From contig JAJZUW010000013.1 in the NCBI GenBank assembly GCA_021845925.1, positions 1-50,280 on the forward strand: a stretch of DNA of 50,280 nucleotides, written 5' to 3'. Each line of letters opens with the position of its first letter. Positions within the stretch are counted from its first letter, which is position 1. Of the stretch, positions 1-50,280 are shown in pieces. A model generated the notes under the pieces. The model was given only the letters and a program-made list of their open reading frames with translations, was not told where the DNA came from and did no database searches. A program made the translations under genes and the position numbers. This DNA comes from Pseudomonadota bacterium. GTDB lineage: Bacteria > Pseudomonadota > Gammaproteobacteria > Burkholderiales > Sulfuriferulaceae.

Positions 1-47
1 CTGTGGTACCGGCGTTGGCGGGGTGGATAAGCGTCTGGAAGCATGTT

Positions 48-78
48 AAGTCCCCACTAAAAAAACAAGTGGGGACTT
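48..78. repeat. Perfect 11-bp inverted repeat (hairpin)
   Basis: AAGTCCCCACT at 48-58 is followed by a 9-base A-rich loop and its exact reverse complement AGTGGGGACTT at 68-78. The stem is strong enough to act as a terminator or structured RNA, but no clear T-run follows on either strand. I see no convincing gene in 1-282; the open frame covering 3-233 has no recognisable domain and no visible ribosome binding site. Confidence 0.7.
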
Positions 79-237
79 TGCACGCTAATGAAACCTTGTT
101 GAAGGTGGGGCGGCTGGCCGGTTACCGGCCGTCGTCAATACGGCGGGCAGGTTGTTGGGTTTGTTTTGCATCGTCGTCCTTTGTTGTTGATGACGATGCG
201 TATTGTTTGACAGGCTTTACGTTTCTCCGATAGTGCC

Positions 238-277
238 GGGCAGAAACGGGCGCTAGCGGGCAGAAACGGGCGCTAGC
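238..277. repeat. Two tandem copies of a 20-bp unit beside the IS
   Basis: GGGCAGAAACGGGCGCTAGC occurs at 238-257 and again, identical, at 258-277, followed by a partial third copy (GGGCG). The array lies immediately beyond the 3' end of the IS481-type transposase gene, so it probably marks the IS end or a doubled terminal sequence. I could not find a matching inverted copy at the other end near 1249-1290, so the exact IS boundary stays open. Confidence 0.6.
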
Positions 278-282
278 GGGCG

Positions 283-1248
283 TTAGGTGTCGGGTCCCGG
301 ATGATTCCGTGGTTTTTTAAGGAACAATTCAGGTTTTTTAGCGTACCACTGTTTCATGGCCTCCATGGGACAATGATGGCTCAGAGCCTTCTGAGGCAGA
401 TGATGGTTATAGATCCAGACATACCTGAGCAAGGTCGATTCCAGATCTTTTGCGCTGTGGTAACGCCGCGTGGCGAGTACCTCGGCAATGCGTCCATTGA
501 AGCGTTCGACCATGCCATTGGTTTGCGGCGTCCGGGGCTGGGTCAGGCGATGCTCGATACCCAAGGCTGTACACAGCTGATCGAACTCATGCGCCCCGGT
601 CGGCTGGCGGTCCCTGGAGCCGAACAGGCGATCGGTGAACTCCTTGCCGTTGTCCGTCAGCAGCCGGGTGATCTTGATCGGGCAGGCCTTGTGCAAGGCA
701 CTCAGGAAGGCGCGGGCGGAAGCGGCCGTCTTGTTGGGCTTGATAGCGATGTAGACCCAACGGGTGGCGCGGTCGATGGCCACGAAGAGATAACGCCGAG
801 TCGTCTCGTCGGCCATCTGCGGCAGGTATTTGACGTCCATGTGCAAGTAGCCTGGTTCGTAGGTTTTGAACGTCTTGGGGGGTACGGCGGGTTCTCCCTC
901 CACCGGCAGGCGGGAGAGGCCATGACGTCGCAACAGGCGGCTCAACCCCGAGCGGCTGGTGGCTTCATTGAGGAATTCCCGGGTCACCACCAACAGGTCA
1001 TCCAGAGGCAACCACAAGGTCCTGCGCAGGGCGACGACCACGGCTTCCTGCGCCGGGGTGAGGGTAGTCTGCAGGCGATGGGCCGTGTGAGAACGATCTT
1101 CGACGCTGTCCCGATCTTTCCAGCGCCGAATCGTATCTTCCGTGACACCCAGTTCTGCCGCCAGCATCGCTACCGACAGGGGCGAGGATTGGATATAGGC
1201 CCTGCGGGCCGGCGTGGTCGTGGCATTCTTGTGCAGGCGGATGTTCAT
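283..1248 (-). CDS. IS481-family transposase
   Basis: DDE-type transposase of 321 residues that would cut and join the ends of its insertion sequence. An N-terminal helix-turn-helix (about residues 25-60, with LGVTEDTIRRW) is followed by an rve integrase core. The catalytic triad appears intact: D138 in HMDVKY, D199 in TDNGKEF and E248 in GMVERFN, with the PQTNG motif before the Glu as in IS481/IS3-type enzymes. The length is normal for the family. The start ATG overlaps the stop of the upstream gene (ATGA), which looks accidental and probably reflects insertion of the IS into the 3' end of that gene. GGAG lies about 11 bases before the ATG. It appears full length and could be active. Confidence 0.9.
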   Translation of the reverse strand: MNIRLHKNATTTPARRAYIQSSPLSVAMLAAELGVTEDTIRRWKDRDSVEDRSHTAHRLQTTLTPAQEAVVVALRRTLWLPLDDLLVVTREFLNEATSRSGLSRLLRRHGLSRLPVEGEPAVPPKTFKTYEPGYLHMDVKYLPQMADETTRRYLFVAIDRATRWVYIAIKPNKTAASARAFLSALHKACPIKITRLLTDNGKEFTDRLFGSRDRQPTGAHEFDQLCTALGIEHRLTQPRTPQTNGMVERFNGRIAEVLATRRYHSAKDLESTLLRYVWIYNHHLPQKALSHHCPMEAMKQWYAKKPELFLKKPRNHPGPDT

Positions 1249-2678
1249 GTCGCTTCGCTCCGGAGTTGGTCAATCAGACCGCGCATCACTTCACGGCTGA
1301 CAAATAATGCACGACGTTTCGGATCTATGCAATCGTCCGGCACTAAACAGTTAGGTTTCATGCGTTTGCGCAATGAGTCCTTTTTGAATAGGTACTTATT
1401 GCCATTGTTCTCATATTCCAGGCGGGCGCCATTAGTGATTCCGGTAAAAGCCCCATGCTCATCCAACGCAAGGTCCGTCAGTGCGGTCCAAACGGAATGA
1501 TAATCTTCTGGGTCCGTGGCCCTTGTTTTGGCTTCGGCGATTTCAGCATCTAGTATTGCGGTTCGGCGTTTTGTGCTGTGAACGGTGCGCGATAACTTCG
1601 CCTCGCCCTTTGGCCCTTGTGATGCGCCAGGGGAGACGCTCTCGTCAGGCGTTACGCTCTTGTCCTGTTGCCGATTGAATTGCTCCCAATCTTCCGCACG
1701 AACGAACACCGTTTTGAATTGTTCAAAATCAGTATCGTCACGCCCTTCTTTGAGTGAGAACAGCTTTAGGTAAGACGAATGCCCTTTCACTCCGTCGAAT
1801 CGCAAATCAAACTCGACAGGCAGACACTCCGGCGCGGGTCTGCTGATAAGGCTCGCCAAAAAAGCAAACTTTTCCCGTGTCGCATTGCTTGGCTGATTTT
1901 CTGACAACTCCTGACCTGCCAATTGATAGGCAAGCTGCCAAAGCGACATGCGAGACATACCGGCAGGGAACTTGAAATCCATTCTCGGTTCATGTTCCTT
2001 TAACCACGCATTCAGGTCTGACCAATAAGTTTCCATGAAATAGAAATGAACATTTTTGCGATGTGAATTGCTATCGTCCGCCGGGGCCTTTCTCAAGCTT
2101 CCTGGTCTGTATACCGCTAGCCTGCCAGAAGCCCAATCGGCCACCAAATCACGCACAATATCGCGCCAGTCCGAATGAGCATGGCGCGCAATTTCTTTTG
2201 CTGCGTCCCTGAGTGTATAACGGCCTGGGTTTGGCAAGTTCTGTTTTTCCTGATTTTCATGCCAATACTCTATCCAGTACGGTTTGAAGTTTACGGACTC
2301 GGCCCATTTCAGCCATTCATTTGGCGGCTTTTTCTCATCTATTCCAGCCGCATATTCAGACAGAGTTAGATAGTCGTGCAGCATTTGATGCTGAATCGGA
2401 TGCTGTAGGCCATTTTGGTCAAGCGTGTGCTGATTCATGCCGTCCAGATACACCACGCCTGCACCAATAGTTCCGACTGGATGACCGGCACGGTCAACTT
2501 GATTGACTGGAGAATAACCAGCCAGAATCAGCAAAGCCTCCCGGCGCGTCCATGTATCGCGCTTCATCAATTCAGGAATCGCGGTTGCAGGGACCGGCTT
2601 GTTTGGATTCCGCCTTTGCAGTTCAATTACGTCAATAACCGTTCCAGGATTTTCCGTGTCATCAACATAGTGCGGCAT
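1245..2678 (-). CDS. Hypothetical island protein, 3' end probably altered by IS insertion
   Basis: A 477-residue soluble protein with no signal peptide and no domain I can name. The first part is rich in Trp, Asp and Lys (for example a TWTRREALLILAGY segment near residue 45). A charged low-complexity stretch near residues 345-375 separates it from a C-terminal part with a helical, DNA-binding-like character (KDSLRKRMK, then SREVMRGLIDQL). AGGA about ten bases before the ATG supports the start. It lies between an IS transposase and a lipoprotein gene on an integrase-bearing element, so it is probably cargo. The last few codons read into the leader of the transposase and overlap its ATG, so the native C terminus has probably been lost or replaced. 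Confidence 0.6.
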   Translation of the reverse strand: MPHYVDDTENPGTVIDVIELQRRNPNKPVPATAIPELMKRDTWTRREALLILAGYSPVNQVDRAGHPVGTIGAGVVYLDGMNQHTLDQNGLQHPIQHQMLHDYLTLSEYAAGIDEKKPPNEWLKWAESVNFKPYWIEYWHENQEKQNLPNPGRYTLRDAAKEIARHAHSDWRDIVRDLVADWASGRLAVYRPGSLRKAPADDSNSHRKNVHFYFMETYWSDLNAWLKEHEPRMDFKFPAGMSRMSLWQLAYQLAGQELSENQPSNATREKFAFLASLISRPAPECLPVEFDLRFDGVKGHSSYLKLFSLKEGRDDTDFEQFKTVFVRAEDWEQFNRQQDKSVTPDESVSPGASQGPKGEAKLSRTVHSTKRRTAILDAEIAEAKTRATDPEDYHSVWTALTDLALDEHGAFTGITNGARLEYENNGNKYLFKKDSLRKRMKPNCLVPDDCIDPKRRALFVSREVMRGLIDQLRSEAT

Positions 2679-2776
2679 TTTGCATCCTTCCTTGCATCCT
2701 TCGAGAATGGGACACCAGTCAGGTGGGTGAAGGTTTCCCGCTTTTTGCCTGATAACGCTAGGCAGGGGTAATTCTG

Positions 2777-3193
2777 TTATTTACAGGTATCGAAACATTG
2801 GTCTTTTGTCTTGTTTGTATATTGTTGGCACTTGCTGAAACAGTCATCGAAGCCTAGATGACCGGATGGCGATGCGGGGCTTGGTTGTGCAATCACAGAG
2901 CTAAATGCAGCATTGCATTGCATGTCTGCTGCACGTGATTCAAGAGCCGCAATATTATTTCTCGCTTTGGTTTGAAATGCCATCGCCATCATTGGAGTTG
3001 TAGCAATTGATGCGCCATATTGTGCAACAGATTGCTGCCTGGCAATTTCCGACCTAATCGAAGCGCATTGGCGTTGCTTTTCTTGCTCGTTTGTTGGCAT
3101 AGGTATTTTATTGAGCTGCTCTTGGTAAGATGGTTGCTGCGCACATCCAGATACGACTGTTGCTGCTATAAATAACAGAATGTTGCGCAACAT
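2777..3193 (-). CDS. Small putative lipoprotein
   Basis: Predicted 138-residue secreted lipoprotein. It starts MLRNILLFIAATVVSGC, a short basic n-region, a hydrophobic core and a lipobox VSGC with the Cys at residue 17. GGAG six to nine bases before the ATG at 3193 supports this start over an upstream one in the same frame that would bury the signal sequence. The mature part has a central Gln/Arg-rich helix and a C-terminal Cys cluster (CFSKCQQY, then QCFDTCK) that could form disulfides in the periplasm. No family is recognised. It is one of several cargo genes on the element next to the integrase. Confidence 0.6.
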   Translation of the reverse strand: MLRNILLFIAATVVSGCAQQPSYQEQLNKIPMPTNEQEKQRQCASIRSEIARQQSVAQYGASIATTPMMAMAFQTKARNNIAALESRAADMQCNAAFSSVIAQPSPASPSGHLGFDDCFSKCQQYTNKTKDQCFDTCK

Positions 3194-3393
3194 AACTCCA
3201 ATTTTTCTCGAATTTATTCTATTTCCACTTCTGGCTCGCAGATTTGCAAATGCGAATTTGCTTTCATCTGGTCCATGCATAGATTTCCCCCTTCGTTTGA
3301 TGATTTTCTTATTTCATTGCACGTAAACAGGCTCTTACTGATACGAATACAAACTCAATTTCGACCTATCTCAGCATCCAGGCTTCAATTTTG

Positions 3394-3837
3394 TCATGCG
3401 GCCATGCGCCAGCCTTCCGGTGTCTCCTGGAACATCAACTTTTCAGCTTCTTCCTGCCGGTCTGTTTCGTTCCATTTCGCAATCATCGCGGCTACCTTGG
3501 TTTTGCCGTCGGCATGCTCCAGGTAAAGCAGGCGCAGCATCCTTTCGGCGGCCACGGTCGGGCGACGCTGGCTTCTTTCCCATAGGGAAATTGTCTGCTC
3601 GTCCACCCCAAGGCAGTCGGCAAGGCGCTTTTGAGACATGCCCATTTCTACCCTAAGAAATCGAATTTCCGGGCCTGTAAGGCGCTTCCGAAATCTCACC
3701 AGATGATGCGCAATGGCGCGATGCAGCCCGTTTATGTCATCGATTTCCAGGCACTTTCCATGCCCTTCGATTTCATCGAAACGGTAGCCGTTCTCCAGCC
3801 AGATATTGCGCAACCCGCAATCGTCATATTTCAGCAT
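3394..3837 (-). CDS. XRE-type HTH protein, probable antitoxin
   Basis: 147-residue DNA-binding protein. A helix-turn-helix lies at about residues 60-95 (MGMSQKRLADCLGVDEQTISLWERS), typical of Cro/C1-like domains that bind operator DNA. The N-terminal 50 residues form a separate region that could hold the partner-binding part. The gene starts three bases after the stop of the DUF4258 gene, so the two are surely co-transcribed. HTH proteins paired with DUF4258 proteins are usually read as antitoxin and autoregulator of a type II toxin-antitoxin pair. That role is inferred from the arrangement and is not proved by the sequence. Confidence 0.75.
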   Translation of the reverse strand: MLKYDDCGLRNIWLENGYRFDEIEGHGKCLEIDDINGLHRAIAHHLVRFRKRLTGPEIRFLRVEMGMSQKRLADCLGVDEQTISLWERSQRRPTVAAERMLRLLYLEHADGKTKVAAMIAKWNETDRQEEAEKLMFQETPEGWRMAA

Positions 3838-3840
3838 TTT

Positions 3841-4149
3841 TCAATCCTCAAATACCGTGGCGACAATCACCCATTCGCCGTTTTCGGTCAGTTTGAATGC
3901 GACTCCAACTGTCAGTCGCACCCCGGCGTGTAGCCAAGAAATGTTGCAGCGCCAGTCTCCGCCAATATCCTGATGCAATGGTTCGCTGATAGCCCCATGC
4001 TGCATGGTTTCCAGGACCTGCCTTCGACCAATCTTGCGCTGGCGCATTCTTTGTTCGGCATGTTTCGAAAACAGCAAGCGCCGTTTCCCCTGCACGGCTT
4101 CCTTCAACCAAAGCCTGGCCTGTTTTTCGCTTGGCTTAATCGATTTCAT
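3841..4149 (-). CDS. DUF4258 protein, probable toxin
   Basis: About 102 residues from the ATG at 4149. The DUF4258 signature is visible: FSKHAEQRMRQRKI (His plus an Arg-rich helix) near residues 27-40, and a C-terminal beta hairpin with LTVGVAFKL and WVIVATVFED. DUF4258 proteins have a small RelE/MqsR-like fold and are often found beside antitoxins, so an RNase-type toxin is plausible; no catalytic residue can be assigned with confidence. A TTG start at 4170 would add seven residues, but a good minus-strand promoter overlaps that leader, which favours the ATG. It is co-transcribed with the HTH gene downstream. Confidence 0.7.
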   Translation of the reverse strand: MKSIKPSEKQARLWLKEAVQGKRRLLFSKHAEQRMRQRKIGRRQVLETMQHGAISEPLHQDIGGDWRCNISWLHAGVRLTVGVAFKLTENGEWVIVATVFED

Positions 4150-4157
4150 AGCAATAC

Positions 4158-4186
4158 ATTGTATGGGCAATAAGGGGGCATATCAA
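4158..4186 (-). promoter_or_regulatory. Sigma70-like promoter for the DUF4258/HTH pair
   Basis: On the minus strand TTGATA (4186-4181) is followed by a 17-base spacer and TACAAT (4163-4158). Initiation about seven bases further would fall at about 4151, only a couple of bases before the ATG at 4149, so the toxin mRNA may be nearly leaderless. The -35 box begins one base before the integrase stop codon, so the pair can be expressed independently of the integrase. Confidence 0.6.
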
Positions 4187-5491
4187 TCAATATTTGACCA
4201 CCCGAAGCCCTTGCCCCTGCTCAGCGGCATCGAACTTGATTCCGGCCTGTTCCAGCAACCAGGCTTCAATCTTGTCATGCCACTTACGCAACAAATCCAG
4301 CGGGCGGCGGCGGTAATGCTTCTCGGCAAGGGCGCTCGGCTTGTGCCCCATGATTTGCGCTGATATGCCGCTGGGCATTTCCACCCATTCGCACAGCGTG
4401 CCAAAGGAACGGCGCAGGCCGTGCAGGGTGATATGCGGCAGGCCAGCAGCTTTCAGTGCTGCGACGTGAGCAATGCGCGGTTCAGCAATCTTGCCATCCT
4501 CAGCGGTCGGGCTACTGAACACCCATTGATTACGCCTTGGGAGCATTGATAAGAGGCTCGCCAGATAGGGCGTTAGTGGAATAGTGCGGGTACCTTCGAC
4601 CTTGTCGCGGATGGTCAGACTACGCCATTGAAAGTCTACATCTTCCCATTTCAACCCGGCCAGTTCTTCACGCCTGGCACCCGTAATCAGCAAGCCTTGC
4701 AGGTACGCGCTGATAACCGAATTACCAATTTTTCGCACGGCATCAAACCATAACGGCAACTGTTCGCGCTGTAGGCTATCCTCTTCCTTGGCTCGGTTGG
4801 TTGGCACCGCCTCCCTGACCTTCTGGCCGCTGTATGCGCCATCTGGCACCAGCCCGGCATAACTCTTTTCACCAGCCAGCCAGCGAATGAATGCCCGCAA
4901 CAGGCGGTAACTCTGTGCGGCGCTGGTCGGGCGCACGGTTGATTCTTTGTCGAGCCACGATGCAATGCAATCAGCATCCAAATCGACCAGACGGACCGAC
5001 AGCATCGGGTACAACGCACCAGACACAGTAACGGAATCACTGCGCAGACGTTGCCGACCACCAGCAGCGGACAGCCTGACGTGGTCACGGTAATGGCGCT
5101 CGCTCCACTTCGGTTTACGCGCTTCCAGATACACCGGCCATACATCCCCTACCGTCAGCCCTTCGCGTTCAACCTGGAGCGTTTTGGCGGCTTCCTGGGC
5201 CTGTTTGTCTTTCTCTTGCCGGCGCGGGTCAATGCCTTGGTCGGTCAGCACTCTTAAACTACGGGCTTTTTCCTGTGCATCGCCTAACGTCCATGACCTG
5301 GGGTCGCCAATCGTCACCCGCAGGCTCTTGCCGTTCAACCACGCCTCGAAGATGTAAGACCGATTGCCAGCAGCAGTTACGCGCAAACCAAGGCCGGGCG
5401 TTTTGCCATCCCAATAAATGCTTTGCTGTTTACCAGGCTGACAAACAAACTTTGCCACCCGGTCAGCCGTAAAGTTTTCATGCTTAGCCAT
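4187..5491 (-). CDS. Tyrosine recombinase, integrase of the genomic element
   Basis: 434-residue site-specific integrase. The N-terminal third is an arm-type DNA-binding domain of the DUF4102 kind (WDGKTPGLGLRVTAAG, residues 28-42), a core-binding domain follows at about 113-215, and the catalytic domain runs from about 240. Catalytic residues look complete: R273 in TGARREEL, H357-x-x-R360 in HGLRR, H383 in MGHK and Y393 in KHYRRR. The length is normal for P4-like integrases. It is transcribed away from the tRNA-Lys fragment at 5655-5702, and its upstream region (5492-5654) carries three ATGTAGGG direct repeats. It should catalyse integration and excision at the 3' end of a tRNA-Lys gene. Confidence 0.93.
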   Translation of the reverse strand: MAKHENFTADRVAKFVCQPGKQQSIYWDGKTPGLGLRVTAAGNRSYIFEAWLNGKSLRVTIGDPRSWTLGDAQEKARSLRVLTDQGIDPRRQEKDKQAQEAAKTLQVEREGLTVGDVWPVYLEARKPKWSERHYRDHVRLSAAGGRQRLRSDSVTVSGALYPMLSVRLVDLDADCIASWLDKESTVRPTSAAQSYRLLRAFIRWLAGEKSYAGLVPDGAYSGQKVREAVPTNRAKEEDSLQREQLPLWFDAVRKIGNSVISAYLQGLLITGARREELAGLKWEDVDFQWRSLTIRDKVEGTRTIPLTPYLASLLSMLPRRNQWVFSSPTAEDGKIAEPRIAHVAALKAAGLPHITLHGLRRSFGTLCEWVEMPSGISAQIMGHKPSALAEKHYRRRPLDLLRKWHDKIEAWLLEQAGIKFDAAEQGQGLRVVKY

Positions 5492-5505
5492 AACCGCTTC
5501 CCTTC

Positions 5506-5572
5506 ATGTAGGGGCCATGTAGGGATTTTACGGGAATAACCGGGAATGTCAATCAACGGACTAATGTAGGGG
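5506..5572. repeat. Three ATGTAGGG direct repeats upstream of the integrase
   Basis: ATGTAGGGG at 5506-5514, ATGTAGGGA at 5517-5525 and ATGTAGGGG at 5564-5572 lie in the same orientation between the integrase start and the tRNA fragment. Their placement fits arm-type binding sites for the integrase's N-terminal domain, or operators controlling it. This is inference from spacing and repetition only. Confidence 0.5.
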
Positions 5573-5654
5573 AAACCCGCATAATCAGCCTATTTTCATT
5601 TAGTTATTGATATTTCTGGAATGTTTATCAACGTCAGGAAATGGTATTTTGCGA

Positions 5655-5702
5655 GGACTCTTAATCCGTAGGTCCACGGTTCGAACCCGTGACAACCCAC
5701 CA
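5655..5702 (+). other. 3' half of tRNA-Lys(CTT): attachment-site scar
   Basis: The stretch reads as the 3' part of a tRNA: anticodon loop with CTT (ACTCTTAATCC), variable loop, a perfect T arm (CACGG, TTCGAAC, CCGTG), acceptor strand ACAACCC, discriminator A and CCA ending at 5702. No D arm or 5' acceptor strand precedes it, so it is not a functional gene. A partial tRNA 3' end directly upstream of a tyrosine integrase is the classic att duplication left by integration. The restored complete tRNA-Lys should lie at the other end of the element, outside the window to the left. Confidence 0.85.
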
Positions 5703-5709
5703 AAAAATC

Positions 5710-5740
5710 AAACCGTTAGCTCAAAAAAGCTAGCCGTTTT
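5710..5740 (+). terminator. Imperfect hairpin after the tRNA fragment
   Basis: AAACCGTTAGCT pairs imperfectly with AGCTAGCCGTTTT across an A-rich loop and ends in a short T-run. This is the expected place for the native terminator of the former tRNA-Lys transcript. The remaining bases up to 5806 show nothing else recognisable. Confidence 0.4.
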
Positions 5741-5806
5741 CGTTTCCGGAATGCATAGCAGCCACCTACCGTGATGACCGATTTCATCCGACTGGTGCGC
5801 AACAGG

Positions 5807-6259
5807 TCAATGCTGCGTGCAGGCTCCAATGTAACGAGATGTGAAAGGCACTGGCGGTGACGAGAATGAAAAACCGTTCACCTCGCCGGAAGACTGCGTT
5901 GTGCCGCGAACCGAACGACCGTCTGCCGCCACGGTGATTTGCGCTTCGACCTGCATGTTGAGCCCCTTGCCCGCAGCAGTACCATTCTGGCTGCAGACAC
6001 CATGCAGGGTATACGTTCCGCTGCCATCCGGACCGGATTCCTGCCAGTTGCCGCAATGCTGGTCGTGCCGGCTCAGGATTCCGGCGACATCCGGTTGCTT
6101 ATTGCACGTCCGCGCAGTAAAAGTCTGCATTCCCTGCGGCGTCGAAATCTGTGACGTTGTTTCCCATTCGCCAGTCTTCAGCGTTGCCGCAGCGGCAGAG
6201 CTGGCTATTCCTGCCATGACCAGCAGCACCGGAAAAAGCGTCCATTTCTTTCCTATCAT
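5807..6259 (-). CDS. DUF3617 family periplasmic protein
   Basis: 150-residue exported protein of unknown function. A signal peptide spans residues 1-24 (MIGKKW, hydrophobic core, SSAAAA). The mature part begins with the DUF3617 hallmark of a Gly-Glu-Trp-Glu turn (LKTGEWETTSQI) and carries paired Cys residues (TARTC, then DQHCGNW, GVCSQNG, GACTQH) that probably form disulfides. GGAGG twelve to eight bases before the ATG supports the start. It is divergent from the MFS gene at 6431 and is the first intact chromosomal gene to the right of the attachment scar. Confidence 0.8.
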   Translation of the reverse strand: MIGKKWTLFPVLLVMAGIASSAAAATLKTGEWETTSQISTPQGMQTFTARTCNKQPDVAGILSRHDQHCGNWQESGPDGSGTYTLHGVCSQNGTAAGKGLNMQVEAQITVAADGRSVRGTTQSSGEVNGFSFSSPPVPFTSRYIGACTQH

Positions 6260-6430
6260 GTTGTGATTCCTCCATCAATACAGGCCCGGCACGGGCTCAT
6301 CCGGCACTATACAAACAAATGAAACAAACCGGAATAGCCGAATGCACGGCACGATAAAACATCGACGGGAGCGGAACTTCCCGGTCATTCCGGGCATCCA
6401 CCTGACTTCCGATTCACAGACTGGAATCCG

Positions 6431-7825
6431 ATGAGCTCGCAGTCTCGTTCTCCCGAATGGTTGATTCCCCTGATCGTCGCCATTGCCTTTCTGATGGAAC
6501 AACTGGATATCACGATTGTCAGTACTGCCATTCCGGACATGGCAATCAGTCTGCATGTCAGTGTCATCCACCTGAATCTGGCCATCAGCGCCTATGTGCT
6601 CGCGCTGGCCGTATTCATTCCGGTCAGCGGATGGATTGCAGACCGCTTTGGTGCATGTCGCACGTTTGTATCGGCACTGGCGGTGTTCACGCTGGGTTCG
6701 GCGCTGTGCGGAATTGCCGACAGCATGGCGTTGCTGATCACAGCTCGTGTCGTGCAGGGGGTGGGTGGTGCCCTGATGACACCGGTCGGACGCCTGATTC
6801 TGCTGAACAGTTTTCCACGCGCCCAGATGCTCAAGGCAATGACCTACACCTCCCTGCCTGCTGTGGTGGGCCCTATCATCGGCCCTTTGTTTGGCGGTTA
6901 TCTGACCACTTACGCATCCTGGCGCTGGGTATTTTATGTCAATCTGCCATTCGGATTGCTTGGCATGGTGCTGGCCGCCAGATTCATCCGCATGCCACCA
7001 CGCAGTGATTTGCCGCCATTCGATTTTTTTGGATTTTTCATTCTCGGCACAGGGGTTGCGCTGGCGCAAGGCGGCCTGGAAATGTTCAGCCACCATGCCA
7101 CGCACCTGTCCTTGCTGCTTCTGCTGCTGTCAGCCGGCATTCTGCTGAAATACTGGCTGCGCAGTCGCAACCACCCCCATCCGGTGGCAGATCTTCGCCT
7201 GTTTCGCGAACGCTCGTTCACCATTGCCACGTTGGGTGGCGGACTCTCCCGCATCGCCATGAATGGCCCGATGTATCTGCTGCCGTTGTTGCTGCAAACG
7301 GGTCTTGGCATGAGCCCGCTCAAGTCGGGCAGCCTGACCTTTCTGTCCATCTGGGGCAGTGTCGTGGTGCGGATCGCCCTGTCACGGCTGCTCAAAATGA
7401 CCGGATTCCGCGAATTGCTGATTGGCGGCGCAATTGCCTGTTCGCTCATTCTGGCGGGATTTTCGTATATTGGACATCGAACGCCGGACTGGTGGATTGC
7501 AGCCAGCATCCTGTTGTTCGGACTGGCGCGCGCACTCCAGTTCATGACGTCGAACACGCTCGCCTATGCCGATATCGAAGAACGCTGGCTCAGCCGCGCA
7601 ACCAGTCTTGGCGGGCTGTTGCAGCAACTCACCGTGAGTTTCGGGGTTGCCATCAGCGCTGCCCTCCTTGGTCTGTTGAGCAGAATTGACCTGCATCCCG
7701 GCCTGGACGATTTTCATGTGGCATTTCGCATTCTTGCCGTGTTGCCATTGCTTTCTCTGCCCATGCTGTGGCGCTTGCAGGATCAGGATGGCGCCCGTGT
7801 GCGCAACCTGCCGGCACGAAATTGA
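6431..7825 (+). CDS. MFS transporter, DHA2-type drug/H+ antiporter
   Basis: 464-residue inner-membrane transporter. The MFS motif A is seen in GWIADRFGACRTF (about residues 67-79) and motif C-like Gly/Pro repeats follow at about 138-155 (LPAVVGPIIGPLFGG), typical of drug:H+ antiporters. I count about fourteen hydrophobic segments, as in the DHA2/EmrB branch; the early LDITIVSTAIPDM in helix 1 is also characteristic of that group. The substrate cannot be deduced, and no EmrA-type membrane-fusion partner is adjacent, so it may work alone at the inner membrane. It shares its upstream region with the DUF3617 gene. Confidence 0.85.
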   Translation: MSSQSRSPEWLIPLIVAIAFLMEQLDITIVSTAIPDMAISLHVSVIHLNLAISAYVLALAVFIPVSGWIADRFGACRTFVSALAVFTLGSALCGIADSMALLITARVVQGVGGALMTPVGRLILLNSFPRAQMLKAMTYTSLPAVVGPIIGPLFGGYLTTYASWRWVFYVNLPFGLLGMVLAARFIRMPPRSDLPPFDFFGFFILGTGVALAQGGLEMFSHHATHLSLLLLLLSAGILLKYWLRSRNHPHPVADLRLFRERSFTIATLGGGLSRIAMNGPMYLLPLLLQTGLGMSPLKSGSLTFLSIWGSVVVRIALSRLLKMTGFRELLIGGAIACSLILAGFSYIGHRTPDWWIAASILLFGLARALQFMTSNTLAYADIEERWLSRATSLGGLLQQLTVSFGVAISAALLGLLSRIDLHPGLDDFHVAFRILAVLPLLSLPMLWRLQDQDGARVRNLPARN

Positions 7826-7906
7826 TCATGTTTCCTGCACACCTGACAAAGCTGTCCTATACTGGTGAACCGTTGAGTCACTTGCGAGCTTTTTCCCGTC
7901 CTTCCG

Positions 7907-9538
7907 ATGAACACACGCAAGCCACAGAAACGCACTGAAACCGCCATCATTTTTGCCATCGCCATTGGCGCCATCGTTGCTCCGATCGCGTTCTCCATCC
8001 ACATGGCAAAAGTGCAAAACTTCGATGACGAAAAGAAACACGTCACAGCCTATGCGGAAGACGTGCTCAACCGGTCGGTTAAAACCGCAGATCAGATCAA
8101 TGCCGGCATCGACGACCTGAAAGCGCATCGCGGTCCCGATCCATGCTCACAAGACCAGATTGACCGAATGCGTGAAATCGCAGTCAGTTCAAAATATTTG
8201 CAGGCCATCGGCTATGTCTCCAATGGCAACCTGATCTGCTCTTCCCTGGGCATCCAGGGAGCCGGCATTCCTCTGGGTCCGGTGGACATGGTCACGGCAC
8301 GCGGCGTCCGATTGCGCGCCGATGCCCATTTTTCGTTTGCACCGGGCAAATCATTTCTGGTGGTCGAGCGGGACGGCTATGCCGCCATCGTGCACAAGGA
8401 TCTGCCGGTGGATGTCACCAGCGATGAACGTGCGTTGTCACTGGCTACATTTTCGCGCGAAAACGGCCGTATTCTCGCGCAACGCGGGATCATCAGGCCA
8501 GAATGGATCAAACCGGCAAGCAGCCAGGCCGAACCATCGGTGTTTTCGGATGGCAGATATCTCATCGTCGTACTGTCTTCCAGCCGTTATCTGATCGGCT
8601 CTGTTGCCGCACTACCGCTCACAGCACTCGAACAGACCCAGGGCAGCACTGCATTCTGGATCATTCCGGTAGGCATCACCGCCGGTCTTTTGCTTGCCCT
8701 GGCTGTTTTTTATCTGGTCCAGCTGCAACAGTCCATGCCAACCGCCATCAAGTTTGCTTTGCGGCGTGACGAATTTTTCATGCTCTATCAGCCGGTCGTG
8801 GATTTGCAAACCGGGCAATGGGTGGGTGCCGAAGCACTCATACGCTGGCAACGTGGGAATGGCGAATTAATTCCGCCGGATATTTTCGTACCTGTGGCCG
8901 AATCATCCGGACTGATCCAGAAAATCACCCGCCGGGTCGTCGAACTGGTTGGCAATGATGCTGCCAACCTGTTCCGTCAGCATCCGGATTTTCACCTGGC
9001 AATCAATTTCTCCGCCAGCGATCTGCATTCCGCCGACTGTCTAGATCTGCTCGATTCACTCGCGCAAAGCAGCCATGCGGGCCAGAACAATCTGATTGTC
9101 GAAGCCACCGAGCGGGGATTCCTGTCATTCGAAAAAGCAAGGGACGTGGTCAGCCGTATCCGGCAATCGGGCATCCGTACTGCCATTGATGATTTCGGCA
9201 CCGGTTATTCCAGTCTTTCGTACCTGGAAAATCTCGAAATTGACATTCTCAAAATCGACAAATCGTTCATTGACACCATTGGCACCGACGCCCCGACCAG
9301 CCATGTTGTGATCCATATCATCGAACTGGCCAAAGACCTTGGTCTGACCATGATTGCCGAAGGCGTTGAAACAGAAGCACAGGCCGAATTTCTTCGCGAA
9401 CGCGGCGTGCGTTATGCACAAGGCTGGCTGTATAGCAAGGCCATCACGATGGAAGCATTGCGCCGCGACCTGCGAAACCCTGGCATACAGAGCCGACCTG
9501 CTGATAACGAAGATCAGATTGCATCTGCATCCGATTGA
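7907..9538 (+). CDS. CSS-motif EAL-domain c-di-GMP phosphodiesterase
   Basis: 543-residue membrane protein that should hydrolyse cyclic di-GMP. TM1 spans about residues 13-33 and TM2 about 249-271. Between them lies a periplasmic CSS-motif domain with C80 (DPCSQDQ) and C111-S-S (LICSSLG); in the E. coli Pde proteins of this class a disulfide between such Cys residues controls activity. The cytoplasmic EAL domain has EAL at 309-311, IDDFGTGYSSLSYL and a conserved AEGVE, so catalysis looks intact. A PilZ protein gene follows 105 bases downstream on the same strand, suggesting a local c-di-GMP output. The ribosome binding site is weak. Confidence 0.9.
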   Translation: MNTRKPQKRTETAIIFAIAIGAIVAPIAFSIHMAKVQNFDDEKKHVTAYAEDVLNRSVKTADQINAGIDDLKAHRGPDPCSQDQIDRMREIAVSSKYLQAIGYVSNGNLICSSLGIQGAGIPLGPVDMVTARGVRLRADAHFSFAPGKSFLVVERDGYAAIVHKDLPVDVTSDERALSLATFSRENGRILAQRGIIRPEWIKPASSQAEPSVFSDGRYLIVVLSSSRYLIGSVAALPLTALEQTQGSTAFWIIPVGITAGLLLALAVFYLVQLQQSMPTAIKFALRRDEFFMLYQPVVDLQTGQWVGAEALIRWQRGNGELIPPDIFVPVAESSGLIQKITRRVVELVGNDAANLFRQHPDFHLAINFSASDLHSADCLDLLDSLAQSSHAGQNNLIVEATERGFLSFEKARDVVSRIRQSGIRTAIDDFGTGYSSLSYLENLEIDILKIDKSFIDTIGTDAPTSHVVIHIIELAKDLGLTMIAEGVETEAQAEFLRERGVRYAQGWLYSKAITMEALRRDLRNPGIQSRPADNEDQIASASD

Positions 9539-9643
9539 CAAATAGCACTTTTTTGTCGAGAAACCTTTACATTGCACCGTGCATCATGGTCAAATGCAAA
9601 CATGAATGACAACACGACAATCAGCACATAAACAGGGGAAGTC

Positions 9644-10327
9644 ATGTCTGAGCAACAGGAAGCCGCTTCGCTGGTCAGTCTGGAAACGTTGCGTCTCAAG
9701 CCGGGTTTGCCTCTCAAGCTGATCATGCCCCAACGGCGGTTGGTTCAGCACAAGGCCAAACTGCTGGCCGCCGTGCGCGGCCAAAGCGTGATGGTGGCGC
9801 TGGACAATGGCGATTCACGACAAGATCCGCCCCGCTTTGAAATCGATGGCGGCATATCCATCGGCGGCTTCACCGGACAACATGATTTCATGTTCACCGC
9901 ACGCATCACTCAGCTGTTCCAGTTGCCGTTTCCCTATATCGCAATCAGCTGGCCGGATCAGGTCACCGCAAAACTCATCCGCAAGGTAGAACGACAAAAG
10001 GCAGGTCTGCCAGCGTTGGTCACCTTGCCGGATAATGGCATGAAATTCGATGTCGGCCTGTCTGATATCAGCGTTGCCGGCGCCATGCTGCAGATCGCCA
10101 CGCCGGCAGTGCAAGTTAACCAGCAGATCGTGCTGACGTTCGATACCCGTTTCGAAGCCGAGACAGTCGAACTGGCACTTGCCGCCAGTGTTCGTTATAT
10201 CAATGAAGTCGCACCCGATGGGTATCAGGTTGGCGTGCAATTCAACGAAATGGGTCTGACTGACCGGTTAAAACTGCACTACGTCGTGCAAACCTGTGCA
10301 GCCAGGACAAACAGCGCCATCATCTGA
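9644..10327 (+). CDS. YcgR-like PilZ domain protein (flagellar brake type)
   Basis: 227-residue cytoplasmic protein with an N-terminal YcgR-type domain (about 10-110) and a C-terminal PilZ domain (about 115-215). The PilZ core reads LSDISVAGAMLQI, a version of the D/NxSxxG c-di-GMP-binding motif, preceded by the RKVERQKAG segment that stands where RxxxR normally lies. Such proteins bind c-di-GMP and slow the flagellar motor or alter surface behaviour. AGGGGAAG before the ATG is a good ribosome binding site. Position after an EAL phosphodiesterase supports a role in the same signalling circuit. Confidence 0.82.
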   Translation: MSEQQEAASLVSLETLRLKPGLPLKLIMPQRRLVQHKAKLLAAVRGQSVMVALDNGDSRQDPPRFEIDGGISIGGFTGQHDFMFTARITQLFQLPFPYIAISWPDQVTAKLIRKVERQKAGLPALVTLPDNGMKFDVGLSDISVAGAMLQIATPAVQVNQQIVLTFDTRFEAETVELALAASVRYINEVAPDGYQVGVQFNEMGLTDRLKLHYVVQTCAARTNSAII

Positions 10328-10381
10328 ATACGGTCAACCGCTACACCTTCCATCTGCCAACCGGCAACTTTCGCAGCTTTT

Positions 10382-10480
10382 CGTCATCCTGCGCGAAGCG
10401 AAGCGCAGTGGCAGAATCCATGCCTGAAATGCCGGCGCCGTGCCGAATCTTTGGATTCCGCGACTACGCGCGGAATGACG
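10382..10480. repeat. 99-bp palindromic interspersed element, copy 1
   Basis: The element begins CGTCATCCTGCGCG and ends CGCGCGGAATGACG, so its ends are near-inverted repeats; an inner pair (GCAGAATCC and GGATTCCGC) makes the stem longer. A nearly identical copy lies at 10708-10806 and a shorter relative at 28710-28778. This is the pattern of a MITE- or REP-like non-coding repeat. Confidence 0.75.
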
Positions 10481-10650
10481 AGTATTTGCACAATGGCGGT
10501 CTCGCCGGAATGACGGGTATTTGCACAATGGCGGTCTCGCCGGAATGACGGGTATCTGCACAACGGTGGTCTCGCCGGAATGACGGGTATCTGCACAATG
10601 GCGGTCTTGTCGGAATGACGGGCATGGTCTCGTCGGAATATCGGGCAACA
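10472..10650. repeat. 35-bp tandem repeat array 1
   Basis: The unit GGAATGACGGGTATCTGCAC plus 15 more bases repeats with starts at 10472, 10507, 10542, 10577 and 10612, the last unit being truncated. Copies differ by a few substitutions (ATTTG/ATCTG, AATGG/AACGG). There are no unique spacers, so it is not a CRISPR. The array grows directly out of the right end of palindromic element copy 1. The bases to 10707 are a linker similar to the one after array 2. Confidence 0.8.
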
Positions 10651-10707
10651 TGCCAATCGGAAATGCGGGCACCTTCCATCATTCAGCCAGCACCTTTCAT
10701 CAATTTC

Positions 10708-10806
10708 CGTCATTCTGCGCGAAGCGAAGCGCAGTCGCAGAATCCATGCCTGAAATGCCGGCGCCGTGCCGAATCTGTGGATTCCGCGACTACGCGCGGA
10801 ATGACG
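10708..10806. repeat. 99-bp palindromic interspersed element, copy 2
   Basis: Same length and almost the same sequence as 10382-10480, with the same nested inverted repeats (CGTCATTCTGCGCG at one end, CGCGCGGAATGACG at the other). The element and the array behind it form a module of about 330 bp that has been duplicated in direct orientation. Confidence 0.75.
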
Positions 10807-11010
10807 GGCATCTGCACAACGGTGATCTCGCCGGAATGACGGGCATCTGCACAACGGTGATCTCGCCGGAATGGCGGGTATCTGCACAACGGTGGTTTCG
10901 CCGGAATGGCGGGTATCTGCACAATGGCGGTCTCGTCGGAATGACGGGCATCTGCACAATGACGGTCTCGTCGGGATGACGAGTAACATGCCAAACGGAA
11001 TTGCGGGCAC
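10798..11010. repeat. 35-bp tandem repeat array 2
   Basis: Unit starts at 10798, 10833, 10868, 10903, 10938 and 10973 give an exact 35-base period. The array ends in a sequence (AACATGCCAA, then CGGAA and GCGGGCAC) also found at the end of array 1. The rest of the gap to 11159 holds no gene that I can support. The 10328-11159 interval is therefore almost wholly repetitive. Confidence 0.8.
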
Positions 11011-11159
11011 TATCTCAATCGGGATGGCGGTTAATATGCCAGGTTCTTCAAGCCCATCGGACATTACCGCTTGATTACAGCTTTGCCGGGCAAAACAATT
11101 TTCATTGAATTGTCCATGCGGCAGCATTTACAATTCAGGCCGAACAAAACGGAATTGCC

Positions 11160-12290
11160 ATGAATTCACTGTTCACCGCACAACACGCATCTGCCGCACA
11201 TCACCATGCCGGCGGCATCTCCATCCGCAATGCCACCAACGACACATTGTCCCGCATCGTCAACATGCTGGACAATCTCGGACTGTCCAGCCAGATCTGG
11301 CTGGAACACACACGCGATGAGATCCGGCTTTCACTGTCTGCCGAAATATTCAGCCAGTGGACACTCGGATACGACACCTTGCAGCTGACCAGCACAGCCA
11401 ACCTGTCGCCATTCAGCAACCAGTCCGACCTGCAACGCGAAATCTGGCTTGCCATGCTGGCGGCACCGGTCTGGCTGACCTTTCCGGATGCCGACGAACT
11501 CGAATCGAATCTCCGGATGCGTGCAGAAATCGTCGTGGCAGCCAACCAGACGCAACTGGCTTTCGATACCGAAGCCATCGAACGTCCGAAGGATTGCTGG
11601 ACCTATCATGAAGACACCGGATTCACTGTCATTCCAGGCCATGAACTGATTGATGCCCTGGTCAAGGCAACCCAGCCAGGTTCATCGGGCAACCGGTACG
11701 CTTTTTCGTGTTACCGGGCCACCGAATATGTCATCCTGCTGGCGGTCGCACGCGAACTGTCCCGCGTGAACCCTGCTCTGTATGCCAGATTGCAGCAGCA
11801 ATGGCAAACCCGGGCCATCATGTCCGGCAAATTCCACGATGTGTTCCTGTACGAACTGGGCAGCCTGTCCGATCCACTGCCGGATCACTATTACATACCG
11901 GGTGACCGGGTCTGGTTCCGCAATCCGGACCGTCTGTCATCCGACGTGCCGGGCTATGAAGGCTCGTGGGTATTCTATCTGGGCAGCGGGCTGTTCTCGA
12001 ATTTCTGGCAACCCGATCGTCCGTTCACCCTGACTGCCAAATGCGTGGAAATCCATCACTGGCGCAATGGCGTTTATATCGACGACAACAACCGGCCGGC
12101 CATGGATGAATCAAAAGTGGAAACGCTGGCCCGGGAAACACTTGCCGATCCGCAGGCAACGGCGCTTGTGTTATCGAGCATGCATCGGTTGAGGGCTGCT
12201 GCAGGTAGCGATATTGAAGGCGGTTGTCTTGATGCATCGCGTGAATACCCGCGTTTTGTGCATCCGCACAACATTGCCATCAACTGGTAG
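11160..12290 (+). CDS. Tgl-like protein-glutamine gamma-glutamyltransferase
   Basis: 376-residue protein whose residues about 98-300 resemble Bacillus spore-coat transglutaminase Tgl, which cross-links Gln and Lys side chains. From memory of that protein the shared blocks are: an LRMRAEIVVAANQTQ helix (residues 118-132), YAFSC with the presumed nucleophile C184, PGDRVWFRNP (247-256) and GYEGSW with E267. The position of the catalytic His of B. subtilis Tgl appears to be Asn here (N281 in LFSNFW), and the Glu just before the Cys is Ser. The protein is about 130 residues longer than Tgl, split between an N-terminal region and a C-terminal tail. It stands alone between repeats and a small exported protein. 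Activity is uncertain; family membership is moderately secure. Confidence 0.65.
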   Translation: MNSLFTAQHASAAHHHAGGISIRNATNDTLSRIVNMLDNLGLSSQIWLEHTRDEIRLSLSAEIFSQWTLGYDTLQLTSTANLSPFSNQSDLQREIWLAMLAAPVWLTFPDADELESNLRMRAEIVVAANQTQLAFDTEAIERPKDCWTYHEDTGFTVIPGHELIDALVKATQPGSSGNRYAFSCYRATEYVILLAVARELSRVNPALYARLQQQWQTRAIMSGKFHDVFLYELGSLSDPLPDHYYIPGDRVWFRNPDRLSSDVPGYEGSWVFYLGSGLFSNFWQPDRPFTLTAKCVEIHHWRNGVYIDDNNRPAMDESKVETLARETLADPQATALVLSSMHRLRAAAGSDIEGGCLDASREYPRFVHPHNIAINW

Positions 12291-12418
12291 CCTCGGCAGC
12301 CTCGATCGGAACGGCAGAAAATCGCCTCTGTAACAATTTGAAACAAATTTGGCGCGTCACGACATATTCTTGCCAGACAACCGGAGTACCATGTCAGCAC
12401 GCACAGGGGAACAACAAG

Positions 12419-12664
12419 ATGACCAGACTATTTTCGATCAGCGTACTGGGCCTGGCATTGCTGGTTTCAATGACTGTCGGCGCTCATGAGCGCCCGACAG
12501 CCCCGATTGAACAGAACAGCATGCCAGTTGTCAATTTGCATCCTGCCAGTGGTCATGCGGCTGTGCCGGATAGTGATGATGCCCCCACCATGCAATGGCG
12601 CAGGCTGCCTGCCAGCCGTCTGGCCAGACTGCATATCAACACTCGCAATATCGTCAGAACCTGA
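12419..12664 (+). CDS. Small exported protein of unknown function
   Basis: 81 residues starting MTRLFSISVLGLALLVSM with a clear signal peptide (likely cleavage after VGAHA-like VGA, about residue 22). The mature part is Pro/His/Arg-rich and contains no domain that I know. GGGGA about 12 bases before the ATG at 12419 supports this start; the frame is open further upstream, but the longer form would bury the signal sequence. It is monocistronic as far as can be seen and converges with the PEBP gene. Confidence 0.5.
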   Translation: MTRLFSISVLGLALLVSMTVGAHERPTAPIEQNSMPVVNLHPASGHAAVPDSDDAPTMQWRRLPASRLARLHINTRNIVRT

Positions 12665-12729
12665 GTTTCAGCCAGACCAGATACTGCAGCAGCCCCCAAA
12701 CACCGGTTGCCGCAGTACCCAGGCAGTGA

Positions 12730-13278
12730 TCAGCGACCGTACATGGCCGTGAAATGTGCCTTGCCAATCGCGGCCTGGTTGATCATGTAGCCCACCACAG
12801 CGGTGGTTGCATCTGCCGGCACATCCAGATGATCCACCTTCAGCGCGTACAACGTGAAATTGTAATGATGCGGCTTGTCACCCACTGGAGGGCATGGACC
12901 ACCCCAACCCGGCGTACCGTAATCCGAACGGATCTGACGGGTACCCGCTGGCAAATGGGTGCTGTTCTGCGCGCCATCGCCTTCAGCCAGACCAGTCATG
13001 GTGGCCGGCAGGTTGATTACCATCCAGTGCCAGAAACCGGCACCACCAGTCGGGGCGTCTGGATCATGCACAGTCAGGGCAAAGCTTTTGGTGCCGGCCG
13101 GCGGATTGCGCCAGTTCAATGCAGGCGAAATATTGTCGCCGGTGCAACCGAATGTGTTGGAAACGAATTTCTTCGGCACCATATGACCCGGAGGCAGATC
13201 CGGGCTGGTCAGGGTAAACCCGCCAGCCTGGGCCAGACCGGCCTGCAGCAGTACTCCAGCCAACATCCATTTCAGCAT
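12730..13278 (-). CDS. YbhB/YbcL (PEBP) family exported protein
   Basis: 182-residue Raf-kinase-inhibitor-like protein of the phosphatidylethanolamine-binding family; the bacterial substrate is unknown. A signal peptide (MLKWMLAGVLLQAGLAQA) precedes a mature domain with the PEBP blocks: ISPALNWRNPPAGTKSFAL, the ligand-site DPDAP (in TVHDPDAPTG), GFWHWMVINLP and GPCPPVGDKPHHYNF. GGAG about nine bases upstream fixes the start at 13278; a start nine codons earlier would lengthen the n-region without its own binding site. The likely location is periplasmic. Confidence 0.88.
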   Translation of the reverse strand: MLKWMLAGVLLQAGLAQAGGFTLTSPDLPPGHMVPKKFVSNTFGCTGDNISPALNWRNPPAGTKSFALTVHDPDAPTGGAGFWHWMVINLPATMTGLAEGDGAQNSTHLPAGTRQIRSDYGTPGWGGPCPPVGDKPHHYNFTLYALKVDHLDVPADATTAVVGYMINQAAIGKAHFTAMYGR

Positions 13279-13382
13279 TTCAGACTCCTCTATGTGGACA
13301 GACACAAAAACGACTTGCCGGGCTGCCGCCTGCAGGCAAAACTGCTAGACTAGGCGGCTGTTTCATCATGATTCGGCGCACC

Positions 13383-14129
13383 ATGATTATTATTTCCCCT
13401 GACTATTCTACCCCGGATCATTTCTGCCGTGACATTCAGTCACGTGGCTACGCAGCTCTTGACACCCAAGGCACCAGCCAGCTGACCGGTATCAGCCCGG
13501 CAGATCTGCACGCCATGAAACACTGGTGGGACGACCTGCCGGCAGACAATTACCTGCGCGACGGCGGACGTTACCGTCGTCGCCGGCACAGCAGTTTCGT
13601 GGTCGATGGCGACCAGGTGATGCTGGTGCCCCATCGCGCGCACTGGCAACCGGTGGCCTACAATGCCTTGCATGGTGGGCTACACCGCCTGTTCGATCCA
13701 GTACGTCAGGAACTGGTTGAATCACCGGCCTGGCAGCAGTTGCTGAGGCAGCTGGGACATGTCTGCTCTACCTTGGGCGGCCAGCAGCCCTGGTTTGTCG
13801 AAACCCACCAGTTCCGCATCGATACCACCGATGGCATCGGCCGGCCGACTCCGGAGGGCGCACACCGCGATGGCGTGGATTATGTTGCCATTCTGCTGGT
13901 GGAACGAGACCATGTCATTGGCGGCGAAAGCCGTATTTTCGAGGCCAACTCGCGCACCGGCGAACGATTTACGCTGGAACAGGAGTGGTCGTTGCTCATG
14001 CTGGACGACGGACGGATGATTCATGAGTCCACGCCGATACAACCAACCGCTCCGGATGGTCATCGCGACACGCTGGTCATCACATGGCGGGCCGGCGGAT
14101 TCCAGGATGCGCCGGTTGCCCCGGCATGA
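13383..14129 (+). CDS. Fe(II)/2-oxoglutarate dioxygenase, PF10014 type
   Basis: 248-residue soluble oxygenase of the family that contains the Bacillus L-isoleucine hydroxylase. The iron triad is visible: H161-x-D163 (GAHRDGVDYV) and H214 (MIHEST), and R228 (HRDTLVITW) should bind 2-oxoglutarate. The RRRRHSSF block near residue 64 is also typical. The substrate is probably a free amino acid or small metabolite, by family analogy. An ATG at 13368 would add five residues; neither has a strong binding site. It stands alone, convergent with the DUF4337 gene six bases away. Confidence 0.83.
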   Translation: MIIISPDYSTPDHFCRDIQSRGYAALDTQGTSQLTGISPADLHAMKHWWDDLPADNYLRDGGRYRRRRHSSFVVDGDQVMLVPHRAHWQPVAYNALHGGLHRLFDPVRQELVESPAWQQLLRQLGHVCSTLGGQQPWFVETHQFRIDTTDGIGRPTPEGAHRDGVDYVAILLVERDHVIGGESRIFEANSRTGERFTLEQEWSLLMLDDGRMIHESTPIQPTAPDGHRDTLVITWRAGGFQDAPVAPA

Positions 14130-14135
14130 CCAGCT

Positions 14136-14693
14136 TCAGATCAGACTCATGCCATAAGCCCACAGGCCGATTCCAGCCACTGCACTGATCGCAGCCAGCA
14201 ACAACAACCAGCCGCGCTGGGTCAGAGCAGTGATCGAAGCCAGCGCCACGGCAATCTGGAACATGATCATGGCCATGGCCAACAGATTGTGCGGCGCATC
14301 CAGACGCGCCACATCTGCATTGGCCTTGGCCGAAGCGGATTCGTACTTGTCGGCAAGGGTCTTGATATCCGCTTTCTGTTTTTTGTATTTGGCAATCGAA
14401 GTATCAAACTGTTGCTGCTTGTCCGTGGCGGACAATACTTTTGCGAGCTCCATCAGATGCAGCTTCGTGCTGACTGCCTGGTAATAATTCCATTGATCGG
14501 TGGCGTGCGCCTTGAGCAGTACAGCATCATTTTTCTGCAGCAGCACTTCGTCCATCAGACGGTTGCTCTGATAACCCAGCACCGCCCCCAGCGCTGCCAG
14601 CAAAGCGGTAAACAACGCCACCCGCTGACCAAGTCCGCCGGCCGGCTGGTGATCGTGATGTCCATGATGCACATGCAGTTCTGCTTCTTCCAT
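14136..14693 (-). CDS. DUF4337 membrane protein
   Basis: 185-residue inner-membrane protein of unknown function. A short His-rich N terminus (HVHHGHHDHQ) precedes TM1 (about 23-41). A long charged helix carries DQWNYYQAVSTK (about 66-77) and a Lys-rich coiled-coil-like stretch around 100-130, and two further TM segments follow (about 134-155 and 160-182). This order of TM, DQWxYYQAKS-like motif, coiled coil and two TMs is the DUF4337 layout. GGGGACA before the ATG supports the start. Confidence 0.82.
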   Translation of the reverse strand: MEEAELHVHHGHHDHQPAGGLGQRVALFTALLAALGAVLGYQSNRLMDEVLLQKNDAVLLKAHATDQWNYYQAVSTKLHLMELAKVLSATDKQQQFDTSIAKYKKQKADIKTLADKYESASAKANADVARLDAPHNLLAMAMIMFQIAVALASITALTQRGWLLLLAAISAVAGIGLWAYGMSLI

Positions 14694-14741
14694 GCTCTGT
14701 CCCCGTCAGATTTCCTGATTGAATAAAAAGCGTTCCAGGCG

Positions 14742-16028
14742 TTATACACCATTCGCATGACCAGCGCATTGCGGATCGATGCGTTCGGTCAGCAACCGGG
14801 CAAACGCAGGCAGCGTACACAAACCATCTACCTCATCCTGACAGCCCGGCACTGCCAGCTGACTGACCAGTGGTGGATGGCCGTTATCGAGTTTCCGGGC
14901 CCATCGCAGCTGATCCGCAGTCTGACGGATCAGACGGACACGCACCAGATGCTGCCCGCTCTGGTTGCGCAGCAAGTCAAAAACCAGCGCCGTTCCGGGG
15001 CCAATGTCATCCGGCTGGTTCCGGTCGTGCCAGTACAGGTTAAGCATGCCCGCCAGATTGGCGACATTGGTATCATGCCCCACCAGAATCACCAGTTTGT
15101 ATCCAGCTGCGGAATTCGTATCAGGCTGGTTCTGCAACTCGGCCAGAATCCGTCTTGCCAGCATCGATCCATTCCGCTTTGCAACGTAATCCGCCTGTTC
15201 GACTGCCGCCAGCTTCAGATTGTGCAATGTCATCCAGCCTGCCAGGGCATCGGCAGAACCGGCGTTCCCCCATGCCACCTGATCCGCGGGCAATCCCTGA
15301 CCATATTCCAGGGAAAAAATCTCGCTGACGGTCGCCGCTTCGCCGTATGGGGGCAACAATTTGAGCTGATAACCGTCATGTCCGGTCGACACCTGCAAAC
15401 CGGGCGCGGCCCATTGCTGCAAACGGGCATCCGACCATTCGGGATGCAGCAAACGCCCAAGCTTCACCAATGCCGCACCAACCTTGTCCGGATGCATGTC
15501 CATTCCAGTCAGCCGTGCCAGTGCGTCCTGCACGGACCGATTGACCAATGCCGCATCCAGGGAACACACCCGGTTCTGCACCGGATGAAACATCAGGTCC
15601 GGCACTGTCAGAGGAACGGCATAACGAGCGGTCGCAGCGCATCCCGGCAGCATGCCATCCAGCAAAGCCTGACCGGACAAACGCGTACGCTGGTCAAGAT
15701 TGTCACTCCAGACCAATACCTGGCTTGTGGCCTGGCAGTCGCCGGCGGCCAGCAACCCATTTGTCCGGTATTGCAAACCAAGGTATTGGCCCAGCAAAAC
15801 CATGTCGTGGTAACCATGCGACGTCAGTTCACCAGCAGCCACCGGCCATGCAGGCCAGCCACGCGCGCTGAATGCGTCCAGTTTTGCGCTGCCCTGACTC
15901 GGTGCCCGCACACCATGTCGGACCAGCATGACTGTGCGGACCAGCTGCCAGGACTCATCCGCCTGTGCGGCCGGCAGCAACACCACCCCGATCAGAACGG
16001 TACACCAGATCAACAAACGATTTCTCAT
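14742..16028 (-). CDS. Periplasmic histidine acid phosphatase (AppA/Agp-like)
   Basis: 428-residue secreted phosphatase. A signal peptide spans 1-23 (ending AAQA). The catalytic RHGxRxP motif is intact (R37-H38-G-V-R41-A-P43), and the C-terminal proton-donor motif appears as GHDTNVANL. This phospho-His branch includes acid phosphatase/phytase AppA and glucose-1-phosphatase Agp, all periplasmic and acting on organic phosphates. Length and motif spacing are normal. Which substrate it prefers cannot be told from sequence. It lies 48 bases upstream of the DUF4337 gene on the same strand. Confidence 0.9.
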   Translation of the reverse strand: MRNRLLIWCTVLIGVVLLPAAQADESWQLVRTVMLVRHGVRAPSQGSAKLDAFSARGWPAWPVAAGELTSHGYHDMVLLGQYLGLQYRTNGLLAAGDCQATSQVLVWSDNLDQRTRLSGQALLDGMLPGCAATARYAVPLTVPDLMFHPVQNRVCSLDAALVNRSVQDALARLTGMDMHPDKVGAALVKLGRLLHPEWSDARLQQWAAPGLQVSTGHDGYQLKLLPPYGEAATVSEIFSLEYGQGLPADQVAWGNAGSADALAGWMTLHNLKLAAVEQADYVAKRNGSMLARRILAELQNQPDTNSAAGYKLVILVGHDTNVANLAGMLNLYWHDRNQPDDIGPGTALVFDLLRNQSGQHLVRVRLIRQTADQLRWARKLDNGHPPLVSQLAVPGCQDEVDGLCTLPAFARLLTERIDPQCAGHANGV

Positions 16029-16224
16029 GCCACATCCTGTATCAGATCCGCATAATCATACCATGTCAGCATCCCCACTGCCTGCACAGCCAATTGCCTG
16101 ACTGTCAGCAACCAGCAGGACACATTCTGATACGATTGGTTACAACTTTTCTGTCCACCATCCGGCCGGACAAACGTTATTTGCCATGTATCACCCGTAC
16201 CCCAATACAATGGAGATGAAGACC

Positions 16225-16560
16225 ATGAAAAAAAGCAACCTGCTCGCATTCACCCTGATTGCAACCCTCGGCGGTGGACTGGCCGCGCCTGTCCTGGCAG
16301 ACACCCACTGGCAACAAACCCATCCCCGCCGCGAACAAGTGAATAACCGGCTGGAAAACCAGAATGACCGGATCCAGAACAAAGTCAAGGACGGCCAGAT
16401 GAGCAAGCAGCAAGCCCACAGACTGCACCGCGAAGACAAACACATTCGCAACGAAGAACGCAACATGGCAAGCCGTGACAACGGCCATCTCACCAAACAG
16501 GATCAAGCCCGGATCAACCACCAGGAAAACCGCGTCAGCAACCAGATCACCAATCAGTAA
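16225..16560 (+). CDS. Small exported Gln/Asn/Arg-rich protein
   Basis: 111 residues from the ATG at 16225, preceded by GGAG at a spacing of about ten. The signal peptide ends at APVLADA-like VLA/D (about residue 25). The mature part is a very hydrophilic helical protein with repeated NRLENQNDRIQ and HREDKHIRNEER motifs and a basic centre. I recognise it as a type common in beta- and gammaproteobacteria (PRREQVNxRLxNQNxRI at the start), but it has no assigned function to my knowledge. Earlier in-frame ATGs at 16186 and 16210 would only extend the n-region. Confidence 0.65.
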   Translation: MKKSNLLAFTLIATLGGGLAAPVLADTHWQQTHPRREQVNNRLENQNDRIQNKVKDGQMSKQQAHRLHREDKHIRNEERNMASRDNGHLTKQDQARINHQENRVSNQITNQ

Positions 16561-16618
16561 CATCCGGCCTGCAGCCTGCTGCGCTATCACGCAACAGGCC
16601 GACAGCATCTCCGGAGAT

Positions 16619-16639
16619 CACCCCGCCACAAGCGGGGTG
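16619..16639 (+). other. GC-rich hairpin before the DUF1800 gene
   Basis: CACCCCGC (16619-16626) and GCGGGGTG (16632-16639) form a perfect 8-bp stem with a 5-base loop. It lacks a T-run and lies 15 bases before the next start codon, so it may end transcription from 16225-16560 weakly or limit translation of the next gene. Confidence 0.4.
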
Positions 16640-16653
16640 CCGGCATTGCCACC

Positions 16654-18237
16654 ATGCATGGAGAACGCCCAGTGTTTCGCTTGCTGATTCTAGTTGCCTT
16701 CTGGTTTGGGGTGCCGATCATGGCCTACTGCCAGGTGCCAGAACTGTCGTCTGACGACCTGGTCTGGATCAATCGCATCACATGGGGCATCAATCTGCCT
16801 GCGGCACAGGAATACCAGCATCTGGGGCGTGCAGCCTGGACCGAAAAACAGTTGACCTGGCAGGGCGATGATGCACTTCCGCCAGCCATCCGCGACCGGA
16901 TTGCCGCCATGCCGGTCAGCCAGACCAGTCTGGCCCGCCTGCTGTCCGAGCGACGCGCAGCCCAGCAGGCGATCCAGAAAATGAGCAATCCGGAGCAGAT
17001 CGCAACCCAGCGCAAACAACTCAACCAGCAAGCCAATCAACTGGTGCAGCAAGACATCGAGCGCAATCTGTTGCGCGATCTGTACGCCGAAAACCAGCTG
17101 GAACAGGTGATGAGCTGGTTCTGGTTCAATCATTTCAATGTGTTCCGCCACAAAGGACTGGATGAACTGATGGTGGCCGATTACATGGAAACCGCCATTC
17201 GCCCGCACGCATTGGGGCAGTTCAGCGATCTGGTATGGGCCACCCTCACCCACCCGGCCATGCTGTTTTATCTCGACAACCAGCAAAACGCGGTGGGTCA
17301 CAGCAATGAAAACTACGCCCGCGAACTGATGGAATTGCACACGCTCGGCGTCAATGGCGGATATACCCAGGCCGATGTTCAGGCCCTGGCCGGCATTCTG
17401 ACCGGACTGGATTTCCGTTTGCCCGGACAATGTCTGCCCGGCCAGAATGTGTTGCCGGATGTCCCTGTGCAGGATATCAATCCGTTGTTCTGCTATGGCC
17501 CCGCACGCCATGACAACAGCGCCAGGATCTTTCTCGGCCACACCTTTCCGGCCAATGGTGGTCGCGAAAACGTGGTGAAGGCCGTCAATCTTCTGATTCA
17601 CAGTCCAGCCACTGCGCATCATGTCTGTCTGGAAATGGCCGTGTACTTGCTGGGCGATCAGCCACCTGCCGAAGTGGTGGATGCCATGGCGACAATGTTT
17701 GAAAACACCGATGGCAATATTGCGTCTACCTTGCGGGTTCTGTTTGATTCTCCCGCTTTCCTCTCGCAGAGGAACAGGCAGTTCAAGGATCCTCAGCGCT
17801 ATGTGCTGTCAGCGGTCCGTTTGCTGTATGGCAATGATCCGGTACAGAATCTACGTCCACTGATTGGTGGGTTACATCAGCTCGGGGAACCCCCTTATGA
17901 ACACATCAGCCCGGACGGTTATCCACTTAGCGGCAGCGCATGGATGTCCGCCGACCAGATCAGCAAACGTGTTGATCTGGCGCAAAAACTGTTTCAGTCC
18001 GCCGGTGTGCTGTTTACCGATGAAAACATCGCCGATCCGCAAACGCAGGAAGACCGGCAAAAACTGCAACAACTCCGTCGAGCCGCATGGGAAGCGAATC
18101 AACCGCAAGCGTTTGCCATTGAAGAGCTGATTCGGCCCATGCTATCCGGGCAGACCCGGCAGGCGCTGGACCAAAGTCGTAGCACGCAGGAATGGACGGG
18201 GCTGCTACTGGCATCCCCGGAATTCATGTACCGCTGA
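16654..18237 (+). CDS. DUF1800 family exported protein
   Basis: 527 residues. An N-terminal hydrophobic segment (about 8-25) looks like a signal peptide. The family hallmarks are present: SWFWFNHFNVF, the long ENYARELMELHTLGVNGGYTQADV-type helix (about residues 221-245) and ILTGLDF. DUF1800 genes almost always sit directly before a DUF1501 gene, as here with 23 bases between. The function is unknown; the pair is exported and may act on a periplasmic or surface polymer. The start may be the ATG at 16654 or a GTG at 16672. Confidence 0.88.
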   Translation: MHGERPVFRLLILVAFWFGVPIMAYCQVPELSSDDLVWINRITWGINLPAAQEYQHLGRAAWTEKQLTWQGDDALPPAIRDRIAAMPVSQTSLARLLSERRAAQQAIQKMSNPEQIATQRKQLNQQANQLVQQDIERNLLRDLYAENQLEQVMSWFWFNHFNVFRHKGLDELMVADYMETAIRPHALGQFSDLVWATLTHPAMLFYLDNQQNAVGHSNENYARELMELHTLGVNGGYTQADVQALAGILTGLDFRLPGQCLPGQNVLPDVPVQDINPLFCYGPARHDNSARIFLGHTFPANGGRENVVKAVNLLIHSPATAHHVCLEMAVYLLGDQPPAEVVDAMATMFENTDGNIASTLRVLFDSPAFLSQRNRQFKDPQRYVLSAVRLLYGNDPVQNLRPLIGGLHQLGEPPYEHISPDGYPLSGSAWMSADQISKRVDLAQKLFQSAGVLFTDENIADPQTQEDRQKLQQLRRAAWEANQPQAFAIEELIRPMLSGQTRQALDQSRSTQEWTGLLLASPEFMYR

Positions 18238-18260
18238 ATCTCTGACCAGGGAGCCACACC

Positions 18261-19487
18261 ATGCAACGCCGGACCTTTTTCAAACACTGTCTTGCAGCTG
18301 CCAGCCTGACAACATTGGGTAGCCGCGTCTGGGCGGCACCGGCTGGCTCATCCAGCCCCCGTTTGTTGGTAGTCATGCTGCGCGGCGCCAGCGATGGCAA
18401 CAACCTGCTGGTTCCGCATGGTTTTCCATTTTATTACCAGAGCCGCACAACCACGGCAGTGGCTGCGCCAGACCCGACCAACCAGGCTGCTGCCATTGAT
18501 ATTGGCCAGGGCTATGGACTCAGTCCTGCGGTCAGTGACATTCTGCTGCCATTCTGGAAACGCGGCCAACTGGCATTCGTGCCCTTTTCCGGCAGCCAGG
18601 ATCTGTCGCGCAGTCATTTTGAAGCCCAGGATCTGATGGAAAGCGGACGCCGCGACGAAACCCGGCTCGACGAAAGCAGCGGCTATCTCAACCGGCTCGT
18701 CAGCATCCTGCACGATACACAACTGACCGGCATGTCATTTACTGGCAACCTGCCGTTGACCTTTCGTGGCAGCAGGCAAGTGCCTAATGCCGCACTGGGC
18801 AACCGCGAACCGAATGCGCCCGATCCACATTCGCTGAGTCTGCTCAACCAGATGTACCAGGGAACCGCGCTCGACAGTTACCTGCAGTCCGGCATGCAGA
18901 CCCGTGCAGCGGTCAGCCAGGGTTTACAGGAAGACGATCGGGTAAAGAAAGAGATGCTGGCTTCCGGCCGCGGAGCCCGTCCGGCAAGCGGATTTGCCTT
19001 AACAGCGCGGCGCATGGCCGAACTGATGCGCAGCAACCCGGCCTGGCGTATCGCATTCACGGACATTGGCGGATGGGATACCCATGTCAACCAGGGCAAC
19101 GGAACGGGGCAACTGGCCAGCAACTATGCCCAGCTGGCACAGGGACTGGCCACATTTGCAGATACCATGGGCAACGGGTGGAATGACACCACCGTGGTGG
19201 TCATGTCGGAATTTGGGCGCACATTCCGCGAAAATGGCACCCGCGGCACCGATCATGGCCATGGCAACGTGATGTGGGTGATGGGTGGATCAATCCGCGG
19301 CGGACGACTGGCGGGCGACATGACAGACCTCACGCCTGCCACATTGTTCCAGAACCGGGACACTCCGGTTCTCAATGATTATCGGGCCGTACTGGGCCAT
19401 CTGATGCACCGTATGTACGGCTTGAACAACAGTCAGCTTGCAACCGTATTTCCCAGCATGCAGCCGCGTGATTATCAGCTGCTTTAA
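18261..19487 (+). CDS. DUF1501 family Tat-exported protein
   Basis: 408 residues with a twin-arginine signal (MQRRTFFKHCLAAASL) and cleavage near AWAA-like VWA (about residue 27). The DUF1501 domain has an alkaline-phosphatase/sulfatase-like fold; visible blocks are LLVVMLRGASDGNNLLVP at the start, FTDIGGWDTHVNQG in the middle and VVVMSEFGRTFREN followed by GTDHGHGNVMWVMG near the end, where Asp/His residues could bind metal. Tat export suggests that it folds with a cofactor in the cytoplasm. It is co-transcribed with DUF1800 and converges on the CDF gene ten bases away. Confidence 0.9.
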   Translation: MQRRTFFKHCLAAASLTTLGSRVWAAPAGSSSPRLLVVMLRGASDGNNLLVPHGFPFYYQSRTTTAVAAPDPTNQAAAIDIGQGYGLSPAVSDILLPFWKRGQLAFVPFSGSQDLSRSHFEAQDLMESGRRDETRLDESSGYLNRLVSILHDTQLTGMSFTGNLPLTFRGSRQVPNAALGNREPNAPDPHSLSLLNQMYQGTALDSYLQSGMQTRAAVSQGLQEDDRVKKEMLASGRGARPASGFALTARRMAELMRSNPAWRIAFTDIGGWDTHVNQGNGTGQLASNYAQLAQGLATFADTMGNGWNDTTVVVMSEFGRTFRENGTRGTDHGHGNVMWVMGGSIRGGRLAGDMTDLTPATLFQNRDTPVLNDYRAVLGHLMHRMYGLNNSQLATVFPSMQPRDYQLL

Positions 19488-19496
19488 ACCCATGCA

Positions 19497-20516
19497 TCAG
19501 ACAACGTGGTCACTGGCCAGTCGGCAGGACGCTCCGGCATTACCCAGTTCAATCTGAAGTGTGGCATGCTGGATGTGAAAGCGTTCAGCGAGTTCGTCTG
19601 CCACATGGTTGAGAAACACATCGCCGGGATGACCGCCCGGTGTGACCAGATGCGCAGTCAGCGCGTTTTCGCTGGTGCTCATCGCCCAGACATGCAGATC
19701 GTGAACTGCCGCCACCTGACCAAGCTGTTCCAGGTAATGGCGAACTGCCAGTGGATCGATAGTAGCCGGCACACCCTGCAACACCAGCTTGACCGACTCG
19801 CGAAACAGCCCCCAGGTGCCAACCAGAATCAGCGCGGCCACCAGCAGGCTGACCAATGGGTCCAGCCATGACAAACCAGTGCGAATGACCAGCCAGCCAC
19901 CGAAGGCCACGCCGAGCGAGACAACAGCATCGGACGCCATATGCAAGAATGCGCTTTTGCGGTTGAGATCATGCTGATCGCCACGCAACAGAAAAACAGC
20001 CGAGACCAGATTGACTGCCACTCCCGCCAAAGCAACCACCATGGTTACCTCGCCATCGACCGGTCTGGGTGCCGAAAAACGCAGAATGGCTTCCCAACCA
20101 ACTCCGCCTACCGCCACCATCAGCAGCATGGCGTTGGCCAATGCAGCCAGAATGGTCGTGCTGCGCAGACCATAGGTAAACCGGGGGGTCGGTGACCGGC
20201 GCATCATCCACATGGCGACCCAAGAGGCAATCAAACCCAGCACATCGCCAAAATTATGTCCCGCATCGGCAAGCAAGGACAATGAACTGGCACGGATGCC
20301 AAAAACGATCTCCACCACGACAAACATCAGGTTGAGCAGAATGGCAACCACAAACATCCGGTTGCCTTCGATATCCTCGGGTGAATAGTGGTGGTGATGG
20401 TGGCCAGGCCCGCCGTGGTCATGGTCATGGTCATGGTCATGGTCATGGTCATGGTCATGGTCGTGGCAGGCATGGCCATCCTGCTGCCCATGGCCAGAAT
20501 GCGAATGTGGTATCAC
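19497..20516 (-). CDS. Cation diffusion facilitator (CzcD/ZitB-like)
   Basis: 339-residue inner-membrane Zn2+/Co2+/Cd2+ exporter driven by protons. The N terminus is extremely His/Asp-rich (residues 4-43, with eight consecutive HD units) and would bind metal. Six TM helices follow; helix 2 contains LLADAGHNFGD and helix 5 contains HMASDAVVS, the two HxxxD pairs that form the transport site. The C-terminal cytoplasmic domain includes HDLHVWAMS. It starts with GTG, supported by a strong GAGGAGG. It is transcribed in the same direction as the porin gene upstream, with overlapping neighbourhood but a gap of about 80 bases. Confidence 0.92.
   Translation of the reverse strand: MIPHSHSGHGQQDGHACHDHDHDHDHDHDHDHDHGGPGHHHHHYSPEDIEGNRMFVVAILLNLMFVVVEIVFGIRASSLSLLADAGHNFGDVLGLIASWVAMWMMRRSPTPRFTYGLRSTTILAALANAMLLMVAVGGVGWEAILRFSAPRPVDGEVTMVVALAGVAVNLVSAVFLLRGDQHDLNRKSAFLHMASDAVVSLGVAFGGWLVIRTGLSWLDPLVSLLVAALILVGTWGLFRESVKLVLQGVPATIDPLAVRHYLEQLGQVAAVHDLHVWAMSTSENALTAHLVTPGGHPGDVFLNHVADELAERFHIQHATLQIELGNAGASCRLASDHVV
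20417..20458. repeat. Seven tandem GGTCAT hexamers inside the CDF gene
   Basis: On the plus strand GGTCAT repeats seven times without interruption, followed by GGTCGT; on the coding strand this encodes the His-Asp run. Loss or gain of a unit keeps the frame and changes the number of His-Asp pairs. Confidence 0.85.
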
Positions 20517-20594
20517 TGAACCTCCTCAGGGTAAATGCCGACCCGACAAGGCAGGATTATACCCCGAAGCGATGGTGCATCTGCAGTCGGCAAC

Positions 20595-21977
20595 CTAGTA
20601 CTGAAGATGCACGCGCATGGCAAAAATATTGACCGGCCCCCGATCTGCATTGTAGGCAGGGTTGCGCACGTACTGGTAATCAGCGGTCACCGTCAGATAG
20701 GACAGCGCCTGCCAGGCATAATAGAATTCGGCAATCTGCTCGGTATCATAATGCGTCAACTGGCCATCCCCCACCAGCACACCCAGACCACCATCGGCAA
20801 AATACGCCCGGGCAGCCGAAGAAATCCCGTTGACGATCAGAGCACTGCCCACGCTGTCATCCGCACGCCCCCACTGGCTTCCTTTCAAAGACATCCCCAA
20901 TTCAGCCGACTGGTTGATATCGGTGAACTCGTAGGTTTCTTCATTGCCATTATTGGCGCTCAGGCGGGCAAACAGTCCCAGGTTTTCAGTCACTGCCTGC
21001 TCGATGTTCAACGCGGCACCCGGACGAGATGCATAACGGCGTACCAGTGCAGTCGATGGACCACCGGCAGGCTGGCCGGATTGCTGCCACAGCGCAATGG
21101 CATCGGCGTAACTGCCCATGCGCCCTCGGTTATCAAACACCAGAAAACGGATTTTCCCCGGTTTGTTCTCGCACTTGTAACGTTTTTCAATCTCGCTGAC
21201 CAGTTCGTACTGACTGAAGCGCTGGGTCAGTTTTTCGGAATTCGGAATCTGTGACAGATCGAACAGTCCGTTTCGCCATGTCCACGAACCGGTTGTCCAT
21301 TCGATGGCCGCGCCATAGGTATAGCCCCACGCATCGGCCGCGTAGTCAAATGCGCCGGCATCCACGGCTGCCCAGTTGAGGAAATCATTGCGCGGGTCGT
21401 GCGCATAAGTGTTGTTGTCAAAAATGTCGGTGACGGCAAATTTACCGATGGTGAGCGTCAGGTTGTCTGCAGTGTGGGAACCGGCAAACTGGTTGATGGC
21501 GGACGCTACCTGTTGCTGTTGTCCGCCCAGATTGATCACCTTGCGATAAAACAGCCGTGGTGTCCGGTAATATGGATTGTCTGCACCAACCTTGTAGGCC
21601 TCACCACTTGGAAAACCAGCCATGCCAAGCGTACCGTTCAGCCCGTATCCCTGATCATATTCGGCATTGATCCAGAGTTCGCTGCTCGAAGACACCCGAT
21701 AACCCACGTAGAGAGTGGCATCATTGGTCTGTTCGCCATTCGAATTGGCGCTCAGACTGTTGGGGCCACTATAGGGTGCCGAAAATGCCGGGTGCCATTG
21801 ATAGGTATTGGTATACTGGCTATGCAGTGCCCAGTTCTGGGCATTTGTGCTGTCAAACTGACCACTGATGAGATCGCTTGACTGAGAAACTGCATCTGCC
21901 TGGGCATGCGGCGCGCAAAATCCGACCATTGCCAGTGCAACCAGCCACTGTCCCCAGTTTAACCAACTCCAATGCAT
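20595..21977 (-). CDS. OprB-type carbohydrate porin
   Basis: 460-residue outer-membrane beta-barrel. Signal peptide 1-27 (ending PHAQA). Typical OprB features follow: an early QYTNTYQWHPAF block, GYRVSSSSELWINAEYDQG, LTIGKFAVTDIFDNNTYAHDPRNDF, alternating hydrophobic strands and a C-terminal strand ending in an aromatic residue (VHLQY). Such porins pass sugars or other small solutes. A near-consensus Fur box about 65-85 bases upstream of the ATG suggests iron-repressed expression, unusual for a sugar porin and pointing to a role in iron-limited growth. The CDF metal exporter lies just downstream. Confidence 0.88.
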   Translation of the reverse strand: MHWSWLNWGQWLVALAMVGFCAPHAQADAVSQSSDLISGQFDSTNAQNWALHSQYTNTYQWHPAFSAPYSGPNSLSANSNGEQTNDATLYVGYRVSSSSELWINAEYDQGYGLNGTLGMAGFPSGEAYKVGADNPYYRTPRLFYRKVINLGGQQQQVASAINQFAGSHTADNLTLTIGKFAVTDIFDNNTYAHDPRNDFLNWAAVDAGAFDYAADAWGYTYGAAIEWTTGSWTWRNGLFDLSQIPNSEKLTQRFSQYELVSEIEKRYKCENKPGKIRFLVFDNRGRMGSYADAIALWQQSGQPAGGPSTALVRRYASRPGAALNIEQAVTENLGLFARLSANNGNEETYEFTDINQSAELGMSLKGSQWGRADDSVGSALIVNGISSAARAYFADGGLGVLVGDGQLTHYDTEQIAEFYYAWQALSYLTVTADYQYVRNPAYNADRGPVNIFAMRVHLQY

Positions 21978-22041
21978 GTGGTTGTTATCCTTTTTGGTGT
22001 AAAGCCATTTTAATTCAAAATGACGACATTTTTGTTAATTC

Positions 22042-22060
22042 ATAGATGATAATCATTATC
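22042..22060 (-). promoter_or_regulatory. Fur box upstream of the OprB-type porin
   Basis: The 19 bases match the Fur consensus GATAATGATAATCATTATC at 15 positions, with the last 15 identical. The inner part (ATGATAATCATTATCAT, 22046-22062) is a near-perfect palindrome. It lies 65 to 83 bases upstream of the porin ATG at 21977, where a bound repressor would block the promoter. The remaining bases to 22322 hold no gene that I can see. Confidence 0.8.
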
Positions 22061-22322
22061 ATTTAAGAAGTCAAGCCAATCCAGTCAGTCATCGCAAACA
22101 GCCACAAGTGATCACAACAATCAAATTCAACATGTTGGAAAAACCATGATGATGACATATACTCCAGAAAGGTGTGCTGCGAGGTAGTACGTAGCATGTA
22201 CTGATAGCTAAACAACATTAAAGCAACCACACATCCCATCACCCCTGTTTTGCCGCCTCCTTCCAGCAACTGAAAGCCGGCGCAGAACATAAAACAGATG
22301 AAACACTGACAATAAATACTGA

Positions 22323-23198
22323 ATGGAACTTCATGACCTGTCGCGGAGCATCACATGTCCAAGGCAGTTTCGCAGGTTGGCTGGATGGCTGCTGATTCTT
22401 GCCTGTGTGACTCTGCCGCGGACAGCTTCGGCCGCCTTGCCGCTTGAAATTGGCATCTGGCCCTACATGAGCACACAATCGCTTGTCAGCCTGTATCGCC
22501 CCCTGCAACGATACCTGACAGCCGAATATCACAGACCGGTGCTTTTCGTGACCGCCCCCAACCAGATCACTTTTGCCAGGCGCATGCTCGACAATGATTA
22601 TCTGTTTGTTCTATCGGCGCCCCACTTTGCCCGCATGGCTGAACAGGAACGTGGCTACATTCCCTTTCTAAGAGCCAGGCGTGATCTGACCAGCATCATC
22701 ATTGTCGAGCGCAACAATCCGATTACCAGTCTGCAGGGTCTGCTCGGGCAAACCATAACCTTGCCAGAAAATGTAACCGTGGTTGCCATGCAGAGCCTTG
22801 AAAAGCTCAGGGAAGCCGGCTTGCATCCAGGCAAAGATATCCGGATCAAATACGCCATGTCACACAACAGCGCGGCACTGGATGTTCTGCGCGGCAACAG
22901 TATCGCGGCAGCCACTACCACCACCATCCTGGACCAGATGCCAGACAAAAGCCGGTTCCGCATTCTGGCCGAAGCCGGACATGCCGCGCCGGTAATCATC
23001 AGCGCCAGTCCGGATGCTACGCCAGAGCAGATCAGCCGGATGAAACAACTGCTACTCGATTTCTGCAACAACGATCCGGTCGGCAAACAATTCACCGCTT
23101 CAGTGGGCTGGCGTGGTCTACGCCCCACCACACCCGAAGAACTGCGCCAGATGGATCCGCTGGTCGGCGATCTGCACCAACTGATGGACCGCCCATGA
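22323..23198 (+). CDS. PhnD-like periplasmic substrate-binding protein
   Basis: 291 residues of the phosphate/phosphite/phosphonate-binding superfamily. A signal anchor at about 20-37 (WLLILACVTLP, then TASA) precedes a two-lobed binding domain: LEIGIWPYMS, LYRPLQRYLTAE, the VTAPNQITFARRM and LFVLSAPHFARM blocks, and VERNNPITSLQGLLGQT, all as in PhnD/PtxB-type proteins. No ABC permease or ATPase is nearby. Instead its stop overlaps the start of a GGDEF-EAL receptor (ATGA), so it probably serves as a ligand sensor that signals to that protein and not as a transporter part. The ligand is unknown. Confidence 0.85.
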   Translation: MELHDLSRSITCPRQFRRLAGWLLILACVTLPRTASAALPLEIGIWPYMSTQSLVSLYRPLQRYLTAEYHRPVLFVTAPNQITFARRMLDNDYLFVLSAPHFARMAEQERGYIPFLRARRDLTSIIIVERNNPITSLQGLLGQTITLPENVTVVAMQSLEKLREAGLHPGKDIRIKYAMSHNSAALDVLRGNSIAAATTTTILDQMPDKSRFRILAEAGHAAPVIISASPDATPEQISRMKQLLLDFCNNDPVGKQFTASVGWRGLRPTTPEELRQMDPLVGDLHQLMDRP

Positions 23199-25627
23199 CA
23201 AAGCGGTTTTCTGTCTGGCATTCGCTGCGTCTGAAGCTCATCGTTGCCAGCGTCCTGATTGAAGTCATCATGCTGGGCATCATGGTTGGCAACAGCCTCC
23301 GGCTGATGGAGGAGCACGTTCTCGGACAGGCGCAAGCCCGACTCACCGAAGTCAAGACGTTGCTCAATGCCTCGCTATCGGCTGCGCTGGCCCAACGCGA
23401 CTACGGCACGATGGACAGCGTTATCCGCCAGGTGCGTCGTAAAAATGGACTGGTCTATCTGGTTGTTTACGACGATTTCGACCGGGTGGTTGCCTCTACC
23501 GGCTGGCCGGACAAAAAGCCCCTGCCGCCGCTGGACCCCGGCCTGAAAATTGCCACACGAGGAACACTTTACAACACCCAGATTCCGGTACAGATCGATG
23601 GCGTGGATTACGGTCGGGTGCGATTTGGCGTGTCAACCGAATTCCTGCGCATCGCACGAGACAACATTTTTCACCAGAGTATTCTGATTGCAGGACTGGA
23701 AATCCTGTTTTCCATTTCCTTGCTGACCATTACCGGTTTCTGGCTGACGCGCAACCTGTCCATTCTGATGCGGGCCACCGAGGGCATTGCCCATGGCAAT
23801 TACGAAACCCGGCTCAAGATCGGCGGACACGATGAAATTGCGAGCCTCGGCGAAGCATTCAACACCATGTCGACAGCAGTACGCGCCCGCATCGAGGATC
23901 TGGAAAAATCCGAAAGCCTGCAGCGCAAATATCGCCAGGAAGTTGATGAAGAACGCGCACGGCTGGCCTCCCTGCTTTCCGCGATGAACCAGGGCATTCT
24001 GTTTGTTGGCATCCAGAACAAGGTCAAGTATTACAATCCGGCATTTTTGCGCATGTGGATGATCCCGGATACGGAAAATCTGGTTGGCCGGGACGCCACC
24101 GATGTCCTGAGCCTGTCTGCCAGCGTGCTGTCGCAGCCGGACCATTTTTCGCGATATCTGCTTGATGTGACCACCACCCATCAGGTCAGCGAAAATTTCG
24201 AAATCAACATGGCCGATGGTCGGGTCATCACGCAAATCAGTTATCCGGTGCGCGATGCCGACATGCGGCTGATTGGCAGGCTGTGGGTTTATGAAGACAT
24301 TACCAAGGCGCGTCACAGTGCCGAGCAACTCATCTACCTTGCCGAGCGCGACAGCCTCACCGGGCTCTACAACCGCAGGCGTTTCCAGGATGAGCTCAGC
24401 CGGTTCATCATCGATGTCGAACGGCGAAAATCCAATGGCGCACTGCTGTTTTTCGATCTGGATGAATTCAAGTACATCAATGACACCTTCGGCCACGCAG
24501 CGGGTGATTCCATGCTGATCCGCATTGCCGGAGAAGTTGGCAAACTGGTGCGGGCCAACGAGATTTTCGGGCGTCTGGGCGGCGATGAATTCGCCATTCT
24601 GATGACGGACACCGACAGGGCGCAAGTTGAACGACTGGCAGAACGGGTTGTGCGCGCGATTGCCCAGATTCCATTCCGCTTCAATGCGCAGAACCTGCGC
24701 CTGACCACCAGTATCGGCATTGCGCTGTATCCGGAACATGCGGCCAACACCGAAGAACTCATCGGACATGCCGATGCTGCAATGTATCAGGCCAAAGCAG
24801 CTGGAAAAAATGGCTGGCGCATCTATCGGGCCGATATAGACACTTCGCAGGCCATGGTGACACGCCTGTCCTGGAATGACAGAATCAGCAACGCCCTCGA
24901 CAACAATCATCTGGTCCTGCATTTTCAGGGGGTCTATCATGCCCGCGACAAGGCGCGACTGTCGCATCTGGAAGTGCTGGTGCGCATGCTCGATCCTGCC
25001 GCACCTGGCGGAGTAATCATGCCCGGCCACTTCATTCCGTACGCCGAAAAAAGCGGCAAGATTCTGGACATCGATCGCTGGGTGCTGAAAGAAAGCATAC
25101 GTCTGCTAGCCAGTTCAGCCGACATGCCGCCACTGGCGGTCAATATTTCCGGACGCTCGTTCGACGAACCCTCATTGCCGCACTACATCAGCGAACTGTT
25201 GCAGGAATTCCATATTGATCCCTCCCGCCTGCTGATTGAACTGACCGAAACATCGGCAGTGACCGATCTGCAGGATGCGCAACGCTTCATCGAAGCCCTG
25301 CGCCGGACTGGCTGCCCAGTTTGCCTGGATGATTTTGGCACTGGTTTTTCATCGTTTGCCTACCTGAAACATCTCAATGCGGACATTCTCAAAATCGATG
25401 GTCTGTTCATCCGCGACCTGACCAACAACCATGACAACCAGATTTTTGTCCGCGCGATTGTCGATGTGGCGCGAGGACTGCGTAAAACCACCATTGCCGA
25501 GTTTGTTGAAGATGGCGAGACCCTGGCCATGCTGAACACCTTTGGTGTCGATTATGTGCAGGGTTATTACCTTGATATCCCGCGTGGCGATCACCCATCT
25601 CTTGTCGCCACCAAGCCAAAATCCTGA
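23195..25627 (+). CDS. Membrane GGDEF-EAL protein with HAMP and PAS-like domains
   Basis: 810-residue c-di-GMP enzyme. TM1 at about 13-34, a periplasmic sensor domain (35-160), TM2 at about 163-184, HAMP (185-238), a short coiled coil, a PAS-like domain (about 258-370), GGDEF (375-535) and EAL (545-800). The cyclase motif GGDEF is intact at 462-466; the inhibitory I-site position reads RANE (453-456), not RxxD. The EAL motif reads EVL, while ELTETS, DDFGTGFSSFAYL and a Glu in AEFVE remain, so phosphodiesterase activity is possible. It overlaps the PhnD-like gene by four bases, implying a sensor pair in which the periplasmic binding protein controls c-di-GMP turnover. Confidence 0.9.
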   Translation: MTKRFSVWHSLRLKLIVASVLIEVIMLGIMVGNSLRLMEEHVLGQAQARLTEVKTLLNASLSAALAQRDYGTMDSVIRQVRRKNGLVYLVVYDDFDRVVASTGWPDKKPLPPLDPGLKIATRGTLYNTQIPVQIDGVDYGRVRFGVSTEFLRIARDNIFHQSILIAGLEILFSISLLTITGFWLTRNLSILMRATEGIAHGNYETRLKIGGHDEIASLGEAFNTMSTAVRARIEDLEKSESLQRKYRQEVDEERARLASLLSAMNQGILFVGIQNKVKYYNPAFLRMWMIPDTENLVGRDATDVLSLSASVLSQPDHFSRYLLDVTTTHQVSENFEINMADGRVITQISYPVRDADMRLIGRLWVYEDITKARHSAEQLIYLAERDSLTGLYNRRRFQDELSRFIIDVERRKSNGALLFFDLDEFKYINDTFGHAAGDSMLIRIAGEVGKLVRANEIFGRLGGDEFAILMTDTDRAQVERLAERVVRAIAQIPFRFNAQNLRLTTSIGIALYPEHAANTEELIGHADAAMYQAKAAGKNGWRIYRADIDTSQAMVTRLSWNDRISNALDNNHLVLHFQGVYHARDKARLSHLEVLVRMLDPAAPGGVIMPGHFIPYAEKSGKILDIDRWVLKESIRLLASSADMPPLAVNISGRSFDEPSLPHYISELLQEFHIDPSRLLIELTETSAVTDLQDAQRFIEALRRTGCPVCLDDFGTGFSSFAYLKHLNADILKIDGLFIRDLTNNHDNQIFVRAIVDVARGLRKTTIAEFVEDGETLAMLNTFGVDYVQGYYLDIPRGDHPSLVATKPKS

Positions 25628-25719
25628 CATAAAACTGAGCTAAAGCCAACGGTTTTGCCGGCAAATCAGGTCACCAAAAGCGATTTATTTTCTTTTATGA
25701 CAATCAGTTACCGATGGGT

Positions 25720-25740
25720 GTTGCTTTTCGGCAACTTTTA
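25720..25740 (+). terminator. Probable rho-independent terminator
   Basis: GTTGC (25720-25724) pairs with GCAAC (25731-25735) over a 6-base loop and is followed by TTTTA. It lies 93 bases after the GGDEF-EAL gene. The rest of the gap to 25857 is AT-rich and presumably holds the promoter of the oxygenase operon, but I cannot pick out reliable boxes. Confidence 0.5.
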
Positions 25741-25857
25741 ATACTTTAATGCGATCTCTTTATCAATTTAGATGACGCAGCGACATAAATCAGCTAATCT
25801 GATCCGCAACTCATATGATGGCAACCAGCCGAATTTGATCACCTGTCGGAGAACCAG

Positions 25858-26547
25858 ATGGAAATCGACACTTCACTGCGCATGCACAACAAACCATTCC
25901 GTTTGCTGGATGAAGAACGCATCCGGGCAGCCATCCTGAACCAGGATCCCTATGATTACGCTTATGTCGAACAGGCCATCGATGCACGGCACAAAGACGC
26001 CGTGCTGGCCGATGCACCGGCCATTCCAGACCGTGGCAGCTATGGCCTGCCCGACCTCCGGTATGGCGAAAAATTCGGCGATGCAATCGACGACCTGCTC
26101 AGTATCCGTTTTCGGCGCCTGGTGGAAGAAAAATTCGACACCGATCTGGGCAACTGTCCACCAGTCATCGTGATGATGGGCAATACCACCGGACATTACA
26201 ACGAAGGTTATGCCCATACCGATTCAAAACACAAAATCATCACTGTCCTGCTCGGATTCACGCGTGAATGGCCCTATCAGCGCGGTCGCCTGCGCATCAT
26301 GCGCAGCTCCAACCGAGAAGATTACGCATTCGAGTATTCGCCAGAATTCGGCAGGATGATGATGTTTCGCGTCTGCGATCATTCCTGGCACGGCTTCCTG
26401 CCACAAAAAGGCCAACGCATGAGTCTGCAATTGTGCTACGTGGATTCGGACCTTTACGTTAAAAAGGAATACATGCGTCACCATGTCAGCGCATTTGCGA
26501 AATCGGTTCCGTTGCTGCGCAAAGTGATTGAATGGGCGCCAAGATAA
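25858..26547 (+). CDS. Fe(II)/2OG oxygenase, first gene of a three-gene operon
   Basis: 229-residue soluble non-heme iron oxygenase. The iron ligands are H120-x-D122 (GYAHTDSKHK) and H178 (in HSWHGF), and R187 (GQRMSL) is in place for 2-oxoglutarate. The spacing of these within a jelly-roll of about 90 residues fits the prolyl-hydroxylase-like group (PF13640 type). The N-terminal 100 residues are specific to this protein and may bind substrate. GGAG precedes the ATG. Twenty-four bases separate it from a second, only distantly similar oxygenase. Substrate unknown. Confidence 0.8.
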   Translation: MEIDTSLRMHNKPFRLLDEERIRAAILNQDPYDYAYVEQAIDARHKDAVLADAPAIPDRGSYGLPDLRYGEKFGDAIDDLLSIRFRRLVEEKFDTDLGNCPPVIVMMGNTTGHYNEGYAHTDSKHKIITVLLGFTREWPYQRGRLRIMRSSNREDYAFEYSPEFGRMMMFRVCDHSWHGFLPQKGQRMSLQLCYVDSDLYVKKEYMRHHVSAFAKSVPLLRKVIEWAPR

Positions 26548-26571
26548 TCAAAACCTATCATAGGACTACAA

Positions 26572-27258
26572 ATGGAATTTCCCGTTGTTCCTGAGGTATC
26601 GGACATTGTCCGCCACTTTGGCCATGCTCTGGTTGCCGCCAGTGTGGACGACCAGCCCTACCGGCATTGGCTGCTCAAAGACATGATACCGGTCGAGCTG
26701 GCCACGGCTGTGCTGGTTCTGCCCATTGCTCCGCCACTGATTGACGAATGCGGTGGCGTGCGGGATCTGAACGACAACAACCGCAAACGCTGCTTTTTTA
26801 CGCCAGAACTGCGCAGCCAGTTTCCGACATGCGAGGCATTCGCCCGCGCCATGCAGACCCCGGCCATCGCACGGCAGTTTGCCGAAACCTGCCAGATCGA
26901 TGTCGAAGGTAGCTACCTGCGCATGGAATACATCCAGGATACCAATGGCGCCTGGCTCAAACCGCACCATGACGTACCCGAAAAACTGTTTTCGCTGGTC
27001 CTTTACCTGTGTACCGGCCCGGAGGCCGCTCAATGGGGAACCGACATCTACGACAATCAGCTGCGCTGGGTCGGCCGCAGCTCGGCCGAATTCAACTCGG
27101 CTGTCATTTTCGTGCCGGGCGAAAACACCTGGCATGGCTTTGAACAACGCCCCATCATCGGCGTTCGCCGTCTGATGGAAATCAATTATGTCAGCCCCAC
27201 CTGGCGTGACCGTGATCAGCTGGCATTTCCGGACCAACCCATTACCTGCAGGGATTGA
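26572..27258 (+). CDS. Second Fe(II)/2OG oxygenase of the operon
   Basis: 228 residues. The iron site is visible as H132-x-D134 (KPHHDVPEKLFS) and H188 (NTWHGF), with R199 or R200 (GVRRLMEINYV) as the 2-oxoglutarate anchor. The shared WHGF turn suggests a common ancestor with the preceding oxygenase, but the rest differs clearly, so they probably act on different positions or substrates. AGGA precedes the ATG. A Rid-like protein gene begins five bases after its stop, with the binding site inside this gene's end. Confidence 0.82.
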   Translation: MEFPVVPEVSDIVRHFGHALVAASVDDQPYRHWLLKDMIPVELATAVLVLPIAPPLIDECGGVRDLNDNNRKRCFFTPELRSQFPTCEAFARAMQTPAIARQFAETCQIDVEGSYLRMEYIQDTNGAWLKPHHDVPEKLFSLVLYLCTGPEAAQWGTDIYDNQLRWVGRSSAEFNSAVIFVPGENTWHGFEQRPIIGVRRLMEINYVSPTWRDRDQLAFPDQPITCRD

Positions 27259-27263
27259 CAGCC

Positions 27264-28469
27264 ATGTTTGACACCCAGAGCCTTACCCGTAGCGAGCAAC
27301 TGATCCAGCTGCAGCAACCTGGCCTTTCCGTGCGCAGCTTTACAAGCCAGGACGGACCGGCAGAACACTACATCCTCATCGAGAGCATTCCTTCGGGCTC
27401 GTTCAGCCGGCAGATCGAATCGGTGGAACAACGATACGCCGCCACACTGAAAGAACTGGGTCTCAGCGAGGGCAGCGCCGTGTTTCGTCGCCTGTTTGTC
27501 AGCGATATTCTCAATCAGGCCGACAGCGTGCGCCACAGCAGGCTGGCACAAACCGATCCGCAATCGCCTGTTGCCATTTCCCTTGTTGAGCAAGCCCCCT
27601 TGTCCGGCAGCAAACTGGCCATGCTGGCACACCACATCGAACACGATGGCCATACCACACGCTCCGCACTGTCGGATTGCCAGACATTGCTCGAACGTCA
27701 CGGCAAAACGCATGTCTGGAACACGCAACTATGCGATCAGACCGACCGGATCCCGCCACGACCAGCCGGACAGCAAACAGAAGCCGCATTTGAGCGGCTG
27801 TCTGCCACACTGGCGCATCTGGATGGCAACCTGCTGGACCATTGCATTCGCACCTGGATTTATCTCAAGGATGTCGATATCGACTACAAGGACATGGTCG
27901 AAAGCCGCATCCGCCTGTTTGACAGACACGGCCTGACCCGCGACACCCATTACATCGCCAGCACCGGCATTGAAGGCGCCTGCAGCCATCGCGCCGATCT
28001 GATCATGATGGATGCCTATTCGATCGTCGGCCTGGAACCCCGACAAATGGAATTTCTGAACGATTTCGATCATCTTTGCGCAGCCGGCGATTACAACGTC
28101 ACCTTCGAACGCGGCACACGCATTGCCTGGCGCGACCGCAGCCATTACTACATCTCCGGTACGGCCAGCATCGATACCGGCGGCCAGGTCGTGCATCGGG
28201 GCGATGTGCTGCGTCAGCTGGATGTTGCCCTGGAAAATGTCGATGCACTGCTGCGTTCCGGCGGCGCCACACTGAACGACATGATGTACCTGACGGTTTA
28301 TCTGCGCGACCCGGCCGACTCCCCCGTCATTCGCGCCCGACTAGCAGAAAGCGTGCCGGATATCCCCGCCATCCTGGTGCATGGCCCGGTCTGCCGTCCG
28401 GAATGGCTGGTGGAAATCGAAGGAATTGCCATCAGGGCTCAACACAATCCCGAGATGCCCGTGTTTTGA
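27264..28469 (+). CDS. Three-unit Rid (YjgF/RidA) family protein, chorismatase-like
   Basis: 401 residues from the ATG at 27264 (GGGA upstream; a TTG three codons earlier is less likely). It appears to contain three Rid-like units: residues about 35-125 (VFRRLFVSD, PVAISLVEQ), 170-260 (IRTWIYLKDVD, ASTGIEG) and 290-392 (YYISGTAS, MMYLTVYLRD, VCRPEWLVEIEG). RidA proteins are homotrimers, so this chain may fold as a pseudo-trimer. The arrangement and the SGTAS and CRxxxLVEIEG blocks recall FkbO/Hyg5-type chorismatases, which have the same architecture. E384 and C377 may be functional. The partners are two oxygenases, which suggests a small-molecule pathway. The exact reaction is unknown. Confidence 0.65.
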   Translation: MFDTQSLTRSEQLIQLQQPGLSVRSFTSQDGPAEHYILIESIPSGSFSRQIESVEQRYAATLKELGLSEGSAVFRRLFVSDILNQADSVRHSRLAQTDPQSPVAISLVEQAPLSGSKLAMLAHHIEHDGHTTRSALSDCQTLLERHGKTHVWNTQLCDQTDRIPPRPAGQQTEAAFERLSATLAHLDGNLLDHCIRTWIYLKDVDIDYKDMVESRIRLFDRHGLTRDTHYIASTGIEGACSHRADLIMMDAYSIVGLEPRQMEFLNDFDHLCAAGDYNVTFERGTRIAWRDRSHYYISGTASIDTGGQVVHRGDVLRQLDVALENVDALLRSGGATLNDMMYLTVYLRDPADSPVIRARLAESVPDIPAILVHGPVCRPEWLVEIEGIAIRAQHNPEMPVF

Positions 28470-28662
28470 CCCAGGCAGAATTGAGAGTAATGAAGACGCA
28501 GCGATCAATTCTCGCCGGTTGGGCTGAAGCACCCGTTTGTTCGCAATCTTCGGAGCAGCTCAAATCCGGGCGATACACTGTGATGTCTTCAATTTTTTTA
28601 AATACGAATGAAATCCACCGCTACGTGAGCTTCATGACAGTTTTAACTGGCGGATGTAGCTG

Positions 28663-28778
28663 CCCCCCTCACGTCATTCTGCCCCCTCATCTCATTCTGC
28701 GCCCCCTCACGTCATTCTGCGCGGAACGGAGTGAAGTCGCAGAATCCAACCAGATCCCACGACCAAGTGCGAAATGAC
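28663..28778. repeat. Short tandem CCCCCTCA-TCATTCTGC repeats plus palindromic element copy 3
   Basis: Three imperfect copies of a unit of about 19 bases start near 28663, 28682 and 28702, each containing CTCA followed by TCATTCTGC. The last runs into a shortened relative (28710-28778) of the 99-bp palindromic element seen at 10382 and 10708. Apart from this and the hairpin at 28983, the gap 28470-29120 shows no gene that I can support. Confidence 0.6.
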
Positions 28779-28982
28779 AGTAGAGGATAAATTAGCGACA
28801 TAAGTCGAGCAGAAATTGCTGGGTCATTACAGCGGGACATTTGCACATCTCACGCATGACGTTGCATAGGATGGAGCAAAGGGGGATTCTGAAACCTGTT
28901 CGGATTGGCAGGGCAGTCCGGTATCGGGCTGGGGATGTGCGGCGTGTGGCGGTGGTGGGCACACAATAATCTGAAGCGAAAG

Positions 28983-29004
28983 CCCGGCAGAGCTCTCTGC
29001 CGGG
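28983..29004. terminator. Strong hairpin, probable bidirectional terminator
   Basis: CCCGGCAGAG (28983-28992) and CTCTGCCGGG (28995-29004) are perfect inverted repeats with two bases between. On the minus strand it is followed by CTTTCGCTT. It separates the oxygenase operon from the AbiE module. Confidence 0.5.
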
Positions 29005-29064
29005 TTGAAAATCCCCGTATTGCGCAATTGCCAGTGGCAACGCCATGAAAACATGGGTGATATG

Positions 29065-29100
29065 TTTCGTTTTATCTTCCATAAGTTGCATTCAACGAAA
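29065..29100. promoter_or_regulatory. Inverted repeat upstream of abiEi, candidate operator
   Basis: TTTCGTT (29065-29071) and AACGAAA (29094-29100) are exact inverted repeats ending 20 bases before the abiEi start. AbiEi antitoxins are known to repress their own promoter through inverted repeats, so this is a reasonable operator candidate. Binding is inferred. Confidence 0.45.
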
Positions 29101-29120
29101 TAACGGAACATACTTCCCCC

Positions 29121-29726
29121 ATGGCCTTCAGTACCCACAATCAGCGCGTCCTCGATCTGGCCAGCCAGAAGGGGCTGCTGCGCGCCAACGATCTGAACAC
29201 CATCGGTGCGCCTCGGGTCGTTCTGACGCGCCTGACCGCCTCGGGTCTGCTGGAAAAGGTGGGGCGTGGCCTGTACCGTCTGCCGGGTGCACAGATTTCG
29301 GAATTCGAGAGCCTTGGCACCATCGCCACAAAAGTACCTCAAGCGGTGTTCTGCCTGCTCACGGCACTGCAATTTCACGAACTGACCACGCAGCTACCGC
29401 GTCAAATCTGGATTGCCATGCCTCGGGGCAGCCACCCACCCCGTATCGACTACCCGCCAGTCAAGATGGTACAGTTCAGCGGTGATGTCTATTCGACAGG
29501 GATTGAGGAAATCGAACGCGATGGTGTCAAGCTTCGGGTGTACAGCGTAGCCAAAACCGTGGCGGACTGCTTCAAGTACCGGAACAAGATCGGGCTGGAT
29601 GTGGCGCTGGAAGCGCTGAAAGATGCTCGGGCGCACAGCAAGGCAACGGTCAACGACATCTGGCACTTCGCCAAAATATGTCGCGTGGCCAACGTGATGC
29701 GCCCCTACCTGGAGAGTGTCGGATGA
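29121..29726 (+). CDS. abiEi: AbiEi-type antitoxin / transcriptional regulator
   Basis: 201 residues. An N-terminal winged-helix domain (about 5-55, with VLTRLTASGLLEKVGRGLYRL) precedes the AbiEi C-terminal domain (FCLLTALQFHELTTQLP, then VYSVAKTVADCFKYRNKIGLDVALEAL). The RGLYRLP turn and the AKTVADCFKYR helix are strong family marks. It should repress its own promoter and counteract AbiEii in a type IV toxin-antitoxin system that gives abortive-infection phage resistance in other bacteria. Its stop overlaps the start of the toxin gene (ATGA). Flanking tRNA-Ser and an integrase remnant mark it as acquired. Confidence 0.92.
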   Translation: MAFSTHNQRVLDLASQKGLLRANDLNTIGAPRVVLTRLTASGLLEKVGRGLYRLPGAQISEFESLGTIATKVPQAVFCLLTALQFHELTTQLPRQIWIAMPRGSHPPRIDYPPVKMVQFSGDVYSTGIEEIERDGVKLRVYSVAKTVADCFKYRNKIGLDVALEALKDARAHSKATVNDIWHFAKICRVANVMRPYLESVG

Positions 29727-30586
29727 GCGCTGGCACCTCAAATATCGCGGCATCCGTCCGTGCGCGCCTGCTCAACGTCGCCAAAACGCAAGGTGTTGAT
29801 TTCAATCAAGTGCTGGTACGCTTCGCTTTGGAGCGCATCCTCTATCGGCTGACCCAGTCGCCGCACGCGGATCACTTTCTGCTCAAAGGCGCGCTGCTGT
29901 TCACGCTCTGGTACGATATGCCACACCGGGCCACACGCGATGCCGACCTCCTGGGCTTCGGTGCCAGCGATCTGGAGTCAGTGGCCCAAGTATTCCGGGA
30001 CATCGCAGCCGTGCCAGTCGACGACGGCATCATGTTCGACCCTGCCTCTGTCTTAGTCGAAGAGATCCGCAAGGAAGCTGGCTACGGCGGCGTTCGTGTC
30101 GTCATTGCGGCCGAATTATCCAGAGCACGGTGCAAAACCCAAATCGACGTCGGTTTCGGCGACGCCGTCACCCCAGCGCCTGTTGATTCGGTCTATCCAG
30201 TACTGCTGGAGGACATGCCCGCACCACGACTGCGAACCTATCCAACGTACACCGTCATCGCTGAAAAACTCCACGCCATTGCTTTGCTGGGCATGACCAA
30301 CAGCCGCTTGAAGGACTACTTCGATCTAGCGGTGCTGTTGGAACGAGAAACTCTGGACACCGATCTGCTGGCACGGGCGATCAAGGCCACGTTTGAAAGA
30401 CGGGGCATGGCAGTTCCTGAAGCGCTGCCAGTCGGCCTGACGAACGAGTTTGCACACGATGCATCACGGCAGGCACTGTGGCTAGCGTTTCTCAAGAAGA
30501 ACGAACTTCCACCAGAACCCTTGCCCGACATCGTTGACCGCTTGAACGTGGCATTGGCACCTGCGTTCAACATCGTGGTTCATTAA
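29723..30586 (+). CDS. abiEii: AbiEii-type nucleotidyltransferase toxin
   Basis: 287 residues from the ATG at 29723 that overlaps the antitoxin stop; an upstream start at 29678 is in frame but less likely. Nucleotidyltransferase motifs are present: KGALLFTLWY, RATRDADLLG (two Asp that would bind metal), KTQIDVGFGD and the later YTVIAEKLHAI with KDYFDL. AbiEii toxins transfer nucleotides to tRNA or other acceptors and halt growth. Length and motif order match the family. The order antitoxin then toxin is standard for AbiE. Likely active as no lesion is visible. Confidence 0.92.
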   Translation: MSAGTSNIAASVRARLLNVAKTQGVDFNQVLVRFALERILYRLTQSPHADHFLLKGALLFTLWYDMPHRATRDADLLGFGASDLESVAQVFRDIAAVPVDDGIMFDPASVLVEEIRKEAGYGGVRVVIAAELSRARCKTQIDVGFGDAVTPAPVDSVYPVLLEDMPAPRLRTYPTYTVIAEKLHAIALLGMTNSRLKDYFDLAVLLERETLDTDLLARAIKATFERRGMAVPEALPVGLTNEFAHDASRQALWLAFLKKNELPPEPLPDIVDRLNVALAPAFNIVVH

Positions 30587-30676
30587 CAGGGTGTTGAAAG
30601 AAAACTGCTTGAAGAATGGTTGACGCGACAACTATCCTAAAAAACGCCGCATGCTGCAAACTTCAAATTTTCGGGT

Positions 30677-30853
30677 ACTGACTCGCCGTTTTTTGACGGG
30701 GGGATTACCGCTCAACAAATGGGACATTCGGATACCACTATGATTTTCCGTGTATACGGTCGCTGGATACCCAACGCAGCTTCAAATGCGGGCGGAAAAG
30801 CGGTGGATATGTTCGCGAACAATGTTGCCGAAAAGCTGCCAAACACACGCTAA
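30677..30853 (+). pseudogene. C-terminal remnant of a tyrosine integrase
   Basis: In one frame ending at TAA 30851-30853 the sequence reads ITAQQMGHSDTTMIFRVYGRW and onward. MGHSDTTMIFRVYGRWIP carries the last catalytic His and Tyr region of phage-type integrases. The frame before it lacks the rest of the domain, and the gene body is gone. It lies between the AbiE operon and tRNA-Ser(GGA), facing the tRNA, so it is the decayed integrase of the element that brought in AbiE. The other bases from 30587 show nothing else. Confidence 0.75.
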
Positions 30854-30911
30854 TCAGCGCCAATTTTTTGGCATTGTCGTAACCTGATTATCAATAAAAT
30901 CATGAAGTTAC

Positions 30912-31002
30912 TGGCGGAGAGAGGGGGATTCGAACCCCCGTCAGGATATTATCCTGAACACGCTTTCCAGGCGTGCGACTTAAACCACTCATCCATCTCT
31001 CC
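30912..31002 (-). tRNA. tRNA-Ser (GGA anticodon)
   Basis: The minus strand folds as a class II tRNA: acceptor GGAGAGA paired with TCTCTCC, a long variable arm (GTTCAGGATAATATCCTGAC region), a T arm with GGTTCGAATCC, and an encoded CCA end. The anticodon loop reads CTGGAAA with GGA, decoding UCC and UCU serine codons. It is complete; its 3' end faces the integrase remnant, so it probably served as an integration site. Confidence 0.93.
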
Positions 31003-31248
31003 GGATGGTTGATGCAATCCATTATCGAAATTGCGTCAATTTTTGACACTTTTACAGGCCCCAGGCAGAGCAGCAATGCTGCCCTGGTTTGCCATGAACA
31101 GCAGGCTGATCACAGCCGGTGATGACCGGTAAAGAGCCGGTGAGAATACCTGATCAACGCGATTCTGGCAAGGTATTTCATTCCAAACCCTGTCATGATT
31201 GCGTAAAAATGCTATCATTGCGCGGATCAACCTTTGCCGCATGACGAC

Positions 31249-32118
31249 ATGTCTCACGCCGATACATCGCTGGTCGAACAGCTTTCCACCAACAGCCTGC
31301 CCTACATCGACCCGCTGGCAAGGCTTGACTGGTCTGCGCTCGACATGGGCAAGCCATGGCTGCCGGAAGGCGCGATATCGCTTGCCGGATTGCCGGAATT
31401 CGCCAATCTGCCGGAAGCCGTCCGCACGCGCCTGTCCCAGTTTGAGTTCACTGGTTTCATTCATGCAGGCATCTGGCTCGAAGGCATTTTCATCGAGCGT
31501 TTGTCGCGCAATCAGCGCAACACGATCTCCTCCCAAGAACTGGCGTATTACCTGCATGAAATTCGCGAGGAAGCCGGTCACAGCCTGATGTTCCTGAAAC
31601 TGATGGAAACCAGTGGCATTCATTTGCCGGGTGCGTGGCGTAACCGTCCGGCGGTGACGGATTTTCTGGGTCGGCATACGCCGCTGCACAGCACCCTGTT
31701 CTGGCTGGCGGTAACCATTGGTGAAGAAATTCCAGACCGGCTCAACCGTTATATTCGTACACATGGTGGCAACAGCATCGATGGCGTCATCCATCAGATG
31801 TGCACGCTGCACATCATTGACGAAGCCCGGCATATCGCCCATGCGCGTGGCGCGCTCGAAGCCAGCCTGCGGAACATTCATCCGCTGAAAAGATGGTTGC
31901 TGACGCCTGTGCTTGATCTGATGATCCGGCAGTTCACGCGGACGTTCTACCTGCCATCAGCCGATGTCTACGAGATGGCCGGACTGGCGCCGGGCAAAAC
32001 CTGGCAGGATCTGGCCAGACGCAATCCGGCGCGGCTGGAATTCATCCACAAGTGTCTCAATCCCACGCTGAACACCCTGCGCGAGCACGGATTCGCTGTC
32101 GCGAATCCCAAGCTCTGA
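31249..32118 (+). CDS. AurF-like diiron oxygenase
   Basis: 289 residues from the ATG at 31249; a TTG five codons earlier is possible. It is an all-helical ferritin-like oxygenase (PF11583 type). The diiron ligands can be placed at E78 (IWLEGIF), E108-x-x-H111 (REEAGHS), E159 or E160 (TIGEEIP), H183 or H188, and E192-x-x-H195 (DEARHIA). AurF oxidises aryl amines to nitro groups, but relatives have other substrates, so only diiron oxygenase is safe. It is monocistronic between tRNA-Ser and the PII gene, convergent with the latter. It adds to the unusual density of non-heme iron oxygenases in this stretch. Confidence 0.85.
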   Translation: MSHADTSLVEQLSTNSLPYIDPLARLDWSALDMGKPWLPEGAISLAGLPEFANLPEAVRTRLSQFEFTGFIHAGIWLEGIFIERLSRNQRNTISSQELAYYLHEIREEAGHSLMFLKLMETSGIHLPGAWRNRPAVTDFLGRHTPLHSTLFWLAVTIGEEIPDRLNRYIRTHGGNSIDGVIHQMCTLHIIDEARHIAHARGALEASLRNIHPLKRWLLTPVLDLMIRQFTRTFYLPSADVYEMAGLAPGKTWQDLARRNPARLEFIHKCLNPTLNTLREHGFAVANPKL

Positions 32119-32195
32119 CGCAGCCAGTAAACACGGCGCATCCCGCATCACCTGCAGCAGCGGCCAACTGGCATTGACCGTTTTTGGCAAACCTG

Positions 32196-34142
<1,947 letters not shown>

Positions 34143-34146
<4 letters not shown>

Positions 34147-35027
34147 GACGGTTTCCGTTGCGCCATGGCGTCCATGACGGCACGCGCCATGTCGGCTGGC
34201 GACTCTGCCACCACGACACCTGCGTCGCGCAATGCATCCATTTTGGCTCGTGCAGTACCACTACCGCCGGCGATGATGGCACCCGCATGCCCCATGCGCT
34301 TTCCAGGAGGCGCGCTCTGCCCGGCAATGTACGCAGCCACCGGTTTGCTGACATGATCCCGGATGTAGCTGGCAGCCTTTTCTTCGCTGTTGCCGCCAAT
34401 CTCGCCCACCATGATAATGGCACGGGTATCCGGATCGGCTTCGAACATGGCCAGACAATCCACAAAATCCAGCCCCTTGACCGGATCACCGCCAATACCG
34501 ACACAGGTGCTCTGCCCCAGTCCGGCCTTGGTGGTCTGATGCACGGCTTCATAAGTCAGCGTACCGGAACGGGACACGATACCAATGCTGCCCGGCTGGT
34601 GAATGACGCCTGGCATGATGCCAATCTTGCACTGGCCTGGCGTGATGATGCCGGGACAATTGGGCCCGATCAGGCGCGTCCCGTTGGCAGCCAGTGCTGC
34701 CTTGACATTCACCATGTCACGCACAGGAATCCCTTCGGTAATGCAGATCACCAGTTCAATGCCGGCATCGGCGGCTTCCATGATCGAATCGGCGGCAAAA
34801 CCGGCCGGCACATAAATGACGCTGGCATTGGCACCGGTTTCCTGCCTGGCTTCGCGCATGGTATTGAACACCGGCAGGCCAAGATGGGTCTGGCCGCCCT
34901 TGCCTGGCGTGACACCACCGACCATGCGCGTACCATATGCGATGGCCTGTTCTGAATGAAATGTTCCCTGCTTGCCGGTAAAACCCTGACAAAGTACCCG
35001 GGTGCCGGCATCAACGAGTATGCTCAT
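34143..35027 (-). CDS. sucD: Succinyl-CoA synthetase alpha subunit
   Basis: 294 residues. The N-terminal CoA-binding domain starts [20 protein letters not shown], and the phosphorylated active-site His is H247 in [12 protein letters not shown]. Together with SucC it makes succinate, CoA and ATP from succinyl-CoA in the TCA cycle. The length is standard. It overlaps both neighbours by four bases (ATGA), giving equal translation with sucC and a link to nadE. The absence of the sucAB genes here means that the operon is not the enteric arrangement. Confidence 0.96.
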
Positions 35028-36199
35028 GCTGTTGCTCCACGTGCTGCATTCACTGCCTTGCGGGCAGCGTCGGTCAGGTCATCCGCGCTGATGATGGACA
35101 GGCCACTGCCGGACAGCAAGGCCCGGCCAGCTTCGACGTTGGTGCCTTCCAGACGGACCACCACCGGCACCTCGATGCCGGTTTCGCGCACCGCGGCAAT
35201 GATACCTTGCGCAATGATGTCGCAACGCATGATACCGCCAAAAATATTGACCAGCACCGCACGAACACGGCTGTCGGCCAGGATGATGGAAAACGCTTTG
35301 GCGACGGTTTCCGCCGTCGCACCGCCGCCCACATCCAGAAAATTGGCCGGCGATCCGCCATGCAGGCGAATCAGGTCCATGGTTGCCATGGCAAGACCGG
35401 CACCATTGACCATGCAGCCAATTTCACCGTCCAGGGCAATATAACTGAGACCAGCAGCCTGTGCCTGCACTTCTTTCGGATCGATCTGGTTGTCATCGTG
35501 CAGATCGGCCAGATGACCCTGACGTGCAAGGGCATTGTCATCGACCACCATCTTGCAGTCCAGTGCCACCAGGCGATTGTCGCCTGTCAACACCAGCGGA
35601 TTGATTTCCAGCAGAACGAGATCGGATGTCGTATAGATGCGATACAGCTCCTGCAACATGCGCGAAAAATCGCCATGCAGTTCAAAAGGCAGGCCCAGAC
35701 GAAATGCAACTGACCGGCACTGGTAGGCTTGCAGTCCAAGCACCGGATCGCAGAACTCCCGCAGAATGCTGTCCGGATCGGCATGGCCGGCGGTTTCAAT
35801 GTCCATGCCACCGGCACGCGACGCCACCAGCACGACTCGGCTGCTTTCCCGATCCAGCAGCAATCCAAGGTAGTATTCGCTGACGATGTCCAGTGATTCT
35901 TCAACCAGCAGCCGTTCGACCAGCTGCCCTTCCGGTGCATTCTGCACAGTGACCAGCCGGTTGCCCAGCAAGCTCACGGCTGCATCGCGCAAGTCTTCCA
36001 GAGAGGTGACACGGCGCACGCCACCGGCTTTGCCGCGGCCACCCGAATGCACCTGCGCCTTGACAACCCAGGCATCGCCACCCAGATAGCCGGTTGCAGC
36101 GAGTTCTGCATGCATGGCGGCTTCAACCACCACGCCACGCGGCGTATTCAGGCCGTGCTCGCGCAAAATCTGCTTGGCCTGGTATTCATGTAGATTCAT
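35024..36199 (-). CDS. sucC: Succinyl-CoA synthetase beta subunit
   Basis: 391 residues. It opens with [16 protein letters not shown], the family hallmark, followed by an ATP-grasp domain ([16 protein letters not shown] near residue 45) and the C-terminal ligase domain with [12 protein letters not shown]. It binds nucleotide and succinate and pairs with SucD. The length is close to the usual 388. The gene begins 20 bases after the histidine kinase-like gene and is therefore probably read from the same transcript. The downstream sucD start overlaps its stop. Confidence 0.96.
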
Positions 36200-36219
36200 G
36201 GTCTGTTTCGTTCTTCAGA

Positions 36220-36888
36220 TCAGGGAAGCAGAATAGAAAACACTGCGCCGCCTCCCGAAGACGCATTGTCAAGTTTCAGGCGTCCTCTGACGCCACGGTT
36301 GTTGTGGGCATTGGCAATCTTGCCGGCAAAAAACAGCCCCAGTCCGGTACCGTCCTGGGACACGGGCAAGCGTTCATCGCCGGCGGAATGCAGGATGCCT
36401 TGCGGATAGCCGGCGCCATCATCGCTAACAGAAAGCTGAAGCATGCCATCATGCATGCCAGCCGACAAGATGATTTCCTGCCGTGCATGACGAAAAGCAT
36501 TGTGCAACGCATTCATCATGGCCATTTCCAGCAGTGTGCGGTCGAAATACCAGTAATCCGGAGCGGCATCGTCACGCATTTCGATCCGGAGCCGCTCACC
36601 TGCCCAGGCGCGCGCGTTTTCGCGCAATTCAAGCAGGAAATCTTCCGGGTTGTGGGCTTCGTATTGTGGTTTCAGTTCGCCATCCCTGACTTCGAACAGC
36701 AACAGCAGCTGAACCATGCGATCGTTGACCTGCTGGCACAGGAATCTGGCATCGCGCACCCCGGGATCATCACCAGACAAGGCATCCAGTCGCAGCATCA
36801 ACTGACCCATCAGGTTTTTGGTGTCATGCAGATTGGCCGAAAGCAGGGTTGCCATCTGCAATGCTTGATCAGATCCGTTTTCCGGCAT
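36220..36888 (-). CDS. Histidine kinase-like protein lacking a sensor domain
   Basis: 222-residue cytoplasmic protein. A HisKA-like helix has H21 in SANLHDTKNLMGQL, and a HATPase domain follows with N-box residues around N126 and N130 (MMNALHNAF), G1 DDGAG (156-160) and G2 GTGLGL (180-185). No TM or PAS domain exists, so it must take its input from a partner. Its ATG overlaps the last base of the receiver-TPR gene's stop codon, so they are a tightly coupled two-component pair. It could act as kinase or phosphatase for that receiver. Confidence 0.85.
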   Translation of the reverse strand: MPENGSDQALQMATLLSANLHDTKNLMGQLMLRLDALSGDDPGVRDARFLCQQVNDRMVQLLLLFEVRDGELKPQYEAHNPEDFLLELRENARAWAGERLRIEMRDDAAPDYWYFDRTLLEMAMMNALHNAFRHARQEIILSAGMHDGMLQLSVSDDGAGYPQGILHSAGDERLPVSQDGTGLGLFFAGKIANAHNNRGVRGRLKLDNASSGGGAVFSILLP

Positions 36889-38510
36889 TAGAGATTCACT
36901 CCGAACTTGAGACCAACGTCTTTCAGATAAGCCTTGATTTTCTTGAACTTGGCAAGATGACCATGCACCGGTTCATGCATGTCGACAAGGCGTTTCGCTT
37001 CGCGCATGTGTTCGTCGTGCCAGCCATGACGATCGCTTTCCACGATCAGGGCCTGGGCGGCATTCAGCGCCAGCTGGATATTCTGCGGCATGCGGTTTGC
37101 CGCTTCAAGCAGAAGTTCAATGGCGCCGGCCATATCGCCCTGCCTGGCCTTCATGACCCCTTCGTTGTTCAGTTTGACCACTGCAACCACACTGTCTTCA
37201 ATCAGTGCCTTGCTTTCTTCTCCACGGCCAACCGCTTCCAGCATATTGCGCACGGATTGCTGGAAGCGGGCGTCATCGTAATAGTTGCTCACCATCTCGC
37301 GCACCATCTGGCGGCCAATTTCTTCTTCGCCATTCAGGAACGCAGAGCGGGCCAGATCAACAGCCACCTGGTCGGACAATTGCAGTTTGGCATCATCGCG
37401 CGCTTTCAGCGCACGGGCAAGCGCGACCTTTGCTGCGGCTTCATTTTCGGCGGCATGCTGGATCAGCGATTCCATGGTGGATGCCGCCAGTTCGACTTCG
37501 GGTGAATCGCCAAAGGAATCCCGCGCATTGCCAATGGTACGCACTGCCTTGTCGAACTGTTTCTGATCCATCTGCACCCTGCTCAGATTAACGTAATCCT
37601 TGTAGGTGCGCAGAAACGAATATCGGCCCTTGTCCACCACGGTTTCAAAAGCCTTGCCGGCCGTTTCCAGGTCCTGGTTACGATAAGCCACCTCACCCAG
37701 CGCAGTCTGGCGAACCAGGTTGCCGGGCGCAATCTTCAACGCCGACTGCAAGGTTTCCTGGGCTTCTTCTCCCATGCCGGCTGCGCCCTGCACTTCGGCA
37801 AGCGTGTCATAGGCAGCCAGATATTCGGGCATTTCGGCAATAGCTTCCCGAAGTTCGCCCATGGCACTGTCGAGCTCGCCGGAATTGTGCATGGCGCGCG
37901 CCAGACCAAGCCTGGCCCAGGGCACCACCCTGAGATGCAGTATTTCCTCATACAGAGCCCGTGCTTCGTCCTCGCGGCCCAGTTCAAGCAACAACTCGCC
38001 CTTGGTGCGCATCACATCGATGCTGTAACGGGTCTTTTGTGCCAGCAAACGGTCGCATTCTTCAACTGCCTTGTCCAGATGACGCTGGGTTAGCTGGGTA
38101 TAAATCCTGGAAAAAGCTTCCTTCTTGTCAAACACCCGTTCCAGGCGCAAGCGCATGGTTTCGGCAGTAAATGGCTTGAGCAGATAATCGTCCGGCGCCA
38201 TTTCCGCACAAAGCACCACCTTTTCATAGCTTCGTTCCGCAGTCACCATCAGAAACACCACCGACGGGGAGATCAGTCCTTCCCGACGAACGAATTCGAG
38301 CAATTGCTGACCATCGGTGCCGTCGCCCAGATTGTAATCACACACGATCATGTCGAATTCACGGCTACGGATGCGGTAGATCGCTTCGCCGGCCGTGTAG
38401 GAAGCCTCGCTGCGCGTAATGCCGAAATTGCTGAGCGTGATGCGCAACGAAGAACACATTGCCTGACTGTCGTCCACGATCAGGACCCGTTTTTTGCTAT
38501 AGTCGATCAC
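36888..38510 (-). CDS. Response regulator with TPR output domain
   Basis: 540 residues. A CheY-type receiver (1-125) has the acidic pair D13/D14, phospho-acceptor D58 (VCDYN) and K112 (LLKPF). The remaining 400 residues form TPR-type helical repeats (for example ARALYEEILHLRVVPWA and AMGELREAIAEMPEYLAAYD), a protein-binding output in place of DNA binding. GTG start with AGG upstream. It is coupled to the kinase-like gene downstream and lies in a directon with thyA and sucCD. Similar receiver-TPR proteins exist in beta- and gammaproteobacteria; the target is not known. Confidence 0.9.
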   Translation of the reverse strand: MIDYSKKRVLIVDDSQAMCSSLRITLSNFGITRSEASYTAGEAIYRIRSREFDMIVCDYNLGDGTDGQQLLEFVRREGLISPSVVFLMVTAERSYEKVVLCAEMAPDDYLLKPFTAETMRLRLERVFDKKEAFSRIYTQLTQRHLDKAVEECDRLLAQKTRYSIDVMRTKGELLLELGREDEARALYEEILHLRVVPWARLGLARAMHNSGELDSAMGELREAIAEMPEYLAAYDTLAEVQGAAGMGEEAQETLQSALKIAPGNLVRQTALGEVAYRNQDLETAGKAFETVVDKGRYSFLRTYKDYVNLSRVQMDQKQFDKAVRTIGNARDSFGDSPEVELAASTMESLIQHAAENEAAAKVALARALKARDDAKLQLSDQVAVDLARSAFLNGEEEIGRQMVREMVSNYYDDARFQQSVRNMLEAVGRGEESKALIEDSVVAVVKLNNEGVMKARQGDMAGAIELLLEAANRMPQNIQLALNAAQALIVESDRHGWHDEHMREAKRLVDMHEPVHGHLAKFKKIKAYLKDVGLKFGVNL

Positions 38511-38543
38511 TGCCTGCCCCCTGCCCTGATGTCACTCTGCCGG

Positions 38544-39338
38544 TCAAACCGCTACCGGTGCCTTGATGGCGGGATGCGGATCGTAACCTTCCAGGACAAA
38601 ATCTTCAAAACGGAAGGCAAACAGATCCGTCACTTCTGGGTTGATTCGCATCACCGGCAAACTGCGCGGTTCACGTGACAATTGCAGGTCCGCCTGGTCC
38701 AGGTGATTGGAATACAGATGGGCATCGCCAAGCGTATGCACAAAGTCGCCAGCCTGCAAACCACACACCTGGGCAATCATCATGGTCAGCAGTGCGTAGC
38801 TGGCGATATTGAAAGGGACGCCGAGAAAAATATCTGCGCTGCGCTGATACAGCTGACAGCTCAGCTTGCCATCGGCGACATAAAACTGGAACAGGGCATG
38901 GCATGGCGCCAGCGCCATGCGATCGAGCTCACCGACATTCCACGCCGACACTATCATGCGTCGCGAATCGGGCTGGCTGCGTATCTGCTGCAAAATCTGG
39001 CTGATCTGATCGATCTGGCGACCATCGGCTGTCGGCCAGCTGCGCCACTGATGACCATAAACCGGGCCCAGATCACCATTTTCGTCGGCCCACTCATCCC
39101 AGATCGTGACCCCATGTTCGTGCAGCCAGGCCACATTGGTGTCGCCGCGCAAAAACCAGAGCAGTTCATGGATGATCGAACGCAGATGGAGCTTTTTGGT
39201 TGTCAGCAATGGAAAACCTCTGGCAAGATCAAAGCGCATCTGCCAGCCAAACACCGACAGCGTTCCGGTGCCGGTGCGATCGGTCTTTGGCGTGCCATGC
39301 TCGCGGACATGGCGCATCAACTCAAGATACTGTTGCAT
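38544..39338 (-). CDS. thyA: Thymidylate synthase ThyA
   Basis: 264 residues, the same length as the E. coli enzyme, methylating dUMP with methylene-tetrahydrofolate. Catalytic C146 lies in [12 protein letters not shown], and the family block [12 protein letters not shown] and the RxDRTGTGT loop at 21-26 are intact. A longer frame reaches 39614, but GGGGGAG just before the ATG at 39338 and the family length fix this start. Its first 17 bases overlap the bpt gene in another frame. It precedes the receiver-TPR gene by 33 bases. Confidence 0.96.
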
Positions 39339-40101
39339 TCTCCCCCCTGCCACCGTCACTTGCGCAGTTGTCGCCATCACTGGCCGAAAGCAACTGCCAC
39401 ACTCCGTCAACCAGCCCTTCCAGCGGTTGATAACGAATCTTGTAAGCCATTTTCCGGCTTTCCTGCACCCAGTATCCAAGGTAGAGATAAGGCAGGCGCA
39501 AACGCCTGACCAAGTCAATCTGCCACAGCACGTTGAACACGCCAAAACTGCGCTGCGGCAAGTCCGGGTCAAAAAAGGTGTAGACGGCCGACAGGCCATC
39601 GGCCACTGCATCAACCACGCTCACCATGCGCAGCTGACCAGCTTCGCGAAACTCCAGCAGCCAGCTATCCACGTGGCTGTCTACCATGAATTCTTCATAT
39701 TGTCCGGGATCGTCATGGTCCATACCGCCGCCGGCATGCCGCGTCGCCTGGTACCGCTGGTAAAGCCGGAAATGCTCTTCGTCGAAATGCGGCGCCAGCA
39801 GTCGCACCTCGACTGCGTGATTGCGGTTGATCACTTTGCGGTGGGTGCGCCCCGGCCTGAAACCATCCACCGCAACCCGAACCGGCACGCAAGCCCGGCA
39901 ATTGTCACATGCCGGCCGATAGGTATGCAGGGCGCTGCGCCGGAAACCCCGACGGATCAGTTCGCTATAGACCGCCGTATTGACCTTGTGGGCCGGAATC
40001 GCAACCTGGGAACGCGCTTTCTGATCCGGCAGATAACTGCAGGGATGTTCTGCAGTCAGGTAAAACTGCAAACTGACAGACTGGCGCAAGACATCGTTCA
40101 T
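39322..40101 (-). CDS. bpt: Aspartate/glutamate leucyltransferase (Bpt/Ate type)
   Basis: 259 residues. The N-terminal ATE domain has the CxxC-like HPCSYLP and CRACVPVRV pairs, and the C-terminal domain includes [10 protein letters not shown] and [17 protein letters not shown], all family-specific. In bacteria this enzyme adds Leu from tRNA to N-terminal Asp/Glu, marking proteins for ClpAP. It overlaps aat by four bases and thyA by 17. The C-terminal tail of about 20 residues ([11 protein letters not shown]) is low-complexity and beyond the usual end, perhaps drifted because of overlap with thyA. Confidence 0.93.
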
Positions 40102-40790
40102 GGCACAGACTCCGGCCAGCAGGTCGCATCACTGTCCTGAGCGGATGACAGACGTCGGAGAAAATCCGTGCGAAGAATCGTCCTGGCGCCGAAACGGGCC
40201 AGATGATCCGTGTACATCTGACAGTCAATCAATTCACAACCCTTCGCAGCCAATGCCCGCACTAGATGCACAAAAGCCACTTTCGAGGCATCCGGCACAC
40301 GGGCAAACATGGACTCGCCAAAAAACACCCGCCCCAGGACCACTCCGTACAACCCGCCCACCAGCCGATCGTCCTGCCAGCTTTCCATGCTGTGCGCATA
40401 TCCCGCACGATGCAACGCCACATAGGCGGCAATCATGTCCTCGCCAATCCAGGTGCCAGGCTGGTTCTGTCTTGGCGCTGCACATGCCCGAACGACATCT
40501 TCGAACGCTGTATCACTACGCAGGTCGAAAGGCGTCTTGCGCATGACCCTCTCCAGCGAATGTGGAACATGCAACCATTCCGGTAACAATACCATGCGCG
40601 GATCCGGACTCCACCACAGAATCGGCTGACCTTCACCATACCATGGAAAAATGCCTTGCCGGTATGCTGCCAGCAACCAGTCAGTGTCGAGTTTACCACC
40701 CGCAGCCAGCAAACCCTCCGGTTCACGCAGAGCCAGCTCGGGCGATGGAAATGCATCAGGTCGGGTCAACCAGGGCAACATGGGAAACAT
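40098..40790 (-). CDS. aat: Leucyl/phenylalanyl-tRNA-protein transferase
   Basis: 230 residues transferring Leu or Phe to N-terminal Lys or Arg. Family blocks are intact: GLLAAGGKLDTDWLLAAYRQGIFPW-type start, WWSPDPRMVL, GTWIGEDMIAAY, AHSMESW and VFFGESMF. It opens the minus-strand directon and overlaps bpt by four bases, so the two N-end-rule transferases are made together. The start may instead be the ATG three codons on (MLPWL). Confidence 0.95.
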   Translation of the reverse strand: MFPMLPWLTRPDAFPSPELALREPEGLLAAGGKLDTDWLLAAYRQGIFPWYGEGQPILWWSPDPRMVLLPEWLHVPHSLERVMRKTPFDLRSDTAFEDVVRACAAPRQNQPGTWIGEDMIAAYVALHRAGYAHSMESWQDDRLVGGLYGVVLGRVFFGESMFARVPDASKVAFVHLVRALAAKGCELIDCQMYTDHLARFGARTILRTDFLRRLSSAQDSDATCWPESVP

Positions 40791-40961
40791 TCTACAACAA
40801 CTGTCCGCATCCGAACTGGTTCTGACAAATTTCTGTCATCATTTTACCTAACCGCACAAACGGCATTGTCCACCTGACCGGCCAAATGCTGCTCCCCGCC
40901 TACGTCAAGCTCAATTCTGCATCATGTTGTTGCAAATTTCATAATGTCATATATCAGACTC

Positions 40962-40989
40962 TTGACATTTTTAAATATGAAGATATATT
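40962..40989 (+). promoter_or_regulatory. Sigma70-like promoter for the DUF3149 gene
   Basis: TTGACA (40962-40967), a 16-base AT-rich spacer and TATATT (40984-40989) form a near-consensus promoter. It would give a leader of about 125 bases before the ATG at 41121. The 40791-41120 gap is AT-rich around this promoter, unlike its neighbours, and I see no other gene in it. Confidence 0.6.
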
Positions 40990-41120
40990 TGTCCTAAAGT
41001 ATGCAAGTCGGTACTACCAGTTCAGTCCATGTTGTGCAGGGAAGTGTCGAAAGCTGTAACAGTAGGTCAGTCAGTGACTGACAACAAAACGTTTGTCTGT
41101 GTCAAAGAAAGGAAAAAATC

Positions 41121-41252
41121 ATGCTGGATATTCTGTTCCACAGCCCGATTGGCTTGCTGAGCATCTTTACGGTCGTATTTGCCGTTGGAATGATGACCTG
41201 GTTCACCTGGTGGTTCCTCAAGCAATCCAGAAAACATCACGGCGACAACTAA
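41121..41252 (+). CDS. DUF3149 single-pass membrane mini-protein
   Basis: 43 residues, [20 protein letters not shown] onward, with one TM helix (about 11-33, rich in Trp and Phe) and a short basic C terminus ([10 protein letters not shown]). This is the DUF3149 pattern: an amphipathic start, SxxGLLS, then a TM ending in a Trp-rich stretch. AAAGGA precedes the ATG. The function is unknown; such proteins usually stand alone. A strong promoter upstream and a hairpin terminator downstream show that it is its own transcription unit. Confidence 0.8.
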
Positions 41253-41261
41253 TATCGCGCG

Positions 41262-41283
41262 GGGTTGCCTTTACCGGCAACCC
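41262..41283. terminator. Hairpin terminator between convergent genes
   Basis: GGGTTGCC (41262-41269) pairs perfectly with GGCAACCC (41276-41283) across TTTACC. It lies ten bases after the DUF3149 gene and 13 bases beyond the end of the convergent MFS gene, so it can serve both strands, though T-runs are weak. Confidence 0.6.
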
Positions 41284-41296
41284 TGCTAGAACGGCC

Positions 41297-42475
41297 TCAT
41301 CCGGCAGATTTCGGCGCACTGCCCAGCAAGCGCCAGGCCAATCCGGCGACCACCGCACCCAACAATCCCGCGCAACCGAATGCCGGACGCGCGCCAAAGT
41401 AATGCCAGATGGCACCGAATGTCACCCCCGCAGGAATAGCCGCAATGCCGGTGATCCAGTAATACCAGCCATACGCACTGGCACGCAGTTCAATCCCGAT
41501 CCAGTCCCCCACCACCGCACGCTCGGCCCCCTCTGACAATCCAGCCAAAACGCCAAACAGCAACGTAACCAGCCAGATGGCCTGTTCATTGGCCACCAGA
41601 GCCAGCAGCAGGAAAGTGGCGGCATAACCCGTCCACGACACCAGGATCACAGGCAGACGTCCCAGCGAATCCGCCAGCATGCCACCACGCAGGGAAGCCA
41701 TGGATTTGGCAAAACTCAGCATGGCCCACAACAGCAACAGGTCCACCGTACTCATGCCCAGTTCATGCCCGCGCAACACAATAAACGTTTCGGAAGCCCG
41801 TGCGAACGCAAACAAGCCAAGCAGGATCAGATAATGCCGCAGACGGGGATGCAGATCCCACCAGGCCAGAGGCTCGGTACGTACATTCCGCACCACTGAC
41901 AATGCGGGAGGCCGTGCCACACCAAACACCAGCAGCAGCACAGCAAGCATGCCGGGAAGGGCCGACCATGCAATCACCTGCACCAGGGACAAGCCATATG
42001 TCAGTGCAGCAGCGGCTGCCAGGCTGCCAGCAACCGATCCGCCATTGTCAAAGGCCCGGTGCAAACCGAAGGCCTTGCCGCGCATATCCGTATGCACGGC
42101 ATCGGCAATCAGCGCATCACGCGGCGCACTACGCAACCCTTTGCCGATACGATCCGTACTGCGCAAGAACAGCAGCATCGGCCATCCGGCCGAAAAAGCA
42201 ATCAGCGGCCGAACAAGATTGGACACCGAATAGCCAGCAACAGTCAGTAATTTGCGGTGACTGCGTACTTGGTCAGAATGTCGTCCGGACCACAGTTTTA
42301 GCATGGCAGCAACAGCGTCGGCCACACCTTCGATCAGACCCAGTGCAACCGGACCACCCGCAAGCACACTGGCCAGCAGGATTGGAATCAGTGGCACCAC
42401 CATTTCGGATGCCAGATCATTCAGCAGACTGACCCAACCCAGGACCAGAACGGTGCGCGGCAATCCAAGCCACAT
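41297..42475 (-). CDS. MFS transporter
   Basis: 392 residues from the ATG at 42475, chosen because AAAGGA lies nine bases before it; in-frame starts at 42490 and 42529 would extend a hydrophilic N terminus. Twelve hydrophobic segments. LNDLASEMVVPLIPILL in helix 1, GRHSDQVRSHRK as the loop 2-3 motif A, and RIGKGLRSAPRDALIAD after helix 4 resemble a group of bacterial MFS proteins of unknown substrate. It is convergent with the DUF3149 gene and divergent from tRNA-Arg. Confidence 0.82.
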   Translation of the reverse strand: MWLGLPRTVLVLGWVSLLNDLASEMVVPLIPILLASVLAGGPVALGLIEGVADAVAAMLKLWSGRHSDQVRSHRKLLTVAGYSVSNLVRPLIAFSAGWPMLLFLRSTDRIGKGLRSAPRDALIADAVHTDMRGKAFGLHRAFDNGGSVAGSLAAAAALTYGLSLVQVIAWSALPGMLAVLLLVFGVARPPALSVVRNVRTEPLAWWDLHPRLRHYLILLGLFAFARASETFIVLRGHELGMSTVDLLLLWAMLSFAKSMASLRGGMLADSLGRLPVILVSWTGYAATFLLLALVANEQAIWLVTLLFGVLAGLSEGAERAVVGDWIGIELRASAYGWYYWITGIAAIPAGVTFGAIWHYFGARPAFGCAGLLGAVVAGLAWRLLGSAPKSAG

Positions 42476-42560
42476 GGGTTTTCCTTTCATCACAACAAGC
42501 GGTTCGCCTGCATCAGGCATGACGCGCACGGGTGTTTCGCGCTACAATGAGCGCCCGCAT

Positions 42561-42636
42561 GCCCCGGTAGCTCAGTGGATAGAGCATTCCCCTCCTAAGG
42601 GAAGGGTCACACGTTCGATTCGTGTCCGGGGCACCA
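42561..42636 (+). tRNA. tRNA-Arg (CCT anticodon)
   Basis: 76 bases with acceptor GCCCCGG and CCGGGGC, a D arm with TAGCTCAGTGGATAGAGCA, anticodon stem TTCCC/GGGAA with loop CTCCTAA, T arm with GTTCGATTC and encoded CCA. CCT decodes AGG. It looks complete and functional. Confidence 0.95.
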
Positions 42637-42646
42637 CAACCTCGGA

Positions 42647-43546
42647 TCAGTTCGCCTTGGTACTGATCTCGGCACGCAGGACATGGCTGCCACCAGGTTC
42701 GACCGTGATGCTGTCTTTGCCTGCATTGCAGGTTTCCACACAAAGCATTTCGCGATACTCTTCGGGCTCCATGTCGGCAAAACCGGCAGCCTTGTCCACC
42801 CACGGATTCCAGACAACCGTGCTGTGACTACCAGACTTGGCCACGCTGATCTTGCGATCGCAACCCGCATCGTCAATGACACAGGTCGATGCCGTATCGA
42901 GATATATCCGGTCGGTTTCACCGCCAAAAGTGACTGTTCCGTGCTGGACTTCGGTGGCAAATCCATGCACCTTGTCGAGATACTGTACGTTTTCCAGTCC
43001 GCTGACCGCCGTGCGAGCAATGTCGCCAATCCGGAAATAGGTATGCAATGCCTCGGTGATGGTAAAGGATTCTTTCCCTGTATTGTGGGTGATCAGTTCC
43101 ATCACCAGTGTCGCGCCAATGGTCACGCGCAATTCAAGATTGAAAGCGTGGTTCCAGATGGCGCGGGTTTCCTCGGTGTCGCTGATCCCCATGCGCACCA
43201 CCAGCAGTTCGCCATGCCAGTCTGCCGACAGCAGATCCCACATGCGGGTGCGCACGAACCCATGCGCGGGCTTACCCTCCTCACCGGCGCCAAACCAGGG
43301 CCAGCATACTGGCACCCCACCACGCACACCCTTGCCAGTCTGATACTGGGCAGCACGGCTGACCCAGAGCACCGGTTGATGGCCAGCCGGCTGCCATTCG
43401 AGCACCTGGGCACCCTGCAACGCTATCAGCGTCCGGGCGAACGGCGTGCTGATGCGCAGCACGGGGATCGAATTCCGGTCGATGATTTCCAGCGTGCTGG
43501 TCATGCCAAAGCGATCATTCAGAATGGCGATATCTTCCTGCAACAT
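42647..43546 (-). CDS. D-hexose-6-phosphate mutarotase (YeaD-like)
   Basis: 299-residue aldose-1-epimerase-fold enzyme that interconverts alpha and beta anomers of hexose 6-phosphates. Family blocks: QGAQVLEWQPAG, VRGGVPVCWPWFG, HGFVRTRMW (His near residue 95), LHTYFRIGDI with the second His, and VVWNPWVDKAAGFADM. The start at 43546 has AGGAG about nine bases upstream, within the end of the ABC exporter gene; only one base separates the two, so they are co-translated. The link between an Atm1-type exporter and this enzyme is not obvious. Confidence 0.9.
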   Translation of the reverse strand: MLQEDIAILNDRFGMTSTLEIIDRNSIPVLRISTPFARTLIALQGAQVLEWQPAGHQPVLWVSRAAQYQTGKGVRGGVPVCWPWFGAGEEGKPAHGFVRTRMWDLLSADWHGELLVVRMGISDTEETRAIWNHAFNLELRVTIGATLVMELITHNTGKESFTITEALHTYFRIGDIARTAVSGLENVQYLDKVHGFATEVQHGTVTFGGETDRIYLDTASTCVIDDAGCDRKISVAKSGSHSTVVWNPWVDKAAGFADMEPEEYREMLCVETCNAGKDSITVEPGGSHVLRAEISTKAN

Positions 43547-43547
43547 T

Positions 43548-45356
43548 TCATTCTCCTGTTATCGGTTCAACTTGCTTATCTGTCGTTTCCTGCTGTTGCA
43601 GTGTCCATAATTTATAATAACTCCCCTGTCTTTCAAGCAGATCGCGGTGGGTCCCCGATTCCACGATCCGCCCGTTATCCATGACCAGAATGGCATGCGA
43701 ATCCACAATCGTGGACAACCGGTGCGCAATCGTCAGGGTAGTGCGATTTTGCGCTACTTCCTTTAATTCTGCCTGAATAATTTTCTCGGTCTGGCTGTCT
43801 AATGCCGAACTGGCTTCATCCAGAATCAGAATTGCAGGATCCTTAAGCAACGTACGTGCTATGGCGACGCGCTGTTTTTCGCCACCAGATAGCTTGAGTC
43901 CACGTTCTCCGACCTGGGTATCCCAGCCTTTTGGCAGGGATTCGATAAAATGAAGGATATGCGCAGCACGTGCGGCTTCGATCACTTCCTGCCGGCTGGC
44001 ATCCGGTCGGCCATAGGCAATGTTGTAATAGATGGAGTCGTTAAACAGCACGGTATCCTGCGGCACAATCCCGATAGCCCGCCGCAGACTGGCCTGACTG
44101 ACCTGACGTATGTCCTGGCCATCAATCTGGATACTGCCGCCCGTGACATCGTAAAAACGGTAACAGAGCCTTGCCAGAGTGGACTTTCCGGCACCGCTGG
44201 CGCCAACCACGGCCACGTTGTGGCCGGCTGGTATCTCGAAACTCACTTCGTTCAGCACTGGCCGTTCCGGATCATAGGCAAAACTGACCGAGCGGAATTC
44301 AAGCCGGCCGCCTGACAGGCGCAGATCTGGCGCCCCCGGCGTGTCTGCGATTTCGCGATGGGCGCGCAAGATTTCAAACAGTCTTTCGATATCGGTCAGT
44401 GACTGCTTGATTTCCCGATACATGACACCCAGAAAATTGAGCGGAATGAACATCTGGATCAGAAATGCGTTGATCATGACCAGATCACCCACCGTCATCC
44501 GTCCAGCCACCACCCCTGCCGATGCCCGCATCAGCATGACAGTCACGGCAATTGCAATGATGCTGGCCTGGGCTACATTCAGCAGACCAAGGGCCAGCTG
44601 GTTCTTGACTGCCGCCGCTTCCCAGTTGGACAGGTTGGCGTCATAACGCTCGGCCTCCCAGTTTTCGTTGCCAAAATACTTGACGGTTTCATAATTGAGC
44701 AGGCTGTCAATCGCCTTGCTGCTGGCAAGCGAATCCAGCTCGTTCATGCTGCGCCGGAATTTAGTGCGCCATTCCGTGATGGTAAACGTCAGCACCATGT
44801 AGACAATCAGTGCCGTGAGTGTGATGGCGGCGTACAGCCAGTCGTATCTGACCAGAAGAATACCGGCGACGAGCAGGATTTCGATCAGGGTCGGCAGCAC
44901 CGAAAACAGCGCCAGGTTGATCAGCGAGGAAATACTGCGCGTGCCACGTTCGATATCGCGTGTAATCCCGCCGGTCTGTCGCTCAAGATGAAAACGCAGG
45001 GAGAGTCCGTGCAGATGACGGAACACTTCCAGCCCGATACGACGGATGGCTCGCTGCGTCACCCGCGCAAAGACGATGTCGCGCAGATCGGAAAACATGG
45101 TGCTGGACAGGCGCAACAAGCCATACGCCAGCAGCAATCCCACCGGCACGGTCAGCGGCGCAGCCTTGCTGCCCAGATGATCGACGATGTCCTTCAGCAA
45201 CACCGGTATGCCGACACCCGCCAGTTTGCCTGCCACCAGCAGGCTCATTGCCAGTATCACTCTGGCCCGGTACTCCCACAGATAGGGTAGCAACCGTGCC
45301 AGTGTTCGCAAGTCAGCAGGACCAGCCGCGCCAGTCGAAAAATGATGGGGTCGCAT
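43548..45356 (-). CDS. Atm1-type ABC exporter (TM-NBD half-transporter)
   Basis: 602 residues from the ATG at 45356; TTG at 45377 is in frame but less likely. Six TM helices in the first 320 residues are followed by a nucleotide-binding domain: Walker A GASGAGKST, signature LSGGEKQR, Walker B LILDEAS and the H-loop TIAHRLST are intact. The GLSLRFHLERQTGGITRDIERGT segment is characteristic of the Atm1/HMT1 branch, which exports glutathione-linked metal or sulfur compounds. It acts as a homodimer in the inner membrane. Co-transcribed with the mutarotase gene. Confidence 0.92.
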   Translation of the reverse strand: MRPHHFSTGAAGPADLRTLARLLPYLWEYRARVILAMSLLVAGKLAGVGIPVLLKDIVDHLGSKAAPLTVPVGLLLAYGLLRLSSTMFSDLRDIVFARVTQRAIRRIGLEVFRHLHGLSLRFHLERQTGGITRDIERGTRSISSLINLALFSVLPTLIEILLVAGILLVRYDWLYAAITLTALIVYMVLTFTITEWRTKFRRSMNELDSLASSKAIDSLLNYETVKYFGNENWEAERYDANLSNWEAAAVKNQLALGLLNVAQASIIAIAVTVMLMRASAGVVAGRMTVGDLVMINAFLIQMFIPLNFLGVMYREIKQSLTDIERLFEILRAHREIADTPGAPDLRLSGGRLEFRSVSFAYDPERPVLNEVSFEIPAGHNVAVVGASGAGKSTLARLCYRFYDVTGGSIQIDGQDIRQVSQASLRRAIGIVPQDTVLFNDSIYYNIAYGRPDASRQEVIEAARAAHILHFIESLPKGWDTQVGERGLKLSGGEKQRVAIARTLLKDPAILILDEASSALDSQTEKIIQAELKEVAQNRTTLTIAHRLSTIVDSHAILVMDNGRIVESGTHRDLLERQGSYYKLWTLQQQETTDKQVEPITGE

Positions 45357-45416
45357 GTCAGAACCGGTATCCGTCAACGCAGGGGCATCCAGACTGCATG
45401 CACCGCATCCTTCGGG

Positions 45417-46805
45417 TTATTTCGTATGACTGGCAAAGTCCACCAGCGGCGGCTGCCAGGGTTTCTCGTACCGCTGCAGGATATCATAGTATGTGCGGAC
45501 GCTCTCGACAAAGGCAACCGCCTCGCCTCCCCGGCAATAACCATGATGAACACCGGGGTGCGGCCCGGGCACCGACAACTGTGGCAAGGTGCGTTTCACA
45601 TCGCACCAGAGTCGCGGATTCAGATGCCGGTTGAGTGCCAGGTTGCGCGCATCGTCCAGATGCCCCTGGCCCTGGTTATACGCTGCCAGCGCCATCCATA
45701 CCCGGTCGGCATAATCGACATTGTTACCCAGCTGGTCGATCAGCTCCTGCAGGTAACGTGCTCCGCCCAGTACGCTTTGCCGTGGATCCAGGCGGTCATC
45801 GACGCCCATCTTGTCGGCGGTATCCACCGTCATCATCATCATGCCACGTACACCAGTAGGCGAAGTGGCCTGAGGGTCCCAGTGGGATTCCTGATAACTA
45901 ATGGCCGCCAGCAACCGCCAGTCGATTCCGGTCAATTGCTGTGCCTCGTAAAAAATCTTGCGATACTTTGGCAGCACGGCATGCATCCGTTGCAGGATAC
46001 CGCCGACATCCTGATCTTCCAGCCGGTCGGCATAGCCATAATACCGGTCGACAATCTGTTTCAGACGCCCATCGCGCATGATCTGCGCAAAAAAAGCATT
46101 CACCTGCTGACGCAGCACCGGACTGCCAGCCTGTGGCAATATCCACGCCAGATTGCCATCCGGTGGCAGTTCGAACGCCACATCCAGATTGGCGTACAAA
46201 TGACGCACGCGGTCATATGTCGCCGAATCAACCACAGCCACGTCCAGATCGCCCCTGGCCACCTGCACCAACAACCCTTCTTCCCAGCCACCAGCCACTT
46301 CCCGCCATTGCAGTGCCGGTACCTTGAGGCGGGCCGCGCGCAAGGCGTCGTCGTGCCAGCTGTCAGCGACGGTCGCCACACGAAGACCTGGCAGATCGCT
46401 GATGCTTTCGGGATGAATGCCATCGGTATTGCAAACCACTACCTGATGAACAGGAAAATAACTGCTGCCGAACACCAGATCATGCAGCTGATCGCGGGCG
46501 GGAATCAGGTCCGCGGCCAGCAAATGCGCCTGCTGCTGCCGCAACGCATCCAGAAGTTCGGCAACATGATCGCGAGTCCGGTATTCAACCGTGTAACCGA
46601 ATTGCAACGCAAACAGATTCACCAGGTCGTTTTGCATGCCCGCCGGTTCGCCATTGGCAGCCTCGAACCGGGTCGCCCCGCCGTTATAGGTCAGTACGAC
46701 CAGACGATGAGTGACCTCCGGCGGTGGTAACGGCACGGGTTTCTGGCTCTGGTTGTGGCAACCAGCCAGCAAAAGCACTGACAACAACAACAATCGTTGA
46801 AACAA
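45417..46805 (-). CDS. mltF: Membrane-bound lytic murein transglycosylase F
   Basis: About 462 residues. A lipobox (LLLAGC) ends the signal peptide, an SBP_bac_3-like domain follows (about 30-260), and a C-terminal lysozyme-like SLT domain (about 285-440) has the catalytic Glu in SYQESHWDP with GVRGMMMMT and ALAAYNQGQGHLDDA. It cleaves peptidoglycan to 1,6-anhydro products at the outer membrane. There is no ATG: the frame starts with TTG codons, and AAAGGA eight bases before TTG at 46805 supports that one over TTG at 46847. Confidence 0.92.
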   Translation of the reverse strand: MFQRLLLLSVLLLAGCHNQSQKPVPLPPPEVTHRLVVLTYNGGATRFEAANGEPAGMQNDLVNLFALQFGYTVEYRTRDHVAELLDALRQQQAHLLAADLIPARDQLHDLVFGSSYFPVHQVVVCNTDGIHPESISDLPGLRVATVADSWHDDALRAARLKVPALQWREVAGGWEEGLLVQVARGDLDVAVVDSATYDRVRHLYANLDVAFELPPDGNLAWILPQAGSPVLRQQVNAFFAQIMRDGRLKQIVDRYYGYADRLEDQDVGGILQRMHAVLPKYRKIFYEAQQLTGIDWRLLAAISYQESHWDPQATSPTGVRGMMMMTVDTADKMGVDDRLDPRQSVLGGARYLQELIDQLGNNVDYADRVWMALAAYNQGQGHLDDARNLALNRHLNPRLWCDVKRTLPQLSVPGPHPGVHHGYCRGGEAVAFVESVRTYYDILQRYEKPWQPPLVDFASHTK

Positions 46806-46899
46806 ATGGTCCTTTCCGGTCAATCGAATCAGGATTGATATCGACAACGCAAGACAGACTTCAATTCATGGAACAAACGGGTTACAATAGCCGGCTAAC

Positions 46900-46989
46900 G
46901 GAGAGGTGGCAGAGTGGTTGAATGTACCTGACTCGAAATCAGGCGTAGGTGCAAGCCTACCGAGGGTTCGAATCCCTCTCTCTCCGCCA
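46900..46989 (+). tRNA. tRNA-Ser (CGA anticodon)
   Basis: Class II tRNA of 90 bases: GGAGAGG acceptor, anticodon loop ACTCGAAAT with CGA for UCG codons, a long variable arm (GTAGGTGCAAGCCTAC), T arm with GGTTCGAATCC and encoded CCA. Its 3' end is followed within 165 bases by an integrase fragment, so it is a likely attachment site. Confidence 0.95.
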
Positions 46990-47153
46990 GAAGCCATATT
47001 TCAAGTTGTGTCATCCTGTATCAAATCATATCAAAATCCCTATAAAACAACAGGTTTCCATCCTTGGCATGTTTCAATTTGCCTCATGGCGTTTCAGTGA
47101 GTATCATCCATTCGTTATCTATTTCGTTATCTAGCTAACTATGGAGGACGCCC

Positions 47154-47318
47154 ATGCCAAAACCCAAAGACATGCGCCCGCTGACCGCGCAAGCAGTCAA
47201 AAGCCTGGTTGTCGCACGAAAACAGGGTATGAACCGCGTAGCGCCACGATTATACCTGCGAATCCAGGGCAATAGCGCGGCCTGGGTCACGAAGGTCATC
47301 CTGGGCGGCAAGCTCTGA
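47154..47318 (+). pseudogene. N-terminal fragment of a tyrosine integrase
   Basis: 54 codons beginning MPKPKDMRPLTAQAVKSL, with GGAGG before the ATG. RLYLRIQGNSAAWV is the arm-type DNA-binding (DUF4102-like) domain that starts many integrases. The frame then leaves the family and stops at 47316-47318. The core and catalytic domains are missing. The break point is near 47308, where the sequence joins a FliH/SctL-like gene fragment, so a deletion or recombination fused the two. Confidence 0.8.
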
Positions 47319-47886
47319 AAAAGCCAGGCAATCCGTACTGGAACAATTCCGCAGCGAAGCCGAATCGGCCCGCGAACTGGGCCGACAGCGCGGATTGCAG
47401 GAAGGTCGGATGACAGGCCGGGAAGAAATGCGCCAGACCTTTGCCGAAGAGCTTGCCCGGGTCAAATCCATTGCCGACAAACTGGATGAAGCCCTCAGAT
47501 CCACCATTCAGGGCATGGAAAACATCATGGTTGACATCGCCTTCGAAGCGATCTGCAAGATACTCGGTTCAACCGCCATGAGCCGCGACGTTATTCTGGC
47601 CCAGGTCAGGCAAGCGGTTGCCCAGGCAGGTAACCGTGAAAAGCTGATCATTCATCTGCACCCTGGCGATCTGGCTGCCTTGCAAGAGACCGGTGTACTG
47701 GCGGATATGCAGGTATCCAGCCAACAAGTGGCCTGGGTTGCCGATCCAGCAATCGAACTCGGTGGTTGCATTCTGGAGGCTGACAGTGGCAGCCTTGATG
47801 CCCGCCTGGAAACACAGCTGATCCAGTTACGCAACACCTTGCTGGAAGCAAGGCAACTTGTCAGCACATGGCCTTGGGCGGAATGA
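47309..47886 (+). pseudogene. 5'-truncated FliH/SctL-like stator gene
   Basis: About 192 codons in one open frame without its own start. The N-terminal part has the GxxxG ladder (LGRQRGLQEGRMTG) typical of FliH and SctL/YscL, and the C-terminal domain has LAQVRQAVAQAG, HPGDLAAL and the WVADPAIELGGCILEADSGSLD block. These proteins hold the ATPase of a flagellar or type III secretion apparatus. No other flagellar or T3SS gene is next to it. A TTG at 47395 could give a 163-residue product. It is probably the leftover of a larger cluster. The gap to 48088 holds nothing recognisable. Confidence 0.75.
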
Positions 47887-48088
47887 CACCGAAGCAGCGG
47901 TTGGCCATGGCCGCTTAACTCTACTTCTAACTCCGGCTAAAAATGGGGGGATTACCCGTCCGCCTTGTCCTCTTTGCCATGTCCTGCTCCATTTCCACAC
48001 CCTGCACGGGTACCAAAATTAGCAGGTTTTCCACTTAGCCGCTTGTTCAAATTTCCGGGGCCAGCTCTATCACCTGTCCATCCAGCAG

Positions 48089-49675
48089 CTACTTTTCTTT
48101 CATGCCATTCTTAACCTTAACCTTTACCCAGCTTCCGCCACCATCAGTCGAACGCATGATATCACCTGGACCAGCCATCGCCACCAGTGAGCCATCAATC
48201 GTGGCGAAGAAGGTGGTTGGCGCGAATCCGATGCTGCTCTCACGAGACCAGTTGGCACCACCATCAATAGAACGCACCACGAAACCATCATCACCAGCCA
48301 CCGCAAACAACGTTCCATTGTGCGTAGCAATGACACTATAAATTTGATTTTTCGTGCTGCTCTCCACCACGGACCAATGGGTGCCACCATCAGTAGAACG
48401 AACAATGACACTCAATCTTTGCATGCTGTTCTCAACACTTTTGAGTTCACCGCCAACCGCTACCAGCATGCCTTTTGGAGTTGTAACAATGTCTGTGAGC
48501 GGAATTTTCGTCCCGCTCACAACCTTTAACCAAGTAACTCCACCGTCAATAGAACGCACAATGGTGCCCTGTTCACCTACGGCTATTAAAGCACCATTGG
48601 CCTCGACAATGATACCGTTGAGCACACTGTCGGTTACACTCTTAATAACGGACCAACTAATGCCACCGTCGGTAGAACGCACAATGACGTTCAAACTATG
48701 CAAACCACCCGATCCATTATCATCATCTGCACCACCCAATGCCACCAGTACTCCTTTGGGAGCTGTAATGATATTGTAAAGCGAAATCTCGGTGCCACTA
48801 TTTACCTTTGACCATCGGGTTCCACCGTTGGTGGAACGCACGATAACCCCATTTTCTCCCACCGCCACTAGGGCACCATCAGGAGTAGCAATAACGCCGA
48901 AGAGAAGAGATTGCGCACCGCTGTAATTCTTCGACCACGTCGTGCCGCCGTCGGTCGAACGCACAACAACCCCATGGTCTCCCACTGCCACTAGCTCGCC
49001 GTTGTGTGTGGCAATAACACCGTAAAGAGAGGCTTTTGTGGTGCTCTCAACCTGAGACCAATTGGCACCGCCGTCGGTCGAACGCAAAATTTCGCCATCT
49101 TGACCCACCACCACTAACACTTTATCGTCACGGGATATGGCTATGTTTGAAAATAAACCACCGGATATCGTCTCAAAATAGACTATTCGGTCACGAACAT
49201 TTTTACGTTCCGCACTTTTCGAACCACTTGCTTTTGACACTGCGGACAAGTTCGATCTTTCGGAGCTTTTACTTAGTACATTCAAATAAGTTGGCGATTT
49301 ACAAGGTGCTGAACTATTCACATCTGCCAGCCTGTTGAGCCGAATAGGCAATGTTTTTCCTGAGTTACGTTTACGCCATTTGCCTTCCAGCATATTCCCC
49401 TGCGGGTTGTTCAATGCCCATGTCTCGGTGACAACGCCGTTGTCGGTTCCCTCCCATTCATTCTCGTGTAGCGTCAGTGGAATATCAGTCTGGTAACGCA
49501 GGTAGCGATAGGCGGATTGGCCTTTTTGATCCAAACAAACCCTGACCTCCGATTTGCCGATGGTGCCACTCCAGACACCCTGCCAGGCGGGCTGGTCTGC
49601 GTGGCAGGCGGTGGTCAGCAGCCACAGGCCGGCCAGCAGCAAACTGCGCAGATGGATGGCAAGGTGGTTTAGCAT
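48089..49675 (-). CDS. Exported BNR/Ycf48-like beta-propeller protein
   Basis: 528 residues from the ATG at 49675 (GGGGGA upstream). Signal peptide of about 26 residues ending TACHA. An N-terminal domain (about 27-125, WQGVWSGTIGKSEVRVCL) is followed by a Ser/Lys-rich linker and then eight repeats of the form VRSTDGGxxWS (for example ILRSTDGGANWSQV and IVRSTDGGISWSVI), each with a GVIAT-x-x-G-x-LVAVG strand. This is the sialidase Asp-box/Ycf48-type propeller. No sialidase catalytic set is visible, so binding or assembly is more likely than catalysis. It lies 61 bases after the surface protein gene on the same strand. Confidence 0.85.
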   Translation of the reverse strand: MLNHLAIHLRSLLLAGLWLLTTACHADQPAWQGVWSGTIGKSEVRVCLDQKGQSAYRYLRYQTDIPLTLHENEWEGTDNGVVTETWALNNPQGNMLEGKWRKRNSGKTLPIRLNRLADVNSSAPCKSPTYLNVLSKSSERSNLSAVSKASGSKSAERKNVRDRIVYFETISGGLFSNIAISRDDKVLVVVGQDGEILRSTDGGANWSQVESTTKASLYGVIATHNGELVAVGDHGVVVRSTDGGTTWSKNYSGAQSLLFGVIATPDGALVAVGENGVIVRSTNGGTRWSKVNSGTEISLYNIITAPKGVLVALGGADDDNGSGGLHSLNVIVRSTDGGISWSVIKSVTDSVLNGIIVEANGALIAVGEQGTIVRSIDGGVTWLKVVSGTKIPLTDIVTTPKGMLVAVGGELKSVENSMQRLSVIVRSTDGGTHWSVVESSTKNQIYSVIATHNGTLFAVAGDDGFVVRSIDGGANWSRESSIGFAPTTFFATIDGSLVAMAGPGDIMRSTDGGGSWVKVKVKNGMKEK

Positions 49676-49736
49676 GGCGGTTCCCCCGATATCGTTGTTC
49701 ATGTGCTGAAGCGGCCGGGTTGCCCCGGCCCGCGGG

Positions 49737-50280
49737 TCAGTGCTCGTTATTCAGCCCCAGTTCGTTGAACAATGCTGCGCTCACCGATTCGCTCAGGTTG
49801 TTCCACAGGCTGTCCGGGTCAAGCTGGGCTGCGTTGTCATTGTTGCCGTTGTTACCATTGGCACCGGCAGTATCCCATGCGTTACCCTGATTGTCATCAT
49901 CCCCTGGCTGGTCATCACTTGCCGGTGAGCTGATCACCATCCCGCTCACCAGTGGGGTCAGCGGGCTCACCACGGCGCTGGTGGCGTAGATCGGCCCGCT
50001 GCTCTGGCTGGTGATGCCGGGGTTGGCCGGGCTGACATACGGATTGACGCTGACCGGGGTTGCGCAGGCGTCACCAGCCAGCAGGCTGACATACACGCTG
50101 GCTGTGCTGCTGGCTGTGGAGTGGGTTGCCGTGTCGTGGCTGCTGGCATGGATCTGCAGGGTGAAGCTGCGCTGGTCTTCTTCGCCATCCTTAGGCACGG
50201 TGAGGCTGAGCGCGCTCAGGTTCCAGCCGCTGATGTCGATGGCCGGGGTGTGTTCACTGGTGGTTACGCTGTGCACGCCA
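49737..50280 (-). CDS. C-terminal part of a large repeat-type surface protein (incomplete)
   Basis: The frame is open to the window edge, and only about 180 C-terminal residues are seen. The first part (DISGWNLSALSLTVP, then FTLQIHASS) resembles the end of a VCBS/cadherin-like repeat of giant adhesins or RTX proteins. A Ser/Pro/Gly/Asn/Asp-rich stretch follows (PGDDDNQGNAWD, NGNNGNNDN), and the protein ends in LNNEH. Any start codon near 50276 would be internal. Its length and secretion system cannot be told from this window. The BNR protein gene follows and is probably co-transcribed. Confidence 0.6.
   Translation of the reverse strand, partial: GVHSVTTSEHTPAIDISGWNLSALSLTVPKDGEEDQRSFTLQIHASSHDTATHSTASSTASVYVSLLAGDACATPVSVNPYVSPANPGITSQSSGPIYATSAVVSPLTPLVSGMVISSPASDDQPGDDDNQGNAWDTAGANGNNGNNDNAAQLDPDSLWNNLSESVSAALFNELGLNNEH

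Follow-up and report, generated by a model that had tools for sequence, protein, structure and literature searches.

The three genes OG1, OG2 and Rid, found on a 50,280-nucleotide stretch of DNA (the window), form a conserved trio that in many related bacteria travels with the genes for anaerobic ubiquinone (UQ) synthesis, which suggests a low-oxygen job. Rid has a chorismatase fold of the Hyg5 type, both oxygenases have intact Fe(II)/2-oxoglutarate (2OG) sites, and FNR boxes lie upstream of most of the related loci examined. We tentatively read the trio as a low-oxygen auxiliary cassette that serves alongside the O2-independent UQ pathway. This reading is plausible rather than secure: the association with ubiT, ubiU and ubiV is observed directly, and the chemistry is what we infer.

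Organization of the operon

All three genes are on the forward strand. OG1 (25858..26547, 229 aa) encodes an Fe(II)/2OG oxygenase of the prolyl-4-hydroxylase-like type, OG2 (26572..27258, 228 aa) a second, distinct Fe(II)/2OG oxygenase, and Rid (27264..28469, P0003, 401 aa) a chorismatase-fold protein, for which the ATG at 27264 was taken as the start; the longer frame starts with a TTG at 27255. The close spacing and ribosome-binding sites described in the earlier note were found again, with gaps of 24 bases (OG1-OG2) and 5 bases (OG2-Rid) and candidate sites GGAG and AGGA, each 6 bases 5' of the start of OG1 and OG2, respectively, and AGGG, 10 bases 5' of that of Rid. The presumed promoter is in the intergenic stretch 5' of OG1 (25628..25857, forward strand). 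Within 25500-28900, no sigma-70-like promoter was found and there were 4 terminator-like sites, with 3.0 expected. The sole Rfam match over 22000-32000 was a tRNA, and a scan of viral contigs with the Rid protein, sensitive to close relatives only, gave no match.

By inference, the host of the operon is a Sulfuriferula. The order OG1-OG2-Rid is retained in all nine other Sulfuriferula genomes where a Rid gene was found, including two draft assemblies in which OG2 or Rid is incomplete or broken on its contig (G003, G010). Because the order is kept in these nine genomes, the trio is more than a chance arrangement.

Two distinct oxygenases

The H-x-D, H and Arg set that had been noted in both oxygenases is invariant among their relatives, as H120-x-D122...H178 and R187 in 51/51 OG1 rows and as H132-x-D134...H188 and R199/R200 in 46/46 OG2 rows. 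OG1 scores above the cut-off of the Pfam model 2OG-FeII_Oxy_3 (31.9 bits vs 27) and OG2 matches the same model below it (21.6 bits vs 27), while neither has a match among NCBIfam models at E 1. The two are only distantly alike: when OG1 of pACMV3 was compared with OG2 of locus L027, identity was about 22% (E 6e-6).

The predicted model of OG1 (pLDDT 87.7) is a double-stranded beta-helix fold with solved relatives, for which Foldseek ranked PasI (9ei6/9ei7) and PolD (9blq) best and PHD2 next. PasI and PolD are thus the nearest solved structures (E 7e-13 to 6e-12, TM 0.64-0.76); the likeness of OG2 to PasI is by sequence only (9ei6, E 3e-4). PolD has a role in a nucleoside antibiotic pathway, and the PDB title of PasI shows this protein bound to an octosyl acid phosphate. 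However, identity to these proteins is 17-20%, and no nucleoside pathway gene was noticed among the partly annotated neighbours of the trio. A literature search by the structure codes 9BLQ, 9EI6 and 9EI7 returned nothing related to these structures.

A separate chorismatase-fold clade

In the AlphaFold2 model of Rid (pLDDT 92.6, pTM 0.92), elements in the order b-b-a-b-a-b-b recur three times, at residues 21-125, 140-255 and 284-392. The claim of the earlier note that one chain holds three Rid-like units therefore stands on the predicted structure. Profile-profile (HH) comparison of the three units gave no repeat signal, so that the description is based on fold and not on sequence. The note had further suggested a single-chain version of the RidA trimer. 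The three units in one chain fit this suggestion, but Rid is better described as a chorismatase-fold protein that forms a new clade.

The features of FkbO/Hyg5 chorismatases that had been suspected are evident over the whole chain, with fold matches to 4bps and 5ag3/5a3k at E 4e-20 to 9e-18 (TM 0.72 by target for 4bps), whereas the match to RidA is far weaker (E 3e-8, about 130-140 columns). Residues G235, G299, C377 and E384 of Rid are equivalent to G173, G240, C327 and the catalytic E334 of Hyg5, with roles transferred from the Nat-hyg5 numbering given in an excerpt of PMC7170507. Rid is Hyg5-type at 11/11 compared positions, as are four annotated FkbO/Hyg5 family proteins, and each of these positions is kept in at least 46 of the 47 Rid rows. 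G235 and G299 are found in 47/47, and C377 and E384 in 46/47, the exception being a row interrupted by a run of N (L109); all four residues are present in each of the 19 Rid-clade rows of the tree.

In that tree, Rid forms a separate deep clade on a long branch with support 100/100. Rid also differs from the FkbO/Hyg5 proteins (CH-I, CH-II) in identity (17-19% in the fold alignment), in being about 60 residues longer, in being paired with 2OG oxygenases, and in falling below the cut-offs of the family models TIGR04444 (64.9 bits of 325) and PF21168 (14.4 of 27). XanB2, which in Xanthomonas has a known link to UQ (PMC5069965, in part), represents another class (CH-III), whose superfamily and most site residues are common to Rid. 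However, five proteins of relatives, assigned as XanB2-like by similarity (L036-L038, L013, L016), have Ala at the position of Hyg5 G173, where Rid has Gly, two of the five also differ at position 348, and their clade is distinct from that of Rid, which places Rid outside the XanB2 type.

Overall, Rid looks less like a RidA deaminase and more like a chorismatase. Deamination was discarded as the main reading on three grounds, namely the scores under the NCBIfam Rid cut-offs (36.6 bits of 169 for RutC, 32.8 of 106 for TIGR00004), the whole-chain chorismatase fold and the Hyg5-type residues. By eye, an equivalent of R105, the carboxylate-binding Arg of RidA, is not kept, while C377, R378 and E384 match Hyg5.

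Association with anaerobic ubiquinone genes

The neighbourhoods of OG1 were inspected for 80 of 99 relatives, which by title are mostly alpha-, beta- and gammaproteobacteria, 75 of them metagenome-assembled genomes. The grouping drawn in the earlier note holds beyond the window, with OG2 beside OG1 in 73/80 loci and Rid in 58/80, some of the loci being truncated at contig ends. These per-locus counts are non-independent, because seven of the loci are Sulfuriferula already in our genome set (by sequence) and four pairs share an isolate by title. Four loci, two titled Planctomycetaceae and one each Acidiferrales and Omnitrophota, are possibly mis-binned; ubiV was seen in none of their genomes.

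The commonest scored neighbour was ubiT/U/V, with at least one gene within 10 kb of OG1 in 21/80 loci. In several layouts, Rid is in one directon with ubiT-ubiU-ubiV or adjoins it across a short divergent gap. For example, the order is ubiT>U>V>Rid>OG1>OG2 in L101 and L112 and Rid>OG1>OG2>ubiT>U>V in L117, L120 and L121, while ubiT>U>V>Rid is divergent from OG1>OG2 in L080, L096, L100 and L113, and ubiT>U>V from Rid>OG1>OG2 in L124. Other anaerobic genes recur as well: NrdD in 11/80 loci, NrdG in 10/80, and PdxS and PdxT in 5/80 each. Three loci have an NrdD>NrdG>OG1>OG2 directon (L085, L087, L090), three Sulfuriferula loci (L030, L032, L033) combine the trio with NrdDG, UbiUV/T and either PdxS or PdxST in an island, and Acidiphilium and Acidithiobacillus plasmids have related gene sets. 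The UbiT/U/V proteins of the Acidithiobacillus plasmid are 95-97% identical to those of the Acidiphilium plasmid, which could reflect culture contamination. With the anaerobic genes set aside, no other recurrent gene cluster was found in more than 6/80 loci; several apparent recurrent neighbours were left aside because they resemble shadow frames antisense to the trio. Most remaining neighbours are unannotated, which leaves room for biosynthetic partners.

The association extends to whole genomes. In Acetobacteraceae, ubiV was found in 24/28 genomes with OG1 vs 13/221 without (Fisher p 3.5e-20, ignoring kinship); these figures come from two draws of the same group and number, taken as one sample. 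A completeness filter was requested for this and the G210-family sample, and the Acetobacteraceae draws show no completeness values. In Sulfuriferula, the UbiU-UbiV pair is present in 9/10 genomes with the Rid gene vs 0/8 without. For 50 of 52 eligible loci (L132 and L134 were left out), ubiV was found elsewhere in the genome in 37 cases. That it was not seen in the other 13 counts against a UQ cassette, as does the location of the window operon on a different contig from the host genome's ubiU/V/T genes. The same is true of the G210 family, where the trio is absent from 39/48 ubiV-positive genomes; in the Acetobacteraceae sample it is absent from 13/37.

Two simple substitutions were considered as the function of the trio and rejected. 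UbiC is encoded in 17/18 Sulfuriferula genomes, so that Rid is not the sole hydroxybenzoate source there, and it was found in 0/13 trio-less ubiV-positive Acetobacteraceae, so the trio is no general UbiC substitute; UbiC replacement thus fails as a unifying function. Replacement of the UbiI/H/F hydroxylases was rejected because Sulfuriferula with the trio still encode these aerobic ring hydroxylases: 8/10 trio-bearing and 7/8 trio-less genomes have two TIGR01988 proteins that pass the cut-off, the trio-bearing exceptions having one and a fragment (G003) or a fragment (G015).

FNR boxes

An FNR box matching at least 9 of 10 bases was found upstream in 54/78 trio loci, 32 of them perfect, compared with about 1% of shuffles. 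In L058, for example, a perfect box is centred about 75 bases upstream of OG1. Within 200 bases, the box preceded 51/77 trio loci vs 16/189 other gene starts of the same loci. The window operon has no significant FNR box, the best match within 400 bases upstream of its start being 8/10, a score reached by about 11% of shuffles of related loci. A candidate FNR site has been reported for 1362/1566 ubiTUV triplets (87%) in a section of PMC11707229. The trio thus has neighbourhoods, co-occurrence and FNR boxes in common with UbiT-UbiU-UbiV, but it is missing in many ubiV-positive genomes and two of its enzymes are of O2-dependent types. The excerpts of the UbiT-UbiU-UbiV literature that were available make no mention of it, and the literature searches made found no published description of it, in line with the suggestion that the system is undescribed.

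Possible functions

If the trio is a low-oxygen quinone cassette, Rid would act without O2 on chorismate or on a closely related C10 compound, for example prephenate or isochorismate, and split it into pyruvate and a hydroxybenzoate-type ring. The ring would feed or support quinone synthesis at low oxygen, and OG1 and OG2 would use 2OG and the O2 left under microoxic conditions to hydroxylate this ring or an intermediate further along the route. Since 2OG oxygenases require O2, a strictly anaerobic role would sit badly with them. Bacteroidales, which are not known to make UQ, have Rid relatives beside cytochrome-c genes, with no OG1 or OG2 homologue seen in those loci, and these too count against the reading.

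A possible but doubtful alternative is that the trio is a passenger of a general anaerobic or microoxic toolbox and has another low-oxygen function, such as a specialised metabolite or a modification for the anaerobic ribonucleotide reductase or PLP synthesis, with ubiTUV proximity arising only from shared FNR control and joint movement. The NrdD/NrdG and PdxS/T genes near the trio fit such a broader toolbox, as do the NrdD-led directons, the Sulfuriferula islands, the plasmid gene sets and the different context of the Bacteroidales homologues. However, ubiT/U/V outnumbers these neighbours, Rid joins the ubiTUV directon without the oxygenases (L080, L096, L100, L113 and pACMV3), and a chorismatase fold suggests a link to the chorismate branch, the source of UQ. 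The hydroxyl donor of O2-independent UQ synthesis is reportedly prephenate, from that same branch (PMC11574389, in part).

It is unlikely that the trio is a stand-alone small-molecule pathway, in which Rid would make 3-hydroxybenzoate or a similar acid and the two oxygenases would hydroxylate this acid to a metabolite for export. The Hyg5-type residues of Rid and the resemblance of OG1 to PasI and PolD, and of OG2 to PasI, are consistent with it. A slight counter-argument is that no extra cluster recurs around the trio in more than 6/80 loci; two FkbO/Hyg5 family genes of Streptomyces plasmids, in contrast, have a gene for an AMP-binding protein directly behind them. The earlier note had proposed a small-molecule pathway that it did not recognise; as a stand-alone idea, this misses the link to ubiT/U/V and FNR.

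Less probable still is an oxygen-response switch, in which O2-dependent protein hydroxylases made under FNR would become active on re-oxygenation and Rid would clear a reactive by-product. The FNR boxes and the rank of PHD2 after PasI and PolD would suit such a switch, but the closest OG1 matches are small-molecule hydroxylases, OG1 and OG2 are too dissimilar for a simple duplicated sensor, and the site residues of Rid are chorismatase-type, not RidA-type. Finally, it is most improbable that Rid is simply a three-domain imine/enamine deaminase: 3x-RidA proteins with three Rid-like units per chain are described in an excerpt of PMC4433059, and Rid exceeds the cut-off of Pfam Ribonuc_L-PSP (PF01042; 64.2 bits vs 27.3), but over the whole chain and at the site residues it matches chorismatases, the NCBIfam Rid models fail and the R105 equivalent is not kept.

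Implications

Taken further, the cassette reading leads to a more speculative and rather doubtful proposal, that low-oxygen quinone biosynthesis has in the trio a so far undescribed arm. Rid would represent a new class of chorismatase and provide the UbiUV route with its aromatic ring or with a hydroxyl donor derived from chorismate. At trace O2, the two 2OG oxygenases would take over ring hydroxylation or carry it further, perhaps with a modified quinone as the product. Where alphaproteobacteria lack UbiC, the trio could account for some of the hydroxybenzoate supply that is still unexplained; a passage of PMC12423496 describes this supply as an open question in Hyphomicrobium denitrificans, and Rid would then be a concrete enzyme candidate for it.

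Should the trio act together with UbiTUV, it would add overlooked partners to the anaerobic ubiquinone pathway, and O2-requiring oxygenases behind FNR boxes, beside O2-sparing genes, would present a testable paradox. The chorismatase fold, for its part, gains a deep new clade, with members in the Bacteroidales too.

The trio and its third protein

The earlier note described a run of three genes, and the ORFs bear it out: OG1 (25858-26547) and OG2 (26572-27258), two Fe(II)/2OG oxygenases, and Rid (27264-28469), the 401-residue third protein, follow one another, separated by 24 and 5 bases. Both oxygenases were said to keep their ligand set, and the Fe(II)/2OG ligands are indeed complete and invariant across 51/51 aligned OG1 rows and 46/46 OG2 rows. 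The predicted structure of OG1 (pLDDT 87.7) is nearest to PasI and PolD, 2OG hydroxylases of known structure, followed by PHD2; OG2 matches PasI weakly in sequence comparison. Immediately 5' of the trio, genes for a phosphonate-binding-type periplasmic protein and a HAMP-PAS-GGDEF-EAL protein overlap by 4 bases (22323-25627, + strand) and are likely a ligand-sensing c-di-GMP pair. An AbiEi-type antitoxin and AbiEii-type nucleotidyltransferase toxin pair lies directly downstream (29121-30586, + strand), and Rfam places a tRNA gene at 30915-31002 on the - strand.

Three Rid-like units had been proposed for the third protein. In the AlphaFold2 model (pLDDT 92.6) the ββαβαββ fold does occur three times; in sequence, profile comparison gave no repeat signal among the units. 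The note also suggested FkbO/Hyg5 chorismatase features. FkbO and Hyg5 were the top Foldseek matches over the entire chain (E 4e-20 to 9e-18), with RidA-type proteins second, over ~130-140 columns (E 3e-8 and weaker). By alignment of Rid to Hyg5, which sets the Hyg5 residue numbers, G235, G299, C377 and E384 of Rid are the counterparts of the Hyg5-subfamily residues and catalytic Glu reported in PMC7170507. Rid agrees with four annotated FkbO/Hyg5 family proteins at 11/11 compared positions, whereas five XanB2-like proteins (another chorismatase type) of relatives have Ala in place of G235. Across Rid rows, conservation at every one of these 11 positions is 47/47 or 46/47, the sole exception being a row interrupted by a run of N. 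In a 30-row tree, a Rid group of 19 rows, including two Bacteroidales and one deltaproteobacterial relative, stands apart, with 100/100 support, from the Hyg5 types, the XanB2 types and a pair of remoter Bacteroidota proteins; long branches meet at this split, and the tree program warns of it. Rid also falls below the cut-off in curated chorismatase models. Given this fold match, residue agreement, separate clade and failure of the curated models, Rid represents, as judged from model and alignment, a new chorismatase-fold clade whose site is Hyg5-like, and is a putative enzyme.

Distribution of the trio and its link to ubiTUV

Contig C49 of G008, a genome of the window's genus, has the same sequence as NZ_BGOW01000049.1 (Sulfuriferula multivorans TTN), from which we infer that the genus is Sulfuriferula, a betaproteobacterium. 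Of 18 Sulfuriferula genomes, 10 proved to carry the Rid gene, the window's own included (E at most 1.1e-59), and the trio gene order is constant throughout. A UbiU-UbiV pair, belonging to O2-independent ubiquinone (UQ) synthesis, is present in 9/10 genomes with the Rid gene and 0/8 without, the calls in G003 (where the genes are fragments), G007, G008 and G015 coming solely from U32-match size and adjacency. The pair-less tenth genome, G010, is 64% complete; G001, without Rid, has a single UbiU-sized protein alone. At three loci (L030, L032 and L033) the trio is flanked by NrdD-NrdG-PdxS on one side and UbiU-UbiV-LplA/DUF116 on the other, and the last gene of the island encodes an SCP2 protein (UbiT). 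The window's own genome carries the same NrdD/UbiUV-type island on a separate contig, C13, with no trio seen in the 36 kb examined. The lipoate-ligase/DUF116 protein between ubiV and ubiT is a fusion (L032:8880-10442, the basis of the Pfam assignment, and L141:10605-12227).

A scan with the OG1 alignment over one genome per species, 84,980 species in all, yielded 99 relatives; the loci of 80 were examined. Those with informative titles are chiefly from Acetobacteraceae and other alphaproteobacteria, with some beta- and gammaproteobacteria; many read just Proteobacteria. OG2 is present in 73/80 and Rid in 58/80, counts affected by loci that end at contig edges. Sampled evenly across the phylum, the OG1 family is rare (5/397 genomes), with ortholog-like scores in two of the five, one being the window's own. 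Acidiphilium and Acidithiobacillus plasmids carry the family too. On pACMV3, an Acidiphilium plasmid, an intact Rid follows ubiT-ubiU-ubiV in their directon, and OG1 and OG2 are found at a distance of ~3.5 kb, where they neighbour a second, broken copy of Rid (L021:14157-15181).

At least one of ubiT, ubiU and ubiV (U32 and SCP2 proteins assigned by similarity and gene arrangement) lies within 10 kb in 21/80 OG1 loci, 4 of the 21 from Sulfuriferula; there are at least four layouts, some of them single directons. Among 50 further non-Sulfuriferula OG1 genomes with no ubiU or ubiV at the OG1 locus, ubiV occurs elsewhere in 37 and was not seen in 13. Within Acetobacteraceae (n=249), to which the Rhodopila genome G528 belongs, ubiV is present in 24/28 genomes with OG1 versus 13/221 without (Fisher p 3.5e-20, kinship ignored). 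The family of genome G210 is uninformative, as ubiV occurs in 9/9 ortholog-like OG1 genomes but in 48/52 overall.

Further homologues were also observed. A distant OG1 paralogue (G000:C13:127759-128367, locus L142; also L144) lies ~1 kb from a 638-aa protein with no Pfam match at E 0.01 in the one copy scanned; since the pairing recurs in G429, a genome of a different family, this could be a further oxygenase system not yet described. Bacteroidales homologues of Rid, at 33-36% identity, lie in L022, L023 and L025 in clusters that also encode porins, imelysin and a di-heme oxidoreductase. L022 and L023 add a lipoprotein-like protein, the L022 one bearing a CxxCH motif, and L023 and L025 a CcsBA-like gene; the L023 homologue is broken into two frames. 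For the remoter homologues of Parabacteroides and Aureibacter (L026:9788-10882 and L149:2215-3357), the preceding genes encode an IclR regulator and either a YncE-like protein or a c-type cytochrome.

FNR boxes upstream of the trio

Upstream of the first trio gene we scored the best match to TTGATNNNNATCAA, the FNR-box motif, at 78/80 loci, the other two having too short an upstream sequence. The box is perfect in 32/78 and at least 9/10 in 54/78; ~1% of shuffled sequences reach 9. Within a 200-base window it precedes 51/77 trios versus 16/189 other gene starts of the same loci, with 33/51 site centres 60-90 bases 5' of the start codon. FNR sites at ubiTUV have been reported (PMC11707229). Within the 200-base window, boxes also occur in 37/56 loci without ubiT/U/V, so the boxes are not due solely to sharing a promoter with ubiTUV. 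Among six other Sulfuriferula loci, S. multivorans (L058) has a perfect box, scoring 10, and L055, L067, L072, L095 and L098 score 7 or 8. According to PMC12285272, S. multivorans is alone among the described Sulfuriferula species in its heterotrophic, anaerobic growth with nitrate. Because the best match at the window's operon is 8/10 only, these motif scores support FNR-type regulation in the relatives and not for the window's operon.

A possible role in ubiquinone synthesis

Among the matches listed, we recognised no description of the trio in the literature on UbiU/UbiV (with oxygenases too), chorismatases, prephenate together with UbiU, Acidiphilium oxygenases or Sulfuriferula, a scope outside which most subscription papers and preprints lie. 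Prephenate is made from chorismate. By acid catalysis, Hyg5 is reported to convert chorismate to pyruvate and 3-hydroxybenzoate (PMC7170507), and cleavage of this type is an O2-free route. UQ starts from 4-hydroxybenzoate (PMC10470549), and prephenate is reported as hydroxyl donor for UbiUV, the chemistry being still open (PMC11574389). On these grounds, Rid, a predicted chorismate cleaver found in a ubiTUV directon, would most likely supply or adjust an aromatic precursor.

A simple substitution for UbiC does not account for the trio, as UbiC is present in 17/18 Sulfuriferula and, among 56 other ubiV-bearing genomes (34 of the 37 non-Sulfuriferula OG1 genomes with ubiV away from the OG1 locus plus 22 Acetobacteraceae, 9 further trio-bearing and 13 trio-less), in 5/43 with the trio and 0/13 without. 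Against the trio as a stand-in for the aerobic ring hydroxylases, these are still present in trio-bearing Sulfuriferula.

OG1 and OG2 would have to wait for O2; since oxygenases need it, the cassette would act in the microoxic range. The Bacteroidales hosts of Rid relatives are anaerobes that are not known to make UQ, and the neighbours there are CcsBA-like, c-type-cytochrome-like and imelysin genes, with no oxygenase homologue seen at these loci. This setting suggests that the chemistry of Rid itself is probably O2-independent, and that its role in respiration may be wider.
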